Source of the DNA: Terriglobus albidus
Lineage (GTDB): Bacteria; Acidobacteriota; Terriglobia; Terriglobales; Acidobacteriaceae
Assembly (NCBI RefSeq): GCF_025685425.1
Contig: NZ_JAGTAS010000058.1
Coordinates: 558,001 to 622,000 of the forward strand
Direction of reading: 5' to 3'
Length of the DNA: 64,000 bases
The position numbers and the translations under genes are program-made. Under the pieces are notes generated by a model. The model searched no databases. It worked only from the letters and a program-made list of their open reading frames with translations, and was not told the DNA's origin. Shown here piece by piece: positions 1 to 64,000 of the stretch (position 1 is its first letter; each line of letters opens with the position of its first letter).

Positions 1-139
1 TGTGGAAGAGAACCTCGGGCGTCGGTCCGCGGCGCGCCGCGCGCTGCGTCTCATACACACGGCGATTCCGCTCGGCCGGCGACTCGGTGCGGCACTTCCG
101 CCGTCCCATTCCTTCAATTGTCTGCGCCACGCTTGCCAT
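1..139 (-). CDS. FtsL-like cell division protein, N-terminal part (3' end outside window)
   Basis: An ATG on the minus strand at 139 opens a frame that runs off the window edge (46 codons seen). It sits 15 bp after the rsmH stop, with a GGAG ribosome site overlapping the rsmH end. The visible part is short, Arg-rich and hydrophilic and ends in PTPEVLF; no membrane span is reached. In the conserved dcw order mraZ-rsmH-ftsL-ftsI this slot is normally FtsL, a bitopic divisome protein. The call rests on position and on a short basic cytoplasmic N-terminus, not on a diagnostic motif. Confidence 0.5.
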   Translation of the reverse strand, partial: MASVAQTIEGMGRRKCRTESPAERNRRVYETQRAARRGPTPEVLFH

Positions 140-154
140 TGCCGTGCTCCCTTC

Positions 155-1048
155 TCACTTCTTCTCCACTACCCGCAGCTTGGCGCTGCGTGCCCGCGGA
201 TTGCGTTCCATCTCGTCCTCAGTCGCCGTTACCGGCTTCTTCGTCAAAATCCCGTACTCGCCTGTCCGCGATCGTTCGCGGAAGTCGTCTTTCACCAGCC
301 GGTCTTCCAGCGAGTGAAAACTGATCACTGCCAGCCGGCCACTGGGCTTCAGAAGAGATGGCGCGCTTGCAAGCAGCGACCGGATCTCTCCCAGCTCGTC
401 ATTCACGTAAATCCGGAGCGCCTGAAAGGTCTTCGTCGCGGGATGAATCTTCTCGCCTTTCATTGCTGGGGCCGCGGCCGCTACCACTCGGGCTAACTCC
501 CCCGTCGTCGTAATCGGCCGGGCCCTGACAATGGCTCTGGCAATCCTGCGCGAACTCCTTTCCTCTCCGAATTCGTAAATCAGGTCGGCGAGCTCGTTTT
601 CGTCGATCTGATTTACCACCTGTTCGGCACTCACCCCTACATTCGGGTTCATCCGCATATCAAGCGGACCGTCGTGCCTGAAACTGAATCCTCTGTGCGG
701 TGTGTCCAGCTGCAGACTGCTTACGCCAAAGTCGGCCAGGATGCCATCGAGCGTTCCAGGCGCAATTACCTGGCCTGCCTCGCTGAAAGCCCGTGCATGA
801 AACTCAACCTTCGGCATCGTTGCCTTCAGCTCCGCCGCCAGATGTTCCAGCCGCTCCTTCGCCAGCTTCATGGCGTCCGGATCGCGATCGAAACAATGCA
901 GCGTTCCATTTGGCCCCAGGCGGCGAGCGATTCCGCTCGTATGCCCGGCAAGTCCAAGCGTCGCGTCAGCGTAGATTCCGCCGCGCCGCACATTCAGGAA
1001 GTTCAAAACCTCTTCAAAAAGAACCGGCACATGAAGCGATGCAATCAT
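155..1048 (-). CDS. rsmH: 16S rRNA (cytosine(1402)-N(4))-methyltransferase
   Basis: 297 aa, the usual RsmH size. It methylates N4 of C1402 in the 30S decoding centre using S-adenosylmethionine. Visible are the N-terminal HVPVLFEEV, the SAM-binding loop ADATLGLAGHT (residues about 27-37), the acidic FDRDPDAM motif, LADFGVSSLQLD, the GFSFRHDGPLDMRM block and the C-terminal ISFHSLEDR. It lies 37 bp downstream of mraZ and 15 bp upstream of the FtsL-like gene, so it is the second gene of a dcw operon probably read from the mraZ promoter. No key residue appears to be missing. Confidence 0.97.
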   Translation of the reverse strand: MIASLHVPVLFEEVLNFLNVRRGGIYADATLGLAGHTSGIARRLGPNGTLHCFDRDPDAMKLAKERLEHLAAELKATMPKVEFHARAFSEAGQVIAPGTLDGILADFGVSSLQLDTPHRGFSFRHDGPLDMRMNPNVGVSAEQVVNQIDENELADLIYEFGEERSSRRIARAIVRARPITTTGELARVVAAAAPAMKGEKIHPATKTFQALRIYVNDELGEIRSLLASAPSLLKPSGRLAVISFHSLEDRLVKDDFRERSRTGEYGILTKKPVTATEDEMERNPRARSAKLRVVEKK

Positions 1049-1085
1049 TCATCCCCCATGCGGCTCCCTTGGGAGCCCAAAACCG

Positions 1086-1526
1086 TTACAGACCGAGGTC
1101 AGCCAATGCAGCCTGGTCGTCCATCGTGAGCGGCTGGGCCTCCAGCTCAGCCTTGAAGGCTTCGTGGTTCACCAGCTCCAGGTAGGTCTGCGATCCCAGA
1201 ACCACCACCTCGCCCTTCACGTCTGCTGCCTGCCGCAGAATGGCCGGAATCAGAACCCGTCCCTGCTCGTCCATCTGCGCCATCTGGCCGTAATAGTTGG
1301 TTACGTCCAGAAACTTCTTCTTGTGGGGATTCATGGAGGGAATCTGCGCCAGCCTCTCCTCGATCTTTTCCCACTCCTTCAGCGGATAAATTTCAGCCCG
1401 CTTGCCGTCCTTGCTGGTGATGTAGAACTGATCGCCATAGACATCCTTGCAACGGCGCATGAACTCGGCGGGCAGCTTAAGCCTTCCCTTGTCGTCGACA
1501 CGCGCTGGATGATTTCCGCGAAACAT
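1086..1526 (-). CDS. mraZ: Transcriptional regulator MraZ
   Basis: 146 aa, the normal length, with two SpoVT/AbrB-type swapped-hairpin repeats. The first carries HPARVDDKGRLKLPAEF (residues about 6-22), the second AQMDEQGRVLIPAILR (about 84-99). MraZ forms a ring-shaped oligomer that binds tandem GTGG-type boxes upstream of its own gene and tunes the dcw operon. Four boxes at exact 10-bp spacing plus a fifth lie 107-154 bp upstream of this start, which supports autoregulation. First gene of the visible dcw cluster. Confidence 0.97.
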   Translation of the reverse strand: MFRGNHPARVDDKGRLKLPAEFMRRCKDVYGDQFYITSKDGKRAEIYPLKEWEKIEERLAQIPSMNPHKKKFLDVTNYYGQMAQMDEQGRVLIPAILRQAADVKGEVVVLGSQTYLELVNHEAFKAELEAQPLTMDDQAALADLGL

Positions 1527-1875
1527 CGTTCCTCAGTGCCAGCAAGAACCAAGAGCACAAAGTTGGTTACGGTGCGAATCTTGCCGTTCGCTTCCGTTCC
1601 AGGGTTAGAATCATGCCATCGGAGCAGCATTCATCCCTTTTGCTCCACTTCTTACCACTTCGACCCACAGAATCACCCATAAGTTGCCCCAATACAAGTC
1701 CCTAAATTGCGGAAAACATTAGCGGTTCCAAAATGGTCTGTGGAAAACTCAGGCTGTGGGGGTAACCAAAGGGTATACCCCAACCCGTGGTGTTTAGGAG
1801 ATTGGTGCAGGAGGGTGGCGCGGCTGAGGAAATCCGTGGTAAGCGAAAATTAGGCGAAAGTAAGCGGGAACCGCG
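1527..1875. other. Intergenic region upstream of mraZ
   Basis: 349 bp between mraZ and the DUF2127 gene, both on the minus strand. It should hold the dcw promoter for mraZ. The MraZ box array lies at 1633-1680. A clear -35/-10 pair was not resolved, and no additional coding frame with a ribosome site was seen. Confidence 0.6.
1633..1680 (-). promoter_or_regulatory. MraZ operator: tandem GTGG-type boxes
   Basis: Read on the minus strand the hexamers are ATGGGT (1675-1680), GTGGGT (1663-1668), GTGGTA (1653-1658), GTGGAG (1643-1648) and AGGGAT (1633-1638). The last four are spaced exactly 10 bp start to start, one helical turn, as expected for the MraZ ring on DNA. The array lies in front of mraZ. 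Confidence 0.75.
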
Positions 1876-2370
1876 TCAATCCTGCTGTTTCCGCCGCCGC
1901 ATCCGCGACAGAATCCACAGCAGATACGCCACGATAAGCAGGTTCCCAATCAGGATCCCCAGCCTCCAGATGTTGGGGTGGTGTGCCAGCTCATAGAGTT
2001 CCCAGGGGAGGAAGACCAGGCTGGCAATCACCGTCAGATACTCTGCCCAAATCTTCTCCCGCACCAGCCCTACCCCCTCCACCAGCTTCAGCGCGCCGTA
2101 TGCAAAAGCAGAGGCGCCGATCTGTTTCAGGCGGTGGTTGTTGATCAGGTCGATCTTGTCAAAGGCGAGCGAAACCAGCCGGCCATCTTCATTCAGGTGG
2201 AGATAGCGGACCAGATTCGTGAGCTCGTCGTTGAGATCTTTATTCAGGAGATGAAGCACTCCAAGTCCCACGGCTACGGAAAGTGCCGCTTCCAATACCT
2301 TCAGGATGCCGATGGCCAGCAGACCAGAGTCATGGTGTTTTGCTGCAGGATGGGACTGCGTGCCGTTCAT
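1876..2370 (-). CDS. DUF2127 family membrane protein
   Basis: 164 aa from the ATG at 2370 (MNGTQSHPAAKHHDSGLL). A longer frame reaches 2670, but its extra 100 residues are low-complexity basic sequence unlike the family. Hydrophobic segments lie near residues 17-40, 78-100, 105-125 and 135-157, giving about four membrane spans, with a polar soluble stretch between the first two and a basic C-terminal end RMRRRKQQD. DUF2127 proteins are small inner-membrane proteins of unknown function. It follows the PKHD oxygenase gene in the same direction with a 312-bp gap, so co-transcription is uncertain. Confidence 0.75.
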   Translation of the reverse strand: MNGTQSHPAAKHHDSGLLAIGILKVLEAALSVAVGLGVLHLLNKDLNDELTNLVRYLHLNEDGRLVSLAFDKIDLINNHRLKQIGASAFAYGALKLVEGVGLVREKIWAEYLTVIASLVFLPWELYELAHHPNIWRLGILIGNLLIVAYLLWILSRMRRRKQQD

Positions 2371-2682
2371 ACGCGCGAGGAGGCCTGACTTCCAGCTTCG
2401 AGGCAAGACTACCGGACTGTCAAACCGACGCGGGAGAACAGACGATAAATACGCACGCGTCCTCATGCGCCAGCTATCGGCCGTTTCTGAAGAACCGTTA
2501 CGTACAGCACAGCCCGCCGGCAGCGAAGATATCCAATTTCTGCCACGGAGATGGAGCCTGGTCGTGAGGGCGACCAGCTCCACCTCCGTGTTGCCCGAAG
2601 CACCGTGTGTGTTTGCTTCGGACCCTTTCGGACGCACCGGCCATGTTCCGAGGCAAGGCGGCGCGCCCATCCTGCACCTGCG
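2371..2682. other. Spacer with a long imperfect hairpin
   Basis: 312 bp without a supportable gene. The arms 2546-2564 and 2571-2588 form a stem with CTGGTCG/CGACCAG at the loop and two further 5-bp paired blocks, interrupted by one bulge and one mismatch. There is no T-run on either side, so this is at best a weak or factor-assisted terminator after the oxygenase gene. Confidence 0.4.
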
Positions 2683-3363
2683 TTACAGCTCAGCCCACTG
2701 CCGCAGCAGGTTGTGATACACCCCGGTCAATTGCACCGTCGAAGGATGCTCCGGATGATCAGCGGCCAGTCTCTGGATTGAAGTATCGAGATCGAAGAGC
2801 AACGTACGCTGCGCATCCTGGCGCACCATGCTCTGCAGCCAGAAGAACGAGCTCACCCGGGCTCCGCGAGTCACTGGCGTCACATGATGCAGACTCGTCG
2901 AGGGATACAGGATCATCGAGCCTGCGGGCAGTTTCACGCTCTGCACGCCATAGACATCTTCGATTCTGAGCTCTCCTCCGTCATACTCTGAGGGTTCTGT
3001 AAGAAAGAGCGTGCACGAGAGATCGGTACGAATGCGGAATCCTGTATTTCCGATCGGACGCACTGCGGTATCGACATGCGTACCAAAATGGCCACCGCCC
3101 GCATACCGGTTGAACATCGGCGGAAAGACTCTCAAGGGCAGCGCCGCCGAGAGAAATAGCGGATTGGCGCCCAGCGCGTTAAGTACGATCTCACCGAGCT
3201 GCTGGGCGACCGGGTGCGTTTCCGTGAGCTGCTGATTGTCCTTTACCGTCTGGGCCTGGTAGCCGGCGGTTACTTTTCCATCCGACCAGTCTGCGCTGTC
3301 GAGAATGGAACGCATGTGGCGTACCTGCTCCGCGGTAAGAACATCAGGAATCGTGACTAACAT
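2683..3363 (-). CDS. PKHD-type Fe(II)/2-oxoglutarate hydroxylase (PiuC/YbiX family)
   Basis: 226 aa, the family's usual length. The double-stranded beta-helix iron site is visible: HVD at residues 96-98 gives the first two ligands, H159/H160 in SLHHV the distal histidine, and R169 in TRGARV the likely 2-oxoglutarate-binding arginine. Genes of this family typically sit beside catecholate-type TonB receptors (fiu-ybiX, piuA-piuC). Here it lies 178 bp downstream of such a receptor on the same strand. The substrate is unknown; a role in siderophore or iron handling is inferred from context. Confidence 0.9.
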
Positions 3364-3429
3364 CGGTTTGCCTTACTCCTTGCTGCATAAGTGCAGGGAC
3401 GGTATCCGCGAGGCCCTGCACTCGGGGTT

Positions 3430-3544
3430 GGAGCAAGTCTCCTAAAGGTGTAGAGCGGAGTCCTGGCTGTTTGCGCCGTTTTCCGACGAAGAAAACGGCA
3501 TTCGCAGGTTTATCCAGAGCCACAGTATTAGGAGAATTGCTCTA
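3430..3544. repeat. Dispersed inverted repeat, family B copy 1
   Basis: About 115 bp with ends GGAGCAAGTCTCCTAAA and TTAGGAGAATTGCTCTA and an internal stem around CGTTTTC/GAAAACG. A longer copy lies at 12987-13139. The right end supplies the TAG stop codon of the TonB receptor gene (3542-3544, minus strand). The right terminal hexamer TGCTCTA matches family A. Confidence 0.85.
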
Positions 3545-6151
3545 AAAGCGCGCGTTGAAACCAAACTGCGCGTTGAAGCCTTCTCCTGGAATCAGGTGAT
3601 TCGGATGGGGCTGATCGATATAGAACTTGTTGCCAAGGTTGTTGAGATTCGCCTGAAAGTCGAGGCGATCGCTGAGCGGCTTGCGTATCATCGCCGAGAA
3701 GATCCAGTATTCAGGAATGCCTTTGTAGTCCAGACGGACGTTATTCACGTTGGTGGCCGCCGTCGTGTCATAGACCGCAATCAAAGTGCCTGTGCTGGCG
3801 CGGCGTGCCGCTGTGTAGTTCGTACCGAAACCACCGACAAAGCCCCATCCGATGTCATGGGTCACCCACAGGTTGCCGGTGTTCTTCGGCACGTTAGCAA
3901 ATGGCATACCTACGGGGTTGATATAGAACGGGGCCGAATGTGCCAGGGCGAGACTCGCGGCATCTCCCTGCGCGGCAATTGCGGCGGCCTGGACGGCGAA
4001 CGGTGACGCATTCAACGTCGTAGCCGTGACACGTCCGGACAGATAGGCATAACCTGCCAGAATGTCGAAATGCTGCGGCAGATGTCCCAACACACCGAAC
4101 TGCACACCCTGAATGCGCTGATTGCCGACATTTCGAACCTGGGTGGTGTCGAACGGATCAGTTTCGTAGACATTCGACTTCGTCGTACGGAAATAGGCTC
4201 CGTTGAGATTGAGACGATCGCGCAGGAACGCCCACTTTGCGCCGGTTTCGTAAGTCTCGTTCTCCTGCGGGGCCTGGGTCGCATTATTTGCGGTCAGGCT
4301 GAGGCTCTCGGCCGAAGGATTGAAGCTGGTGCCCCAGTCAAAGTACACACTTCCATTCGGACGAGGCTTCACCACGGCTGCGGCGCGATAGGTCGGCTTA
4401 TCATCGGCGCGCCATGGGAGCACACCATTCGCGGCTTGATCTGATTGCGTCTCGAAGTGATCGAAACGAACTCCACCCGAAAGCATGAGCCACTGCGTCA
4501 GCTTCATGGTGTCGTTGAAGCCGACACCGTAGCTCCAGGAGGTAATGTGAGTACGGCCTGGAGGCGTGGAGTAGCTCGCGACATACACATCCTGCGCTGG
4601 GTTCAACGCATTCGTCGTACCTACCGTACGAGCAGTGCGTTGCGGCATCGACCGCTCGCGCCCACCTTCCGCCATGATCACAGCATCATTCTCGATGTGC
4701 CGCAGTGAGAAGTGGCCGACGGCACTGGTCTGGTTCCAGATAATGTCTTCCGTGCTGTTGATCGGAATCTGCGCACGGGTGACCTGCACATTGCTCAAAG
4801 GAGTCGTTACGGGATAGCAAGCCGTCGCATTGGTCGGAGCGCAGGTTGCGTTATACCCCGTGATCTTCCCGGTCGAGTCTTTGATCGCAGTCAGCGTTCC
4901 CACCGTCAAGATCTGAGGCTCCGTGATCACAACATTGCGGGGGTAGTTGCCCCAACGCGTAACGTTGCGCAGTGTTGCTCGCGTGCCGATGTCGTGTTCC
5001 ACCTTCGCGGTGACTACATCGGGATTCGTGCGCAGGAAGTTGTCATTGGCAAAACCGTAGTAGTTCTTGCGGTTCACCTTGGCGACACGCGGCCCGAAGT
5101 AGGGCAGACCATAGTCCGGAGTGGAGTTCTCGGCCTCGTGCAGGTAGTTGAGGCTGAAACGCGTCGGCGAATTCAGACCAAAGATCAGCGACGGCGCGAT
5201 ACCAAAACGCCGGGTCTCTGCATAGTTACGCTGCGCGACTTTGCTCTGAGTACCCACCACATTCAGACGAAATGCCGCGCCATCAAGCGTGTCCTTCAGC
5301 GGAACATTGATGTCGCCGGCAACACGCCGCATGAGGTTTGTACCAAGCTGCAGCGAACCACGTGCGAACTCATTTGCCTGGGGCTGCTTTGTCTCCTGAT
5401 TGATGACGCCGCCGGTCGATCCGCGTCCGAACTGCACGCTTGCAGGTCCCTGCAATACAGCCACCTGCTCGTAATCGAAGGCATCGCGGTAGTAGCTTCC
5501 GAAGTCACGAATGCCATCGAGGAACATATCGTTACGCGCGGAGAACCCGCGGATCGTCAGGTTATCGCCCTGCGCTCCAGCCTCGCCGGCTGCAATGGAG
5601 ATGCCTGGCGAGTTGCGCAGAGTATCGCGCAGCGTGGTGACCTGCTGCTCCTGCATGATGTACTGCGGAATCACATTGACGGTCTGCGCCGTGTCCAGCA
5701 GCGGCTGCGTGAACTGCGTCAGCGCGACAGTCGTCGACTGCGTCGTGACATCCACCTGCTCGGAGTTTTGTACACCGATCTCAAAGGTAGAGTCTCCCGT
5801 CACCTTTACGCCCAGGCCGGTTTCGCCCAGCAGCTCACGAAGGGCCTGCTCGGCAGACATCATGCCGCTGACGCCCTTGGTACGGAAGCCGGCAACCGTC
5901 TCGGCGGGAACCTTCAGGTTCACCTTGCTGCCGCTCTGCGACTCAAAGCTCCGCAGCGCCTCGTCCATCTGTCCGGCTGGGATATTGAACTTCACCACGC
6001 CCTGCGAGATAGGCGCGTGATGCGAACGATCATGTCCATGACCTTCCTGGGCGACCGCTCCCTCGCCGGCGCCATACGCCGCCAGAGTTACCGCCACTAC
6101 CTTCGCGCTACGCTTCTGCCAGAGCTTCCAACGATTCAAAGGCCTCTTCAT
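3542..6151 (-). CDS. TonB-dependent siderophore receptor with N-terminal STN domain
   Basis: 869 aa outer-membrane receptor. After a signal peptide (about residues 1-35, ending AVAQ) comes a His-rich stretch GHGHDRSHH, then a secretin/TonB STN domain (about 50-125; GQMDEALRSFESQSG) that in FpvA/FecA-type receptors signals to an anti-sigma factor. The plug follows (about 150-270: TLRDTLRNSPGISI, NLTIRGFSARNDMFLDGIRD, VAVLQGPASVQFGRG), then the 22-strand barrel ending in Phe (FGFNARF). The start has a GGAGG site 7 nt upstream. No sigma/anti-sigma pair is in the window. The PKHD oxygenase downstream points to catecholate or similar iron chelates as ligand. Confidence 0.93.
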   Translation of the reverse strand: MKRPLNRWKLWQKRSAKVVAVTLAAYGAGEGAVAQEGHGHDRSHHAPISQGVVKFNIPAGQMDEALRSFESQSGSKVNLKVPAETVAGFRTKGVSGMMSAEQALRELLGETGLGVKVTGDSTFEIGVQNSEQVDVTTQSTTVALTQFTQPLLDTAQTVNVIPQYIMQEQQVTTLRDTLRNSPGISIAAGEAGAQGDNLTIRGFSARNDMFLDGIRDFGSYYRDAFDYEQVAVLQGPASVQFGRGSTGGVINQETKQPQANEFARGSLQLGTNLMRRVAGDINVPLKDTLDGAAFRLNVVGTQSKVAQRNYAETRRFGIAPSLIFGLNSPTRFSLNYLHEAENSTPDYGLPYFGPRVAKVNRKNYYGFANDNFLRTNPDVVTAKVEHDIGTRATLRNVTRWGNYPRNVVITEPQILTVGTLTAIKDSTGKITGYNATCAPTNATACYPVTTPLSNVQVTRAQIPINSTEDIIWNQTSAVGHFSLRHIENDAVIMAEGGRERSMPQRTARTVGTTNALNPAQDVYVASYSTPPGRTHITSWSYGVGFNDTMKLTQWLMLSGGVRFDHFETQSDQAANGVLPWRADDKPTYRAAAVVKPRPNGSVYFDWGTSFNPSAESLSLTANNATQAPQENETYETGAKWAFLRDRLNLNGAYFRTTKSNVYETDPFDTTQVRNVGNQRIQGVQFGVLGHLPQHFDILAGYAYLSGRVTATTLNASPFAVQAAAIAAQGDAASLALAHSAPFYINPVGMPFANVPKNTGNLWVTHDIGWGFVGGFGTNYTAARRASTGTLIAVYDTTAATNVNNVRLDYKGIPEYWIFSAMIRKPLSDRLDFQANLNNLGNKFYIDQPHPNHLIPGEGFNAQFGFNARF

Positions 6152-6401
6152 CCCAATCCTCCAGGGGTTTTGGTCTGCGCGGAGGCCCTCACCTGCACAC
6201 GCTTCCCAGTCTTGTCTTTCGCCCGAAACCAGCCCTCAACCCGTTCGCGGCACACCTTCGCCCCTCAGAGCTTCCTGAAGGCGATAAAAGACTTATTCAG
6301 TCCGATATAGGAAGCATATCGCAATCAGCGACCTTTCAGGTCCTATTTGAGAAAAATTTCCGACTATTTCGGTCGGTAATCGTTCAAGTACTCTGAAAGC
6401 C

Positions 6402-6962
6402 GTGCCGGCCACATTTCATACCGAGCAGTGGGTTCCCTACCCGGTCGAGCTGGTCTTCGCCTTTTTGGCGAATCCATACAATCTGCCACTGCTGATGCCG
6501 AAGTTCTTCAAGGTCCGGATCGAGGAGGCGGCGCTTGCACCTCCACCGCAACGACCGGTAGCTCCGGATCCTGCGCTACGCCTGAAGAGCATCGCCGCAG
6601 GCGCCGGCAGCCGCTTTACGGTCTCAGCCTGTCTGGTTCCCTTGCCTCTCATCAACTTCCGTGTTCCCTGGGAGGTCGAGATTGCCGAGTTCGCGTGGAA
6701 CCACCACTTCACGGACGTCCAGCTTCGCGGCCCCTTCCGTTACTGGAAGCACACGCACAGCGTCAGCGAAGAGACCCGCGCCAACGAGGCCGGAGTTCCC
6801 ATTCACGGCACTCGCATTATTGATGACATCGAGTTCACCCCACCCATGGCCCTTGCTTCCTCCGCCATCATCAGGCGGCAACTGGCGTCCAACTTCCGAA
6901 CCCGTCAGAAGAAGCTCGATTTGATCCTGCCGAAGTTGATAGCCAGTCTGAATCGACGCTAG
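6402..6962 (+). CDS. SRPBCC (START-like) ligand-binding protein
   Basis: 186 aa from a GTG start. The N-terminus FHTEQWVPYPVELVFAFLANPYNLPLLMPKF is typical of the cyclase/dehydrase branch of the SRPBCC fold, a helix-grip domain with a hydrophobic cavity. Later come RFRVPWEVEI-like strands, LRGPFRYWKHTHSV and the C-terminal helix RRQLASNFRTRQKKLDLIL. The family binds lipids or polyketides or acts on small hydrophobic molecules; the ligand cannot be told. It is divergent from the TonB receptor (250-bp gap), and no shared operator was recognised. Confidence 0.75.
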   Translation: MPATFHTEQWVPYPVELVFAFLANPYNLPLLMPKFFKVRIEEAALAPPPQRPVAPDPALRLKSIAAGAGSRFTVSACLVPLPLINFRVPWEVEIAEFAWNHHFTDVQLRGPFRYWKHTHSVSEETRANEAGVPIHGTRIIDDIEFTPPMALASSAIIRRQLASNFRTRQKKLDLILPKLIASLNRR

Positions 6963-6987
6963 GAGCGAGTCAGTATCTTCGGGACTT

Positions 6988-7163
6988 TTTTGGTCATTTC
7001 GGAGCGACAGCGAAGAAATCTGCCTCTCTACCGATACTCTTCTGGGCTGAAAAGCTGGGTCGCGCTTAGTGTGATACCCATCTTCGCAATGAAATCGCGA
7101 AGCGTGGGAAACCTTGGATTTTGATTCCAACCAGATTTCTTCGCTGCGCTCCGAAATGACAAA
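6988..7163. repeat. Composite inverted repeat, family E copy 1
   Basis: The left arm around 6991-7024 (GGTCATTTCGGAGCGACAGC followed by GAAGAAATCTG) is the inverse of the right arm around 7130-7160 (CAGATTTCTTCGC followed by GCTCCGAAATGAC). The interior has GATACCCATCTTCGC and GCGAAGCGTGGG, a degenerate form of the perfect hairpin at 44847-44888. Related copies are at 44771-44899 and 61400-61512. Confidence 0.75.
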
Positions 7164-7237
7164 TAAAAATCAAACCCAAGATGGTCCGCACACTCCAAGG
7201 ACTTGCGATTCCGGGCAATACCCTGCACCCTAAACCT

Positions 7238-7642
7238 ATGTGGCCCAAGCTTCTTCTCCAACTGACGGAACACCTTCCCAAGCTCATCCGCCTGATCCCA
7301 CTGCTTGAGTCGCTGGTCGCTTCTCGTCTGGCTGCGCCCTCCGCTTCGGCGGAACTTGACCTCACCCCGCTCAACGAGGCCACGGAGGCACTGAAAGCCG
7401 AGCTCGGCCAGGTCGCCCGTTCTCACGTCGCGCTCAGCAAGCAGATCTTTGAGGCGCACCAGGACCTGAACCAGCGCATCGAGCATCTCTCCACAGAGCT
7501 CCGCTCCCACCAGGAAGCGAGCAGCCGCCGAATCGATCAGCTCGAGCACCAACTCCATAACTTCCAGAACTGGTTCTGGATCCTCCTAGCTCTGCTGCTC
7601 GTCGCGATAGCCCTGATGATTGCCCTGCTTGTCGTCAAGTGA
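7238..7642 (+). CDS. Coiled-coil protein with C-terminal membrane anchor
   Basis: 134 aa from the ATG at 7238 (MWPKLLLQLTEHLPKL); a frame opening at 7181 starts inside repeat sequence and is less likely. The N-terminal third is amphipathic. Residues about 50-105 are heptad-rich (ALKAELGQVARSHVALSKQI..RIDQLEHQL), a likely coiled coil, followed by one membrane span (about 110-132, WFWILLALLLVAIALMIALLVV) ending at the terminus. This is a tail-anchor layout. I do not recognise a family. The ribosome site is weak, so the start is uncertain. Confidence 0.65.
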   Translation: MWPKLLLQLTEHLPKLIRLIPLLESLVASRLAAPSASAELDLTPLNEATEALKAELGQVARSHVALSKQIFEAHQDLNQRIEHLSTELRSHQEASSRRIDQLEHQLHNFQNWFWILLALLLVAIALMIALLVVK

Positions 7643-7668
7643 GATGATCGGAGCCTTGACGAGGGTCG

Positions 7669-8679
7669 ATGAGACGAATTCTTCTCGGCGTTTTCCTGCT
7701 ATCGTCAGCCCCACTTATCAGCACGCAGCCCGGCAGTCAGCCATCTCCGCAAAGCCTGCTTGCTGCCGAGCGGGACGCGTTCGTCACGGCTTATTCAAGA
7801 CCATGGCGTCGCGTCGTTCGCTTCATTCTTTTTCCCGGAGATAAGAAAAAAGAGATCACCGGTGCGGTAGAAGATACCGTCTATTCTCCGTTTCACCAGA
7901 AACGCACCTACAGCTCCCCGAAAGAATCGTTCTCCATCTACACGCTTCCGGAAGGCACATTCACGGATCGTAAGAACGCGGTCATTCCTGGAATGCTTCG
8001 CTTCGCCTTGCAAGGGATGTCCCCTCAACTTGTGCCGCAGCTCCTGCCCAAGGATCGCATTCTCGCTATTGCGGCTCTCCCTGACACTCACTTCAGTTGC
8101 TACCAGACCGAACGGCGGGACGACTCCGGATTCATCGCAATCAGCAGCAGAAGCGTACCTTCGTTCTGTTTCGACCACAACGGAACACTGCGTACCGTAA
8201 CGCTGGAACACATTGTCACTGCAGTTAACGCTCAGCTGCTGCTGAACCAGCGATACGTTCCATCCCGAGTACTGGTCGCGACCGAGGAACGACCGCTTGT
8301 CTCTCTTGAGACAGTGCTGCTGGAACCTCTCCCCGAGGGCCGGACAATTGAGAGGCCTCCGGAAGCAAGCTATCCAGGCGAGCGCTCCGAGATCAGCCCG
8401 TGCGATTCCGGGGGCGCCGATATAACTGGCGACGCTTCCTCGTTCGGTACGCGCGGCGTGCTCCTCGATATTCATATTGATAAACAAGGAAAGGTCGACC
8501 GCACATCTGTCATCACTTCCGCCTCTTCCTTATTCGAGCGAGAGGCGCAGGATGAGGTCCGGAAAAGAACATACTCTCCATGCGTAATCTCCGGGAAAGC
8601 TACGGATTTTGGTCTGACGACGCTCTGGTGGGGAAGGGATCGTTTCCGGTTCCGAAAAGGACCTTTTTCTCGCTTCTAA
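7669..8679 (+). CDS. Secreted protein of unknown function (tandem paralogue 1)
   Basis: 336 aa with a signal peptide (MRRILLGVFLLSSAPLIS) and a predicted periplasmic or secreted body. It shares with the gene at 8830-9918 the pattern R.PW.R.V.F, G.VED..YSP..Q.R...S.K..F..YT..EG.F.D..N, a Cys/Gln/Arg motif (SCYQTERRDDSG / ACFGTQRTDESG) and a C-terminal block IHIDKQGKVDRTSVI..EA..EVRKRTYSPCVISG. That block resembles a TonB C-terminal fold. Function unknown. Its TAA stop directly abuts a family A repeat that separates the two paralogues. Confidence 0.8.
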   Translation: MRRILLGVFLLSSAPLISTQPGSQPSPQSLLAAERDAFVTAYSRPWRRVVRFILFPGDKKKEITGAVEDTVYSPFHQKRTYSSPKESFSIYTLPEGTFTDRKNAVIPGMLRFALQGMSPQLVPQLLPKDRILAIAALPDTHFSCYQTERRDDSGFIAISSRSVPSFCFDHNGTLRTVTLEHIVTAVNAQLLLNQRYVPSRVLVATEERPLVSLETVLLEPLPEGRTIERPPEASYPGERSEISPCDSGGADITGDASSFGTRGVLLDIHIDKQGKVDRTSVITSASSLFEREAQDEVRKRTYSPCVISGKATDFGLTTLWWGRDRFRFRKGPFSRF

Positions 8680-8790
8680 AAGCATTTCCCTGTTGCTGGG
8701 TATCCCGGACGAGGTGTGCAGCGGCGTTTTCATTGCGGAAACGCCCATAGATGTGGAATCCCTGCGCTACGTCTACAGGGAAATTGATCT
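8679..8790 (+). repeat. Dispersed inverted repeat, family A copy 1
   Basis: About 112 bp: left end AAAGCATTTCCCTGTTGCTG, internal stem GGCGTTTTC/GGAAACGCC, right end CTACAGGGAAATTGATCTA. It begins at the last base of the preceding stop codon and lies between two tandem paralogous genes. Confidence 0.85.
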
Positions 8791-8829
8791 AAGCGAATAA
8801 CCATCCCCCAACCATGACAAACCGGGGCT

Positions 8830-9918
8830 ATGATGTTCGGCATGATGCGGACGCTGATCTTCGCTCTCTGCGGAATCGCGGTCACAGGGGCCCTGGCGGA
8901 ACAACCATGGAAGCCTGCCGACGTGCTTCGGGCACAGCGTCTCGAAATCCGTGAGGCCTATCGTCAGCCCTGGCATCGTATTGTCAGCTTCCAGCTTTAT
9001 GATCAGCAGGGACGCCCCTCCCAGGACGGAACCGTCGAAGATTTTTACAGCTCCCCTGACAGCCAGCGCCGGATTTTTACGTCCACTAAGCAGCACTTCA
9101 CGACTTACACGACGACTGAAGGCGCCTTCAACGATGTCCGCAACATCTCTCTTTCTCCAGCCCTTCTGGTTGCACTCGCCGCGCTCGGCGAGACCGGAGT
9201 CCCCGATGTGCTTCCACGTGACCGCTTTCTGAGCGAACATGCTCCTGGTCATGGCAACCTGGCCTGCTTCGGCACCCAACGGACAGATGAGTCCGGCATG
9301 TATGCCATTTCCCTGGTCGACGCGCCCACAACCTGCTTCCAGTCCACCAGCGGAGAGCTACGAGCCGTAAAGCGCAACGGCATCGTGACGGCGATCCTCG
9401 ATTGGAGTACGCTACGCCAGCATCGCGTCCCCGGCCGCATTGCGGTATTTGGCGAAGAGGGAAAGATCGCCGAGTTAACGGTTGTCCTGCTGGAGCCCCT
9501 CGACCATTCCCTGGACGCCCCGCCCTCCAACCTTCGCCTGCATCCAGCCCATGGCACTGAACTAGCGGCGTGCGACCAGGGAGGATACAGCCCTGTTGGC
9601 CTGCCTCAGTCTCAAACCCCACGGCTGCAGGCGTATGTTCACGTCGATCGCAAGGGCAAACCGGACAGCATCCGCGTCCTATCGCGCGCCGATACTCTCA
9701 CCCAGGGCTATGTCGCTGAGGAGATGAAACATCGCTCCTACCCTCCCTGCGTGGTCGACGGGCGTGTCACGGACTTCTCATTCATTACCAGCGTCTATCG
9801 GCCAGAGATGAACCAGGTCTCCACCGCGGGCTTCCTCTCCGGATGGAACGCGTATCTGGGCCCGGGAGCCAACGACTCCTCAAACTCGCTTTCAAACCTG
9901 GCCATTGCGGGCTGGTAG
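8830..9918 (+). CDS. Secreted protein of unknown function (tandem paralogue 2)
   Basis: 362 aa from the first ATG; MMRTLIFALCGIAVTGALA (residues 5-23) is a clear signal peptide, so the true start may be Met5 or Met6. The body aligns by eye with the 7669-8679 protein along its length. The C-terminal part YVHVDRKGKPDSIRVLSRAD..EEMKHRSYPPCVVDG has the strand-helix-strand look of the TonB C-terminal domain family, seen in many acidobacterial secreted proteins that lack the TonB membrane anchor. The paired Cys residues may form disulfides. No enzyme motif is visible. The last 30 residues are absent from the paralogue. Confidence 0.8.
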   Translation: MMFGMMRTLIFALCGIAVTGALAEQPWKPADVLRAQRLEIREAYRQPWHRIVSFQLYDQQGRPSQDGTVEDFYSSPDSQRRIFTSTKQHFTTYTTTEGAFNDVRNISLSPALLVALAALGETGVPDVLPRDRFLSEHAPGHGNLACFGTQRTDESGMYAISLVDAPTTCFQSTSGELRAVKRNGIVTAILDWSTLRQHRVPGRIAVFGEEGKIAELTVVLLEPLDHSLDAPPSNLRLHPAHGTELAACDQGGYSPVGLPQSQTPRLQAYVHVDRKGKPDSIRVLSRADTLTQGYVAEEMKHRSYPPCVVDGRVTDFSFITSVYRPEMNQVSTAGFLSGWNAYLGPGANDSSNSLSNLAIAGW

Positions 9919-9974
9919 ATTCGCCGGGCCGGTTCACCTTGCCCCGGCATCACCCCTCATTTAAGCTCGTAGAT

Positions 9975-10421
9975 ATGTACGAGGACTTTCACGCTCGCGA
10001 CCGGTTTACCGGGGAAGACCTGCACTGCACCTGGAAAGGCACGGTCGTGGCCATCGCAACGCGTCACGCCGACGCCACCGATATCCGTTTCGCTGTGAAC
10101 GGCCGCCCCGTTTGGATCGCCATGCCGAATGAGGCGTGGGTGCAGCAGAAGGCCAAGAACGGTCACGTCATTACGGATTATCTGGCTGCGCAGGCCGCAG
10201 GGCGTTACCTCAAGTCCATCATCGAAACCGGCTACGATAACGGCCGCGAGATGTACACCATGTCCATCGATGAGGTATTGCAGCACGTTGACGAGGTGGT
10301 CCGCGAAGCCGGCCACACCTCTAAGCTGCCGCAGCTCCCGCTGGTCAATCGCGACTCCCACCCCGCCGAGCTGGATTTCGTTCTACCGGGCGAGCCTCAC
10401 AAACAGTCGCTCTCCGAATAG
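9975..10421 (+). CDS. Conserved hypothetical protein
   Basis: 148 aa from the ATG at 9975 (MYEDFHARDRFTGEDLHC); a longer frame from 9843 overlaps the previous gene and adds non-conserved sequence. A soluble protein with an N-terminal beta-rich part (TWKGTVVAIATRHADATDIRFAVNGRPVWIAM) and a helical C-terminal half (DYLAAQAAGRYLKSIIETGYDN..MSIDEVLQHVDEVVREAG). No signal peptide, membrane span or known catalytic motif. Function not recognised. It lies 57 bp after the secreted paralogue on the same strand and could be co-transcribed. Confidence 0.7.
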   Translation: MYEDFHARDRFTGEDLHCTWKGTVVAIATRHADATDIRFAVNGRPVWIAMPNEAWVQQKAKNGHVITDYLAAQAAGRYLKSIIETGYDNGREMYTMSIDEVLQHVDEVVREAGHTSKLPQLPLVNRDSHPAELDFVLPGEPHKQSLSE

Positions 10422-10462
10422 GTTTTCATTCGCTTTTAAGCTTTCTGGGGCACGCTGGAGCC

Positions 10463-11023
10463 ATGCTGCTTCGCCGATCTCTCCTGTGTGCCCTCATGGG
10501 CGCTTCGTCCATCCTTTGTCATGCGCAGGAGGGTCTGCGTGACACGACGCTCCTCATCATCCGGCACGCGGAGAAACCCCTCGTCGGCGATCGCCTCACT
10601 CCAGCCGGAGAGGCACGCGCACAGCGTTATGCGGCCTATTTTGCTCCTTTCGTCGATCCCAGCGGCCGGAACCTCTCCATCGACACGATCTTCGCCGCGA
10701 CCGACAGTAAAAACAGTCTGCGTCCGCGTTTGACCGTGGAGCCACTCAGCACAACGATTCACAAACCGATCAACACGCACTTCGTCGAGAAGAAGAACGA
10801 TGATTTCGTTGCCGAACTCCAGAAGGAGTCTCACGGCAAAGTCATTCTCATCTCCTGGAGGCACGGTGGGATTCCCGAGCTGCTTACCAGACTCGGGGCG
10901 GATTCCACACGACTGCTCGGCGGCGAACACTGGCCGGACGATGTCTTCAACTGGGTCGTCGAACTCCACTACGACCACGACGGAAAACTTGCTTCGCAAC
11001 AACTGATTCACGAACCCTTTTGA
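10463..11023 (+). CDS. Secreted histidine phosphatase superfamily protein
   Basis: 186 aa with a signal peptide (about residues 1-21, ending CHAQ) and the superfamily signature LLIIRHAEKP at residues 31-39, where H35 would be the phospho-accepting histidine and R34 a phosphate ligand. SWRHGGIPELL (residues about 132-142) carries the second conserved histidine. The domain is short, as in the SixA/phosphoglycerate mutase-like small members. Substrate unknown; export suggests an extracytoplasmic phosphatase or a non-catalytic relative. Confidence 0.8.
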   Translation: MLLRRSLLCALMGASSILCHAQEGLRDTTLLIIRHAEKPLVGDRLTPAGEARAQRYAAYFAPFVDPSGRNLSIDTIFAATDSKNSLRPRLTVEPLSTTIHKPINTHFVEKKNDDFVAELQKESHGKVILISWRHGGIPELLTRLGADSTRLLGGEHWPDDVFNWVVELHYDHDGKLASQQLIHEPF

Positions 11024-11104
11024 GATAGTTGGTCTGGGGCGTATAGCTGAAACCGGGCGAAGTGCTGCAGATAACAGAGATTGAAGCGGCAAACGGCCGC
11101 TGAT

Positions 11105-11216
11105 AGAGCATTTTCCCTGTGGGTGTAGTCCAGAGCATCCGGATCTATAGGCGTTTTCCGCAATGAACGTCGCTGCACGCCGCAGCCGGGGTACCCAGCA
11201 ACAGGGAAAATGCTCT
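11105..11216 (-). repeat. Dispersed inverted repeat, family A copy 2
   Basis: 112 bp bounded by AGAGCATTTTCCCTG and CAGGGAAAATGCTCT and flanked by TA on both sides. It is in the opposite orientation to copy 1. A spurious ATG inside it (11163) extends the next reading frame backward. Confidence 0.9.
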
Positions 11217-11279
11217 AAACTTAGGAATTACGTGCCCATCTCGGGCGCGCACCTCTATCGAGACCTAAGGAACATCACG

Positions 11280-12002
11280 TTGGACAGCCAGACCCGCCAT
11301 TCATTGAAGCAGCCAGACGCCTACGTCGCCGCAACCGAGCACGGCCTGCAGTGGGCTAAGCAGAATCGCAGTGCCGTAGTTCGCTATGCGGTCGGAATTG
11401 TTGTCGTTCTGCTCGTCGTTATTGGCGGTCTGGTGATCTACAACGTGCGTTCCAACTCCGCCAATACCGCCTTCGGCGAAGCCATGAGTGTCTATCAGGC
11501 CGATATCGCCGAACCCGGTGTTCCGCCGCAGCAGGGCGTCAAGACCTTCCCTTCGGCGCAGGAGCGCGCCAAGGCCGCCCATGAGAAGTTCCAGCAGGTG
11601 GCTGATCGCTATGGCATGACCTCCAGCGGCAAACTCGCCCTCTACTTCGCCGGCCTGACTGCCATCGAAGCGAATCAGACCTCCACGGCGCAGGCCGCCC
11701 TGGAAAAAGTTGCCGGCTCCTGGAACAGCGATCTCGCGTCTTTGGCGAAACTTTCCCTGGCCAGCCTGTATCGCCAGAGCGGACAGGACCAGAAGGCAAT
11801 CGACCTCTATAACCAGCTCATCGCCAAGCCGAATCATTCGGTTCCGGCCGCAACCGCCCAGTTGCAGCTTGCATCCCTCTATGAAGCCAAGGGGCAGCAG
11901 GCCGAGGCCCGCAAGATCTACGCACAGCTCAAGGACAAGGAAGCCAAGACTGCTGCCGGTTCGATTGCCGATCAGCGTCTGAATCCGGGCGCGCGTCAGT
12001 AA
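11280..12002 (+). CDS. Membrane-anchored TPR-like protein (YfgM/BamD-like)
   Basis: 240 aa from a TTG at 11280 (encoding LDSQTRHSLKQPDAYV) with TAAGGA 8 nt upstream. The ATG at 11163 lies inside a repeat and would add 39 residues of repeat-derived sequence. One membrane span (about residues 36-57, VVRYAVGIVVVLLVVIGGLVIY) precedes a periplasmic tetratricopeptide region with repeats such as KLALYFAGLTAIEANQTSTAQAALEKV, LAKLSLASLYRQSGQDQKAIDLYNQL and TAQLQLASLYEAKGQQAEARKIYAQL. The arrangement matches YfgM-type proteins that assist envelope protein assembly, but the exact role is inferred. Confidence 0.8.
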   Translation: MDSQTRHSLKQPDAYVAATEHGLQWAKQNRSAVVRYAVGIVVVLLVVIGGLVIYNVRSNSANTAFGEAMSVYQADIAEPGVPPQQGVKTFPSAQERAKAAHEKFQQVADRYGMTSSGKLALYFAGLTAIEANQTSTAQAALEKVAGSWNSDLASLAKLSLASLYRQSGQDQKAIDLYNQLIAKPNHSVPAATAQLQLASLYEAKGQQAEARKIYAQLKDKEAKTAAGSIADQRLNPGARQ

Positions 12003-12117
12003 AAGCATTTTCCCTGTAGGGGAAGAGTAGGGCTTCCGCATCTGTGGGCGTTTTCCGCGAAGAAAACGCCGCTGCGCTCCTCTTCCGGAAAACCCGGCAA
12101 CAGGGAAAGATGCTCTA
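12003..12117 (-). repeat. Dispersed inverted repeat, family A copy 3
   Basis: 115 bp, ends AAAGCATTTTCCCTG and CAGGGAAAGATGCTCT, with inner stem GGCGTTTTC/GAAAACGCC. It starts immediately after the TAA stop of the TPR gene; the TAA supplies the flanking TA. Confidence 0.9.
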
Positions 12118-12275
12118 AAATCCCATTTCAGTACCGGGCTGGAAATCCCCGATTCTTAAGAAGGTTTAATTGGATTTCCGGCGTCGACACGGCGCAAGAT
12201 ACTCCCAGTACTTCGGAAAAGCTGTCGTTTTGTTGTTCTTGACTGCCCTGCATTCCACCGAAGCAGGAGAAATAT

Positions 12276-12641
12276 ATGCGCCGTATCCTGGTCGTTGACG
12301 ATGAGCATCTCGTAGCCGATACCCTGCGAATTATTTTCCGGGAAAATGGTTTCGAGGCACGCGCTGTCTATACAGCGGAAGATGGCTTGTCTGCCGCACG
12401 TGACTTTCACCCAAACCTCCTTCTCTGCGATGTGAATATGCCCGGAGAGGACGGCGTTGCTCTGGCAACCCGCCTGACGGAAGAGCAGCCGGACTGCCGT
12501 GTCGTGCTCTTTACCGGTTACTACTCTCTGATGAAGAGTCTGATGGACCGTTCCAAAGAGCAGTCGCAGCCTTGGTCCGTGCTGACCAAACCGCTTCATC
12601 CAACCGATCTTCTGCGCGAAGCGAACGAACTGTTAACCTAG
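12276..12641 (+). CDS. Stand-alone CheY-like response regulator
   Basis: 121 aa, a receiver domain only. The acidic pocket is D8/D9, the phospho-acceptor D52 (LLLCDVNMPG), the switch Thr T80 (VLFTGYY) and the conserved K105 (LTKPLHP). A good ribosome site (AGGAGAA) lies in front of the ATG. With no output domain it must act by protein contact or as a phosphorelay intermediate. No histidine kinase is nearby, so the partner is unknown. The gene downstream (DUF2905) starts 10 bp after the stop, so the two are probably one transcript. Confidence 0.92.
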   Translation: MRRILVVDDEHLVADTLRIIFRENGFEARAVYTAEDGLSAARDFHPNLLLCDVNMPGEDGVALATRLTEEQPDCRVVLFTGYYSLMKSLMDRSKEQSQPWSVLTKPLHPTDLLREANELLT

Positions 12642-12651
12642 TGCTGAACCA

Positions 12652-12876
12652 ATGACTTCCATCGGCCGCATGCTAATCGGTGCCGGCTGCCTGTTGATCC
12701 TGGCCGGCCTTATTTTCCTGGTTGCCGGTAAGTTTTCGCTCCCCTTTGGCCGCCTTCCAGGCGACATCAGTTTCCGTGGACGTAACTGGCAGGTTTTCAT
12801 CCCTTTAGGGACAAGCATCGTTATCAGCATTGTCCTCTCTCTGGTTCTCTATCTCCTCAGCCGCCTCCGGCGCTAG
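12652..12876 (+). CDS. DUF2905 small inner-membrane protein
   Basis: 74 aa with two membrane spans (about residues 5-27 and 49-69) separated by the family's characteristic loop LPFGRLPGDISFRGRNWQVFIPLGTS. Function unknown; the family is widespread as short two-span proteins. It lies 10 bp behind the response regulator. Its TAG stop is partly made by the first bases of the family A repeat that begins at 12875. Confidence 0.88.
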   Translation: MTSIGRMLIGAGCLLILAGLIFLVAGKFSLPFGRLPGDISFRGRNWQVFIPLGTSIVISIVLSLVLYLLSRLRR

Positions 12877-12987
12877 AGCATTTTCCCTGTAGGTGTAGTC
12901 CAGAGCATCCCGCATCTATGGGCGGTTTCCCGATGAAAACGCCACTGCACGCCCTTCCGGGATACCCAGCAACAGGGAAAATGCTCT
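12875..12987 (-). repeat. Dispersed inverted repeat, family A copy 4
   Basis: 113 bp, ends AGAGCATTTTCCCTG and CAGGGAAAATGCTCT, flanked by TA. It overlaps the DUF2905 stop codon on the left and shares its terminal bases with a family B element on the right, so the two elements are joined head to tail. Confidence 0.92.
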
Positions 12988-13139
12988 AGAGCAAGTCTCC
13001 TAAAGATGTAGAGCGGAGTGTCGGGTCCCCAGCGAACTTGTTCGCAGGGGTGAAGTCCTGGCTGTTTGCGCCGTTTTCCTGCGAAGAAAACGGCATTCGT
13101 AGATTTATCCAAAGCGATAGTCTTAGGAGAATTGCTCTA
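12987..13139 (-). repeat. Dispersed inverted repeat, family B copy 2 with a nested hairpin insertion
   Basis: 153 bp, ends TAGAGCAAGTCTCCTAAA and TTAGGAGAATTGCTCTA. Compared with copy 1 (3430-3544) it carries about 37 extra bases after GAGCGGAGT. This insert is itself a hairpin (GGGTCCCCAGCGAAC / GTTCGCAGGGGTGA) bounded by a duplicated AGT. A relative of the insert lies inside the family C repeat at 53919-53990. Confidence 0.88.
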
Positions 13140-13149
13140 ACCTAGAGCT

Positions 13150-14613
13150 ATGCCTACGCTGGCACAGCTCCGTTCAGGCCGTACCTCGGACACCGCTCCT
13201 CAGCTTGGCTTCGCGTTCGAAGAACCCGAAGCTGCGCCGCAGGCGGCTGAACCTGCAGCCCGGCCGGCGCCGCGCCGCACTACGTTTTCCGTCGCCGAAC
13301 TGGTCTCACTTATCCGTGGCGAGCTCGAAAAGGGATATGGCAATATCTCCGTCTTCGGAGAGGTCTCCAACTGCCGCCCTGCCAGCTCCGGCCACGTCTA
13401 CTTCACACTGAAGGACGGCGAGGCACAGCTTCCCGTCGTGCTCTTCCGGCGCCAGGCCCAGATGCACCGTTTCCGCATCGAAGACGGCCTGGAAGTCCTG
13501 GTGCGTGGCCGCGTCTCCGTCTACGAATCGCGCGGACAACTTCAGCTCATCGCCGAATCAGTTGAACCTCGCGGAGCGGGAGCGCTGCAGCTTGCTTTCG
13601 AACAGCTCAAGGCCCGCCTGCAGACCGAAGGTCTCTTCGATGCTGACCGGAAGCGTCCACTTCCTGCCTTCCCCACACGCATCGGCATCGTCACCTCCCC
13701 TACCGGCGCCGTTATCCGTGACATCGTCAACGTCATCCGGCGGCGGCACGCCTGCCTCGATCTGCTGGTATACCCCGCCGCGGTACAGGGCGCCAGTTCG
13801 CCGCTGGAAGTCGCCAATGGCATCCGCTACTTCAACCAGGCAGCAGGGACTCCCCACGCGGTAGACGTTATTCTGCTGGCGCGCGGAGGCGGCTCTGCCG
13901 AAGACCTCGCCGGCTTCAACGATGAGGCACTCGCCCGTATGATCGCGGCCAGTGAGCTTCCCATCGTCTCTGCCGTCGGCCACGAGACTGACTTCACCAT
14001 TGCCGACTTCGTCTCGGATCTGCGCGCACCCACTCCGTCGGCCGCCGCAGAGCTGATCACAGCCGCTCAGCATCGCATTGAAGATCATGTGGCCACACTC
14101 GGCCAGCGGCTGGTTCGTGCTGCCCGCTATACCACCATGCAGGCCGGCCAGCGTTTCGCGCGTATCAACGCCCAAGCCATCCTCTATCGTGTAGAAGATG
14201 CCATCAGCCGCCGCTATCAGCGTCTGGACGAGCTTGCATGGCGCGCCAATTCTGCCGTAGGCGCGGGGCTTCAGCGCAATGAGCGACGTCTGCTTGCGCT
14301 GCACCAGCGTCTGGCAGCACGCGATTTGACACGGCAGCTATCCCAGGCGCAACAACGTGTTTCTATCGTTGAGTCACGCCTTGTGACGGCTCATCGCGGC
14401 CGCCTTTCGAGCGAACGGAACCGCGTGCAGGCCGTTTCGACCGCGCTTCAGTCGCTGTCACCGCTTGCCGTGCTGCAGCGTGGATATGCGCTTGTTTATG
14501 ACGCCGATGGCAGGCTGCTGCGGGATGCCGCCGAGGCTGCTCCGGGAAGTTCTATTACCGCACGATTGCACAAGGGCTCCCTGGATGCCACCGTCACCGG
14601 CAAGCGTTCCTGA
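13150..14613 (+). CDS. xseA: Exodeoxyribonuclease VII large subunit
   Basis: 487 aa, slightly long because of an Ala/Pro-rich N-terminal extension (about residues 1-45). An OB-fold follows (FSVAELVSLIRGELEKGYGNISVFGEVSN, SGHVYFTLKDGEAQLPVVLFR), then the catalytic exonuclease domain (RIGIVTSPTGAVIRDIVNVIRRR; ILLARGGGSAEDLAGFNDEALARMI; SAVGHETDFTIADFVSDLRAPTPSAAAE) and a coiled-coil C-terminal region ending QRGYALVYDADG. The enzyme degrades single-stranded DNA with the small subunit XseB, which is not in the window. It is the first gene of a closely spaced run with glmM, LPLAT, queA and polA. Confidence 0.97.
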   Translation: MPTLAQLRSGRTSDTAPQLGFAFEEPEAAPQAAEPAARPAPRRTTFSVAELVSLIRGELEKGYGNISVFGEVSNCRPASSGHVYFTLKDGEAQLPVVLFRRQAQMHRFRIEDGLEVLVRGRVSVYESRGQLQLIAESVEPRGAGALQLAFEQLKARLQTEGLFDADRKRPLPAFPTRIGIVTSPTGAVIRDIVNVIRRRHACLDLLVYPAAVQGASSPLEVANGIRYFNQAAGTPHAVDVILLARGGGSAEDLAGFNDEALARMIAASELPIVSAVGHETDFTIADFVSDLRAPTPSAAAELITAAQHRIEDHVATLGQRLVRAARYTTMQAGQRFARINAQAILYRVEDAISRRYQRLDELAWRANSAVGAGLQRNERRLLALHQRLAARDLTRQLSQAQQRVSIVESRLVTAHRGRLSSERNRVQAVSTALQSLSPLAVLQRGYALVYDADGRLLRDAAEAAPGSSITARLHKGSLDATVTGKRS

Positions 14614-14640
14614 CGGCAAACTGTTACCCTCAAATTCAAT

Positions 14641-15981
14641 ATGCGAAAGCTCTTTGGAACCGATGGCATCCGTGCTGTCGCCGGCGAATCTCCGCTCGAC
14701 CCGAAGACCATCTACGCCGTCGGTTTGGCACTGGCACACTCCCTGCGGGATTCGAAGGATGTTCTGCTTGGCATGGACACCCGCGAGAGCTCTGAGTGGA
14801 TCGCTGCCACGCTCATTGCAGGCCTCACAGCCGGAGGAGCCGTTGCGCATCTTGCCGGAGTGATCACCACGCCGGCCGTGGCTTATCTGACACGCAAACA
14901 TGGTTTTGGCGCAGGCGTTGTCATCTCTGCCTCGCACAATCCATGGCAGGACAATGGCATCAAGCTCTTCGGCCCCGATGGCTACAAACTCCCCGATGCC
15001 ACAGAACTGGCCATGGAAGAGGAGATCTTCCGGCACCTCGGCAGTCTTGTTCATGACTCAATCGCTGCCAATGCGCTGCCCGAAGCCGACGACGCCTACC
15101 GTGCCGAGTACATCCAGTTCCTCCTCGGACAGGTGCCAGATCTTTCTCTCGATGGCAAAACCATCGTTATCGACTGTGCCAACGGCGCAGCATCTTCAGT
15201 CGCGGCGCAGCTCTTCGCCGAGCTTGGCGGAGAGATCCGTATTACCCACGCCTCTCCCAATGGCCGCAACATCAATGAGAGTTGCGGCGCACTGCATCCG
15301 GAGATCGTCGCTGACGAAGTCGCAGCCTCAGGCGCTTCTATGGGCATTACCTTTGACGGCGATGCCGATCGTGCTCTCTTTGCCGACGAGTACGGCCATG
15401 TTGTCAATGGCGATGCCGTCATGCTGCTCGCCGCACGCGATCTGAAGGCTCGCGGAGAGCTTGCGAACGATCTCGTCGTCGCCACGACCATGTCCAACAT
15501 GGGTTTGGAGGCAGCGCTCAAGCGCTCCGGCATCCGGATGCTTCGCGCTCCAGTAGGCGACAAATATGTTCTGGAGCAGATGCAGGCTACTGGCGCGTCG
15601 CTCGGCGGTGAGCAGTCCGGCCATATCCTCTTCCCGGCGCTTTCCACCACCGGCGATGGCCTGCAGACTGCGCTCGCTGTGCTGAATGTTCTGCACCGCA
15701 ATGGTAAATCGCTCGCAGAGCTGACCGGGGATCTGAAGGTCTTCCCGCAGGTGATCGTAAACGTCAAGGTGCGTGAGAAGAAGCCGCTTGATCAGTTCCC
15801 AGCAATCGTCAGCGCTATCACCGCAGCCGAGGATGAACTGAAGGATAGTGGCCGTGTCGTGATCCGTTACAGCGGCACCGAAGCTCTTGCCCGCGTGATG
15901 ATCGAGGCGGAAGACGAGACCCGGATGAAGCACCACGCAGAGGCGATCGCCAGCTCCATCCGTACAGAGCTCGGAATCTGA
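14641..15981 (+). CDS. glmM: Phosphoglucosamine mutase
   Basis: 446 aa, standard length. It interconverts glucosamine-6-phosphate and glucosamine-1-phosphate for UDP-GlcNAc synthesis (peptidoglycan, LPS). Landmarks are KLFGTDGIRA at the N-terminus, the phosphoserine loop VISASHNP with S98, the metal-binding DGDAD at residues 239-243, the sugar-binding GGEQSGHI, and the phosphate-binding RYSGTEALARVMIE near the C-terminus. The Ser/His loop and the GEQSGH motif favour GlmM over phosphomannomutase. It starts 27 bp after xseA. Confidence 0.97.
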   Translation: MRKLFGTDGIRAVAGESPLDPKTIYAVGLALAHSLRDSKDVLLGMDTRESSEWIAATLIAGLTAGGAVAHLAGVITTPAVAYLTRKHGFGAGVVISASHNPWQDNGIKLFGPDGYKLPDATELAMEEEIFRHLGSLVHDSIAANALPEADDAYRAEYIQFLLGQVPDLSLDGKTIVIDCANGAASSVAAQLFAELGGEIRITHASPNGRNINESCGALHPEIVADEVAASGASMGITFDGDADRALFADEYGHVVNGDAVMLLAARDLKARGELANDLVVATTMSNMGLEAALKRSGIRMLRAPVGDKYVLEQMQATGASLGGEQSGHILFPALSTTGDGLQTALAVLNVLHRNGKSLAELTGDLKVFPQVIVNVKVREKKPLDQFPAIVSAITAAEDELKDSGRVVIRYSGTEALARVMIEAEDETRMKHHAEAIASSIRTELGI

Positions 15982-15992
15982 CAAGAACGCGG

Positions 15993-16631
15993 ATGAAATG
16001 GACGGCCAAACAACGGATACTGCTCTTTCTTATCCCGCGCCTCTCCTCCTTTCTCATCCGCCTGCTGGGCTGCACGCTTCAGTTTGAGGAGATATGCGCA
16101 CCCGGCGTCATTCCGGGCGACCGCATGCCTCCCCCTGGCGTCTTCGCCTTCTGGCACCGCTCCCTGTTGATGGCCGCCTACCGGTTCCGCAATCTTAGGA
16201 TCGCTATTCTCATCTCCCAGTCCTTTGACGGCGAATTGATCGCACGCACTGTCGAACGTCTCGGCTTCAACGCAGTGCGAGGCTCCAGCTCTCGCGGCGG
16301 GGCGGCCGGTCTTCTTGCCATGGAGACGGCCTTCCGCAACGGCCATATCTGCGCTTTCACCGCTGACGGGCCTCGCGGTCCAAACATGATCGCGAAACCC
16401 GGTGTAACGGCCCTCGCGAATCGCGTCGGAACGAATGTCGGCGCATTTCATCTGCAGCCGCAACGCGCCTGGGTGCTGCGTTCGTGGGATTGCTTCCTTA
16501 TCCCTAAACCCTTTAGCCGTGTCACCGTGACCTGGCCGCCCCATACGCCGGCTAACCCCACTCCAGAGGCGACACAGTCGACGCTCGATGAGGCGGTGCG
16601 GATGGCAAAACCGTATACAGGAGACCTCTAG
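15993..16631 (+). CDS. DUF374 / lysophospholipid acyltransferase-like protein
   Basis: 212 aa. Features of the LPLAT/DUF374 family: an N-terminal hydrophobic helix (QRILLFLIPRLSSFLIRLLG), the block PGVFAFWHRSLLMAAY with the likely active-site His, RGSSSRGGAAGLLAM, and FTADGPRGP. The family is related to lipid A and phospholipid acyltransferases and is found at the inner membrane; its acyl acceptor is not established. Spacing is 11 bp from glmM, and queA follows with no gap, so it is probably co-transcribed with both. Confidence 0.85.
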   Translation: MKWTAKQRILLFLIPRLSSFLIRLLGCTLQFEEICAPGVIPGDRMPPPGVFAFWHRSLLMAAYRFRNLRIAILISQSFDGELIARTVERLGFNAVRGSSSRGGAAGLLAMETAFRNGHICAFTADGPRGPNMIAKPGVTALANRVGTNVGAFHLQPQRAWVLRSWDCFLIPKPFSRVTVTWPPHTPANPTPEATQSTLDEAVRMAKPYTGDL

Positions 16632-17654
16632 ATGCTGGTCTCCGACTTCGACTTCCATCTTCCCGAGGAGCTCATCGCGCAGCAGCCGCTGCCGGAACGC
16701 GACGCCTCGCGCATGCTGGTGCTCGACCGCCATACCGGCGCTTTTCGTGATGACAACTTCCGTTCTTTACCCTCACTGCTGCAGCCCGGTGACCTGCTCG
16801 TACTGAACAACAGCCGCGTGATTCCGGCACGCCTCTATGCGACGCGCTCCGGCTTTACCGGACAGATTGAGGTGTTGCTCACCCAGCAGACTGCACCGCT
16901 GGAGTGGACGGCTCTGGTTCGTCCTGGGAAGAAGGTTCGCGTTGGAACAACACTTGTCTTCGCCGACCAGCTTCAGGCCGAAGTGATTGCCGCCGGTGAA
17001 TTCGGCGAACGTACTCTGCGCTTCGCTCCGGTCAACGACTTCTTCGTGCGTCTCGACCGCATCGGCCACATTCCCCTGCCGCCCTACATGCACCGTCCTG
17101 ATGACGCAGGAGACCGCGAGCGTTACCAGACGGTCTACAACCAGCAGCCAGGCTCGGCGGCAGCCCCGACCGCCGGTTTGCACTTCACGCCGCGCGTGCT
17201 CGAGGAGATCAAGGCTCGCGGAGTCCAGATTGCTACGATCACGCTGCACGTCGGTCTCGGAACCTTTCAACCAGTGCGTGTGGAGCGACTGGATGAGATC
17301 AGGCTCCATACCGAGCACTACACCCTGCCGGAAGAGACAGCACACGCAATTCAGGGTGCACAGCAGGAAGGCAGGCGAATCGTTGCCGCCGGCACCACAA
17401 CGGTCCGCACGCTGGAACACTGTGCCCGCACCTCGCTCGAACCTCATTCCGGAGAAACAAATATCTTTCTCTCTCCCGGAGCGGAGTTCAAGCTCGTCCA
17501 GGCGCTGTTGACCAACTTCCATCTGCCCCAATCCACGCTGCTGATGCTGGTAAGCGCCTTCGCAGGACGAGATAACGTGCTTCACGCCTACAACCACGCC
17601 GTGGCGGAGCGCTATCGTTTCTTCAGCTACGGCGACTGTATGTTCATCGCCTGA
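16632..17654 (+). CDS. queA: S-adenosylmethionine:tRNA ribosyltransferase-isomerase
   Basis: 340 aa, family length. It transfers and isomerises the ribose of SAM onto 7-aminomethyl-7-deazaguanine in tRNA, making epoxyqueuosine. Conserved blocks include [86 protein letters not shown] and [19 protein letters not shown]. The start codon directly follows the stop of the LPLAT gene. Other queuosine genes are not in the window. Confidence 0.97.
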
Positions 17655-17732
17655 AAATCCATCGATCAAAAGTTTTCCGTGTGCTTTTCCGAGGACGAGG
17701 GATTGTGCCCTGAGAACAACTCCAAGGCACCA

Positions 17733-17757
17733 TTCAACTATTCAACAATTCAACTCA
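17733..17757. repeat. ATTCAAC tandem motif, family D copy 1
   Basis: Three ATTCAAC/ATTCAACT-type units in a row in the queA-polA spacer. The same motif, in direct or inverted form, occurs around 20550-20641 and 40793-40826. Confidence 0.7.
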
Positions 17758-17786
17758 CAACCATCCAAACGCGTATCCTTCTAAGG

Positions 17787-20549
17787 ATGGCTGACGAGCA
17801 GAAACCCGCAATCTACCTGCTGGACGCAATGGCGTTCATCTTCCGCGCTTACCACGCCATGCAGCGGCAACGCCCCATGTCCACGCGCACCGGCATTCCC
17901 ACGGCGGCGACCTATGTCTTCGTGAACATGATCAACAAGCTGCGCCGCGACTTCCAGCCGAAGTACCTCGCCGCCATCTACGATCCTCCCGGCCCCGTCT
18001 TTCGTGATGAGCGCGCCCGCGAGATGAAGGCCGTCCGCAAGTGGAATATCAAAACCCAGCAGTTTGAAGATGTCGACTACGCCGGCTACAAGGCTACCCG
18101 TACCGAGACTCCACCTGACCTGCTGCAGCAGATGCCTTACATCCGCCGCTCCCTGGATGCGTTCCGCATTCCCGTGCTGCTCCACGAGGGCTTCGAAGCC
18201 GACGACGTGATCGGCACCCTCTCCTGCAAGTTTGCAGCAGAGGGATACAAGGTTTACGTCGTGTCTTCGGACAAGGACATGATGCAGCTTGTCAACGATG
18301 ATGTGCATATCCTGAATCCGACGAAGGACAACCTCATCCTCGATCCGAAGAAGGTCGAAGAGACGCTCGGCGTCCCACCGCAACGTGTGATCGATGTGAT
18401 GGCACTGCGGGGGGATTCGGTCGACAATATTCCCGGGGCTCCGGGCATCGGCGACAAGGGATCCGTGGAGCTGATTCAGCAGTTCGGCACCGTGGAAGCC
18501 GCGCTCGATCGTGCCGAAGAGGTCAAGCGTAAGACCTATCGAGAGAGTCTGCAGAACAATCGCGACAACATCATGCTTAGTAAAGAGCTGGTCACGATCC
18601 ACACCGATGTGCCTGTAGAGTACGACCTTGCCGCGATGGAGACGCAGCCGATCGACCCGATCGCCTGCCGCGAACTCTTTACCGAACTCGAATTTACGAC
18701 TCTGCTTAAAGAACTCGCTCCACCGGAAGATGCCAAACCGGCAGCTTACGTCCTCGATCCGACACCGGAACAGCTCGCGGCCCTGCTTACCTCCGCGAAG
18801 AAAGGCTTTGCTTTGGCAGTCTTCGAGAATGCTGCCGCCATTGCTTCGGAAGTCAGTGTTCCCGAGGAGGACGAAGCTGAACCGCCGCCGCCGGAGACTG
18901 GCAGCCTCTTCGCTGTACCACCTCCAATAGTCCCGGCTGCACCGGTTCCTCCTCCCTCACAATCATTACGCCTTGGGCTGGCAGTGGAAGGTCACGACGT
19001 GACCCTTGTCGACATGGCGCGACCGGAAGCACAACCGCTCAAGGCCTTACTGGAAGACGAGAGCATCCCTAAGTCTGTGCATGATCTCAAGTCATCCATA
19101 CGGGCAATCGAGTCTTGCGGCTTCACATTGCGTGGCGTCGTGGACGATGTGATGCTCTACAGCTATCTCATCAATCCAACTCACGGCTCGCATACGCTGG
19201 CCGACATTGCCGCGCGCTTCTCCAGCCGCGCCCTCGGTAAAGATCCAAATACGTTATTGGTCGAGTCTGCCGATGCCGTTCTCCGGCTCGCAAAACCGAT
19301 GAAGGATGATGTTGCGCGAGCCGAAACGATGAAGGTTTATGACGAGATCGATAAGCCGCTCGTCCCCGTCCTCCTCAAGATGGAGCGCGCAGGCGTACGC
19401 ATCGATCGCGAGGTTCTAGGCGATATGTCTTCCCGTCTTGCAGTCGAGATCGACTCGCTGAGCGAGCGCATCTACGAGACCAGCGGCCACCGTTTCAATA
19501 TCAATTCACCTAAGCAGCTCGGCGATGTGCTCTTCAACAAGATGGCGCTGCCCAAACCATTGAAGTATGGCAAGGGAAAGGTCATCTCCACGGCGCAAGA
19601 CGTTCTGGAAGAGCTTGCAGGGCGCCATGAAGTCCCCCGCCTCGTCCTCGAGTATCGCCAGCTCGCGAAGCTTAAGTCCACTTACCTTGATCAGTTACCG
19701 CAGCTCGCCGACAACGAAGGCCGTATCCATACGACCTTCAATCAGGTAGGCACGGCGACTGGTCGCCTCTCCTCCATCAACCCGAACCTGCAGAACATTC
19801 CTATTCGTACCGCGCTCGGGCGGGAGATCCGTGCCGCATTCATCGCGGCGCCCGGCAATGTACTGCTCTCAGCCGACTATTCGCAGATCGAGCTCCGGTT
19901 GATGGCGCACTTCTCGGACGATCCTCTGCTGGTCGACGCTTACCGCACAGGCAAAGACATCCACACGCTGACCGCCAGCGAGGTCTTTGGAGTCGATCCT
20001 GAGACGATGGACAAGGAGACGCGTAACCGCGCCAAGGCCGTCAACTTCGGCATCGTCTACGGCATCTCTCCCTTCGGCCTGGCGGCACAGCTCGGGATTG
20101 AACAGAAGGAAGCGAAGCTCTACATCGAGCGTTACTTTGAGCGCTATAAGGGAGTCCGCGCCTTTATCGACGGCGTGCTGGCGAGCGTGCGCGAAGAGCA
20201 GAAGGTCAAAACGCTCTTTGGCCGCGTGCGTCCTATCCCGGATATCCAGTCACGCAACGCCAATATGCGCGGCTTCGCCGAACGCACCGCAGTCAACACG
20301 CCGCTGCAGGGTACAGCCGCTGATCTGATCAAGGTCGCGATGCTGCGCATCGATGCGGAGCTATCCCGTCGTCAACTGAAGACGAAGATGACCCTGCAGG
20401 TACACGATGAACTCCTCTTCGATGTCTCTCCAGACGAAGCCGAAGAGGTGGAAGCCATGGTTAAGCACGAAATGGAATGCGTCATCGAACTCAAGGTCCC
20501 ACTCGTCGCCGACACCGGCGTGGGCAGCAACTGGAGAGATATCAAATAA
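17787..20549 (+). CDS. polA: DNA polymerase I
   Basis: 920 aa from the ATG at 17787 (MADEQKPAIYLLDAMAFIFRAYHAM); a frame from 17679 runs through the ATTCAAC repeats. The 5'-3' exonuclease domain (about 1-290) has ADDVIGTL, VSSDKDMMQL and DNIPGAPGIGDKGS. The central domain (about 330-560) keeps the proofreading fold (VHDLKSSIRAIESCG, DDVMLYSYLINP), but I cannot find the first DxE metal site; RLGLAVEGHDVTLV is there instead. The polymerase domain is intact (TATGRLSSINPNLQNIPIRT, SADYSQIELRLMAHFS, RNRAKAVNFGIVYGISPFGLA, QVHDELLFDV). So repair and Okazaki processing are expected, proofreading probably not. Confidence 0.97.
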   Translation: MADEQKPAIYLLDAMAFIFRAYHAMQRQRPMSTRTGIPTAATYVFVNMINKLRRDFQPKYLAAIYDPPGPVFRDERAREMKAVRKWNIKTQQFEDVDYAGYKATRTETPPDLLQQMPYIRRSLDAFRIPVLLHEGFEADDVIGTLSCKFAAEGYKVYVVSSDKDMMQLVNDDVHILNPTKDNLILDPKKVEETLGVPPQRVIDVMALRGDSVDNIPGAPGIGDKGSVELIQQFGTVEAALDRAEEVKRKTYRESLQNNRDNIMLSKELVTIHTDVPVEYDLAAMETQPIDPIACRELFTELEFTTLLKELAPPEDAKPAAYVLDPTPEQLAALLTSAKKGFALAVFENAAAIASEVSVPEEDEAEPPPPETGSLFAVPPPIVPAAPVPPPSQSLRLGLAVEGHDVTLVDMARPEAQPLKALLEDESIPKSVHDLKSSIRAIESCGFTLRGVVDDVMLYSYLINPTHGSHTLADIAARFSSRALGKDPNTLLVESADAVLRLAKPMKDDVARAETMKVYDEIDKPLVPVLLKMERAGVRIDREVLGDMSSRLAVEIDSLSERIYETSGHRFNINSPKQLGDVLFNKMALPKPLKYGKGKVISTAQDVLEELAGRHEVPRLVLEYRQLAKLKSTYLDQLPQLADNEGRIHTTFNQVGTATGRLSSINPNLQNIPIRTALGREIRAAFIAAPGNVLLSADYSQIELRLMAHFSDDPLLVDAYRTGKDIHTLTASEVFGVDPETMDKETRNRAKAVNFGIVYGISPFGLAAQLGIEQKEAKLYIERYFERYKGVRAFIDGVLASVREEQKVKTLFGRVRPIPDIQSRNANMRGFAERTAVNTPLQGTAADLIKVAMLRIDAELSRRQLKTKMTLQVHDELLFDVSPDEAEEVEAMVKHEMECVIELKVPLVADTGVGSNWRDIK

Positions 20550-20578
20550 TTGAATAAGGGAATAATTGAATAACAACA

Positions 20579-20607
20579 GCAAAGGCCCCGCTCCAGGAGG
20601 CCTTTGC
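20579..20607. terminator. Bidirectional terminator between convergent polA and ABC permease
   Basis: Stem GCAAAGGCC / GGCCTTTGC with an 11-nt loop, followed by TTATT. It is flanked by inverted ATTCAA-type repeats (family D copy 2, about 20550-20641). Confidence 0.75.
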
Positions 20608-20642
20608 TTATTCAATCATTCAATTTTTCAATCATTCAATTA

Positions 20643-21887
20643 CTAGCTGTACTTCAACCACTTCAGAATCTCGGGCAGCGTCGGCCGTTTACCGTACATC
20701 AGAATGCCCACGCGATAGATGCGGGCGGTGAGCCACAGCACGCCGTAGATGGTTGCCAGCAGAATCACCACCGAGGCTGCAATGTCATACCACGGCGGGT
20801 TGGAGATCGCGATGCGCAGATACATGATCAGCGGCGTACACGTAGGAACCAGCGAGATGATGCGCGAAAAGGGCGAGTTCGGGTCCGAGATCACCGGCAC
20901 CAGCACAAACATGCAGGCCGCCATTGGAAGCGCAATCACCATGTTGAACTGTTGCAGCTCCTGCTCGGAGTTCACCATCGCCCCGATCGCGGCAGCCATG
21001 CCGGAATACAGCAGAAAGCCCATCACGAAGTAGCCGATGAACGCGATAATCTGCCCTGCCGAGAAGCTGATGTGGATTGCGCCTGCGCCTGCCGCCGAGG
21101 CCATTGGCGCCGCTGACAGACCGAGCGCCGCCAACACCCAGATCCCGATCTGCGTCAGGCCGACCGCCCCTACACCGAGCAGCTTGCCGGTCATCATCTC
21201 CTGAGGCCGCACGGTCGCCAACATGACTTCAAAGACACGCGAAGTCTTCTCTTCAATGATTGAGCGAGCCACGTTCATGCCGTGTAACATCACCGCCATA
21301 TACATCAGGAAGAAGAGGACATACGCTCCGAAGAAAGCGGTCATCGTATCTGACTTCGAGATCTCGCCATTCTTGATGGTTTCGGTCTCGAGCTCAACGG
21401 GCGCCATCATCAGCTTGATCTCTCCGGCATCGACACCTTTGCGCTTCATGCCTTCGCGCACAATGGCGCGGCGCAAGGACGATTCAATCGCCTGCGTTGT
21501 CGAGATGTCGGCGCTGCTGATGGAGGTATAGGTCGCCTTCGGCTTGCCCTTATCCATATCGATCCACAGGAAGCCATCAATCTGCTTCTCCGCTGTCTCG
21601 TCCACGACCGCCTGACGGGTATTGCCTGTCGGCGGCGAGATGACATCCACCTGCATGGCGGAATCTTTGCCGTGCTCCAACTCGTCCTGCAGCGCCAAGG
21701 CGAGATCGGTATCGGCCGCAACCACCGCGATGTGCGAAGCAGCTTTTGAATGCCTGGACTTGACTACGGAGAACAGAATCCCGCCACCCATCAGCAGCGG
21801 AATCAGCATCGTCGTGACCAGAAAGGACTTGGTGCGCACGCGTTCCAGATACTCGCGCTTGGCGATCAACAGTGTATTGCTAGGCAT
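20643..21887 (-). CDS. ABC-2 type (NatB-like) transporter permease
   Basis: 414 aa from the ATG at 21887 (MPSNTLLIAKREYLERVRTK), which has AGGAGG at 8 nt. It overlaps the ATPase gene by 8 nt. One N-terminal span (about residues 19-40) is followed by a large extracytoplasmic domain (about 45-170), then a cluster of five to six spans in the C-terminal half with the conserved cytoplasmic motif SIIEEKTSRVFEVMLATVRPQEMMTGKLLGV. This is the NatB/YhaP layout of ATP-driven exporters for Na+ or small molecules; the substrate here is unknown. Confidence 0.88.
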   Translation of the reverse strand: MPSNTLLIAKREYLERVRTKSFLVTTMLIPLLMGGGILFSVVKSRHSKAASHIAVVAADTDLALALQDELEHGKDSAMQVDVISPPTGNTRQAVVDETAEKQIDGFLWIDMDKGKPKATYTSISSADISTTQAIESSLRRAIVREGMKRKGVDAGEIKLMMAPVELETETIKNGEISKSDTMTAFFGAYVLFFLMYMAVMLHGMNVARSIIEEKTSRVFEVMLATVRPQEMMTGKLLGVGAVGLTQIGIWVLAALGLSAAPMASAAGAGAIHISFSAGQIIAFIGYFVMGFLLYSGMAAAIGAMVNSEQELQQFNMVIALPMAACMFVLVPVISDPNSPFSRIISLVPTCTPLIMYLRIAISNPPWYDIAASVVILLATIYGVLWLTARIYRVGILMYGKRPTLPEILKWLKYS

Positions 21888-22791
21888 CGACATTGCCTCC
21901 TGCTCCAACTTCCTGGATGAAGATCTCTTCCAGCGTCGGTTCCATCACTTCAAAACGGGTAATGCGGGTTCCGCCATTCACCGCCTGTGCAAGAACCTGC
22001 TGCGCTGCCGCCTCATCCTTCAGCCTGATCTCAGCGGAGCCGTTATAGAGCCTCGCCTCTTCAACTGCCGGATCACGCAGGAAACCTGCATCTCCCTCAA
22101 AGGTCATCTGCACCCGGTTGCGGGGATAGCGCGATTTCACCTCACGCATGGTTCCGCTCAGCACTGGTCTGCCTCGTGAGATGAGACAGATGGCATCGCA
22201 CATCTTTTCGACCTGATCCATGCGATGTGTCGAGAACAGGATGGCGCGGCCCTCATTGCGGAGCTCCAGCATCGTATCGATCAGCAGCGTTGCATTCACA
22301 GGGTCCAGGCCGCTGAACGGTTCGTCCATGATGATCAGCTCCGGCTCGTGCAGCAGCGTTGAGATGAACTGGATCTTCTGCTGCATACCTTTGGAAAGCT
22401 CTTCCGTCTTCTTAGGAATCGCCTCGGTAATCTGCAGTCGTTCGCACCACTCATGGCTGCGCTTCAGCGCCGTGGCTTCGTCCAACCCGCGCAACTGTCC
22501 AAGAAAGACAAGCTGGTCAATGACCTTCATCTTCTTGTACAGTCCGCGCTCCTCGGGCAGATAGGCGACACGCTTCAAAGCATCGCGCTTGAACGGCTCG
22601 CCGAAAAGCCGGACAACGCCAGAGTCCGGCATCGTAATCCCCACCATCATACGGATCGAGCTGGTCTTTCCCGAGCCGTTTGGTCCTAACAGGCCAAACA
22701 TGGTTCCGGGTTCGATGGAGAAGGAGAGGTCTTCGACTGCAACTTTTTTGTCATAAACCTTACGAACGTGTTCGAGTTGAACAATAGACAT
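21880..22791 (-). CDS. ABC transporter ATP-binding protein (NatA-like)
   Basis: 303 aa. Walker A GPNGSGKT (36-43), Q-loop region AYLPEERGLYKKMKV, signature LSKGMQQK (132-139), Walker B LIIMDEP (152-158) and the switch H in FSTHRMD are all intact. The DUF4162-type C-terminal part (about 215-303) is usual for NatA/CcmA-like exporters. It is the upstream partner of the overlapping permease. The gene is divergent from recG, with a 133-bp gap that must hold both promoters. Confidence 0.93.
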   Translation of the reverse strand: MSIVQLEHVRKVYDKKVAVEDLSFSIEPGTMFGLLGPNGSGKTSSIRMMVGITMPDSGVVRLFGEPFKRDALKRVAYLPEERGLYKKMKVIDQLVFLGQLRGLDEATALKRSHEWCERLQITEAIPKKTEELSKGMQQKIQFISTLLHEPELIIMDEPFSGLDPVNATLLIDTMLELRNEGRAILFSTHRMDQVEKMCDAICLISRGRPVLSGTMREVKSRYPRNRVQMTFEGDAGFLRDPAVEEARLYNGSAEIRLKDEAAAQQVLAQAVNGGTRITRFEVMEPTLEEIFIQEVGAGGNVDA

Positions 22792-22924
22792 TGATGTTCC
22801 TGAGGGAAGTTTACTAGTTGGCCGATTTCGGGGCCGGATGCCGGATCATTTGCACTTTCCTCAGGACCAGCGGCGCGCACGCAGGATAAACGGCGGCCGG
22901 CACCCTACAATGCGATAAGACCCG

Positions 22925-25240
22925 ATGTACCCGGTGATGAAGACCCAGCCTCCCAGCCCACGAACCAGTCAACTCCCGCGTGAAGCTCAGACATTCGCCA
23001 CGGACGTCAAGTTCGTTAAAGGCGTCGGTGAGCGCATCGCGACAGCTCTGAAAGAGCGTGGGGTGGAGACGGTCGAGGACCTGCTCTACCATCTCCCCTT
23101 CCGCTATGAAGACCGCCTGCATCCGCGTCATCTTCGTGAGCTCAAACCGGGTGAGATGGCCTCGGTCATCGGTGAAGTTCGCGGTTCTGCGCTCCTTCGC
23201 ACCAAAAAGATGCCCATCTTCGAAGTCACGGTCGGCCAGGGCCTCGATACCGTCAAATGCCTGTGGTTTCGCGGCACGTACCTGCAGGGGAAGTTCAAGG
23301 CCGGCCAGATGGTCGCACTCTACGGCAAGGTCGAGGCCTCCAGCAGCCGCCCGGGCGCCTTCAAGATGATTCAGCCGCAGTTCGAGTTCCTGCCGGATGC
23401 CTCTGCCACCGGCGAAGATGCCGAGTTCGCCGGTCTCGAGGTCGGCCGCATTGTCCCCGTCTATGAATCGCTCGGCGGCACCACGGCGTGGGGCGCCAAA
23501 CTGGGCAGCAAATGGCTTCGCCGGGTGCTGTGGGATCTGCTCGCCGAGGTCAAAGATGCGCCGGAAACTCTTCCGCTCGCGCTGCGCAAACGGCTTAATC
23601 TTCCGGGACGTATGGCAGCTCTGCGAGAGGTTCACTTCCCAAGCGAAGGCACTCGACTGGAGGACCTCACCTACGCCCGCACCCCTGCGCTGCGCCGTCT
23701 TGTCTTTGAAGAGCTCTTTTATCTGGAACTCGGCCTCGAGCTCAAACGCCGCCGCATGCGCGAGCGTGAAGGAATCGCCTTCCAGACCGGCACCGACGTT
23801 CGCGAAGCGTTGAAGCAGATTCTTCCCTTCCACCCAACGGCGGCACAGAAAAGGGTGCTGGGAGAAATTGTCGCCGATATGCAGCACCCGCAACCGATGC
23901 GCCGTCTGCTGCAGGGTGACGTCGGCAGCGGCAAAACCATCGTCGCCCTGGAGGCGGCTATTGTCGCCATGGAAAATGGCTATCAGGCCGCCCTGATGGC
24001 TCCAACAGAGATTCTGGCCACACAACATTACCTCTCCGCGCGCAAGGTCCTCCAGAAGGCCACCAAAGAAGACGGAAATCGCCGCTACCGTATCACGCTG
24101 CTCACCGGTTCGCTTGAGCCGGCGGAGAAGAAAGCAGCACGCGGCAAAATCTATCGCGGTGAAACCGACCTGGTGATCGGCACCCACGCGCTGCTCGAAG
24201 AGAAGGTGGACTTCGATCGGCTTGGCCTCATCATTGTCGACGAGCAGCATCGCTTCGGCGTCCAGCAGCGCTTCCGCCTGATGAAGAAGCCTGGCGCGGC
24301 TGAACCCGATGTCCTGGTGATGACCGCGACTCCGATTCCACGCACGCTCGCTCTCACCATGTATGGTGACCTCGATGTCTCCATCCTCGATGAGCTGCCT
24401 CCGGGCCGGACGCCCATCGTCACCCGCCGCGTGGAAGAACAGCGTTCCGCCGAGGTGTGGGATTTCGTCCGGAAACAGGTCCAGGCCGGACGCCAGGCGT
24501 ATGTCGTTTATCCATTGATTGAAGGAACAAACGATGATCAGCCGGAGTTGGATTTCGCGCACGATCAGCCTCCGGCAGAAGAGACTGCTCCGAAGAAAGG
24601 CTCGCGAAAAAAAACCGGCGAACTCTTCAAGGCCAAGCTCAAGTCAGCCACGCAAATGTATGAGGAGCTCAGTGCCGGCCCACTTCGCGGTCTGCGGCTT
24701 GGACTACTGCATGGCCGGCTCGATGCTGCTGAGAAGGAGGTCGTCATGGCTCGCTTCCAGCGCGGCGAGATCGACGTTCTTCTCTCCACTACGGTGATCG
24801 AAGTTGGCGTCGATGTGCCCAATGCCAGCGTCATGGTGATCGAACATGCAGAGCGTTTCGGACTCGCCCAGATGCATCAACTGCGAGGCCGTGTCGGCCG
24901 TGGCTCCGCGAAGAGCTATTGCATCCTGCTGACCGGACCGACTGTCTCACCCGAAGCCGATCAGCGGCTCGATGCCATGGTGCGTTCGCAAAACGGATTT
25001 GAGCTCGCCGAGATCGACCTGGAGCAACGCGGCCCTGGCGAGTTCTTCGGCACCCGCCAGTCCGGCCTGCCCGAGTTCCGCGTCGCGAGTCTGCTACGCG
25101 ATCGCGAGACCCTGGAGCTAGCCAAGCGCGAAGCGGCAAACTTCGCGATCAATGCTGAAGCAACGGAAGAAGAGAAAGAAACCGTTCGCACTCAGTTGAA
25201 ACAACACTGGCAACGGCACTATGGATTGGTGGAAGCGTGA
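22925..25240 (+). CDS. recG: ATP-dependent DNA helicase RecG
   Basis: 771 aa, slightly long. It remodels stalled replication forks and branch-migrates Holliday junctions. An N-terminal wedge/OB region (about 30-230; VKFVKGVGERIATALKERGVETVEDLLYHLPFRYEDR) is followed by helicase motifs: Walker A LLQGDVGSGKT, motif Ia MAPTEILATQHY, DEQH box IIVDEQHRFGVQQRF, motif III VMTATPIPRTLALTMYGDLDVS, motifs V/VI STTVIEVGVDVPNASVMVIEHAERFGLAQMHQLRGRVGRG. An acidic, Lys-rich insertion (about residues 535-575) precedes the second RecA lobe and is not part of the core. Confidence 0.97.
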   Translation: MYPVMKTQPPSPRTSQLPREAQTFATDVKFVKGVGERIATALKERGVETVEDLLYHLPFRYEDRLHPRHLRELKPGEMASVIGEVRGSALLRTKKMPIFEVTVGQGLDTVKCLWFRGTYLQGKFKAGQMVALYGKVEASSSRPGAFKMIQPQFEFLPDASATGEDAEFAGLEVGRIVPVYESLGGTTAWGAKLGSKWLRRVLWDLLAEVKDAPETLPLALRKRLNLPGRMAALREVHFPSEGTRLEDLTYARTPALRRLVFEELFYLELGLELKRRRMREREGIAFQTGTDVREALKQILPFHPTAAQKRVLGEIVADMQHPQPMRRLLQGDVGSGKTIVALEAAIVAMENGYQAALMAPTEILATQHYLSARKVLQKATKEDGNRRYRITLLTGSLEPAEKKAARGKIYRGETDLVIGTHALLEEKVDFDRLGLIIVDEQHRFGVQQRFRLMKKPGAAEPDVLVMTATPIPRTLALTMYGDLDVSILDELPPGRTPIVTRRVEEQRSAEVWDFVRKQVQAGRQAYVVYPLIEGTNDDQPELDFAHDQPPAEETAPKKGSRKKTGELFKAKLKSATQMYEELSAGPLRGLRLGLLHGRLDAAEKEVVMARFQRGEIDVLLSTTVIEVGVDVPNASVMVIEHAERFGLAQMHQLRGRVGRGSAKSYCILLTGPTVSPEADQRLDAMVRSQNGFELAEIDLEQRGPGEFFGTRQSGLPEFRVASLLRDRETLELAKREAANFAINAEATEEEKETVRTQLKQHWQRHYGLVEA

Positions 25241-25243
25241 AAG

Positions 25244-25690
25244 CAGTTGCTGGTTGCTGGTTCCTGGTTGCTAGTTGGGCCCGTGCCGTATGGCTTGGTG
25301 ACACACTCAGATCGTTTTTCCTAGGGCGTATCGACAACTTCAGTTGATCTGACAGAGGATGACCTGAAACTGGTGGGAGCAGCGGGGTCCCCATCCAGCC
25401 TTGCTGGATGGGGTGTTCAGCGGGCTTCAGCCCGCTGATACAGGCGTAAAAAATAGAGGGGCTTTCAGCCCTGGGCCGCCTCTGTACGCGAGGAAAAAGC
25501 CCAGGGCTAAAGCCCATTTGATGTTGAGCCGATACACCGTGGGCTGAAAGCCCACGGCTCCCACCGAATCGAGCTTCGCTCGAACATCCCGACCAACGCG
25601 ATGCGATGGATGGGCACCAGAGTATCGGTTATCGGTTATCTGGAATTTGTCGATACACCCTAGCAACTAGGAACCAGCAACCAGCAACTG
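25244..25690. repeat. Composite nested palindromic element
   Basis: About 447 bp filling the whole spacer between recG and the response regulator. The outer arms 25244-25274 and 25661-25690 are inverted copies of a CAGTTGCTGGTTGCTGG-type sequence. The inner arms CTAGGGCGTATCGACAA (25321-25337) and TTGTCGATACACCCTAG (25647-25663) form a second inverted pair with one mismatch. Inside are smaller palindromes: CCCCATCCAGC/GCTGGATGGGG, AGCGGGCTTCAGCCCGCT, GGGCTTTAGCCC-type and GTGGGCTGAAAGCCCAC. No coding frame is supported. Confidence 0.8.
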
Positions 25691-25694
25691 GTCT

Positions 25695-26141
25695 TTAGGC
25701 TGTCGCCGGATACGCCTCAGTCCGCTGCTGTGCGAGCGGCGTCATCTGTACGACATGTTTCTTCGGTCCGCGCTTGCGGGCGACCAAAATGCGCACCCGG
25801 TCCAGCAGCTCCGATGCCGAGTTCGCGCCCTTGGGAAGAAACGCATCGGCGGCTTCGTTGCGATCGGCGCTGGTGATTGTTCCTGACACCATCAGCGAAG
25901 GTAGCGCGGGATGAATCTCCTTGGCGCGACGGATGAGTGCGTTCCCATCCATCTGCGGCATGGTTAGATCTGTCAGCAGCAGATCGACCGAACCCGGGAG
26001 TGCCTGATTCAGCATCTCCAGTGCCTGATGGGGAGATTGTGTATCGATCACGCGATATCCGCGCGTTTCCAGAAGGAACTTCCGCACGGATAGAGACTGT
26101 TCATTGTCGTCGACGCAAAGGATGGTCTTTTTGGGGCGCAT
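25695..26141 (-). CDS. Stand-alone response regulator receiver
   Basis: 148 aa from the ATG at 26141 (MRPKKTILCVDDNEQSLSVRKFLLETRGYRV); an upstream ATG at 26234 adds an unconserved basic leader. The receiver has D11/D12, the phospho-acceptor D58 (LLLTDLTMPQMDG), S86 (MVSGTIT) and K104 (FLPKGA). The C-terminal extension (about 118-148, VARKRGPKKHVVQMTPLAQQRTEAYPATA) is basic and has no recognised output domain. Partner kinase unknown. Confidence 0.88.
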   Translation of the reverse strand: MRPKKTILCVDDNEQSLSVRKFLLETRGYRVIDTQSPHQALEMLNQALPGSVDLLLTDLTMPQMDGNALIRRAKEIHPALPSLMVSGTITSADRNEAADAFLPKGANSASELLDRVRILVARKRGPKKHVVQMTPLAQQRTEAYPATA

Positions 26142-26683
26142 GTGTTGCCTGTTCCTTGGTGTTGCTCTGCGAACGAGCTGCTCTGGCGCAAGGGCAGCGC
26201 CTGTTGGTGCGGTGATTCCGCGGCGGGTATGCACTTCGACTCAGGGAAAGACAAGGCTCTCCCGCTGCTTTCGCACAGGCGAAAAGCAGTGACGTACCGT
26301 GGGCATACCGGGCCGCGGAGAGAGGGGGATGCAGGCGAAATGCAGGTTGCCCTTCACCGTCGTCCTTCAGGGAGAAAACGCTTGTGCCGCCGTCGCAGCC
26401 GCGTACCACGCGGCTGCATGTGCTGGTGTGCGTTCGGGCCCCAGGGATCGGCGCTGCGGCCTGCGCAGTGCCCCTCTCAGCTTCAGTTGTGTGTCAGATC
26501 AGAAACCCTGCGTCGTGGTGTTCCGTACCTCGAACGCTTGGCAAGAGTACGAAGCTCTGAGGTGCGGCGCAATAGCGAAAGTAGAGCGAACATTCGCGGG
26601 CTTTCCACTTGCGGTTCCACCGCAATCGGTGGAACCGTCGTAGTTATTGGTGATTTATACGATGTTGCATGTTGAAATGTGGC
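26142..26683. other. Non-coding spacer with a perfect hairpin
   Basis: 542 bp with no gene I can support; the open frames here have neither family resemblance nor plausible ribosome sites. It contains a perfect 11-bp stem CGGTTCCACCG / CGGTGGAACCG (26612-26637) with a CAAT loop, 47 bp beyond the PhzF gene's stop codon. The hairpin lacks a T-run, so it is a doubtful terminator. The promoter of the response regulator must lie near 26150-26250. Confidence 0.5.
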
Positions 26684-27586
26684 TTAAATTGACAGGAAAA
26701 ACTGTCCTTTTGCAACAGGAATGGTGCGGCCTGCAACATGAATTTCACACACCTTTCCGTCACGGAGCTCTCCACGAAGAAGCAGTCGGCTCGGCCGCTG
26801 CATCTCCAGCCCCTGTTCCATGACAATCCTTCTGCCGGAATCGACCGCTCCGTGGCGCAACAGGTAACTGATAGCGCACCCGGCCGCGGAGCCGGTAGCC
26901 GGATCTTCGCCGTTATAAAACTGCATGCGGGCATGCCAGTGTGCATCTCCGTTTTCGACCGGAGCAATGCAATAGAAGAACTTCGCGTCTGACGACGCCA
27001 GATATTGCTGCGCCACCCGCTGATTCACGGCGAGCCTTCCTGCTGCCTCTACTGACCGTAGAGGGACGATGCAGAAGGCCATCCCGGTGCTTGATGTCTG
27101 GGGGGCCAGCTCCGGGTGCAGATCGTCCACAGTGAGCCCCAGGGCGGACGCAATGGCCTCCCGTGCGTGCATCTGACCGAACTCAGGGTCGCGCTGCCGC
27201 ATCTCCCCAAAAACACCCTGCTCGCCCTCCACAGGCGCCGTGAAACGTACCGGAATCGGTCCGACGGGCAGATCCAACGTAATGACCTCCTGCCCACGCA
27301 GGGCGGGATGGTTCAGATAGATCCAACTCGCCGTGCCGAGCGTCGGATGTCCTGCAAAACGCAGCTCTTCCTCGGTCGTAAAGATGCGTACTAGTACACC
27401 CCGCTCGCGCTCGGTCGCTTCATCCCGTGGCACGATGAATGTCGTCTCGGAGAGATTGGTCTCCCGCGCCAGCCGCTGCATCTGCTCCGTCGTCAGACTG
27501 CGGGCATCGGTGAAGATCGCCAGTTGATTCCCCTCCAACGCCGCCTCCGCAAAGACGTCAACCTGCTCCCACTCGAGTGCACGCAT
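26684..27586 (-). CDS. PhzF family isomerase-like protein
   Basis: 300 aa from the ATG at 27586 (MRALEWEQVDVFAEAALEGNQLAIF), with GAGGGG at 7 nt; an ATG at 27607 lacks a ribosome site. It has the two diaminopimelate-epimerase-like halves typical of PhzF. Conserved motifs are LEGNQLAIF, RETNLSETTFI with the catalytic-type Glu, VRIFTTEEELRFAGHPTLGTA, FYNGEDPATGSAAGCA and MQRPSRLLLR. PhzF proper isomerises trans-2,3-dihydro-3-hydroxyanthranilate, but most family members are outside phenazine clusters and of unknown substrate. No other phenazine gene is present. Confidence 0.9.
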   Translation of the reverse strand: MRALEWEQVDVFAEAALEGNQLAIFTDARSLTTEQMQRLARETNLSETTFIVPRDEATERERGVLVRIFTTEEELRFAGHPTLGTASWIYLNHPALRGQEVITLDLPVGPIPVRFTAPVEGEQGVFGEMRQRDPEFGQMHAREAIASALGLTVDDLHPELAPQTSSTGMAFCIVPLRSVEAAGRLAVNQRVAQQYLASSDAKFFYCIAPVENGDAHWHARMQFYNGEDPATGSAAGCAISYLLRHGAVDSGRRIVMEQGLEMQRPSRLLLRGELRDGKVCEIHVAGRTIPVAKGQFFLSI

Positions 27587-27855
27587 ACCGTCACCCCTCT
27601 CGCTCATAAGCTCATTGTTGCAAAACCCGTATCTTCTTCTCAGACAGGCGCATCTCCCTAAAAGAGATGTCGACCGTTGGCGAAGTAGATTCGTTTCAGG
27701 GTCAAAACGAACCTGGGCAGATACAGGAGCCTAATTTTTCACCTGTTTACGGCTTTTACCCCTTGCTATCAAAGTCACTGGTCGTTACTTTGTGGTCAAT
27801 GGCTGACATGCAAACAATCCTTCCATCTCTACCCTCCGACCCGGAGCCTGCTTCT

Positions 27856-28203
27856 ATGAACATTGGAGCTACGATCCGCGGGTTCCGCCTGCAGAAGGGC
27901 ATGTCCCAGGGCGATATCGAGAAGCGTACCGGGTTGCTCCGCTGCTATCTTTCGCGCGTGGAGAACGGGCACACGGTTCCGTCCCTGGAAACACTGCAAA
28001 AGATTGCTCAGGCGCTCGACCTGCCCCTCAGCCAGTTCTTCGCCGAAGACAGCGTCGGCCGCGAGATGAGCACACTGAATCTCTCCGAAGACGAGATTCG
28101 CTTCCTCACTCAGATCCAACGCTACTCAGCCAATCTGTCCGACTCAGACCGCAAGCTGCTGCTTGCCATGGTCCGCAAGTTCGCCCAGACCGCACTCAGT
28201 TAG
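27856..28203 (+). CDS. XRE-family transcriptional regulator
   Basis: 115 aa from the ATG at 27856 (MNIGATIRGFRLQKGMSQGDIEKRTGLLRCYLSRVENGHTVPSLETLQKIAQALDLPLSQFF). The frame can also open at 27799 or 27667, but the family profile begins at MNIG and GGAG lies upstream of it. Residues about 6-60 form a Cro/C1-type helix-turn-helix; the rest (EDEIRFLTQIQRYSANLSDSDRKLLLAMVRKFAQ) is helical. No phage genes surround it, and its targets are unknown. It ends 36 bp before a strong terminator. Confidence 0.88.
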   Translation: MNIGATIRGFRLQKGMSQGDIEKRTGLLRCYLSRVENGHTVPSLETLQKIAQALDLPLSQFFAEDSVGREMSTLNLSEDEIRFLTQIQRYSANLSDSDRKLLLAMVRKFAQTALS

Positions 28204-28238
28204 TCCGCAGTATCCGTCAGCCAAAGGTTTTCCACAAT

Positions 28239-28268
28239 CACCCCCGGCACCCTCGGGGGTGTTTTTTT
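28239..28268 (+). terminator. Rho-independent terminator after the XRE regulator
   Basis: Perfect stem CACCCCCG / CGGGGGTG with a 7-nt loop, followed immediately by seven T. Confidence 0.93.
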
Positions 28269-28342
28269 GGCCGCTCCTTTCAGGACCCTGTGATTTGCGG
28301 CGATTCATTCGGAATCGCGGTTGCGCCTCCTATCATAGGAAG

Positions 28343-29770
28343 ATGAAGACGCGATCCCCTCTCTATGTCACCTCGCTCATCGCGGGAGCTTTCTTCATGG
28401 AGAATCTCGATGGAACCATCATCGCCACAGCGCTTCCTCAGATGGCGAAGAGCTTCCACACCAGCGCTGTCAGCCTGAACATCGGTATGACGGTCTACAT
28501 GCTGACACTGGCCGTACTGATCCCGATCAGTGGATGGGTAGCCGACCACTTTGGCGCCCGCACCGTCTTTGCGACCGCAGTATCGCTCTTCACCCTGGCC
28601 TCCGTGCTCTGTGCCGGAGCCCATTCCCTGACGCAGTTCACGCTGATGCGTATCCTGCAGGGAATCGGCGGAGCCATGATGGTGCCGGTCGGCCGTCTGA
28701 TCGTTCTCCGCGAAACACCCAAAGATCGCCTGGCGCAGGCCATCGCCTACATCAGTTGGCCGGGACTGACCGCCCTTGTCCTCGGCCCTCCGCTGGGTGG
28801 CTTCATCACGACTTACTTCAGCTGGCACTGGATCTTTCTGATCAACGTACCCTTCGGGATCGCGGCTCTGATTCTGGCAATGCTGTGGATTGAAAACACC
28901 CATGTTCACGAGCGGCATCCGTTCGACTGGGGTACCTTCATCCTCGCCGGTATCGCCTCTGCCGGTTCTGTCTATGCCATGGAGAAATTCGGCGAAGGCG
29001 AATCCGGCTGGGTCACGCCGGCGATGACCTTGACATTCAGCCTGATCTGCGGTGTCTTTGCGATTCTCTATGCCCGCCGGCGGCCAAAGACCTCGCTCAT
29101 CGACTTCGACTCCATGCGGAACAAGACCTACTCGCTCTCCATCTACGGAGCGAGTGCCTTTCGCGTGGGAGTCATGGCCCTGCCATTTCTGCTTCCGCTC
29201 ATGTTTCAGATTGCGTTCCGGCTGAGCGCCTTCCGCAGCGGCCTGTATCTGCTTGCACTCTTTGGCGGTGACCTCAGCATGAAATCGATCGTGCTGCCGT
29301 TACTCCGAGCCTTCGGCTTTCGCCGTCTGCTGATCGTCAACGGCCTCATCACCGTGAGCACCATCTGCCTCTGCGCGCTGCTGACACCGGGTACGCCTAC
29401 CGCCCTACTGCTCTTCATCCTATTTATCCACGGGGCCTGCCGGTCGCTCGAGTTCACCTGCCTTACAACTCTGGCCTACGCGGAGATTCCAGCGGAACGA
29501 ATGAGCCGGGCAAATGGATTCCTCAGCGCCATCATGCAGTTGAGCGCAGGCATGGGCGTTGCAGTGGGCGCCATTACGCTCCGCATCGTCGCGATGGCCA
29601 AGGGTCACTCGGCAGCCCACCCGGATCTCAGCGACTTCCGCTGGGCCATCGTCCTCATGGCCATCTTTGCCTTGGGTCCGGTCATCGACAGCCTGGCGTT
29701 GCACCCACACGCCGGGGCCAGCACCAGCGGGCATAAGTACATCCCGGAATCGGAGTCGGCGCTGGTTTAG
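28343..29770 (+). CDS. MFS exporter, DHA2 (EmrB/QacA) type
   Basis: 475 aa from the ATG at 28343 (MKTRSPLYVTSLIAGAFFMENLDGTIIATALPQM), with TAGGA upstream. DHA2 signatures are the TM1 motif with an acidic residue (ENLDGTIIATALPQMA), motif A GWVADHFGARTVF, and motif C-like GLTALVLGPPLGGFITTYFSWHWIFLINVPFG. About 13-14 hydrophobic segments are visible, fitting a 14-span proton-coupled drug or metabolite exporter. It stands alone after a terminator, and its substrate is unknown. No EmrA-type adaptor is nearby. Confidence 0.9.
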   Translation: MKTRSPLYVTSLIAGAFFMENLDGTIIATALPQMAKSFHTSAVSLNIGMTVYMLTLAVLIPISGWVADHFGARTVFATAVSLFTLASVLCAGAHSLTQFTLMRILQGIGGAMMVPVGRLIVLRETPKDRLAQAIAYISWPGLTALVLGPPLGGFITTYFSWHWIFLINVPFGIAALILAMLWIENTHVHERHPFDWGTFILAGIASAGSVYAMEKFGEGESGWVTPAMTLTFSLICGVFAILYARRRPKTSLIDFDSMRNKTYSLSIYGASAFRVGVMALPFLLPLMFQIAFRLSAFRSGLYLLALFGGDLSMKSIVLPLLRAFGFRRLLIVNGLITVSTICLCALLTPGTPTALLLFILFIHGACRSLEFTCLTTLAYAEIPAERMSRANGFLSAIMQLSAGMGVAVGAITLRIVAMAKGHSAAHPDLSDFRWAIVLMAIFALGPVIDSLALHPHAGASTSGHKYIPESESALV

Positions 29771-30057
29771 CGTGGTGTCTCAGAAGTTCTTGCATAAATG
29801 TTGTCATCCTGAACGTAGTGAAGGACCTGCTTTCAACGCGCCGGTGGCAAAAACTCTTCATGATTTAGGTCATGAACTTTAGATTCAGGAGCTAAACCCC
29901 TGTCGACAAAAGTCGTTGTGTTTTTGTCGGGAATTTAGGGCATCCCGAACCCACCCTAGCGTTGCGAGGGTGGGGCACCCGGTCGTATAAGCATCAAAGG
30001 CCGACGTGCCTTACCGCCTCTACAACTTGCTATGCTGGCCGGTATTGAGGTGATTGG
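29771..30057. repeat. Spacer with family C copy 1 and a CCTGAACG-type repeat
   Basis: 287 bp. At 29803-29832 is GTCATCCTGAACGTAGTGAA, a motif of the kind often dispersed in acidobacterial spacers. At 29949-29982 is family C copy 1 (CACCCTAGCGTTGCGAG followed by GGTGGGGCACCCGG), the empty-site form of the interrupted copy at 53919-53990. No gene seen. Confidence 0.7.
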
Positions 30058-30471
30058 ATGGCCTTCGCTGAGAACAAGGAAAAGTTTCTCTTTCTACTGA
30101 CGTTCATCATGAACGTCGTGAACGACCTGGTAGAGAACCACATCAGACAGGATGTAGAGCTTTTTCAATCCGTCTGGGCTTCAGAGGTGAGACCGCAACT
30201 GGAAGAGCTCTTTCGCACCTTTGAAGCCATCGAGAGCGAGGATTCCCCGCTGTGGCGAGAGATTCAGAACCGCGGCTTCACTCCAACCCAGATCAAACTG
30301 ATCCAGACACGGCTCACCGAGGCTACACTCGCCGGCCCCGACACAGCCAGGGTTCATATGCTCACCAGCGCGGTTCTGAGTGAAATTCCGGGAGCCGGCT
30401 TTCTCACCTGGTTCAAGATATTCGTTCAGGATGCCGTCACCGATCGGATGGCGCCTATCATTCCCAACTAA
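30058..30471 (+). CDS. Conserved hypothetical protein, largely helical
   Basis: 137 aa with a ribosome site (GAGGTGA) 5-6 nt before the ATG. The sequence is acidic and helix-rich (FLFLLTFIMNVVNDLVENHIRQDVELFQSVWASEVRPQLEELFRTFEAI), with a short hydrophobic segment near the N-terminus that is too polar to be a sure membrane span. A Gly/Phe-rich stretch (IPGAGFLTWFKIFVQD) lies near the end. I do not recognise a family. It is followed by the regulatory-looking spacer of the PQQ dehydrogenase. Confidence 0.7.
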   Translation: MAFAENKEKFLFLLTFIMNVVNDLVENHIRQDVELFQSVWASEVRPQLEELFRTFEAIESEDSPLWREIQNRGFTPTQIKLIQTRLTEATLAGPDTARVHMLTSAVLSEIPGAGFLTWFKIFVQDAVTDRMAPIIPN

Positions 30472-30522
30472 GAACCATCTCACGCGGGGCGCTGCAAATC
30501 CCAAAAGGTGGACCTCCCGCAT

Positions 30523-30554
30523 ATTGCATAATGCGCAACATATATTGCGTAATG
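30523..30554 (+). promoter_or_regulatory. Tandem operator-like repeats upstream of the PQQ dehydrogenase
   Basis: ATTGCATAATG (30523-30533) and ATTGCGTAATG (30544-30554) are direct repeats 21 bp apart, two helical turns on the same face. Between them CGCAA-N6-TTGCG forms an inverted repeat. The sites lie 47-78 bp before the GTG start of the dehydrogenase, where a repressor would act. The cognate regulator is not identified. Confidence 0.5.
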
Positions 30555-30600
30555 TACTATTCTCTCCTGCAATTCCACGCGCTCTCAGACGGAGGGAAAA

Positions 30601-32931
30601 GTGTACGGCCCGCAAACATCACGGAGGGCAAGCTCCGGACAAAATTACGCTTCGCATTTAGTCTCAGGTCACGTACTCAGCACCACAGCGTTCCTGCTCG
30701 CGTGTGCCTGTAGCGCCGCACCCGCGCAACAGGCTCCCATTGGCTGGAAGGACTACCTCGGTGGACCGGAGAGCGCGCACTACTCACCTCTGAAGCAGAT
30801 CCATACCGGCAACGTGAATAAGCTCGATGTCGCCTGGAGCTATCTCACCGGCGACGACATCACTTACACCTTCAGCCCGCTGGTCATCGACAACATTGCC
30901 TATGTAGCCGCGAAGCAGGGATCGCTGGTAGCGCTTGATGCGACCACCGGCAAGGAACTGTGGAGCCACGCCTTCACCCTTCCCGGCAGTGCACCCTCGC
31001 GTTTCGCCGGTATCGCAGGCATGCGCGGCGCCAACTACTGGGAAAGCAAAGATCGCAAAGACCGTCGCGTGCTCGTCTCTGCCAATGGCTATCTGCAGGC
31101 CCTTGATGCACGCACCGGACAGCTTGTCGACTCCTTCGCCGATCATGGAAAGCTCGACCTCAAGATCGGCCTCGAACGCGCGACCCGCCCTCTCTCTTCC
31201 CGTACTCCTGGCCGCATCTTTGAGAACATCATCATCCTCGGCAGCGCCACCGGCGAAGGATACCTCGCTCCTCCGGGCGACATCCGAGCCTTCGACGTAG
31301 TGACCGGCAAGCTTCTCTGGGTCTTCCATACCATTCCGCGTCCGGGAGAGTTCGGATACGACACCTGGCCCAAGGACGCCTACAAGTACATGGGCGGCGT
31401 GGATGTCTGGGGTGAGATTACGGTGGATCCCAAGCGCGGCATCGCCTACTTCCCCGTAGCCTCAGCCAAGTACGAGCTCTATGGCGGCGACCGGAAGGGT
31501 AACAATCTCTACGCCGATTGCCTGCTGGCCCTCGATGCACGCACCGGAAAGTATCTCTGGCACTACCAGACGGTGCACCATGATGTCTGGGACTACGACC
31601 CTGATTCCGCACCGCAGCTCGTCACGGTGAAGCACAATGGCAAGACAGTCGATGCCGTCGCGCTGGCGTCAAAGAACGGCTTTCTGTATGTCTTCGACAG
31701 ACTCACCGGCAAACCATTATGGCCAATCGAAGAACGTCCCGTCCCTGCCAGCGATGTTCCGGGCGAGGTCACTTCAAAAACGCAGCCCTTTCCGACCGTT
31801 GTACCTCCGTTCGCCCGGCAAGGCATGACTGTGAAAGATATGTACGAAGGCTTTATGAAACCGGAAGAGGTGCCTTGGTGGCGCGAGCGTCTTTCTAAGG
31901 CGAGAACCGGTTTCTATACGCCTCCGTCGACAACGGCGGACACAATTAACCTTCCCAGCGTGAACGGCGGAGCTCTGTTCTTCAGCACCGGAGCGAACGC
32001 GGTGGATGGCACCGTCTATGTCCTTTCCAAGGACATGCCCTCGATTATCAAGCTGGTGCCTGCAGGAGAGTCGACGACGGCCAATGCAGGTGGCCTGATC
32101 CCGAGCCGTCCGCACAACGTGCGTCCTAGAACGGGCATTCCTACGCAGGAACAGCTGGGCCGCGCCGTCTATGAGCAGAATTGTCAGTTCTGTCATGGCC
32201 CGGAGTTGAAGGGCGATCGCGGACCTGCACTCGATACCGTCGTCAGCCGGCTTGGTGTGGAGGCAACACGCAACACCATCACCAACGGCAGAGCGACCAT
32301 GCCGTCCTTTTCTACATTGCCGGCAACAGCCCTGAATGACCTGATGGCCTTTCTCAAGCAGCCCGATCTCGCTCCCCTGGGTTCGGCTCCTTCGGCCGCG
32401 ACCCAGGCCTTTATGCGTACACTGACAAGCGAGCCGCCCTATCCGAATGATGTCGAAGGTCCTCCGTCCCGTTACAAGACTGGGTATGGCAACGAACCCT
32501 ACATCATTACCCCGCCCTGGAGCACCATCACCGCCTACGACCTGAATACCGGCAAGATCAAATGGCAGACGCCGTACGGCGATGTCCCCCAGGCAGGTCC
32601 AAGCGACAAGCTGCGGGGAAACATCTATCCCAAGAGCGGCTTCGTAACCACCGCAGGAGGCCTGGTCCTGTTTGCCGGCAATGACCCAAAGCTTTACGTT
32701 CTGGACAGCGCAACCGGCAAGGTAATCTTCACCAAAGATCTGCCCAATGGATCGCAGGGCGTCCCTGCTGTCTATGAAGCTGACGGACGCGAGTATGTTC
32801 TGTTCACTGTGAGTGGTGGAGGCACACCTTATCCAGACAGCGCCTACATCCCGCCTGGAGGCGTCTCCAATCCGACGACATCGAAGGGATATATCGCATT
32901 CGCACTTCCGGCCGGCGGAAACAAGCACTGA
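30601..32931 (+). CDS. PQQ-dependent quinoprotein dehydrogenase with embedded cytochrome c domain
   Basis: 776 aa from a GTG start with GGAGG 5 nt upstream. A signal peptide (about residues 22-43, ending APAQQ) directs it to the periplasm. The body is an eight-bladed quinoprotein propeller: WKDYLGGPESAHYSPLKQI, repeated ALDATTGKELW/ALDARTGKYLWHYQ tryptophan-docking motifs, and VHHDVWDYD. A cytochrome c domain with CQFCH (residues 528-532) is inserted before the last propeller blades, which resume at ITAYDLNTGKIKW and end YIAFALPAGG. It should oxidise a sugar or alcohol and pass electrons to its own haem. PQQ synthesis genes are not in the window. Confidence 0.92.
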   Translation: MYGPQTSRRASSGQNYASHLVSGHVLSTTAFLLACACSAAPAQQAPIGWKDYLGGPESAHYSPLKQIHTGNVNKLDVAWSYLTGDDITYTFSPLVIDNIAYVAAKQGSLVALDATTGKELWSHAFTLPGSAPSRFAGIAGMRGANYWESKDRKDRRVLVSANGYLQALDARTGQLVDSFADHGKLDLKIGLERATRPLSSRTPGRIFENIIILGSATGEGYLAPPGDIRAFDVVTGKLLWVFHTIPRPGEFGYDTWPKDAYKYMGGVDVWGEITVDPKRGIAYFPVASAKYELYGGDRKGNNLYADCLLALDARTGKYLWHYQTVHHDVWDYDPDSAPQLVTVKHNGKTVDAVALASKNGFLYVFDRLTGKPLWPIEERPVPASDVPGEVTSKTQPFPTVVPPFARQGMTVKDMYEGFMKPEEVPWWRERLSKARTGFYTPPSTTADTINLPSVNGGALFFSTGANAVDGTVYVLSKDMPSIIKLVPAGESTTANAGGLIPSRPHNVRPRTGIPTQEQLGRAVYEQNCQFCHGPELKGDRGPALDTVVSRLGVEATRNTITNGRATMPSFSTLPATALNDLMAFLKQPDLAPLGSAPSAATQAFMRTLTSEPPYPNDVEGPPSRYKTGYGNEPYIITPPWSTITAYDLNTGKIKWQTPYGDVPQAGPSDKLRGNIYPKSGFVTTAGGLVLFAGNDPKLYVLDSATGKVIFTKDLPNGSQGVPAVYEADGREYVLFTVSGGGTPYPDSAYIPPGGVSNPTTSKGYIAFALPAGGNKH

Positions 32932-32962
32932 GTCGAGTGCGAATCGGTCCTATGCAGGCCAT

Positions 32963-35659
32963 TCATTCAGAACGAATCGCCTGCATGGGATCGATCCACG
33001 ATGCGCGCAGTGCAGGAAGAATCGATGCCGCACTCGCGACGCCTACTAACGTCAAGGTTGCTGCCATCAGGATCCACGGATCTCGTGTCGAAGTTTCATA
33101 AAGAAAGCTCGTCAACATGGTGGAGAGAGCGACTGCGACAGCCAATCCCGACCCGGTGCCAATCGCAACGACGACAGCATTTTCTCTGAAGACCATCATC
33201 GTCACACGGAGACGCTGCGCGCCGAGAGCGATGCGAATTCCAATCTCGTTCGCCCTTCGGGCCGTGGTGTAGGAGAGCGTACCGTAGAGCCCAATCGCTG
33301 TCACCAACAGCGAACATCCTGCAAAGAACAACCCAAGCAGAGCCATCATCCGTTCCGTGCTGATCGAGGTATCGACGACATCGTCCATAGGGCGGATCAC
33401 AGGTGCTGGAATGGACGGCGCCAGCCGCGCTGCCAGTTCCCGCGAAAACGGAACCAGTGGAGCCCAAGGCCCATCGACACGCACCACCGCATTGAATGAA
33501 GGCTTCTTTTGCGGATCCTGCTGGATTGGGACATAGCCTGCTGGAGTTGCAGGCCCACGTACATCACGATACTTGACGTCTCCTACCACGGCTACGACCT
33601 CATAGACTGTCTTGTCGCGGTCGAGAATCTGCCGGCCGACAACATCGCCCGTCGGGAAGAACCGTTTGGCGGCGGATCGGTTCAGAATGATCTTCATGCC
33701 CGATGTTTTCGTGTCGTTCCACGTAAACGTGCGTCCTTGCTCCACCGGGATTCGCATCGTGTGGAAGTACTCCGGCCCGACACTATTCAGCCAGATGAGC
33801 TGACGTGTTCCTCCTGGTGTGGTGTAGGTGCCATTCCAATTGCGATGGGAGAGAGGAACGATGGATTGAAAGCTCACCTCTTTGACCCCGGGCGCAGTCT
33901 TCAGCCCTTCCTCGATCTGTCGATAAATTTCGATTAACGGATCGCCATCCAGTTGCTGCTTGTCCATGCTGAAGGCAATATTGACCACGCCGTGCGGATC
34001 AAAGCCAAGCCCCGTGCGATACAGCCGCACCAGGCTGGTCGCCAGCAGCGCCGCACCGGAGACCAGAATCAGCGCCAGGGCTACCTGGGAGATCATAAGC
34101 AGGCGAGGTATCAGTTTTGCCCGAGCATGTTTCTGCTGCGCATGTTGCCCATTCTTAATCTGTTCATTCAGATCTCCATCGGTTGCTCGTAGAGCAGGCA
34201 CGAGTCCGATCAGTACAGAGGCGATCAAGGCAACGGATGCGGCAAAACTATAGAGGCGCCAGTCCGCCGACGCATCCAGAACCATGCTGTCGGGACCGTT
34301 TCCTCCTGAGAGCAGGGCGGAAAGTGCATGACTCACCATTGGAGCGAATGCCACGCCAAGCCCTGTACCGAGCCCCGCCAGCAAGAGACTCTCGATCATA
34401 AGCTGCCGGACCAAACGCGCCCGTGTCGCGCCTAAGGCTCGCCGCGTTGCCAGTTCCCGCTCTCGCACAGCTCCACGCGCCAGCAGCAGACTTGCCAGAT
34501 TCAGGCATGCGAGCAGCAACAATCCGCCACACATCGCAAACATCGTCAGCAAAGGTTTGCGGAATACTGAACGAACATATGCAAATCCATTTGATCCCGA
34601 TTCTGCCCCGAACCGGAAGTGATGCATCTCTTCATCCTTAATCCACTCGGGTTCCCCTCCCGATTCGTGCAACACGGAAGCCGAAACCGATTGCAAGGCA
34701 GCATTCGCTTTATCGAGTTCTATACCGGGTTTCAGGCGGGCCATCGCGGTAAGCCACCAGGCGTGTGTTCCGCCATGGAGGTGATCCCGGGGAGCATCGA
34801 TGATTGGGTCCGCCGATATTGGCGCATAGATCTGCGGTTGCTGCGTCGGATCCGCTCCCATAAAGCTCTTAGGTATTACGCCGACCACGGTGAAGGGGAC
34901 ATTCGCGATCGTCAACTTGCGGCCAACAACATCCGGCGCTCCATCAAACCAGTTCTTCCAGAACTGCTCACTGATCACGATGGCAAACCCGGAAGGACTT
35001 CCACCCTCCTTGTCGTCGGCAGGTGTGAGGTAACGTCCTAACAGCGGCTTCACTTGCATCGCCGCAAAGTACTGTCCACTCACCATCACTCCATGGACGT
35101 TGACATTGCCTGAGTCTGCCCGCACCTGGAGCGTGTCATTGACGAATGCAAACACGTTCTGAAAGACGTCACTCTGACCTTCCAGACTGCGGAAGAATGG
35201 CGTGCAAAACGAAGTAGGGGACCGTGAACCGTCCTCCAGCATAGTAAGCACCACCATCTCGTGGGCCGCCGGTATCGGCAAAGGACGCAACAAGAGGCTG
35301 TCGATCAGTGCAAACACCGCCGTGTTTGCACTCACCCCAAGCGCCAACGTTGCCATCGCCACCGCGGTGAATCCGGGGGATTTCCAGAGCAGACGCAAGG
35401 AGAACCTGACGTCACGCATAAGCTCTTCCAGGAGGCGGAAGCTCCATATTTCACGCAGCCGCTCCCGCCAACGCTGCGCATCGCCGAACCGTACGCGGGC
35501 AGCACGTTCTGCTTCGGACGCCGACATGCCTTCCTGAAGATACTTCTCGCGCAACCGGTCCCGATGGAACGCGAGTTCCTCGGACATCTCACTCTCCATG
35601 CGGCGTTTGCGGAATAGCGAACTGAAACGCCCCAGAAATGCACTGATTGCAGGAAGCAT
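32963..35659 (-). CDS. ADOP-family ABC transporter permease (MacB/FtsX-like)
   Basis: 898 aa with the acidobacterial duplicated orphan permease layout. A cytoplasmic N-terminal domain (about 20-75, MSEELAFHRDRLREKYLQEGMSASEAERAARVRFGD) is followed by a first span in GFTAVAMATLALGVSANTAVFALIDSLLLRPLP, a MacB periplasmic core domain, FtsX spans, a second periplasmic domain and a second FtsX set (GLFFAGCSLLVTAIGLYGTLSYTTARRANEIGIRIALGA). No ATPase is adjacent, hence orphan. It begins 12 bp after padR with a strong GAGGAGG site, so the two are co-transcribed. Transported substrate, if any, unknown. Confidence 0.95.
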   Translation of the reverse strand: MLPAISAFLGRFSSLFRKRRMESEMSEELAFHRDRLREKYLQEGMSASEAERAARVRFGDAQRWRERLREIWSFRLLEELMRDVRFSLRLLWKSPGFTAVAMATLALGVSANTAVFALIDSLLLRPLPIPAAHEMVVLTMLEDGSRSPTSFCTPFFRSLEGQSDVFQNVFAFVNDTLQVRADSGNVNVHGVMVSGQYFAAMQVKPLLGRYLTPADDKEGGSPSGFAIVISEQFWKNWFDGAPDVVGRKLTIANVPFTVVGVIPKSFMGADPTQQPQIYAPISADPIIDAPRDHLHGGTHAWWLTAMARLKPGIELDKANAALQSVSASVLHESGGEPEWIKDEEMHHFRFGAESGSNGFAYVRSVFRKPLLTMFAMCGGLLLLACLNLASLLLARGAVRERELATRRALGATRARLVRQLMIESLLLAGLGTGLGVAFAPMVSHALSALLSGGNGPDSMVLDASADWRLYSFAASVALIASVLIGLVPALRATDGDLNEQIKNGQHAQQKHARAKLIPRLLMISQVALALILVSGAALLATSLVRLYRTGLGFDPHGVVNIAFSMDKQQLDGDPLIEIYRQIEEGLKTAPGVKEVSFQSIVPLSHRNWNGTYTTPGGTRQLIWLNSVGPEYFHTMRIPVEQGRTFTWNDTKTSGMKIILNRSAAKRFFPTGDVVGRQILDRDKTVYEVVAVVGDVKYRDVRGPATPAGYVPIQQDPQKKPSFNAVVRVDGPWAPLVPFSRELAARLAPSIPAPVIRPMDDVVDTSISTERMMALLGLFFAGCSLLVTAIGLYGTLSYTTARRANEIGIRIALGAQRLRVTMMVFRENAVVVAIGTGSGLAVAVALSTMLTSFLYETSTRDPWILMAATLTLVGVASAASILPALRASWIDPMQAIRSE

Positions 35660-35671
35660 CGTAATTCCTCC

Positions 35672-36046
35672 TCAGGAAGACTGCATAACGAACGCGACTG
35701 CCGCCGAGAGCCGGGCCCAGCGCTGCGACTCCGAATCGAGCCGCTTCGTGCCCTCAGCCGTCAGCCGGTAGAACTTGGCGCGGCGATTGTTTTCCGAGAC
35801 TCCCCACTCCGCCTTGAGAAAACCGCGAAGCTCCAGTCGATGGAGCGCGGGATAGAGAGCTCCTTCCTCGACCTTCAGCAATTGGTGCGAGACCTGATGG
35901 ATCCACTCCGCAACCGCATAGCCATGCTGCGGTCCCCGCGCGAGGGCCTTCAGAACGAGCATCTCCAGAGTTCCCTGGAGCAGCGAGCCGGAATCCGTAT
36001 TTTCTTCCCTAATCATCTTAGGGGAAGAGAATAGGCCACCCGGCAT
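35672..36046 (-). CDS. PadR-family transcriptional regulator
   Basis: 124 aa from the ATG at 36046, supported by AGGAG upstream; an internal Met11 lacks one. Winged helix-turn-helix of the PadR type: LLQGTLEMLVLKALARGPQHGYAVAEWI, then VEEGALYPALHRLELRGFLKAEWG and KFYRLTAEGTKRL. It is of the short class without a long C-terminal dimer helix. PadR genes routinely precede ADOP permeases in Acidobacteria, and here the gap is 12 bp. It probably represses its own operon. Confidence 0.93.
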   Translation of the reverse strand: MPGGLFSSPKMIREENTDSGSLLQGTLEMLVLKALARGPQHGYAVAEWIHQVSHQLLKVEEGALYPALHRLELRGFLKAEWGVSENNRRAKFYRLTAEGTKRLDSESQRWARLSAAVAFVMQSS

Positions 36047-36061
36047 TCTTCCGTCAACTCC

Positions 36062-36424
36062 TCACCGATGCGGGCCGGAGGCCTCCGGGGCAAGTGCATA
36101 GAGATACGCTTCAAGAACTCCTTCATCCGTGTTCACGGGCGCCACGACACGCACATAACCTGGACCTTCAAACTCATCAAGGCGCTCCCAATGCGCGGGC
36201 AGATCAGAAGACTCGAAGAGATGCACCGCAACCTCAGGTCCGTTCTCATCGAGAATGAGTCCGGGATAGCCCAGCGCCGCACCCCAACCACTCTCATAGA
36301 GATGTCCACGAACAACACCCTTCAACCAGCGTCCCTGGAGCGGAGACAGTTGATGGTGATTGGGTTTACCCGGCGCCAGGGTTCCGTAGCTCGCCAGCCG
36401 CATCTCTGCTTCCATTGAGGCCAT
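36062..36424 (-). CDS. Gamma-glutamylcyclotransferase-like protein (AIG2/GGCT fold)
   Basis: 120 aa from the ATG at 36424, which has GGGAG 8 nt upstream; a GTG at 36433 is the longer option. The fold's signature is the N-terminal YGTLAPGKPNHHQL, the middle GHLYESGWGAALGYPGLIL, and the catalytic-type acidic residue in ERLDEFEGPGYVRVVAPV. In this fold the conserved Glu acts in removing gamma-glutamyl groups as 5-oxoproline; many bacterial members have unknown substrates. It lies 15 bp upstream of padR on the same strand. Confidence 0.85.
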   Translation of the reverse strand: MASMEAEMRLASYGTLAPGKPNHHQLSPLQGRWLKGVVRGHLYESGWGAALGYPGLILDENGPEVAVHLFESSDLPAHWERLDEFEGPGYVRVVAPVNTDEGVLEAYLYALAPEASGPHR

Positions 36425-36470
36425 CGCATTCACTCCCGGGATTGGGTATATCAGGAATCCTCTCGCTATA

Positions 36471-36527
36471 AATTCTGTAAAGACAAAGGCCCGCCGGATG
36501 GCGAGCCTTGTTTGCCTTTACAGAATT
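36471..36527. terminator. Long palindrome acting as terminator of uppP
   Basis: Perfect 12-bp outer arms AATTCTGTAAAG / CTTTACAGAATT surround a second GC-rich stem with AAGGC/GCCTT and CGCC/GGCG pairing. It starts 2 bp from the uppP stop codon. Confidence 0.7.
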
Positions 36528-36528
36528 G

Positions 36529-37401
36529 CTAGACGTGCATCTTCAGCCACACCAGCAATGCAGCCCCCACGATGATGCGGTAGATGGCGAACGGAGTAAA
36601 TCCACGGTTCCGCACCCAGGCGAGGAACCATGCCACCACGCCGTATGCAACGATAAACGAGACCACGAAGCCAATTGCCAGCACTACCCAGTCGTGTCCG
36701 GTCATCACCAGCGGAGTCAGGTTCTCCCCGGCCTCAGGCTTGGGATGCAGCGCCTTCAGCAGCGAATCGCCGGTCGCGGCGATCATCGTCGGGATCGAGA
36801 TCAGGAAGCTGAACTCCAAAGCTGTCTCACGATTCATTCCCGCAAGCTGCCCGCCTGCAATGGTCGACATCGAACGCGAGGTTCCCGGGACAGCGGCACT
36901 GAGGATCTGGCATAGACCGACCCAGATGGCCTGTCCCAGGGACATGTTGTCCACGTGATGGGTAGGCGAAGTCTGCTTCGCGGCCCATGTATCGATGACC
37001 CACATCACGACGCCGCCAATCACCAGCGCCCAGGCGATTACCGCCAGATTCTCAAGATTCTTTCCGATCACTTTTTCCAGAATCTTCATCTTCACCGGAA
37101 TCGCTGTGCAGACGAAGGCGATCAGCGTGAGCGAGACCGGATGAGTCAGCACCGTCTTATCGCCGCGCTTACCTTTGGGGAAGGTACGCAGGTAACCGAT
37201 AATGCGATGCCGGAAAAGCAGCAGAAGCGCCAGAATGGCGCCGAGCTGAATCACGATGGTGTACATCTTCCAGTAGGCGTCGTCGAGCGAAAGATGCAGC
37301 AACGCCTCTGTAATACGCAAGTGAGCGGTGGAGCTCACCGGCAAAAACTCAGTCAATCCTTCGACGATGCCAAGGATGACACTCAACAGATAATCGTTCA
37401 A
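36529..37401 (-). CDS. uppP: Undecaprenyl-diphosphatase (BacA/UppP)
   Basis: 290 aa integral membrane enzyme that dephosphorylates C55-PP to recycle the lipid carrier for cell wall and O-antigen synthesis; overproduction gives bacitracin resistance. Visible are the N-terminal motif LGIVEGLTEFLPVSSTAHL (residues 10-28, catalytic Glu region) and the inverted-repeat counterpart AAVPGTSRSMSTIAGGQLAGM (phosphatase Arg/Ser motif), with about eight spans. The usual SSTGHL reads SSTAHL here. Single gene, ending at a palindromic terminator. Confidence 0.96.
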   Translation of the reverse strand: MNDYLLSVILGIVEGLTEFLPVSSTAHLRITEALLHLSLDDAYWKMYTIVIQLGAILALLLLFRHRIIGYLRTFPKGKRGDKTVLTHPVSLTLIAFVCTAIPVKMKILEKVIGKNLENLAVIAWALVIGGVVMWVIDTWAAKQTSPTHHVDNMSLGQAIWVGLCQILSAAVPGTSRSMSTIAGGQLAGMNRETALEFSFLISIPTMIAATGDSLLKALHPKPEAGENLTPLVMTGHDWVVLAIGFVVSFIVAYGVVAWFLAWVRNRGFTPFAIYRIIVGAALLVWLKMHV

Positions 37402-37475
37402 ATAGCCCCTCCGGGTGCCAGAGTACGTGAAGCTTCCTTACTCCAGCCTACCTGAAGAGGCATTAACCGCTGCTT

Positions 37476-37588
37476 AAAGCATTTTTTCCTGTTGCTGGTA
37501 TCCCGGTAGACGAGTGGATCGGCGTTTTCATTGCGGAAAACGCCCATAGATGCGCAAACCCTACGCGAGACCTACAGAAAAAATGCTT
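37476..37588 (+). repeat. Dispersed inverted repeat, family A copy 5
   Basis: 113 bp with ends AAAGCATTTTTTCCTG and CTACAGAAAAAATGCTT and the stem GGCGTTTTC/GGAAAACGCC. It is flanked by TA; the right-hand TA is part of the TAA stop codon of the minus-strand gene ending at 37587. Confidence 0.9.
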
Positions 37589-38591
37589 AATCTCGGTCGT
37601 TTCCGTAGACAGGAATCCCCTGCTGCAACCGGTAGACCAGCGCCGAGCCGCGCGCAGCCCAATCCGTCGAACCAAAACGAGACTGTAACTGGTCGTTCAA
37701 TGAGTTGGCATGAGAGGCCGCGTTATCGGCCTTCTTCTTGTTCTCCTCAGCCAGATACATGCTGCTCACAACCCCCTGACGGTAGACCGCCTGCCAGAGA
37801 GCCTCAGCCGTTTTCGGACCGTCCGGATACTCCTTGGCATATTTCTCGTAGTACTCGGTCTCTTTGTCCGGACACTTCGGCAGTCCCTGCCAATCGCCAC
37901 ATAGTTTCTGATCGATCAACTCATATGCTGCCATCGCGGCATACTTTGTTCCCGGGAAATACTTGATGACCTTCTTCAGCTCATCCTCATACAGGCGCGG
38001 ACGCAGATTCGGATCCTGTTCCTTAGCCGACGGCAGCGTGGCGAAATCCGCCTTCTGCAACTGCCAGCGGATATCCGCCGATCTCCACGCTGCTTCTCCC
38101 GCGAGAGGAGACTGCGGGAAGTACTCGAACATGCGCTTGTACAGAAAATGGGCCATTGCAGCCGCGTCCTTCGGGGCATGCGGTGCATACGCCTGCGATT
38201 CGGCAATGACTGCCGCGCCGAAGATCAGCCTGTCTCCACGCGGAGTGTCAGGACCGACGACTCCCTTGTCCTTGATCCATCCACTCACCGGCGACGATTG
38301 GCTCTCGTCCTGAATCTCTGGAGCGTCGTAGTCATTCTGCTCCGGCTCATCGGTATTGGCGAAGACACGCACCCATCCCGGGGAACGGTCCATGATGGTG
38401 ACTTCGTGCCCGGGGGTCACAACGCTTACCCGCTGCGACCCATCTTCCGCCGCCACATACACATTCGCCGTATGCAGCACTGTGGCCCGCGCCGCGCCCT
38501 GATACTGCGGCGGCAGTTTCGACTTCTTCTGCGCGCCGCATACAGCGGCGGCACAGATCATCATCCCAATCACAAGCCGCTTCATCTTCAT
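37587..38591 (-). CDS. Secreted SH3-like/TPR-like protein
   Basis: 334 aa from the ATG at 38591 (MKMKRLVIGMMICAAAVCGAQ, a signal peptide); an ATG at 38627 adds 12 residues. After the signal, residues about 30-100 (ATVLHTANVYVAAEDGSQRVSVVTPGHEVTIMDRSPGWVRVFA) look like a bacterial SH3 domain. Residues about 125-310 contain helical repeats with FPQSPLAGEAAWRSADIRW and FPGTKYAAMAAYELI, spaced like the TPR motifs of BamD/YbgF proteins. Probably periplasmic, involved in envelope protein contacts; the exact role is unknown. Confidence 0.8.
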   Translation of the reverse strand: MKMKRLVIGMMICAAAVCGAQKKSKLPPQYQGAARATVLHTANVYVAAEDGSQRVSVVTPGHEVTIMDRSPGWVRVFANTDEPEQNDYDAPEIQDESQSSPVSGWIKDKGVVGPDTPRGDRLIFGAAVIAESQAYAPHAPKDAAAMAHFLYKRMFEYFPQSPLAGEAAWRSADIRWQLQKADFATLPSAKEQDPNLRPRLYEDELKKVIKYFPGTKYAAMAAYELIDQKLCGDWQGLPKCPDKETEYYEKYAKEYPDGPKTAEALWQAVYRQGVVSSMYLAEENKKKADNAASHANSLNDQLQSRFGSTDWAARGSALVYRLQQGIPVYGNDRD

Positions 38592-38643
38592 ATCCCTATA
38601 GACGGTCCACACGTCTTCCCGACGCAAAAGAGGAGTAGCTGCT

Positions 38644-39630
38644 TTAGCGTCCCAGCAACTGCGCCTTCAAGGCCGGATCGATATTACCGCCGCTCAGCAC
38701 CACGACGAGCTTCTTTGTCCCGGCAGGCAGCTTTTCGGGATGGAAGAGCGCGCCTGCCAGCGTCACCGCGCCACTCGGCTCCGGCACCAGGTTGGTTTCG
38801 TTCAGATAGACCTTCAGCGCCGCCAGGATCTCTTCTTCACTCACGGTAAAGATGTTGTCGGTGTACTCCAGCACATGCGCGAAGTTCAGCACACCCAGGC
38901 TCTGGGTCCGCAGGCCGTCCGCAATGGTGCGAACCGTCTTTTCCGCCGGCCACTCCACCAGTTCCTTCTTTGCAAAGCTTTCGGTAGCATCTCCGGCCAC
39001 CTCCGGCTCGACGCCGAAGACCTTCGCCGACGGCTTCTTCAACTTTACCGCTGTGGAGATACCGCTCAGCAGACCGCCACCACTCACCGGGCTGAGCACC
39101 ACATCGACGTCCGGAGCCTGCTCCACAATCTCCGCACCGCAAGTCGCCTGGCCGGCGACGATATACGGATCGTCGTAGGGAGGCACCATCGTGTATCCGT
39201 GCTCGGCCTCAAGCTGCTCGGCCTTCTCCTTGCGTTCCTTGCTGGCGGGACCTACCAGCACCACCTCTGCTCCCAGGGCGAGCGTTGCCTCGCGCTTTAC
39301 GATGGGAGCGTTCTCCGGCATAACGATGACCGCCTTCGATCCCAGTTCTCGCCCGGCATAGGCCACGCCCTGGGCGTGATTGCCGCTGGAGTAGGTGATG
39401 ACACCGCGGCTCAGAGCATCCTTATCCAGCGATGCCACCTTGTTGAAGGCGCCGCGCAGTTTAAAGCTGCCGATCGGCTGTTCACTTTCGGCCTTGATCC
39501 AGACCTCGTAGGGTAGCTTCGATGCGGCTTCGCCCTCGAGCCTGTACAACCCGGTCCGTACCGCCACCCCGGCGATGCGCTTCTGCGCCGCCTTAATCTC
39601 CGTAAGCCCGATCAACTCCGTCGCAATCAT
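38644..39630 (-). CDS. Threonine/serine dehydratase (PLP-dependent)
   Basis: 328 aa, fold-type II PLP enzyme. The Schiff-base lysine is K57 in QPIGSFKLRGAFNK; SSGNHAQGVAYAG binds the substrate carboxylate; SGGGLLSG binds the cofactor phosphate; VVVLSGGN closes the site. It has no C-terminal ACT regulatory domain, so it is closer to catabolic threonine dehydratase or serine racemase/dehydratase than to the feedback-inhibited IlvA. It would convert threonine to 2-oxobutanoate or serine to pyruvate with ammonia release. Confidence 0.92.
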   Translation of the reverse strand: MIATELIGLTEIKAAQKRIAGVAVRTGLYRLEGEAASKLPYEVWIKAESEQPIGSFKLRGAFNKVASLDKDALSRGVITYSSGNHAQGVAYAGRELGSKAVIVMPENAPIVKREATLALGAEVVLVGPASKERKEKAEQLEAEHGYTMVPPYDDPYIVAGQATCGAEIVEQAPDVDVVLSPVSGGGLLSGISTAVKLKKPSAKVFGVEPEVAGDATESFAKKELVEWPAEKTVRTIADGLRTQSLGVLNFAHVLEYTDNIFTVSEEEILAALKVYLNETNLVPEPSGAVTLAGALFHPEKLPAGTKKLVVVLSGGNIDPALKAQLLGR

Positions 39631-39655
39631 CGTTCTCGTTCCCTCTCTTCAGAGT

Positions 39656-40789
39656 CTACTGCTCCGCCTGGCGCATCATCCTGGCGATGAAGTCCACCAG
39701 CCGCCACTCATCTCCTGCGCCTGGCGATTTCCCCATCTCGACATGCGAGATCAACGGACTCACCAGAGCGCCCTCCAACACCTGAGGACGCAGTCCCTGC
39801 GCCAGCCACAGCGTCTCCGCCGACGGAATCACATTGTCAGCCTCGCCATGCAACAGAAAGACGGGCACGCGTACGGCCTGCAGATTGCGATCCGGCGAGA
39901 CCGCGTCCATCTCCCGAGCATGTTTCGTCTCGTTTGCCGCAAGCAGGGTGACTGTCCGCGCATCAGCCGTCTTCAGCAGTTGTGTTGCGATCCTGCGTTG
40001 CGCGGGTGTCAGCGTCTGCAGCGCCTTCTGCTCCCCTGCACTGTCTTCATACAGGTGTTCTTTCAGAACCGAACTCAACGCAAGCCGGTCTGCCGTTGGG
40101 ACGAAGTCCTCCATATGCTCGTACTCCATCACCAGCGGCCCATATTCGTGCGCGGCCAGGATCTGGACCGATCCGTCAGGGCGAAGATCCTGCCCTGTAC
40201 GGTAGTACCGCGCCACCCGCTGCATATTGGCCTGCGATCCCACGGCGAAGACCATCTTCATCTCTGCCGCATACGCAGGCTGCTCCGCCGCCAGCAACGC
40301 AAGTCCACCCGAGAAGCTCAGTCCCAGCACACTGACCTTGTCCCCGGTCTGTTGCGCAAACCACCGCGCACTCTCACCGATCGCGGAAACACTCTCCGGC
40401 CCGATGCGATAGTCCGCAATCGCCGGAAGCTCCGGAGTCAGCACCTGCAGCCCACAGCTCGCCATCGCCGAAGCGAAGAGCTCCAGCCGGGGCTCATTCA
40501 TGCCAAGATGGTGGACGCCGTGCACAATCACCATGCCGGGCGCGTGGCTTACCCCTGCAGGCGAATACAGCCGCCCACGCAACGCGCCACTCGCCGTAGG
40601 AATAGCGACATCCTGCGTGAGAACGTTCGAAGCAGTCACCGCGCGTACCGGAAGTGGAATCGGCTCATGGCTGAGCGTCTTCAACACCGCCACCGCCTGC
40701 AAATGAGCTCTCACCCAGTGCCAGCTCGCAAGCAGCACCACAACCACAAGAGCCAGCGCTCCAAGGGAGTACCGCGACGATTTCGTCAT
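39656..40789 (-). CDS. Membrane-anchored alpha/beta hydrolase
   Basis: 377 aa from the ATG at 40789 (MTKSSRYSLGALALVVVVLLASW); an ATG at 40801 falls inside an ATTCAAC repeat. One N-terminal membrane span (about residues 8-27) is followed by an alpha/beta hydrolase domain. The nucleophile elbow is GLSFSGG (about residues 198-204), the acid likely D in LLHGEADNVIP, and the histidine in ISHVEMG. PGMVIVHGVHHLGMNEPR carries the oxyanion region. Related to dienelactone hydrolase/dipeptidyl-peptidase-like enzymes; substrate unknown. Confidence 0.8.
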   Translation of the reverse strand: MTKSSRYSLGALALVVVVLLASWHWVRAHLQAVAVLKTLSHEPIPLPVRAVTASNVLTQDVAIPTASGALRGRLYSPAGVSHAPGMVIVHGVHHLGMNEPRLELFASAMASCGLQVLTPELPAIADYRIGPESVSAIGESARWFAQQTGDKVSVLGLSFSGGLALLAAEQPAYAAEMKMVFAVGSQANMQRVARYYRTGQDLRPDGSVQILAAHEYGPLVMEYEHMEDFVPTADRLALSSVLKEHLYEDSAGEQKALQTLTPAQRRIATQLLKTADARTVTLLAANETKHAREMDAVSPDRNLQAVRVPVFLLHGEADNVIPSAETLWLAQGLRPQVLEGALVSPLISHVEMGKSPGAGDEWRLVDFIARMMRQAEQ

Positions 40790-40792
40790 GCA

Positions 40793-40826
40793 ACCATTCA
40801 ACTATTCAACGATTCAACCATTCAAC
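40793..40826. repeat. ATTCAAC tandem motif, family D copy 3
   Basis: Four ATTCAAC units separated by short linkers (cattcaactattcaacgatt pattern). It fills the gap between the MFS stop codon and the hydrolase start. Confidence 0.75.
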
Positions 40827-42469
40827 TACGAAGTGACTTCCTTCACATAGAGCTGGTGCTCTACGTGCGGCGGAGCTTCGCCTTTGTGCAGCTCCCACAG
40901 GCGATCGCGGACCATTGCATCCGCTGCGGTCATCCTCTCTCGCGCCCGCAGGTGATCGAGCCAGCTCTCCATGACAAAGGTCTCTTCCATGCGCTCAGGA
41001 TTCGCAGCATCGCGGAAGACGCCCCAGCGGATCGCGCCGGTTCGCAGCCGGACATTTTCCATCTTGTGGATCAACCGGGTGAACTCGGCATAGTCTTCCG
41101 GAGCGACAAAGTACTCGATCACGATGCGCACCGGCCCATCCTCGAGCTCCGGCTGGATGACAAGTTCCCGGGCTGGCCGGCGCCAGACGTACGGCCCCAG
41201 ATCGGGCAGCTTGCCCTGCAGAATATGGAACCGCAGCGCAAACGGCAGCGTCACAGCCAGGCCAATCGCACTGGCTGTCATTGCGACGGGGACCGAGCTG
41301 TGCTCCGCCACATATCCCCACACGGCGCTTCCCAGCGCCAGTCCGCCCTGAAAAACCGTCAGATACGCGCCCAGCGCACGCGCCTGCACCCAGGCAGGAG
41401 AGACCAGTTGCACGCTGGTATTCAGGGTGCTCATCGTCGAGGTCCAGCAGAAACCTGCGATCAGCAACACCGCAATCGCCACCACCGGAATCGGCACCCA
41501 GGCCAGCACCAGCAGAATGGCGATGTAGACCACGGAAGTCACGCGCAGGATGGAATCCGCATCGAAACGCGCGCGGATGCGTGGCAGGAGCAACGCCCCG
41601 ACCACCGCCCCTGCACCCATGGCCCCATTCAGCAGGCCATATCCCATCGCTCCCTGCTTCAGCTCACGGGCGGCAATTGCTGCCAGCAGCGCCCAGACAG
41701 CACTGACAAAGAAGGTAAAAAGGAAGGCGCGGATCAGGCTTGCCTGCAGCTCCGGAGCGAAGCGCAGATAGCGCAACCCGCTACGGATGGAGCCGGCCAT
41801 GCGCTCAGCCGGCAGAGCGCTCTTGAACAGCGGCTTTCGCTTCCACCGCCAAAGCACCCAGATCACCGCGGCAAACGATGCTGAATTCAGGGCAAAGACC
41901 CATCCCGCGCCGGTCGAGGCCTTCACAAAAGCCGCCACCATCAGACCACCCAGCGCAGGTCCCAGGGCACGCGCCAGGTTATTGCTGGCCGAGTTCAGGC
42001 TTACGGCATCGGGAATCTGTTCGCGCGGCACCAGTTCCGGCACAATCGCCTGCCATGCCGGATTATTCATCGCCGCACCGATATTCATCAGAAAGGTGAG
42101 CGCCAGCAGTTGATAAGGCCCCACCACGCCGGCAAAGGTCAGCACCGTCACCAGTCCGACCGTCACCAGCATCCAGCTCTGCCAGAAGATCAGCAGTCTG
42201 CGCCGCTCAAAGATGTCGGCCGTGGCTCCCGCCAGCAGACCCAGCAGCAAAACCGGCAGGCTGGCAGCGGTCTGCATCAGGGCGATAAGCAGCGGCGAAC
42301 CGGCTGAGAGCACCGTCATCAGCCAGGTGCCCGCCGTGTCCTGCATCCATGTCCCCAGATTGCTGACCGTGGAGGCGATCCAGCGGTCGCGAAACAACGG
42401 AATCTGTAACGGCCCGAAGCCGTGCAGCGGCCTCTTCGGGCTCTCCGCAATAATCTCCTGTGTCTCCAA
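40826..42469 (-). CDS. MFS_3 (EntS-like) transporter with C-terminal monooxygenase-like domain
   Basis: 547 aa from a TTG at 42469 with GAGAGGGG about 10 nt upstream. Residues about 15-410 form a 12-span MFS_3/DUF894 exporter (RWIASTVSNLGTWMQDTAGTWLM, GLLAGATADIFERRRLL, FLMNIGAAMNNPAWQAIVPELVPREQIPDAVSLNSASNNLARALGPALGG). The remaining ~105 residues (VRIVIEYFVAPEDYAEFTRLIHKMENVRLRTGAIRWGVFRDAANPERMEETFVMESWLDHLRARERMT) have the ferredoxin-like look of an antibiotic-biosynthesis-monooxygenase domain. The family exports siderophores or other small molecules; the role of the tail is unknown. Confidence 0.88.
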   Translation of the reverse strand: METQEIIAESPKRPLHGFGPLQIPLFRDRWIASTVSNLGTWMQDTAGTWLMTVLSAGSPLLIALMQTAASLPVLLLGLLAGATADIFERRRLLIFWQSWMLVTVGLVTVLTFAGVVGPYQLLALTFLMNIGAAMNNPAWQAIVPELVPREQIPDAVSLNSASNNLARALGPALGGLMVAAFVKASTGAGWVFALNSASFAAVIWVLWRWKRKPLFKSALPAERMAGSIRSGLRYLRFAPELQASLIRAFLFTFFVSAVWALLAAIAARELKQGAMGYGLLNGAMGAGAVVGALLLPRIRARFDADSILRVTSVVYIAILLVLAWVPIPVVAIAVLLIAGFCWTSTMSTLNTSVQLVSPAWVQARALGAYLTVFQGGLALGSAVWGYVAEHSSVPVAMTASAIGLAVTLPFALRFHILQGKLPDLGPYVWRRPARELVIQPELEDGPVRIVIEYFVAPEDYAEFTRLIHKMENVRLRTGAIRWGVFRDAANPERMEETFVMESWLDHLRARERMTAADAMVRDRLWELHKGEAPPHVEHQLYVKEVTS

Positions 42470-42489
42470 ATGAATCCCCTCTCTCTTTG

Positions 42490-43050
42490 ATGCTCCTCAC
42501 TGCCGAAAGCACGCAAGTGCCTTCCAGTGCAACAGTTGCCTCTCAGAAAGCTGGCGTGACCGATGGTTACGGGCGTACCCTGTTCGCAATGGCTTTTCTG
42601 CGTTATCTCATTGCTTTGCTGGCAGTAGGTGGCATGGTGGTCTCTGGATTGGCGCTTCGCGTCCATCTGCAGGACCCCAACGCCGCTCCACCCTGTGCCG
42701 TAACAGAAAAGTGGGACTGCGGAGCCGTCAATCACTCCCGCTTTGCCGTTTTTCCTGCCGCATCCTTCGGAGAGGACCCGCGTCACGGGAAACACATTCC
42801 AGTCGCGGTTTTCGGCCTCGGCGGCTACCTCCTCATCGCCATTCTCACGCTCACCAAGCTCGATTTCTTTGCCTTTGAAGCCGCACAGGTCGGCCTCTTC
42901 TTCGCGGGTATCCTTAGCTATCTCGAAGCCTTTGTGCTCGAAAAATGGTGCATCTACTGCGTCTGGTCCCAGACCATCATCGCCGTTATTACCGTGGTAG
43001 CCGCCATCAACTATCTGGTCGTCCGCAACCGCCGCAAACTGATCTACTAG
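42490..43050 (+). CDS. Vitamin K epoxide reductase (VKOR) family protein
   Basis: 186 aa from the ATG at 42490; a GTG at 42460 would overlap the divergent MFS gene. Four spans and the four hallmark cysteines: the loop pair C69 and C77 (PPCAVTEKWDCGAVN) and the CxxC C154/C157 (EKWCIYCVWSQ). Bacterial VKOR replaces DsbB, reoxidising a DsbA-like thioredoxin with quinone so that disulfides form in the periplasm. There is no fused or adjacent thioredoxin domain. The start is uncertain because no ribosome site is evident. Confidence 0.88.
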   Translation: MLLTAESTQVPSSATVASQKAGVTDGYGRTLFAMAFLRYLIALLAVGGMVVSGLALRVHLQDPNAAPPCAVTEKWDCGAVNHSRFAVFPAASFGEDPRHGKHIPVAVFGLGGYLLIAILTLTKLDFFAFEAAQVGLFFAGILSYLEAFVLEKWCIYCVWSQTIIAVITVVAAINYLVVRNRRKLIY

Positions 43051-43070
43051 TACGTACCTGCTGCAAATAG

Positions 43071-43096
43071 AAAAGCCCGGATCGCTCCGGGCTTTT
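43071..43096. terminator. Bidirectional terminator between VKOR and aldo/keto reductase genes
   Basis: Perfect 11-bp stem AAAAGCCCGGA / TCCGGGCTTTT with a 4-nt loop; the A and T runs serve both strands. The flanking genes converge. Confidence 0.93.
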
Positions 43097-43111
43097 CCCA
43101 TATCTCAGAAA

Positions 43112-43990
43112 TTACTCCTTCGCGAGCGCACCGATCCCGTCCAGCTCCTGCAACTCTTTCTCCGGCAGCACGAGTTCCGCCGCCGCCAGATTTTCCCGCA
43201 GATGCTCTACCGACGAGGTTCCCGGAATGAGCAGAATGTTCGGCGAGCGGTGCAGCAGCCATGCCAGGGCCACCTGCATCGGTGTCGCGTTCAACCTTGC
43301 CGCGACCTCAGACAACGTCGAGGATTGCAGCGGCGTAAACCCACCCAGCGGGAAGAACGGCACATAGGCGATCCCCTTCGCGGCCAGAGTGTCGATCAAC
43401 GCATCGTCCTCACGCGAGGCGAGGTTGTACTGGTTCTGCACCCCAACCACCGGAGCAATCGTCAAGGCTTCCTCGACCTGCTTCGCGGTCACATTGCTCA
43501 ATCCAAGATGCCGGATCAGGCCTCGCTGTTGCAGCTTCGCCAGAGCCTCAAACCGCTCCGCAATGGAGCCTTCGGTCGGCGAACTTACTCCACCCCACAC
43601 ACGCAGGTTTACGACATCCAGCACATCGACACCGAGATTGCGCAGGTTGTCATGCACGCCCTTTTCCAGTTCCGTCGGCTCCTGTGCCGGCAGCCACTCG
43701 CCCGCCGGTCCACGCACACCGCCAACCTTCGTCACAATCGTCAGGCCGTTATAGGGATGCAGGGCTTCGCGCAGGATCTGATTGGTGACATGGGGACCGT
43801 AGAAATCCGCCGTATCGATGTGGTTTACACCCCACTCCACTGCATCGCGCAGCACGGTCACTGCCATGGCACGGTCCTTCGGCGGACCGAAGACGTGAGG
43901 CCCGGCAAGCTGCATCGCACCATAACCCATGCGGTTCAGGGTGACGCTGGTCCCAGGAAGTGTGAATGTTGTCTGCTGTCTCCCGCTCAT
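43112..43990 (-). CDS. Aldo/keto reductase
   Basis: 292 aa TIM-barrel oxidoreductase. The catalytic set includes D59 and Y64 (NHIDTADFYGP) and K88 (IVTKVGG). The usual catalytic-position His is replaced in VLDVVNLRVWGG, as in the YdbC-like subgroup. The NADPH-binding end has LLIPGTSSVEHLRENLAAAELVL. It would reduce small carbonyl compounds with NADPH. It is divergent from a TetR regulator with a 64-bp gap, a classic arrangement for local control. Confidence 0.92.
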   Translation of the reverse strand: MSGRQQTTFTLPGTSVTLNRMGYGAMQLAGPHVFGPPKDRAMAVTVLRDAVEWGVNHIDTADFYGPHVTNQILREALHPYNGLTIVTKVGGVRGPAGEWLPAQEPTELEKGVHDNLRNLGVDVLDVVNLRVWGGVSSPTEGSIAERFEALAKLQQRGLIRHLGLSNVTAKQVEEALTIAPVVGVQNQYNLASREDDALIDTLAAKGIAYVPFFPLGGFTPLQSSTLSEVAARLNATPMQVALAWLLHRSPNILLIPGTSSVEHLRENLAAAELVLPEKELQELDGIGALAKE

Positions 43991-44054
43991 GCTTTCCCTC
44001 CAAATTACTGCGACTGTGTTTAGATGAAGGAACCTTCAGCTTTGGAGTTCGCAT

Positions 44055-44699
44055 TTGGCCACGACCTCTCTACGTACGCTGCAGCCGCGAAAAACGCCAG
44101 TTCAGGAGCGTTCCGCGGCCACAGTCGACGCTATTTTGCAGGCAGCCATTCAGGTTTTGGTCTCTGTCGGCAAGGAACGGCTGACCACGACGCTGGTCGC
44201 CATGCGCGCGGGTGTTTCCGTGGGAACGCTTTACCAGTACTTCCCAAACAAAAGTGCGCTGCTGCAAGCCAGCCTGAAACGGCATATGCACGGTGTCGCT
44301 ACATCGGTCGACCATATCTGCAAGGAATACCGTTCCACCAGTCTGCTCACGATGGGTTCGGTGCTTATCGACGCTTATCTCAGCGCGAAGATGCGCAACG
44401 TCAAGGAGAGCGCGGCCCTCTACGCTGTCAGCTCCGACCTGGACGGTCTCGCGATCGCAAAGGCTGCCCACGCACGCGGATGCCGCGTTGTCGCCGAACT
44501 CTTCGCAACCGCAAGCGAAGGTCTCACCAAAGATCCCGAGATTGTCGCCACCATGGTGATGGCCGCGCTCAACGGAGTCTCACGGAGGCTGCTGGAAGCG
44601 AAGTCACCGGAACGCGAACACGCGCCCTTGCGTGAAGAGCTTCTTGTGCTGGTGCGTGGATATCTGCTGACGTGTATTCAGACGAAACCGGCTATATAG
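44055..44699 (+). CDS. TetR/AcrR-family transcriptional regulator
   Basis: 214 aa from a TTG at 44055 with GGAG 7 nt upstream. The N-terminal HTH is typical: RSAATVDAILQAAIQVLVSVGKERLTTTLVAMRAGVSVGTLYQYFPNKSALLQASLKRHM (about residues 19-78). The C-terminal ligand domain is helical (VSSDLDGLAIAKAAHARGCRVVAELF). Divergent from the aldo/keto reductase, which is its likely target. No clear operator palindrome was picked out in the short spacer. Confidence 0.9.
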   Translation: MATTSLRTLQPRKTPVQERSAATVDAILQAAIQVLVSVGKERLTTTLVAMRAGVSVGTLYQYFPNKSALLQASLKRHMHGVATSVDHICKEYRSTSLLTMGSVLIDAYLSAKMRNVKESAALYAVSSDLDGLAIAKAAHARGCRVVAELFATASEGLTKDPEIVATMVMAALNGVSRRLLEAKSPEREHAPLREELLVLVRGYLLTCIQTKPAI

Positions 44700-44770
44700 A
44701 ACTTACCGATATATTGGGTGCTCCATCCATCGCATCACGACGGGTGGGATTTTTGGCTCTAACAAATGCA

Positions 44771-44899
44771 TGGGCAGAGAAGCAGATTTCTTTGCTCCCT
44801 CCGGTCGCTACGAAATGACAAACAAAAAGGCGGTCGTGCACAGCGCGATACCCCACTCTTCGCGATAAACCGCGAAGAGTGGGGTATCGGGAGTGTTCA
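44771..44899. repeat. Family E repeat (half) with a perfect 18-bp hairpin
   Basis: AGAGAAGCAGATTTC and CGCTACGAAATGACAAA mark a half copy of the family E element. Next to it, GATACCCCACTCTTCGCG (44847-44864) and its exact inverse (44871-44888) form a perfect 18-bp stem with a 6-nt loop, 35 bp beyond the aroDE stop codon. No T-run follows, so terminator function is uncertain. A degenerate version of the same hairpin lies inside the element at 6988-7163. Confidence 0.85.
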
Positions 44900-44922
44900 C
44901 CCACTGGATTTGTCGATCTGCC

Positions 44923-46863
44923 CTATTTCTTTTTCGCGGCTTTTGTTGGAGCTTTCGCTACAGCCTTCTTCGCGCTCTTCGATGCAGCTTTTGCAGGCGC
45001 CGGCTTAGTTACTGCTTTCTTCACAGGAGCTTTCGCAACGACCTTCGCGGGCGTTTTCGCAGCAGGCTTTGTCGGCACTGTCTTCACCGCACTCTTCTTG
45101 ACCGCCATCGGAGCCTTCTTCTCAGGAGCCTTTTCTTTGACCGGCGCAGCTGTCGCCACGGGTTTCTTGATGACGGGAGCCGTCACCGAAGCTTTGACCG
45201 GCGGCGCCTTCGCCGGTTCCGGCTTATGTTCCGGCTTATGCTCCGCTTTCACCACTGCAGGCTTCGGCGCTTCCACATGTTTCGCCTCGTCCTTCGTAAC
45301 AGCCGACGCCTGAGCCTCTGCTTGCAGCTGCTTCAGGGCATGCACCACAACACGCAACATCTCTTCCTCCGGAGCCGGCTTGCCTGTCCAGATCTCGAAC
45401 TGCCGTGCGCCCTGGTGAACGAACATCTCCACACCCGTGATGACCGGAATACCTTTCTCCCGCGCCATACGCAGGAAAGGTGTCTCGACCGGGTTGTAGA
45501 CCAGGTCAAAGACCAGATCCGCATGCATCTCGTTGGGCTCGAGGATATGGGTCAGCTTGTTGCCCTTCATCCCCGCGGGAGTGGAATTGATGATCAGATC
45601 GAAGTGCGTCTTACCGATCAGCTCGCGTTTGATGGTCTTCGCTCCGGCCTGCTTGGCCAGCTTCTGGGCTGTCTCCACCGTGCGGTTGTAGATGGTGACA
45701 TCCGCACCCTTCTCCTTCAGGCCGAAGACTGCGGCACGTGAAGCCCCACCGGCGCCCAGCACCAGCACTTTGAGCCCGCGGATGGACCGGCGACGCTCAA
45801 TAGGGCCGACGATACCGCCGACATCCGTATTGAAGCCATAGAGCTTTCCATCCTGGGCACGCACGATGGTATTCACCGCACCAATCTTGGCCGAGAGCGG
45901 ATCGGTCCGCTCCAGGTGTTCCAGGATCTCCTGCTTCAACGGCATCGTTACTGAGAGCCCGTGAATCGGGACCGCCTGCACGACCTTCAACAGATCGGTG
46001 AGCTTGGACGTCTGCAGCGCCAGGTAGACCGCGTTGACCGTTTCTCGGCGGAAGGCGGTATTCAGCATCAGCGGCGAGAGTGATGACCGCACCGGATTTC
46101 CGGCGACACCGTAGATCTTGGTTCCTGCGGCAATGTGGTCGATCCGGTAATTCTCCACCAGGGCGCGCGCAGGAATCTGACCGGGAGCAGTCGCGTCTTC
46201 TACACTCGAGGCGGCGAAGGTAAACGCTGATCCGGCACGTACACCGAGCACGCGGGAGATGACACCGTACTCTCCCATCGAGATGCCGATGACATTTCCT
46301 GCCTCACCGTACTTCTCGAGAAAGGCAAAGAGCGTCAGGTTATCCGCGAGCGAACGTGCCGTCGGCACAACCTTGATAAAATCCGGCTGGAACTTCTGGA
46401 TCCGTTCATAGACAGCATCCAGGTCACGGGTCGCTTCAAAGTCGTGATAGCTGATGATGATCGCCGCACCCGCGGCCCGCAGCTTGTCCAGGTCGGCATG
46501 CTTCATCGCCTCAGCCGACTCGATCTCAAGATCGATTAACTGGCTTCCGGCGGCCGCTGCCTTCGCCAGGATCTCCGCCTCGTCCGAGAGACTTCCTGTA
46601 AATCCGCCGCCATTCGGTTTCCGGCGGCAGGTGGTAATCGCCGTCACCAGCGGATTTGCTTCCAGAAATTCCTTCAGGCGCGGCAGTGCAGCCGCCGGAT
46701 TCGGCAGTGAATCCAGCCGGAACTCCAGAAACATATGCTCCGGAGCCGCAGCTTCAGCCTTTTGAAAAAGCTCGGCCGGGCTTGCACCCTGCAGGGCAAC
46801 GCAGACACGGCCAAGACGCGAACGCAGCGACTGCAGGGCGAGGTTCGGTGAGGAAGAAGTCAT
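44923..46863 (-). CDS. aroDE: 3-dehydroquinate dehydratase/shikimate dehydrogenase fusion with histone H1-like tail
   Basis: 646 aa from the ATG at 46863 (MTSSSPNLALQSLRSRLGRV); the frame continues upstream into a family A repeat. Residues about 15-230 are type I dehydroquinate dehydratase (FLEFRLDSLPNP, IISYHDFEAT with the catalytic His, FIKVVPTARS with the Schiff-base Lys). Residues about 235-513 are shikimate dehydrogenase (VYGVAGNPVRSSLSPLMLN, SVTMPLKQEI, GAVNTIVR, GFNTDVGG, LGAGGASRAAVFGL). These are shikimate pathway steps 3 and 4. Residues 514-646 are an Ala/Lys/Pro-rich tail ending KAPTKAAKKK, like histone H1 or AlgP tails; this part is unusual and may bind nucleic acid or polyanions. 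Confidence 0.95.
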   Translation of the reverse strand: MTSSSPNLALQSLRSRLGRVCVALQGASPAELFQKAEAAAPEHMFLEFRLDSLPNPAAALPRLKEFLEANPLVTAITTCRRKPNGGGFTGSLSDEAEILAKAAAAGSQLIDLEIESAEAMKHADLDKLRAAGAAIIISYHDFEATRDLDAVYERIQKFQPDFIKVVPTARSLADNLTLFAFLEKYGEAGNVIGISMGEYGVISRVLGVRAGSAFTFAASSVEDATAPGQIPARALVENYRIDHIAAGTKIYGVAGNPVRSSLSPLMLNTAFRRETVNAVYLALQTSKLTDLLKVVQAVPIHGLSVTMPLKQEILEHLERTDPLSAKIGAVNTIVRAQDGKLYGFNTDVGGIVGPIERRRSIRGLKVLVLGAGGASRAAVFGLKEKGADVTIYNRTVETAQKLAKQAGAKTIKRELIGKTHFDLIINSTPAGMKGNKLTHILEPNEMHADLVFDLVYNPVETPFLRMAREKGIPVITGVEMFVHQGARQFEIWTGKPAPEEEMLRVVVHALKQLQAEAQASAVTKDEAKHVEAPKPAVVKAEHKPEHKPEPAKAPPVKASVTAPVIKKPVATAAPVKEKAPEKKAPMAVKKSAVKTVPTKPAAKTPAKVVAKAPVKKAVTKPAPAKAASKSAKKAVAKAPTKAAKKK

Positions 46864-46983
46864 TTTTCTAATCGCGCGTATAGTATCGTCGCTGGGCTTT
46901 GGATGCAAGCCACTGATGCACAGACTCTTATTCCGCCCTTCCACAAACTCCAACCGCTCCGGATTTCCGCATAAAATGCGCTT

Positions 46984-47096
46984 AGAGCATTTTCCCTGTT
47001 GCTTGGTATTCCGGAAGGGCTTTGAAGCGGCGTTTTCGTTGCGGAAAACGCCCATAGATGCGAAAGCCCTACTCTCCACCTACAGGGAAATACTCC
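46984..47096 (+). repeat. Dispersed inverted repeat, family A copy 6
   Basis: 113 bp, left end TAGAGCATTTTCCCTG, stem GGCGTTTTCG/CGGAAAACGCC, right end CTACAGGGAAATACTCC (degenerate). It lies between the divergent aroDE and sigma-54 activator genes and creates false upstream starts for both. Confidence 0.88.
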
Positions 47097-47111
47097 AGCA
47101 CTCCGTTCGTC

Positions 47112-48506
47112 ATGAGCCAGACATTGCCAATTCGCGTGGCCGCCATCCTGGCGTCTCAGGCCGCGTCAGCCGCGATACAGCACGCTCTGCTGCCTCCTGA
47201 GTTCACACTTGCGCTTATCGACTCCGAACATTGGCGCGGCATACAGACAAATGCTGTTCTGGTCGAGGTTGAAGACGATCTCTCCCTGCTCCGCAACATC
47301 TGCGACGAGGTAACAGGAACACCCATCATCGTCCTGCTGCGTTCCGCACGCGCCGACCTCGCCTTTGCCGCATCCAAGGCAGGCGCGCGGGAACTCATCA
47401 CCCTTCCCGCCGGCCCGGACGAGATACGCCAAAGTCTCCGCAATCTTCTGACCACCCAACCCAGGACCCCGGAACCTCAAGGCCTGCCAGTACTCTTCGG
47501 CAATCACCCCCGCATGTCGGAGATTCGCGACACCATCTCGAAGGTAGCCACGACCAGCGCCACTGTACTTATTCGGGGCGAGAGCGGTGTAGGAAAAGAT
47601 GTCGTCGCACGCATGATCTACGAACAGTCGCGCCGCTCTGGCAAACCCTTCGTCAAGGTTAACTGCGCCGCGATTCCTGACGACCTGCTCGAGAGCGAGC
47701 TCTTCGGCTATGAGGCAGGCGCCTTCACCGGAGCCACACGCAGCAAACCAGGCCGCTTCGAGATGGCGCACACCGGCACGCTGTTCCTGGACGAGATCGG
47801 TGAGATGCAGCCGGCTCTGCAGGCCAAGCTGCTACATGTCCTGCAGGATGGAGCCTTCTCACGCCTCGGAGCCAAGCAGGACGTCGCGGTAGATGTCCGG
47901 GTCCTCTGCGCCACCAATAAGCTGCTGGAGCAGAGGGTTACGGAAGGACTCTTCCGCGAAGACCTCTTCTATCGCATCAACGTCGTCACCGTACACATTC
48001 CGCCACTGCGCGAACGCCGCGACGAAATCGGGCCGCTCATCCGCCACTTTCTCGATAAATACGCCGCCATTTATGGCCGCGAGCAGGCCTTCTTCTCCCA
48101 GGAAGCCATGACCGCCCTGCTGACCTACTCCTGGCCCGGCAATATTCGCGAGCTCGAAAACCTGTGCAAACGATTCGTGATCGTCGGCGGCGAAACCCAG
48201 ATCCTGCGCGAACTCACCTCCCGTAACCAACACGCGACCACTGCGGCGCCGGCAACAACTCCTGCGCCACCTGTACACACTCCGGAACAGGCCAATGTCC
48301 GCCAGCCGGCCAGTACCAACTTGCTTGAGGTCGGAAAACGAGCAGCTTGGCAGGCAGAGCGCCGGTTGATTCTGGAGACCCTTGAAGCTGTCCGCTGGAA
48401 CCGAAAGCTGGCCGCACAACAGTTGGGGATCAGTTACCGGTCATTGCGAAGCAAGATTGAACAGATCGATCGTGACGAGACAACAAAGCGGCATCTCATA
48501 GCCTAA
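47112..48506 (+). CDS. Sigma-54-dependent transcriptional activator (bEBP) with non-canonical receiver
   Basis: 464 aa from the ATG at 47112 (MSQTLPIRVAAILASQ); an ATG at 47058 is inside a repeat. Residues about 7-117 resemble a receiver but lack a clear phospho-acceptor Asp (AVLVEVEDD where LLLD would be expected), as in FleQ-type activators. The AAA+ domain (about 128-365) is complete: Walker A GESGVGKD (156-163), the sigma-54 contact GAFTGA (203-208), Walker B LFLDEIGEM, and R-finger region LREDLFYRINV-like. A Fis-type HTH ends the protein (LAAQQLGISYRSLRSKIEQ). A palindrome and a sigma-54 promoter follow directly downstream. Confidence 0.95.
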   Translation: MSQTLPIRVAAILASQAASAAIQHALLPPEFTLALIDSEHWRGIQTNAVLVEVEDDLSLLRNICDEVTGTPIIVLLRSARADLAFAASKAGARELITLPAGPDEIRQSLRNLLTTQPRTPEPQGLPVLFGNHPRMSEIRDTISKVATTSATVLIRGESGVGKDVVARMIYEQSRRSGKPFVKVNCAAIPDDLLESELFGYEAGAFTGATRSKPGRFEMAHTGTLFLDEIGEMQPALQAKLLHVLQDGAFSRLGAKQDVAVDVRVLCATNKLLEQRVTEGLFREDLFYRINVVTVHIPPLRERRDEIGPLIRHFLDKYAAIYGREQAFFSQEAMTALLTYSWPGNIRELENLCKRFVIVGGETQILRELTSRNQHATTAAPATTPAPPVHTPEQANVRQPASTNLLEVGKRAAWQAERRLILETLEAVRWNRKLAAQQLGISYRSLRSKIEQIDRDETTKRHLIA

Positions 48507-48509
48507 ATG

Positions 48510-48525
48510 TGGCAAATCTTTGCCA
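48510..48525. promoter_or_regulatory. Candidate enhancer (UAS) for the sigma-54 activator
   Basis: Perfect 16-bp palindrome TGGCAAATCTTTGCCA, 4 bp after the activator stop codon and centred about 95 bp upstream of the start site predicted from the downstream -24/-12 promoter. That is the normal distance for an activator dimer site. A second shorter palindrome GCCCA-N3-TGGGC lies at 48535-48547. Confidence 0.5.
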
Positions 48526-48585
48526 TCAAATAATGCCCACCTTGGGCTAAGATTGAAATAACAGCACTTATCCTGTGGAAAATAG

Positions 48586-48601
48586 TGGCATGCTTATTGC
48601 T
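48586..48601 (+). promoter_or_regulatory. Sigma-54 (-24/-12) promoter
   Basis: TGGCATGCTTATTGCT matches the consensus TGGCAYRNNNNTTGCW at every defined position, with GG and GC separated by exactly 10 nt. The predicted transcription start is near 48612. The adjacent sigma-54 activator gene and upstream palindrome support it. Confidence 0.7.
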
Positions 48602-48611
48602 GCTACAAAGG

Positions 48612-48752
48612 TTAAGTTCAGAGGCAAATTCAAAGTAGTCCCACCTGATGCAGTGAAATCCTAGCTTTTTGTCCCTTGCGGACACACATCTTCTACTCAC
48701 TTCCTATACCCCTCCCTCACTGCCTCTCAAGACCCTCCGGAAGGAGGGTCTT
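48612..48752 (+). ncRNA. Candidate sigma-54-driven small RNA or structured leader
   Basis: From the predicted start near 48612 the transcript would run about 140 nt to a very stable hairpin, AAGACCCTCC / GGAGGGTCTT (48729-48752) with a GGAA loop. A second small stem GTCC-N5-GGAC lies near 48670. No plausible small ORF was seen. After the hairpin comes TTCCACTTT, not a strong T-run, so termination is uncertain. The alternative is a structured 5' leader of pgeF, whose ATG is 20 nt beyond the hairpin. Confidence 0.35.
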
Positions 48753-48771
48753 CCACTTTAAGATCAATTCC

Positions 48772-49545
48772 ATGGGTATCCTGCGGGCGTGGGACTTCGA
48801 TTGGTTATGGCATGGATTCAGCACCCGGCTGGGAGGCGTCTCCAACGTTTACGGGCGCTCTGGAGATCTGAATCTCGGTTGGACGAAGGAAGATGCTGAT
48901 GTCTCCGTCTCCGAAAACCGGCGTCGCTTTGCCTTTACAGTCACGCAGGAGCCCGGGGTAGCTCCGATCCTGACGCGCCAGACGCATGGCGTCGTCATCA
49001 ATCGGGTGCACTCCGGCTTGCTGCCTCTGGAGACAGCGGAAGGCAGAGCCGTTCTGGAAGGCGATGGCTTAATTACCAACGAGCCAGGCATGCTGATCGG
49101 CGTACAGACAGCGGATTGCATTCCAGTCATCCTGGCGGATCCGGTCAACCGGGCCGTAGGTGTCTTTCATGCCGGATGGCGAGGCACGGTTGCCGGCATC
49201 GTCGAGGCCGGGGTTCAGCGCATGCACACTGAGTTCGGCTCGCAACCGGCGGAGATGCTGGCCGCTATCGGACCTGGAATCGGCCCCTGCTGCTTCGAAG
49301 TCGGTAACGAGGTCCGCGATACCTTCCGCGATAGCTGGCCATACGCCGAGGTGCTCTTCCATGGCCGCAATGTCGATCTTTGGCAGGCAAATCAACGCCA
49401 GCTCATTGACTCCGGCCTCCACGCTGAGAACATCACCGTCCTCAGAGAATGCACTGCTCACCAGACAGACCGCTTCTTCTCATACCGTGCCGAAAAGGGT
49501 GTGACCGGACGCATGATCTCGGCTGCAGGTATCAGGCCCCGCTAA
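48772..49545 (+). CDS. pgeF: Peptidoglycan editing factor / multicopper polyphenol oxidase family (YfiH)
   Basis: 257 aa from the ATG at 48772 (MGILRAWDFDWLWHGFSTRLGG). Family motifs: LTRQTHGVVIN, VQTADCIPVILADP with the metal-binding Cys, FHAGWRGTVAGIVEAGV with the metal His, and AIGPGIGPCCFEVGNEV. These form the His-Cys-His zinc/copper site of the DUF152 fold. Members act as purine nucleoside phosphorylases or adenosine deaminases, and in E. coli YfiH prevents misincorporation during muropeptide synthesis. The ribosome site is weak; the best AAGGAGG nearby is buried in the upstream hairpin. Confidence 0.92.
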   Translation: MGILRAWDFDWLWHGFSTRLGGVSNVYGRSGDLNLGWTKEDADVSVSENRRRFAFTVTQEPGVAPILTRQTHGVVINRVHSGLLPLETAEGRAVLEGDGLITNEPGMLIGVQTADCIPVILADPVNRAVGVFHAGWRGTVAGIVEAGVQRMHTEFGSQPAEMLAAIGPGIGPCCFEVGNEVRDTFRDSWPYAEVLFHGRNVDLWQANQRQLIDSGLHAENITVLRECTAHQTDRFFSYRAEKGVTGRMISAAGIRPR

Positions 49546-49653
49546 GAGACGCTTCCCTACAGGTCAGCTTTCACTGAAGCCGAAGCGTGCTCGATCTCCC
49601 TGGTAGCTTCGCGGACTCGGGTAAGGGCTTTTGTAGCCGCATATATTTTCCGG

Positions 49654-49687
49654 TTGACATGGGAAACGCGTAACCGTAGAGTTACGC
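49654..49687 (+). promoter_or_regulatory. arsR-type promoter and operator
   Basis: A -35 TTGACA (49654-49659) is followed by the inverted repeat GCGTAAC-N6-GTTACGC (49668-49674 and 49681-49687), which covers the expected -10 region and ends 5 bp before the ArsR start codon. This position suits autorepression. Confidence 0.7.
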
Positions 49688-49691
49688 ATCA

Positions 49692-50108
49692 ATGGGAAAC
49701 CGATCGGTTACATATTCTCCTGCAGCCTCATTTCAGGCCATTGCTGATCCGACCCGGCGAGCCGTGCTCGATCTCTTGCGAGAGGGCAGAAAGCCGGCCG
49801 GAGCCATCGCCGATGCCTTCCCCGTCTCCCGCCCCGCCATCTCCAAGCATCTTCGTCTGCTTCGGCATGCGCACCTGGTGCGGGAGACGCGGGAAGGCCG
49901 TAATCGGATCTATGAACTCAACCCTGAACCTCTACGCGCGGTCGAAAGCTGGCTTGAGAAATATCGCGTCTTCTGGACGCAGAGTCTCGGCAACCTGAAG
50001 ACGATGATCGAGACGGAGTTCGCGGTACCTAATACCGCCGAAACGGGGCATCGCAGTACACGTCCCAGAACAGAAAGTCCCAGAACCAGAAATAAGAAGG
50101 GAGAGTAA
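49692..50108 (+). CDS. ArsR-family transcriptional repressor
   Basis: 138 aa. Winged HTH: SFQAIADPTRRAVLDLLREGRKPAGAIADAFPVSRPAISKHLRLLRHAHLVRETREGRNRIYELNPEPL (residues about 13-80). No metal-binding Cys motif (ELCVCDL) is present, so it belongs to the ArsR group paired with AHSA1/SRPBCC proteins rather than a metal sensor. The C-terminal tail after residue 110 is polar and Arg/Thr-rich. It is followed after 4 bp by the AHSA1 gene and lies behind an operator-like inverted repeat. Confidence 0.92.
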   Translation: MGNRSVTYSPAASFQAIADPTRRAVLDLLREGRKPAGAIADAFPVSRPAISKHLRLLRHAHLVRETREGRNRIYELNPEPLRAVESWLEKYRVFWTQSLGNLKTMIETEFAVPNTAETGHRSTRPRTESPRTRNKKGE

Positions 50109-50112
50109 GCAG

Positions 50113-50592
50113 ATGACAGAAACAGCAATCAGCGATTCCATCGAACTCGAGATCTTTATCGCAGCTCCGGCCGACAGAATCTTTCAAGCCCTAACCGATC
50201 CGGCCAAAGTGCCTCTGTGGTGGGGGGCTCCGGCTCAATACCGCGTCACATCGTGGACCGGAGAGATTCGTCCCGGCGGCCAATGGCGCAGCGAAGGAGC
50301 AGGAGCCGACGGTACGGCATTCCATGTCGGTGGAGAATACCTGGAGGTCGCCCCTCCCCATCTCCTGATACACACCTGGAAGCCGAGTTGGGACGGGGAA
50401 CGGCCGACACTCGTACGCTTCGACCTGCTCTCACAGAACGGCGGAACGCTGGTTAAAGTCTGTCACTCTGCATTCGCTGACGCCAATGCAGCCCGTGAGT
50501 CGCATGCCCAGGGATGGTTGCGGGTACTCGGCTGGATGCAGGCCTTCGTAGAAAGAAACGAGACCATCGATAACCGAGAGAAGGCCCAATGA
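50113..50592 (+). CDS. SRPBCC protein, AHSA1-like
   Basis: 159 aa helix-grip fold: IELEIFIAAPADRIFQALTDPAKVPLWWG at the N-terminus, GEIRPGGQWRSEG, GEYLEVAPPHLLIHTWKPSW, and the C-terminal helix SHAQGWLRVLGWMQAFVE. These are the standard landmarks of the activator-of-Hsp90-ATPase-like family. In bacteria such proteins are commonly paired with an ArsR repressor, as here; the bound ligand is unknown. It overlaps the following membrane gene by 4 nt (ATGA). Confidence 0.9.
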   Translation: MTETAISDSIELEIFIAAPADRIFQALTDPAKVPLWWGAPAQYRVTSWTGEIRPGGQWRSEGAGADGTAFHVGGEYLEVAPPHLLIHTWKPSWDGERPTLVRFDLLSQNGGTLVKVCHSAFADANAARESHAQGWLRVLGWMQAFVERNETIDNREKAQ

Positions 50593-51002
50593 AAGCGATA
50601 TGGTGGTACCGCATCTCTTCCCTGTTGCTCATCCTCTTCGCCACCGGCCATACCCTGGGTTTCCGGAGGACAGACGCGTGGCCGGACGCAGTGAAACCGG
50701 TCGTGGCCGGGATGCGGACCGTGTACTTCCCGGCGAACGGCTTTCTTCGAAGCTATTGGGACTTCTACGTTGGCTTTGGCCTGTTCGTCACCGTAATGAT
50801 GCTGTTCGCTGCCCTGGTGGCATGGCAGATGGCAGGTCTGCCCCAGGAGATGCTCTCCCGATTCGGACTGGTTCGCTGGGGCTTGGCAATCGCGTTTGCC
50901 ATCATTACCGCAATGACCTGGCGCTACTTCTTTCTGACGCCGCTGATCTTTTCCATTGCGACGACGGCGACCCTTACCGTGGCTGCGATGCTGCGAAGGT
51001 AA
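50589..51002 (+). CDS. Four-span membrane protein of the ArsR-AHSA1 operon
   Basis: 137 aa with spans at about residues 6-22, 60-82, 92-110 and 115-133. A conserved periplasmic loop has TDAWPDAVKPVVAGMRTVYFPANGFLRSYWDFYVGFGLF. Similar small proteins (LIC_13387-like) have no known function. The ATGA overlap with the AHSA1 gene makes translational coupling likely, so the three genes form one operon under the ArsR repressor. Confidence 0.82.
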   Translation: MKAIWWYRISSLLLILFATGHTLGFRRTDAWPDAVKPVVAGMRTVYFPANGFLRSYWDFYVGFGLFVTVMMLFAALVAWQMAGLPQEMLSRFGLVRWGLAIAFAIITAMTWRYFFLTPLIFSIATTATLTVAAMLRR

Positions 51003-51378
51003 CCATCAGGTGGGCGGGCTTTCTTGTCGAACTCCAGAACAGAGGCAGGACCAGATGCCATTCCGCCCTCTGTACGACAGGACGCGGAGCGGCTCAGGTC
51101 GGGAAGCGAGGACTTCCGGGGGTTAAAGAAAAGGTTAACGGCGAAGGGCGGCCCCATCCCCTGTTAAGGCCTTCAGGCCCTAGGTCCATGATTTTTATGA
51201 GGAAACGGGGGGCGGGGCAGACTAATTTCTGTTAGCAAAGGTGTTGCGCTTGACATTGATTCTTGTGGTACGCTACAGGCAATCGTTTGAAACAGATTGG
51301 TCTGAAGCAAAGGTATCCCTCTGCCGAACCCCATTTGGATTCAGCGTCAAAACTCTATCCGCACAAGGAATTTGCAAC
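51003..51378 (+). other. Spacer with cold-shock promoter and long 5' leader
   Basis: 376 bp without a gene. The first ~230 bp hold diffuse spacer sequence (AAGAAAAGGTTAACGGCGAA and CCTTCAGGCCCTAGG stretches). TTGACA at 51250-51255 with a plausible GCTACA about 16 bp later forms a promoter. This would leave an untranslated leader near 95 nt in front of the cold-shock start, as usual for csp genes. Confidence 0.6.
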
Positions 51379-51579
51379 ATGGAACAGGGAACAGTGAAGT
51401 GGTTTAACGACGCCAAGGGGTTTGGCTTCATCAGCCGCGAGAATGGTGAGGATGTGTTCGTACACTACTCCGCCATCAATACGACCGGCTTCAAGAGCCT
51501 GCAGGAAGGCCAGGCGGTTCAGTTCAACGTCGTCAAGGGACCGAAGGGCTGGCAGGCGAGCGACGTGCAGCCCCTGTAA
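51379..51579 (+). CDS. csp: Cold-shock protein
   Basis: 66 aa single-stranded nucleic-acid-binding OB fold. RNP1 KGFGFI and RNP2 DVFVHY are both present ([20 protein letters not shown] and [21 protein letters not shown]). It acts as an RNA chaperone. The frame opens further upstream at 51241, but the family starts at [10 protein letters not shown] long leader and a perfect bidirectional terminator frame the gene. Confidence 0.97.
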
Positions 51580-51613
51580 GCACGATCTGCAACACCTTTC
51601 GAGGACAGGATGT

Positions 51614-51650
51614 AAAGCAAAACGGCAGCCTATGGCTGCCGTTTTGCTTT
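51614..51650. terminator. Bidirectional terminator after the cold-shock gene
   Basis: Perfect 17-bp stem AAAGCAAAACGGCAGCC and its inverse around a TAT loop; A- and T-rich arms serve both directions. The stop codon of the convergent gene (51649) lies in the right arm. Confidence 0.93.
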
Positions 51651-52524
51651 AATCACGTGCGCCGGCAATATGCGCACTGAGATCGTCCTCGTCTTTCAGA
51701 CCGCGGTACCCTTTGTAGCTCGCTGTTGCGCTTCCGTTAAAGTTTAGAAACAACAGCGCTCGCAGACTTCCGGTAGCGTCCATATGCGCCGGAAGCCACA
51801 GCAAAGGCTGCACCCGTTCCTGCTCGACGGTAAACCGCGTCCCTTTGCGGATGTCGACCAGCAGCCCTCCTGCAATTTTGAAGTCGCGGATAAAGCTGGC
51901 GTCGACCCGCATTACCGAACGGTCTGCCTCGTCCACAACGATTGTCGCGGTCAGGCAACGGGTTACCTCTTCGAAACGGTTGCGGGTGGGAATACTGGAG
52001 TCGCCCTGGTAGTCGAGCAACAGGACAGAACGTCCATCGACAACTTCATGGCGTGGGTTGGAGAGGCGGCCGAGCTCCAGCAGACGTGAGACCGCGATCT
52101 CAGAGTTGGGCGGATGTGCCTTCCGCTCCCGTGCCTTGGCAAGCTGCTTGTGGATGTTTTCGTCGTCTTTGCGCTGCTCGTCGTCAGTCAGCGCGTGGCC
52201 GTTATGACGCAGCGTACGGATGACCTGGAAGCCGTCTTCCGTCACCGCCTCAATATCTCGCTCTTCCTGCTTTTTGAGTTTTCCGTTGTGGTCGAACTCC
52301 AGGCGCGACTCATGGCCCAGATAAAAGGTCTGCTTCCGGAATGTTTCGGCTGCGTGCTGATGGGCAATGACTTCAGGAACAAGGGTTGTCAGGTCAACCT
52401 GCTGTGCGGAGGCGCAGCTCGGAAGCACCGAGAGGAAAACAGCAATTCGAAGAAGCGTCTTGGCGGTGGATCGTTCGAAACCAGAGCTTCTCCTAACGGC
52501 GGAGCACTGAGTTGGGAAGATCAT
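51649..52524 (-). CDS. Secreted protein of unknown function (paralogue pair II, copy 1)
   Basis: 291 aa from the ATG at 52524; a GTG at 52542 is also possible and neither has a good ribosome site. A hydrophobic segment LLRIAVFLSVLPSCASAQ serves as signal peptide. The mature part shares with the 52606-53469 protein RTLRHNGHALTDDE / RRHLRHNGKELSPSE, SRLLELGRLSNPR / SRLLKLATFSNGR, the strand VVDEADRSVMRVDASFIRDFKIAGGLLVDIRKGTRF / AIDEQDQVVSRLEAHLGSDFKIGGGMLANVHKGSRF, and WLPAHMDA / WLPETLDV. These are beta-rich, LolA-like in look, but no established function is assigned. Confidence 0.78.
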   Translation of the reverse strand: MIFPTQCSAVRRSSGFERSTAKTLLRIAVFLSVLPSCASAQQVDLTTLVPEVIAHQHAAETFRKQTFYLGHESRLEFDHNGKLKKQEERDIEAVTEDGFQVIRTLRHNGHALTDDEQRKDDENIHKQLAKARERKAHPPNSEIAVSRLLELGRLSNPRHEVVDGRSVLLLDYQGDSSIPTRNRFEEVTRCLTATIVVDEADRSVMRVDASFIRDFKIAGGLLVDIRKGTRFTVEQERVQPLLWLPAHMDATGSLRALLFLNFNGSATASYKGYRGLKDEDDLSAHIAGARD

Positions 52525-52605
52525 GCACCAAGAATGGAGCACCCGGTTTACGCTCTGATGACGGCGATGCGACGGTTTCGCGAAAGTTCGCGGGTATCTC
52601 GCTCG

Positions 52606-53469
52606 CTACTCCGGCTTCGCCTCCTCCTCGGAGACTTTGGTCACGTCAGGAAGAATCGTTACCGTCGCATCCAGCTTGCGGTAGTCGTAGAAGCGCTGCT
52701 TGCCGGCGCCCTGGAATCCTTTGAAGAGCAGCACCCGGCCATCGACGTTGACATCCAGCGTCTCCGGCAGCCAGATCTCTCCACGTACCGGCGCCTGTGT
52801 CCAGGTAAAGCGAGACCCTTTATGAACGTTCGCCAACATGCCTCCGCCGATCTTGAAGTCGGAGCCGAGGTGGGCCTCCAGACGCGATACCACCTGGTCC
52901 TGCTCATCGATCGCCACTGTGCCGTCGAGCCGGCGCATGATCTCATCGGAGAGTCCGTTGGTGTCTGCCTTAGGATTGCCGGTGAAGTCGTAGAAGATCT
53001 GGTCACGGCCGTTCACGCGGATCCTGCGGCCGTTGGAGAATGTTGCCAGCTTCAGCAGGCGCGAGACGGAGAGGTTCACATCTCCGCCATGCTTCGGTCT
53101 CTTGCCTGCTTTCAGATCGGCTACCTCTTTGTCGACGTGCTCCTGTTCCTTCTTTGCCTCGGACGGGGAAAGCTCCTTGCCGTTGTGGCGGAGATGGCGC
53201 CGCACCTCGATTCCGTTCAGGAAGAAGACCTCATACTCCTCGGTTGTCTGCTTCTTGCTTCCGCCGTCCTTATCCAGCTCATCCGCTGTCTGCTGCATGG
53301 TGCAGATGTACTTGCGGCGTAGCGACTCCAGTTCATCCTGGTGCGCCCGCACCCCGGCAAAAAGAGTCGCGAAATCTGGTAATGGAGCGGCTGCGTCCGA
53401 GACAGCAGGCTTCTGTGCCATAACTGACACGGTCAGCAGGAGAGCGAGCAACAAAGGTCGCAGATGCAT
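52606..53469 (-). CDS. Secreted protein of unknown function (paralogue pair II, copy 2)
   Basis: 287 aa from the ATG at 53469 (MHLRPLLLALLLTVSVMAQ, a signal peptide); the frame extends upstream to 53535 over the divergent gene. The conserved core aligns with the neighbouring 51649-52524 protein. It contains a single early Cys (RRKYICTMQQT) and the repeated pattern GNGRRIRVNGRDQIFYDFTGNP. The two genes are tandem, separated by 81 bp, and probably arose by duplication. Confidence 0.8.
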   Translation of the reverse strand: MHLRPLLLALLLTVSVMAQKPAVSDAAAPLPDFATLFAGVRAHQDELESLRRKYICTMQQTADELDKDGGSKKQTTEEYEVFFLNGIEVRRHLRHNGKELSPSEAKKEQEHVDKEVADLKAGKRPKHGGDVNLSVSRLLKLATFSNGRRIRVNGRDQIFYDFTGNPKADTNGLSDEIMRRLDGTVAIDEQDQVVSRLEAHLGSDFKIGGGMLANVHKGSRFTWTQAPVRGEIWLPETLDVNVDGRVLLFKGFQGAGKQRFYDYRKLDATVTILPDVTKVSEEEAKPE

Positions 53470-53537
53470 GACAGTGATACGCAGCGGGAGAGGATTCGTT
53501 CCTACAGGAGATTCATTTCCGGGGTATGCTGGCAACC

Positions 53538-53870
53538 ATGATACGACTGCTCATCGAGTGGCTGCTGAATGCTCTGGCGTTGGTTATCACCGCTTACGTG
53601 GTCCCGGACTTTGAAGTGGATGGCTTCGGACCTGCTGTTATTGGGGCCCTGGTCGTAGGTCTGTTAAATGTCACGCTAGGATGGCTGCTCAGCATCTTCA
53701 CCTTCCCGCTTGTCTGGCTGCTGCCGCGCCTGATGATGGTGTTGATCGATGCGGTTGTACTTTATGTCGCCGCCAAACTGGTTCCCGGCTTCAGAATCAA
53801 AAGTTTCCTGGCGGCATTTATCGGCGCGATTGTTCTGGTGCTGATCCACATCGTCTTCTCGTATGCCTGA
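53538..53870 (+). CDS. Small four-span membrane protein, phage holin superfamily IV (YvlD-like)
   Basis: 110 aa from the ATG at 53538 (MIRLLIEWLLNALALVITAYVVPDFEVDGF); an ATG at 53526 adds four residues. Four spans (about 3-22, 29-50, 53-75, 85-107) and the family's internal repeat around VVPDFEVDGF and LVPGFRIKSFLAAFIGAIVL. Despite the family name, chromosomal copies are usually not phage lysis genes, and nothing phage-like is nearby. It is divergent from the secreted paralogue with a 68-bp gap. Confidence 0.88.
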   Translation: MIRLLIEWLLNALALVITAYVVPDFEVDGFGPAVIGALVVGLLNVTLGWLLSIFTFPLVWLLPRLMMVLIDAVVLYVAAKLVPGFRIKSFLAAFIGAIVLVLIHIVFSYA

Positions 53871-53918
53871 GAATGAAATCTCCATACGTGCCTGGGCTGA
53901 TTGTTTGTGAAACGCCTG

Positions 53919-53990
53919 CCCACCCTAGCGTTGCGAGCGTTCACCCCAACGAACAAAGTTCGTTGGGGACCCCGAGGGTGGGGCACCCGG
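53919..53990. repeat. Family C repeat, copy 2, interrupted by a nested hairpin
   Basis: The empty form at 29949-29982 reads CACCCTAGCGTTGCGAG then GGTGGGGCACCCGG. Here the two halves are split by about 35 bp with arms CCCCAACGAAC / GTTCGTTGGGG, flanked by a duplicated CGAG. The reverse complement of the insert matches the insert in the family B element at 12987-13139. The repeat overlaps the 3' end of the gene ending at 53925. Confidence 0.85.
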
Positions 53991-54545
53991 GCGGGAAGGA
54001 AAGCCAAGCGCGGTTTCGATGCGGTGCTTCCACTCGGGTCCGTTATCGCGATCATGCTGTCCCAGTTCGATGACGCGCTGGTTCGCAGCGCGATCGAGAG
54101 CCGTGCGGGCATAGGTCACCTCCACCGCCGTCTGGCGTTCCTGCAATGCCGAGACATGCACATCCACGGTCGTAGCGAACTGGTTGCCCACCACGGCGAC
54201 ATATTGCATGCGACCACCGGCGACATCGAAAAGCGTATTCACCCAGACACTGTCCACGTTTCCATGCTTGATCGTCCACACCGCACCCTGCACGTCCCTT
54301 CCCGGCTGTGGGTATGCAAAGACCGGATTCCAGTCTTCGCCGGCCCATCTGCGCTCAGCCTCCGGCGCGAACAGAGGACCGACCTGCGCCATGGGAGCGG
54401 CAATCTCAAAGCGGAAGGTATTCACCACATGGGCGTTCTTTTCCTGAACTGCGTCCGTCGATGTTTGAGCTTTCGCATGCTGCATCATCGTTACTCCCGC
54501 TAACGTGAAACACATTCCCGCAATCCGCAGATTTCTGAAGATCAT
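53925..54545 (-). CDS. Secreted SRPBCC-like protein with a repeat-derived C-terminus
   Basis: 206 aa with a signal peptide (about residues 1-26, ending AKAQ). The body (FRFEIAAPMAQVGPLFAPEAERRWAGEDWNPVFAYP, VWTIKHGNVDSVWVNTLFD, TTVDVHVSALQERQTAVEVTYARTAL) resembles a START/SRPBCC fold; the ligand is unknown. The last ~21 residues (from about PGAPPSG to the stop) are encoded by the family C repeat with its nested hairpin, so the ancestral stop was probably near residue 185. The start overlaps the stop of the small RHH-like regulator by 4 nt (ATGA). Confidence 0.75.
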   Translation of the reverse strand: MIFRNLRIAGMCFTLAGVTMMQHAKAQTSTDAVQEKNAHVVNTFRFEIAAPMAQVGPLFAPEAERRWAGEDWNPVFAYPQPGRDVQGAVWTIKHGNVDSVWVNTLFDVAGGRMQYVAVVGNQFATTVDVHVSALQERQTAVEVTYARTALDRAANQRVIELGQHDRDNGPEWKHRIETALGFPSRPGAPPSGSPTNFVRWGERSQR

Positions 54546-54829
54546 CGCCGCTCCTTGAGCTGATGGCTGTCTTTGGCCCGCAGCGTTAAGCCGTACAGCT
54601 CACGAAGCTGATCGATCTGCCCAAGAGTGGCCTGCGAGAATGGCGCTTTGCCTTCGAAGGAATGCAAGACAATTCCCTCCAGAAGGTCGCCGAGACTCAT
54701 GTCCTTAAGCTCTGCAAGACCTTTCAGCACCTTGAGCAGTCTCTTTTCAATCCTGACGCCCGTCTGCACGCGCTCAACTTCGATCTGGTGGGAGGTATCA
54801 CTCATACATACCAATGTACCATGGTACAT
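54542..54829 (-). CDS. Small ribbon-helix-helix-like regulator
   Basis: 95 aa from the ATG at 54829, which has GGGGA about 10 nt upstream; an ATG at 54805 would give 87 aa. The segment VQTGVRIEKRLLKVLKGLAELKDMSLGDLLEGIVLHSFEG (about 21-60) has the strand-helix-helix pattern of CopG/Arc-type DNA-binding proteins. The C-terminal third (ATLGQIDQLRELYGLTLRAKDSHQLKERR) is helical and basic. A perfect 16-bp palindrome covers the start codon, consistent with autorepression. It is translationally coupled to the secreted SRPBCC-like gene. A long upstream extension of the frame is antisense to the peptidase and rejected. Confidence 0.68.
   Translation of the reverse strand: MYHGTLVCMSDTSHQIEVERVQTGVRIEKRLLKVLKGLAELKDMSLGDLLEGIVLHSFEGKAPFSQATLGQIDQLRELYGLTLRAKDSHQLKERR
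54814..54829. promoter_or_regulatory. Palindromic operator at the RHH-like regulator start
   Basis: ATGTACCATGGTACAT is a perfect 16-bp palindrome whose last bases include the start codon of the regulator. It lies between the divergent regulator operon and the M3 peptidase gene (start 54911), so it could serve both. Confidence 0.6.
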
Positions 54830-54910
54830 AAATTGTTTTCCCCGGAACCGCCCCTCCCATCTCTGCGTACGTGAGAGAATAAGCACCCTGAAAGAACGAG
54901 GACCTTCCTT

Positions 54911-56941
54911 GTGAACCTGATACGGAGCACTGCCCTGCTTATGAGTCTCGCTGTTCCCGCCGTTGCCCAAACGCCCGCGCCGAAGCCTCCCGCCGACGCT
55001 CTTCACGCCTGGGTCGGCATGACCTCGCCTGCCGATCTCGAGAACTGGGTGAACTATCACATCGCCGAAGAGAAGAAGGCTGTCGCGGAAATTCTTGCCG
55101 TCAAGGGAACCCGCACCGTCGAGAACACGCTGAAGCCTTTTGACCGCGCCCAGTTCCACCTGAACATCGCCGGCAACCAGGACTACCTGATGTTCGGCCT
55201 GCACGACAACAAAGATGTGCGCGACAAGGCGCAGGCGCTGCTGCAGAACATCTCGGCCGAAGGCACCGCTCTGCAATTGAACCAGGATGTCTACCATGCA
55301 CTGGCAGCCATCGATAAGACAAAGGCGGATGCCGCGACCAAGTATTATCTGGATCGCACGCTGCTCGAATATCGTCTGGCCGGTGTGGATAAGGACGCCG
55401 AGACTCGCGAGAAGGTCCGCAAGCTTTCCGACCAGATCACCGAGCAGTCGCTGCACTTCTCTCGTACCGTGCAGGACGATGTCCGCAAGGTCGTCGTGAA
55501 AGACCCCGTCGAGCTTTATGGGCTCCCCGCGGACTACATCGAAAAGCACAAGCCCGCCGCCGACGGGACCATCACACTCACCACTGACCAGCCTGATATG
55601 CTGCCGGTCGTTACCTACGCAAAGAGCCCACGCCTGCGGCGCGATATGTACCTGGCGTACAACAACCGCGCCTTTCCGGGAAACAAGACTGTCCTGCTCG
55701 ACCTTCTCAAGACCCGACAGGAGATGGCAACGACTCTCGGCTATAAGACCTGGGCCGATCTCGCTACTGCTGACATGATGATCGGCTCCGCCGACAAACT
55801 GCGTTCTTTCCTGAAGGAAGTCGACGAGGCCTCCCGCCCCTCCGCGGCCAAGGAGTTTGCCCTGCTGGAGGCCTTCGTCAAGGAAAAGGACCCTTCTGCC
55901 CTACCGCTCACTGCAAGCGACTCCAGCTACTGGAGCGAACAGTACCGCCGCGCGAAGTATGACTTTGACTCACAGTCGGTACGCCCCTACTTCCCTTACC
56001 CCGAGGTGGAAAAAGGCGTGCTGGCCACCGCAGGCAAACTATTCCATATCGAGTTCCGCCCCAGCAAAGCTCCCATCTGGAACCCGACCGTCACCGCATA
56101 TGACATCTACGACCAGGGCAAGCTGGCCGGCCGTATCTACCTGGACATGCATCCGCGCGCGGGCAAGGACAAGTGGTTCTCGGAGTCCGGCGTAATTCCG
56201 GGCTCCGGCTCGCAGATTCCTGAAGCAGCCCTGCTATGCAACTTCCCTGGGCCGGAGAACGGTGATCCTGGCCTGTTGCAGTACTCGGACGTCGTCACCT
56301 TCTTCCACGAGTTCGGGCACATGATGCACGAGGTGCTTGGTGGCCACGGCCAGTGGGCCGGCACCGCCGGCGTCAGCACCGAGCGTGACTTCGTCGAAGC
56401 ACCCTCGCAGATGCTGGAAGAGTTTTTCGAAGACACCGGGATCCTGCAGTCGTTCGCAAAACACTACAAGACCGGCGAGGTGCTTCCCTCTACGACCATC
56501 GATAAGATGGTGCGCGCAGGACGCTTTGCTCGCGGCTCGTGGGTGCAGGGACAGCTCCGCTACTCTGAGCTCTCCCTGTCGATTCATGATCGCGCTCCTG
56601 AGCAGGTCGATCTCGATGCCATCAACAAGAAGACCTTTGTCGATCACATGCCATATGTCTTCCTCGATGACAGCCACATGTATGCCAGCTTCACGCACCT
56701 GACCGGCTACTCGTCGAACTACTACACGTATGTCCTCGATAAAGTGATCGCCGTCGATCTCTTCTCGGCCTTCGATCCCAAGAACCTGCTGGGCGGCCCC
56801 GCGGCGATGAAGTACCGCAAGACGGTGCTGGAGCCGGGCGGAAACAAATCGGCCAACGACCTGATCAAAGACTTCCTGGGACGTCCCCAGTCCATGGACG
56901 CCCTGAAGCACTGGATCGCTCTGGGTCTGCCGGCAGAGTAA
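54911..56941 (+). CDS. Secreted M3-family zinc oligopeptidase (thimet oligopeptidase-like)
   Basis: 676 aa from a GTG start; the signal peptide MNLIRSTALLMSLAVPAVAQ indicates export. The zinc site is HEFGH at residues 466-470 in VVTFFHEFGHMMHEVLGG, with the third ligand in the downstream EAPSQMLEEFFED block. The C-terminal lobe (GRFARGSWVQGQLRYSELSLSIH, YSSNYYTYVLDKVIAVDLF) is typical of M3 enzymes, which cut short peptides inside a deep channel. Bacterial M3 enzymes such as Dcp and OpdA also have cytoplasmic members; the exported form here suggests periplasmic peptide use. Confidence 0.95.
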   Translation: MNLIRSTALLMSLAVPAVAQTPAPKPPADALHAWVGMTSPADLENWVNYHIAEEKKAVAEILAVKGTRTVENTLKPFDRAQFHLNIAGNQDYLMFGLHDNKDVRDKAQALLQNISAEGTALQLNQDVYHALAAIDKTKADAATKYYLDRTLLEYRLAGVDKDAETREKVRKLSDQITEQSLHFSRTVQDDVRKVVVKDPVELYGLPADYIEKHKPAADGTITLTTDQPDMLPVVTYAKSPRLRRDMYLAYNNRAFPGNKTVLLDLLKTRQEMATTLGYKTWADLATADMMIGSADKLRSFLKEVDEASRPSAAKEFALLEAFVKEKDPSALPLTASDSSYWSEQYRRAKYDFDSQSVRPYFPYPEVEKGVLATAGKLFHIEFRPSKAPIWNPTVTAYDIYDQGKLAGRIYLDMHPRAGKDKWFSESGVIPGSGSQIPEAALLCNFPGPENGDPGLLQYSDVVTFFHEFGHMMHEVLGGHGQWAGTAGVSTERDFVEAPSQMLEEFFEDTGILQSFAKHYKTGEVLPSTTIDKMVRAGRFARGSWVQGQLRYSELSLSIHDRAPEQVDLDAINKKTFVDHMPYVFLDDSHMYASFTHLTGYSSNYYTYVLDKVIAVDLFSAFDPKNLLGGPAAMKYRKTVLEPGGNKSANDLIKDFLGRPQSMDALKHWIALGLPAE

Positions 56942-56951
56942 GAAAACTACA

Positions 56952-56983
56952 AAACCCACGCCGGACGAAAGGCGTGGGTTTTC
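56952..56983 (+). terminator. Rho-independent terminator after the M3 peptidase
   Basis: Stem AACCCACGCC / GGCGTGGGTT with an 8-nt loop, followed by TTTCTGTTT. Confidence 0.92.
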
Positions 56984-57014
56984 TGTTTCACCTCCATGTC
57001 GTAGCATTTCCTCT

Positions 57015-57127
57015 AGAGCATTTCTCCTGTTGCTGGGTATCCCGGGAGAAGCGTGCAGCGGCGTTTTCATTGCGGAAACGCCCATAGATGCACAAGCCCC
57101 GCACTACACCTACAGGAGAAATGCTTT
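57015..57127 (+). repeat. Dispersed inverted repeat, family A copy 7
   Basis: 113 bp, ends AGAGCATTTCTCCTG and CAGGAGAAATGCTTT, stem GGCGTTTTC/GGAAACGCC, flanked by TA on both sides. Arm changes are compensatory (CTCCTG with CAGGAG instead of CCCTG with CAGGG). It lies directly upstream of glpD and gives a false ATG at 57053. Confidence 0.9.
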
Positions 57128-57133
57128 ACCGGC

Positions 57134-58693
57134 ATGAACCAACGCACACAGGCTCTGCAACAACTCCAGTCCGACACATTTGATGTACTCATCCTTGGAG
57201 GCGGAGCAACCGGCCTCGGTATCGCCGTCGACGCGGTCACCCGCGGCTATCGCACCGCGCTGGTCGATGCCGGCGACTTTGCGCAGGCTACCAGTTCGCG
57301 CGCGACCAAGCTGGTGCATGGCGGCGTACGCTATCTTGCCTCGGGTCAAATCTCTCTGGTCTATGAAGCTCTGCACGAACGGGCAGCCATGCTGCGCAAT
57401 GCCCCACATCTGGTGCAGCCTCTTCCCTTCGTCACGCCCGCATATCGCTGGTTCGATCTGCCGTACTACGGCACGGGGCTGAAGCTCTACGACGTTCTCA
57501 GCGGCAAGGCGACCATGGGACCGACCTCCATCTTCGGTCATGACAAAACCCTGGCGCTGCTTCCGAATATTGCACGGAAGAACCTGAAGGGATCGATCGT
57601 CTACTACGACGGCCAGTTCGACGACGCGCGTTTCTCCCTGGCCCTGGCGCGCACTGCTGTTGACCACGGCGCAACGGTCGCGAATTACGTTCGCTGCGTC
57701 TCCTTCGAAAAGGCGTCCGGCAAGATCACCGGAGCAGTGTTGCGTGATGAAGAGACTGGCAACACCTTCCGAGTAAACGCCAAGGTCATCGTGAACGCCA
57801 CCGGCATTTTCACCGATGAAGTACGCCATCTCGACAATCCTTCTGACGCTCCGTTGCTGAACGTCTCGCGCGGTACACACATTGTCGTGCCGCCCACAGT
57901 ACTTGGCCGCGACTACGCCATCATGGTGCCGAAGACGGAAGATGGCCGTGTGATCTTCGCGATCCCGTGGCTGGGCAAGGTGGTGATCGGAACCACGGAT
58001 CTCGCTGCCCCCAAGCCTGAGATCGAACCCGGCCATCAGGATGACGAGATCGACTACATCCTGCACCACATCAATCCCTATCTGCAGCACACCATCACCC
58101 GTGCCGATATCCTGTCGGTCTTCTCCGGCCTGCGTCCGCTCATTACCGGACCTGGAGCGTCGACTGCAAGGCTTTCACGGGAACACCATATTGAGCGTTC
58201 CCCGTCAGGCTTGCTGACCATCGCCGGCGGCAAGTGGACCACCTATCGCCGCATGGCGCAGGACCTGGTGGACTTTGCCATCAAACATGAGATGCTGCCC
58301 GCCGCAGCGTGCAGGACGGAAAAGCTGCCCTTGCGCGGAGCTCCGCTGAAAGCAGGCGATCCCCATGATCCGCTTTCGCGGTATGGGACGGATCGTGCCG
58401 CCGTCGAAGCACTCGTCACTGCGGATGCATCGCTAGGCGCAAAGCTGGATGAGGCGCTTCCCTTCATTCAGGCTGAGGCCGTCTATGCTGCTCGCGAAGA
58501 GATGGCGAGAACCGTCGAAGACGTTCTCTCACGGCGAATGCGTGCACTGCTGCTGGATGCGAAGGCTGCGGTGCGGTCGGCGCCGAAGGTCGCGGAGTTA
58601 CTCGCGCGTGAGCTTGGACACGATGCCGAGTGGCAGATGGAACAGGTTTCTGCGTTTAGGGAATTGGCGGCTCGGTACTATTTGCCTTCGTAG
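57134..58693 (+). CDS. glpD: FAD-dependent glycerol-3-phosphate dehydrogenase
   Basis: 519 aa from the ATG at 57134 (MNQRTQALQQLQSDTFDVLILGGGATG). It oxidises glycerol-3-phosphate to dihydroxyacetone phosphate at the inner membrane and feeds electrons to quinone. The FAD dinucleotide-binding motif is VLILGGGATGLGIAVDAVTRG; further landmarks are ATSSRATKLVHGGVRYL, NATGIFTDEVRHLD, RGTHIVVP, VFSGLRPLI and TIAGGKWTTYRRMAQDLVD, with a C-terminal DAO_C domain. It converges with glpK-glpF across a palindrome-rich spacer; together they give glycerol uptake and catabolism. Confidence 0.96.
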   Translation: MNQRTQALQQLQSDTFDVLILGGGATGLGIAVDAVTRGYRTALVDAGDFAQATSSRATKLVHGGVRYLASGQISLVYEALHERAAMLRNAPHLVQPLPFVTPAYRWFDLPYYGTGLKLYDVLSGKATMGPTSIFGHDKTLALLPNIARKNLKGSIVYYDGQFDDARFSLALARTAVDHGATVANYVRCVSFEKASGKITGAVLRDEETGNTFRVNAKVIVNATGIFTDEVRHLDNPSDAPLLNVSRGTHIVVPPTVLGRDYAIMVPKTEDGRVIFAIPWLGKVVIGTTDLAAPKPEIEPGHQDDEIDYILHHINPYLQHTITRADILSVFSGLRPLITGPGASTARLSREHHIERSPSGLLTIAGGKWTTYRRMAQDLVDFAIKHEMLPAAACRTEKLPLRGAPLKAGDPHDPLSRYGTDRAAVEALVTADASLGAKLDEALPFIQAEAVYAAREEMARTVEDVLSRRMRALLLDAKAAVRSAPKVAELLARELGHDAEWQMEQVSAFRELAARYYLPS

Positions 58694-59074
58694 CATTTGT
58701 CTTTGTAAGCGCTGAAGGCGCGTTCTATACCAGCCTGGGGCAACGCCCCAGGATCTTCGCTTAAAGGGCTGAAGGCCCGCTCTCTAAGCGGATCGGTTAT
58801 CGATTCTCCAAACCTATGGAGCGGGCCTTCAGCCCTTATCTTTCTCTTTGGCTCCGTAACCTGGGGCGTTGCCCCAGGCTGGTATAGAACGCACCTTTGG
58901 TGCTCTTTTGCCGTTTGCTATGTGGAGTGCCTCACCGTGGATAAGAAGCAGAACCAAGTTCGCCGGGGGCTCGACTATCCCACTCACGCTTCGCGTGAAT
59001 GGGGCACCCAGTGTATGAGTTGCCGTACATTTCGGACCTCTAGCAACTAGCAACTAGAAACCAGCAACTGTTTA
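58694..59074. repeat. Composite nested palindromic element between glpD and glpF
   Basis: 381 bp, no gene. A perfect 33-bp inverted repeat (58720-58752 and 58860-58892) has arms that are each palindromic themselves (CCTGGGGC/GCCCCAGG). Inside is another pair, GGGCTGAAGGCCCGCTC and its inverse near 58766 and 58819. TAGCAACTAGCAACTAGAAA and CCAGCAACTG near 59041 resemble the arms of the element at 25244-25690. Confidence 0.85.
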
Positions 59075-59803
59075 CTAGATCCCCAGCCAGCGGAAAGCGA
59101 ACCCCATGACAACTGCGCCGAGAATCGGTCCGGCGATCGGCACCCACGCATAAGACCAGTCAGAACCGCCCTTGCCTGCGACGGGCAAAAGCTGATGCAT
59201 CAGCCGCGGACCGAAGTCGCGAGCAGGGTTGATGGCATACCCTGTTACTCCGCCGAGCGAGAGTCCAATCGCCCAAACCAGAATCGCTACCAGATATGGC
59301 GCCAGGCCGGGAGCGGGACCGGAGACAGCCAGGAGCTTCGATCCAATGCACTCGATCACCAACAGCAGCATGCTGGTCGCGATCATCTCCTGCATCATGT
59401 TCAGCCATGGCTTGCGTACCGAAGGAGAGGTGCAGAAGACCGCCCGCTTCAATCCCTGGTCCTCCGTCATTGCCCAGTGCGGCAGCCAGAAGAACCAGTT
59501 CAGCGCGGCACCTGTCATGGCGCCCAGCATCTGCGCCAGCACAAACGCCGGCACCGTGCTCCATTGACCGGTGTGCACAGCGACGGCGACGGTCACTGCT
59601 GGGTTCAGATGCGCTCCGGGAGAGCCGCACGCAATTGCTGTAATCACACCACAGAAGACCGCGAAACCCCATGCCGCGGTAATGGAGATCCAGCCCGCGT
59701 TCTCGCTCTTTGTACCCTTCAGCACGACTCCGGCGACAACGCCTTCGCCCATCAAGATCAAAACTGCTGTACCGATAAACTCACCAAAAAACGGAGAAAG
59801 CAT
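59075..59803 (-). CDS. glpF: Glycerol uptake facilitator (aquaglyceroporin)
   Basis: 242 aa from the ATG at 59803, which overlaps the glpK stop (ATGA) and has GGAGGG just upstream; an ATG at 59818 is the longer option. Six spans and two half-helices with NPA motifs at 67-69 (GAHLNPAVTVA) and 192-194 (GYAINPARDFGPR). The Asp after the second NPAR is the mark of glycerol-conducting members rather than pure water channels. It is the second gene of a glpK-glpF operon. Confidence 0.95.
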   Translation of the reverse strand: MLSPFFGEFIGTAVLILMGEGVVAGVVLKGTKSENAGWISITAAWGFAVFCGVITAIACGSPGAHLNPAVTVAVAVHTGQWSTVPAFVLAQMLGAMTGAALNWFFWLPHWAMTEDQGLKRAVFCTSPSVRKPWLNMMQEMIATSMLLLVIECIGSKLLAVSGPAPGLAPYLVAILVWAIGLSLGGVTGYAINPARDFGPRLMHQLLPVAGKGGSDWSYAWVPIAGPILGAVVMGFAFRWLGI

Positions 59804-61326
59804 CAACCCTCCACCCATGCGAAGGTCCGTGTCACAGCCTTCTTCCAGGTCTTATAGAGATGCTCGCGTTCGGCTGCATCCATCTGCGGTTTCCAGGTAC
59901 GGTCTGCCTCCCAGTTCTGGATCAACTCGTCCGTGCCGCTGAAGTAGCCGGATGCGAGTCCGCCGGCGTAGGCTGCGCCCAGTGCCGTCGTCTCGCGCAT
60001 TGCCGGACGAATCACGGCCTTATCGAGAATGTCGGCCTGGAACTGCATCAGCAGTTCGTTGGCCACCATACCGCCGTCGGTACGAAGCTGCGTGAGCTGA
60101 ATCCCCGAGTCCTGCTCCATTGCTTCAACAACCTCGCGCGTCTGAAAGGCCGTAGCCTCCAGCACAGCGCGGGCGAGATGTCCTTTATTCGCAAAGCGAG
60201 TAAGGCCGGCGATCACGCCGCGGGCATCGTCCTTCCAGTAAGGCGCATACAGGCCGCTAAAGGCCGGCACAAAGTAGACGCCGCCGTTATCATTCACCGT
60301 CTGCGCCAGTGGTTCGATCTGGTCACTGCTGGAGATGATACCGAGATTGTCGCGCAGCCACTGCACCAGCGCTCCGGCAATCGCAATGGAACCTTCCAAC
60401 GCATACACCGGCGGCTTGTCACCGAACTTATATGCCAGTGTCGTCAGCAGACCGTGGGTCGAGGGTTTACGCTCTTCGCCGGTATTCATCAGCAGAAAGC
60501 AGCCGGTGCCATAGGTGTTCTTCACTTCACCCGGAGAGAAGCAGGTCTGGCCCACCAGGGCCGCGTGCTGATCACCGAGAATGCCACAGATGCCCACGCC
60601 TTCCAAATTGGTGCGATGCAGATTGCCGAAGTGTTCACTCGACGACTTGATCTTCGGAAGCATCTGCTTCGGAATATCGAGGGCCGCAAGAATACCCTCG
60701 TCCCAATTCAGCGTGGCAAGATTCATCAACTGCGTCCGGCTGGCATTGGTGACATCGGTCGCGTGAACCCCGCCATGAATGCCGCCCGTCAGGTTCCAGA
60801 GCATATAGCTGTCGATGGTACCGAAGAGCAGATTGCCTGCTTCGGCCTCCTCACGCGCGCCCTTTACATTGTCGAGAATCCACTTCAGCTTGAGGCCGGA
60901 GAAGTAGGTCGTCAACGGCAGACCAGTCTGCTCGCGGAAGCGGTCCTTACCCCCGTCGTCCGAAAGACGCGTGACCATGTCGGCAACGCGGGTGTCCTGC
61001 CAGACGATGGCGTTGTAGACCGGCAGACCAGTATTGCGGTTCCAGACGACGGTCGTCTCACGCTGGTTGGTGATGCCGATGCAGGAGAAGTCCTTCGGTC
61101 GCAGGCCACGGGCATCAACTGCCTCATCGACAACTTCAAGAGTGCGGCGCCAGATCTCGAGCGGATCGTGTTCGACCCATCCTGGCCGCGGATAGATCTG
61201 TTCGTGTTCCTTCTGCGCCACGGAGACGATGCGTCCCCGGCGGTCAAAGACCATGAATCGTGTGCTGGTGGTGCCCTGATCCAGGGCACCGATATATCCG
61301 GCAGGCTGCAAAACTGTTCTCCCCAA
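59803..61326 (-). CDS. glpK: Glycerol kinase
   Basis: 507 aa FGGY-family kinase that phosphorylates glycerol to sn-glycerol-3-phosphate. Landmarks are the ATP loop [16 protein letters not shown], the substrate region [17 protein letters not shown] and [23 protein letters not shown]-like [23 protein letters not shown], the FGGY signature [13 protein letters not shown], and the C-terminal [17 protein letters not shown] and [11 protein letters not shown]. Translationally coupled to glpF. No glp repressor is in the window. Confidence 0.97.
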
Positions 61327-61399
61327 GAGCCGTCTCTTTGTATCGTGTTCTGCCGTGAGGAAGCAACATGTGATTACTGTGGGAGACGTTGGGCGAAGT

Positions 61400-61512
61400 T
61401 TTGTTTGTCATTTCGTAGCAAAGCGGAGAAATCTGCTTGTTAAGCAAGATTCGGAGCCATGGGTAGAGAAGCAGATTTCTCCGCTCCCTCCGGTCGCTAC
61501 GAAATGACAAAG
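61400..61512. repeat. Family E inverted repeat, copy 3
   Basis: TTTGTCATTTCGTAGC (about 61407) and GCTACGAAATGACAAA (about 61494) are perfect inverses; the inner arms GCGGAGAAATCTGCTT and AAGCAGATTTCTCCGC also pair. This makes a cruciform of about 110 bp in the glpK-dxs spacer. Confidence 0.85.
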
Positions 61513-61540
61513 GGAAAAGATTTTGCTTGAACTACAAACC

Positions 61541-63427
61541 CTAGTGCGCCACCAGCCGGCTGTGCGCAATTGCATCCAGGAAGGGACGCGCCTGCTTGAT
61601 CGCGGCCTCTACGGTGATGCCATACTTCTCGCGCAAGGCTTCCACCTTGCCATGCTCGATGAACTCATCGGGCCAACCGATACGGACGACCGGAACCTGC
61701 AGCTCCAGTGAGTTCAGAGCCTCCAACACCGCCGATCCAAAGCCGCCTGCGAGGACGTGATCTTCGAAGGTGACGATCAGGCCGCACTGGCGGGCAAATG
61801 ACGCGATGCACTCACGATCGACCGGCTTGGCAAAGCGCGGATTGATCACTGCAGCGGAGAGTCCCTCGGCGGCCAGGTGATCGCTCATCGTCACGGCCAG
61901 AGGTAGCAATGCACCCAGGCCAAAGATGGCCACGTCATGACCATCGCGAATCACCTCTGCCTTGCCGATCTCAAGCGCGACCGGCTTTTCCTTTACCGCA
62001 ACGCCCGGTCCGACGCCACGCGGATATCGAATGGCAGACGGTGCATCATAAAGCATTGCCGTGTACATCATGTCCGCCAGCTCATCTTCATCCTTCGGCA
62101 CCATGTGCACAATATTTGGAACACCGCGCAGATAGCTGATGTCGAACAGACCATGATGTGTCGGGCCGTCATCGCCTGAGAGTCCACCACGATCCATGCA
62201 GAAGACCACCGGCAGGTTCTGCAGGCAGACATCGTGCACGATGGGATCGAAGGCACGCTGCAGGAAGGTGGAGTAGATGGCGCAGAAGGGCTTATAGCCT
62301 TTGGTGGCCATGCCGGCGGCGAAGATTACCGCATGTTCTTCCGCGATACCGACATCGAAGTAACGCTTCGGATGATGCGGCCGGAAGAGATCCAGCGCCG
62401 TTCCATTGGGCATCGCCGCGGTAATGGCAACGACCTTGTCGTTGCTGTTGGCGAGCTTCGTCAGCGACTCGGCAAAGATCTCTGAATATGTCTTTTGTCC
62501 CGTTGGCTTGGTCTCGCCGGTCTCAGGATCATACGGCCCCAGGCCGTGGAACTTCTTTTGCTTCTCAAGTGCCGGCTGGAACCCCCGTCCCTTCTGCGTA
62601 ATGGCATGCAGCAGCACCGGCTTGTTCTGCTGTTTGAGGAACTTGAAGGTCTCGATCAATAGTGGAAGGTCGTGGCCATCGATCGGTCCAAAGTAATTGA
62701 GGCCGAACTCTTCAAAGAGCATGCCTGGGCCGATAAGACCTTTCGCTGCACCTTCAGCCTTCTGCGCCACATGCTTGGCTGCCTTACCACCGATACGTTC
62801 AATCAGATCGACGGCGCGGTCGTGCCAGGTAACGAAAGTCGGATTGGTGACAATCTTATGGAAATAGGAGGCGATCGCGCCCACATTGCGATCAATCGAC
62901 CAGGCGTTATCGTTCAGAACCACGATCAGGCGTTTGGTCGATGAGGCGATATTGTTCAGCGCCTCCATGGTGATGCCATTGGTGAACGCGGCATCCCCGG
63001 CCAGAGCGACGATGTGCTCGTCGCCGCCATTCATATCGCGGGCCACAGCCATGCCCAGCGCAGCCGAGAGCGCCGTGCCCGCATGCCCTGCGCCGAAGCT
63101 GTCATGCTCACTCTCCGTCCGCAGCATGAAGCCGTTCAGACCATCTGGCTGACGGATGGTCTCGAAGCGATCGGCGCGGCCGGTCAACAACTTATGGACA
63201 TAGGCCTGGTGCGATACATCGAAGACAAAGCTATCGCGCGGCGTATCGAAGACATAGTGCATGGCGATGGTGAGCTCCACCACGCCGAGGTTCGGACCGA
63301 TATGACCACCGGTTCTGGAGACACCAACAATAAGCCTTTCGCGGATCTCTTCTGCCAGTTGAGAGAGTTCGGGGATGGAGAGTTTTTTGACGTCCGCAGG
63401 CGAATGTATCTGTTGAAGCAGGTTCAT
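61541..63427 (-). CDS. dxs: 1-deoxy-D-xylulose-5-phosphate synthase
   Basis: 628 aa, standard length. It condenses pyruvate and glyceraldehyde-3-phosphate with thiamine diphosphate as the first step of the non-mevalonate isoprenoid pathway. Visible: RTGGHIGPNLGVVELTIAMHYVFD, VFDVSHQAYVHKLLTGR, SFGAGHAGTALSAALGMA, and the ThDP motif, which reads GDAAFTNG (144-151) where many enzymes have GDGA. The second half has AIAEEHAVIFAAGMA, FCMDRGGLSGDDGPTHHG and the transketolase C-domain (VTFEDHVLAGGFGSAV). Starts 32 bp after the symporter gene on the same strand. Confidence 0.96.
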   Translation of the reverse strand: MNLLQQIHSPADVKKLSIPELSQLAEEIRERLIVGVSRTGGHIGPNLGVVELTIAMHYVFDTPRDSFVFDVSHQAYVHKLLTGRADRFETIRQPDGLNGFMLRTESEHDSFGAGHAGTALSAALGMAVARDMNGGDEHIVALAGDAAFTNGITMEALNNIASSTKRLIVVLNDNAWSIDRNVGAIASYFHKIVTNPTFVTWHDRAVDLIERIGGKAAKHVAQKAEGAAKGLIGPGMLFEEFGLNYFGPIDGHDLPLLIETFKFLKQQNKPVLLHAITQKGRGFQPALEKQKKFHGLGPYDPETGETKPTGQKTYSEIFAESLTKLANSNDKVVAITAAMPNGTALDLFRPHHPKRYFDVGIAEEHAVIFAAGMATKGYKPFCAIYSTFLQRAFDPIVHDVCLQNLPVVFCMDRGGLSGDDGPTHHGLFDISYLRGVPNIVHMVPKDEDELADMMYTAMLYDAPSAIRYPRGVGPGVAVKEKPVALEIGKAEVIRDGHDVAIFGLGALLPLAVTMSDHLAAEGLSAAVINPRFAKPVDRECIASFARQCGLIVTFEDHVLAGGFGSAVLEALNSLELQVPVVRIGWPDEFIEHGKVEALREKYGITVEAAIKQARPFLDAIAHSRLVAH

Positions 63428-63459
63428 TATTATGGTTCGACGGCAATAGGCCGCCGGGG

Positions 63460-64000
63460 TTACTCTTCAGTATACGCCGGTAGCTCCCCTTCCCAGCGTG
63501 CAATTACGGCACACGCCAGGCAGTTCCCTACAACGTTCAGGGCAGTACGGCCCATATCCATTACCGCATCCACACCAAGCAGCACCAGCATCGGCTCCAG
63601 GGGTAGATTGAACGTCGTCGCGGTCGCCATCAAAACCACCAGCACAGCGCGCGGCACACCAGCTATACCTTTGCTGGTGAGAACCAGCATGGCCAGCATC
63701 ATCGCCTGCTCCCCCCAACCCATGTGAATATTCGCCGACTGCGCTACAAACAGCGAAGCCATCGCCAGGTAGAGAGCAGAACCATCCAGGTTGAAGCTGT
63801 ATCCTGCTGGAATCACAAAGGCAACGACGCGGCGAGGGATACCGAACCGCTCCATGTTTTCCATGGCCGTCGGCAATGCCGCCTCCGATGTTGCGGTCGC
63901 AAAAGCAATGGTTGCAGGTTCGGCAACAAACTCCACAAACCGGCGCAACGGAATCTTTGCCCACAAGGCAATCGGCACCAGGATGAGCAGAATAAACGCT
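63460..64000 (-). CDS. Dicarboxylate/amino acid:cation symporter, C-terminal part (5' end outside window)
   Basis: The last 180 residues of a DctA/GltP-type (DAACS) symporter; the frame stays open to the window edge (AFILLILVPIALWAKIPL). Present are the serine-rich re-entrant region variant FATATSEAALPTAMENMERFGIP, the TM7 motif AGYSFNLDGSALYLAMASLFVAQ, HP2 (LVLTSKGIAGVPRAVLVVLMAT) and the TM8 substrate-binding motif LGVDAVMDMGRTALNVVGNCLAC with the Asp/Asn/Arg set. It takes up C4-dicarboxylates or acidic amino acids with cations. It ends 32 bp before dxs. Confidence 0.93.
   Translation of the reverse strand, partial: AFILLILVPIALWAKIPLRRFVEFVAEPATIAFATATSEAALPTAMENMERFGIPRRVVAFVIPAGYSFNLDGSALYLAMASLFVAQSANIHMGWGEQAMMLAMLVLTSKGIAGVPRAVLVVLMATATTFNLPLEPMLVLLGVDAVMDMGRTALNVVGNCLACAVIARWEGELPAYTEE

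Follow-up and report, generated by a model that had tools for sequence, protein, structure and literature searches.

Why would an enzyme of the shikimate pathway end in a tail that resembles that of histone H1? The question is raised by aroDE (44923..46863, minus strand), a gene in the 64,000-nucleotide stretch of Terriglobus albidus DNA analysed here (the window), whose sequence indicates a bifunctional 3-dehydroquinate dehydratase / shikimate dehydrogenase of 646 aa (plus the stop codon, 44925..44923) that carries such a tail. A preliminary description of the window had placed a tail at 44923-45330 on an AroD-AroE fusion and regarded it as no part of the catalytic portion. We confirm both points: the catalytic core ends at residue 511, and the tail, of 135 aa, begins after it.

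The aroDE gene and its catalytic core

The catalytic core (residues 1-511; 45331..46863, minus strand) comprises DHquinase_I, Shikimate_dh_N, Shikimate_DH, and SDH_C; the Pfam models PF01487, PF08501, PF01488, and PF18317 all score above cut-off, placing both enzyme domains in one chain. Among NCBIfam models, TIGR00507 (aroE) is likewise above cut-off, TIGR01093 (aroD) is just below it (131.5 vs 139.3), and the narrow AroDE equivalog NF006802 scores far below. By sequence, the closest protein of solved structure is Arabidopsis DHQ-SDH (PDB 2gpt), with both domains matched in an alignment that stops at residue 502 of the window AroDE; this enzyme and tail-less bacterial AroDE proteins have the same two-domain order and catalytic residues as ours, but no Lys/Ala/Pro tail. 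H140, K164, K310, and D347 are invariant among relatives and identical at the aligned 2gpt positions; we take them to be the His and Schiff-base Lys of DHQase I and the Lys and Asp of SDH. AlphaFold2 returns a confident core whose last helix extends to residue 526. Judged by these models and residues, the AroDE catalytic core is intact.

The minus-strand frame 47079..44923 is unbroken throughout, and its longest ORF begins 72 codons too far upstream; the true start is the ATG at 46863. The extra 72 codons are not AroDE sequence but an interspersed repeat followed by a conserved promoter-like block, TTGCAT-17-TACTAT (approximately 46875..46903, minus strand), the DNA of which is nearly invariant among the five genomes compared. 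Ending ∼12 bases before the ATG, this block would be the aroDE promoter, with a very short leader; it is missing from the output of a consensus promoter scan. The short interspersed repeat itself (about 46975-47076, minus strand) has over 50 other translated matches across this genome and those of three close relatives, most copies being interrupted by stops, and was not seen in the remaining genomes of the genus. A 35-bp sequence (TTCGTAGCGACCGGAGGGAGC...), which may belong to that repeat family too, has two copies in the window, at 44780-44814 and 61469-61503 (minus strand); its 18-bp core has 22 copies in this genome, 14-21 in three close relatives, and 0-1 in four others of the genus (at most 2 mismatches). 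Soon after the aroDE stop lies a perfect 18-bp hairpin (44847-44892) with no T-run, whose folding is much stronger than that of shuffled sequences (z -6.5); it is probably a transcript end. The window also holds several short tandem arrays with units of 7-8 bp (ATTCAAC/ATTCAATC, GTTGCTG, and similar) at 20610-20641, 40787-40826, 17732-17755, 25246-25277, and 59040-59069.

Composition and conservation of the tail

The C-terminal extension (residues 512-646; 44926..45330, minus strand) is rich in K, A, P, and V and devoid of Arg (A35 K33 P19 V17 E8 T8 S5 H3, R0), bearing out the histone H1/AlgP-like composition attributed to it earlier. Its net charge at pH 7 is ∼+24, compared to +4.5 for the core, and is unevenly spread, +4 in the first half of the tail and +20 in the second. 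Residues 512-526 prolong the last core helix in the AlphaFold2 model, and residues 523-646 have pLDDT values below 50, about 30; the tail is predicted to be intrinsically disordered. We divide the disordered part into a proposed spacer of mixed charge (residues 527-560, with KPEHKPEP and similar; 45184..45285, minus strand) and a proposed binding part, strongly basic and ending in AKKK (residues 561-646; 44926..45183, minus strand), the boundary at residue 560 being our own choice. Neither Pfam nor NCBIfam has a match to the tail, and a genome search with the tail alone as query returned one weak match. A 40-aa window equally rich in K, A, and P was found in only 3 of 13,540 ORFs of at least 60 aa (1.66 Mb of the same genome, six frames), which argues that the composition is not due to chance.

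Being terminal, dominated by K, A, and P, richer in Lys than in Arg, and predicted disordered, the tail falls in the histone H1-like composition class. Its closest parallels are AlgP and PhaF of Pseudomonas, whose histone H1-like KPAA-repeat C-terminal domains likewise form a long disordered Lys/Ala/Pro C-terminus with Lys over Arg and an H1-tail-like composition (PMC9239181). Those proteins have tandem KPAA repeats, however, whereas the AroDE tail has one KPAA in 135 residues; the AroDE host is a catalytic biosynthetic enzyme that lacks the AlgP-type helical N-terminal domain, and DNA binding by its tail is only putative. No AlgP/PhaF family match, to the tail or to an N-terminal domain, was found in Pfam or NCBIfam, the rest of the protein being AroDE. 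Lysine-rich C-terminal repeats are also described for Streptomyces topoisomerase I and Mycobacterium smegmatis Ku, in work cited in PMC6821194; the C-termini of these proteins are lysine-rich as in AroDE, but their cores act on DNA and that of AroDE on small molecules.

The tail is common to four close genomes, in frame, which rules out a frameshift, assembly, or gene-joining artefact and upholds the earlier statement that the frame is continuous. Across these four genomes dN/dS is 0.15-0.23 for the tail and 0.02-0.06 for the core; stop-codon readthrough into the spacer is unlikely given these values and the tail composition. All 32 gap-free Lys columns of the tail are invariant, compared to 52 of the 97 others (p 9e-8, a guide rather than an exact probability because the columns share one history). 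At the codon level, 10 of the Lys codons show third-base differences, with no first- or second-base change in any, while among the other 97 tail codons the first base varies in 27 and the second in 25. By this codon evidence, purifying selection maintains the tail lysines among close species. No significantly stronger conservation of Lys columns than of the others was found in seven more diverged groups; over these longer times, as far as a less certain alignment can indicate, it is composition and not position that is kept.

The tail DNA contains no exact repeat of at least 14 bases, Tandem Repeats Finder reports in it only 30 bp of a 12-bp unit, and synonymous codons are mixed (e.g. Lys AAG 20, AAA 13). 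Recent slippage as the origin of this tail is thus ruled out by the lack of repeats, although some relatives do show them. The preliminary description had held that absence of the tail from close relatives, with a frameshift or expansion signature, would speak against it; the relatives are tailed, and neither a frameshift nor a slippage signature is present. Its suggestion of a repeat-expanded linker fares poorly, as the tail lies at the terminus and its DNA is without repeat. In none of the homologues inspected does a domain follow the tail, which also rules out a linker to a lost domain.

Tails across the family and on other proteins

Searching 150 genomes of the family gave an AroDE match in 146, and the genus gave one in 18 of 19. 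After 80 named loci had been added, tail lengths were taken from 184 AroDE loci in the family, a few of which share a genome; the sample was partly picked for likely tails, so that the following are counts and not frequencies: tail length runs from 0 to 232 aa, with 45 loci at 40 aa or more and 25 at 100 aa or more. Within the genus, long tails occur in eight genomes; ten others (L036-L045) have tails of 0-1 aa, with core identity of 42-53%. The genus, on this sequence evidence, contains two AroDE lineages, through transfer or because it is a broad genus.

On a quick tree of 167 cores, long tails (threshold 40 aa) and short ones are separated by 11 changes, gains and losses pooled, 8 of which are forced by well supported branches. 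We conclude from this tree that long AroDE tails have been gained or lost repeatedly in the family. The tail appears dispensable for catalysis, since relatives with an intact core are tail-less, and any benefit that it brings would be conditional, since such relatives are many. The long tails nonetheless follow a shared design: each of the 38 distinct ones carries more positive charge in its second half, and their K/(K+R) is 0.88, vs 0.43 in cores. In most other relatives, AroDE ends in a short basic stretch.

AroDE is not alone in its genome in having a tail of this kind. Similar tails are carried by a CCA/poly(A)-polymerase-type nucleotidyltransferase, by S20, L22, L29, and RsfS, and by two further proteins, one small and basic, the other acidic and then Lys/Ala; the Lys/Ala stretch of an endonuclease III is N-terminal, an RNase R-like protein has a short basic end, and Lys-rich ends are found on a receiver-domain regulator, a phospholipase D-like protein, a lysozyme, and a LysM protein. 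These names were assigned by reading sequences rather than by family search, and the tails were counted in 27% of the genome and by a Lys-pair pattern search of the whole genome. Outside the window, a 251-aa frame of the same genome (L314:1320-2075, plus strand), whose first half is acidic and whose second is a long Lys/Ala stretch, resembles a small histone-like protein. No second tailed shikimate enzyme was recognised among matches in 1.66 Mb or by the whole-genome Lys-pair pattern search, a pattern that overlooks tails with few KK pairs, AroDE's own included.

Three of these tails were followed through 30 genomes of the family. That of the CCA enzyme is 119-294 aa long in 29 of the 29 orthologues found (L325-L353), that of RsfS 62-142 aa in 28 of 29, with one frame cut short (L383-L411), and that of L22 18-61 aa in 28 of the 28 found (L355-L382); all three tails are present even where AroDE is tail-less, which rules out a genome-wide tendency as the sole cause of the AroDE tail. 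In composition, position, and basic end they match the AroDE tail of the same genomes, but almost every relative tested has them, on RNA and ribosome proteins, whereas the AroDE tail is sporadic and on a metabolic enzyme. There is no meaningful DNA similarity between them and the AroDE tail, and copying of the tail from another gene is ruled out, the DNA matches being only 14-18 bp. As far as these sequences go, Lys/Ala/Pro tails are a standing habit of the family on RNA and ribosome proteins, in which AroDE, a metabolic enzyme, shares sporadically.

What the tail may do

We lean toward the view, without great assurance, that the tail is a polycationic appendage which evolved repeatedly and which anchors AroDE to a polyanion, be it RNA/ribosome, nucleoid, or polyphosphate, as its composition and company suggest. 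A disordered, lysine-only polycation attached to an otherwise ordinary AroDE enzyme would, by analogy, do what such tails do for histone H1, for AlgP/PhaF, and for lysine-tailed enzymes of RNA and DNA. Its first part, of mixed charge, would serve as a flexible spacer and the basic remainder as the binding part, which would hold a polyanion with no preference for sequence and thereby concentrate AroDE locally. Lys-rich low-complexity stretches have been linked to nucleic acid binding in prokaryotes (PMC6821194). RNA or ribosomes would be the likeliest partner because of the RNA and ribosome proteins that bear like tails; nucleoid DNA is a candidate because of the H1/AlgP precedent (PMC9239181), and polyphosphate because of the Lys-over-Arg rule of YihI (PMC12345225) together with an encoded polyphosphate kinase. 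Sequence cannot discriminate among the three. The tether to nucleic acid or polyphosphate put forward in the preliminary description is therefore plausible, with circumstantial support from the similar tails on RNA and ribosome proteins; the cell-surface tether that it also offered finds no support. Against any tether stand the like tails on proteins with no evident polyanion partner (the receiver-domain regulator, phospholipase D-like protein, and lysozyme) and the Lys columns of the more diverged groups, no better kept than their neighbours to a significant degree.

Those same observations lend something to a different account, in which the charged disordered end is an entropic bristle that, without needing any specific partner, maintains AroDE solubility or protects the enzyme from proteolysis. 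Such a role would suit the disorder and charge, the loss of positional conservation over longer times while composition is kept, and the presence of like tails on functionally unrelated proteins. We nevertheless think it unlikely: it leaves unexplained why lysine is used without arginine or acidic residues, why the charge climbs toward the terminus in each of the 38 long tails, and why like tails gather on RNA and ribosome proteins.

A little less probable still is polyphosphate as the true partner, the lysine tail docking AroDE to this polymer under starvation. Lys-rich regions of YihI and RNase R are described as docking to polyphosphate, and Lys-to-Arg substitution abolished the binding of YihI (PMC12345225), in keeping with a tail that has lysine and no arginine; AlgP, with its KPAA tail, associates with polyphosphate granules (PMC9239181). 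The genome, moreover, has a polyphosphate kinase gene. Yet the tail reaches at most 50% D/E/S/K in any 20 residues, short of the PASK motif, a mostly D/E/S/K stretch with a threshold of about 75% in 20 residues. The Lys-rich tails of histone H1, for their part, bind DNA, and the company on ribosomal proteins points to RNA as well.

Functionless, near-neutral lengthening of the family's short basic end by replication slippage and drift would fit the commonness of such ends (K/R within the last three residues in 120 of 130 distinct AroDE ends of at least 8 aa), the wide spread of tail lengths, and the tail-DNA repeats that exceed synonymous shuffles in relatives L003, L022, L081, and L142, but we consider it quite improbable for a tail that, with its close relatives, has no repeats of at least 14 bases, mixed synonymous codons, dN/dS well below 1, and invariant lysines.

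In a limited literature search, we found no report of a Lys-rich tail on a shikimate enzyme or shikimate dehydrogenase. H1-like tails, and Lys-rich stretches in DNA-binding and ribosomal proteins, are already known (PMC6821194), and most lysine-rich tails on record belong to DNA- or RNA-handling proteins; what would be new is an H1-like tail on a shikimate enzyme. The family-wide tails on the CCA enzyme, L22, and RsfS may merit study in themselves. We give only a small chance to the proposal that, in this family, the evolution of a lysine tail has repeatedly brought a shikimate-pathway enzyme to ribosomes/RNA, the nucleoid, or polyphosphate; if true, the supply of aromatic precursors would be spatially linked either with the translation machinery or with a starvation polymer. 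The family offers a natural series of tails, from 0 to 232 aa on one metabolic enzyme and with lysines under selection, in which one can ask whether, and where, cationic disordered tails place enzymes in the bacterial cell.
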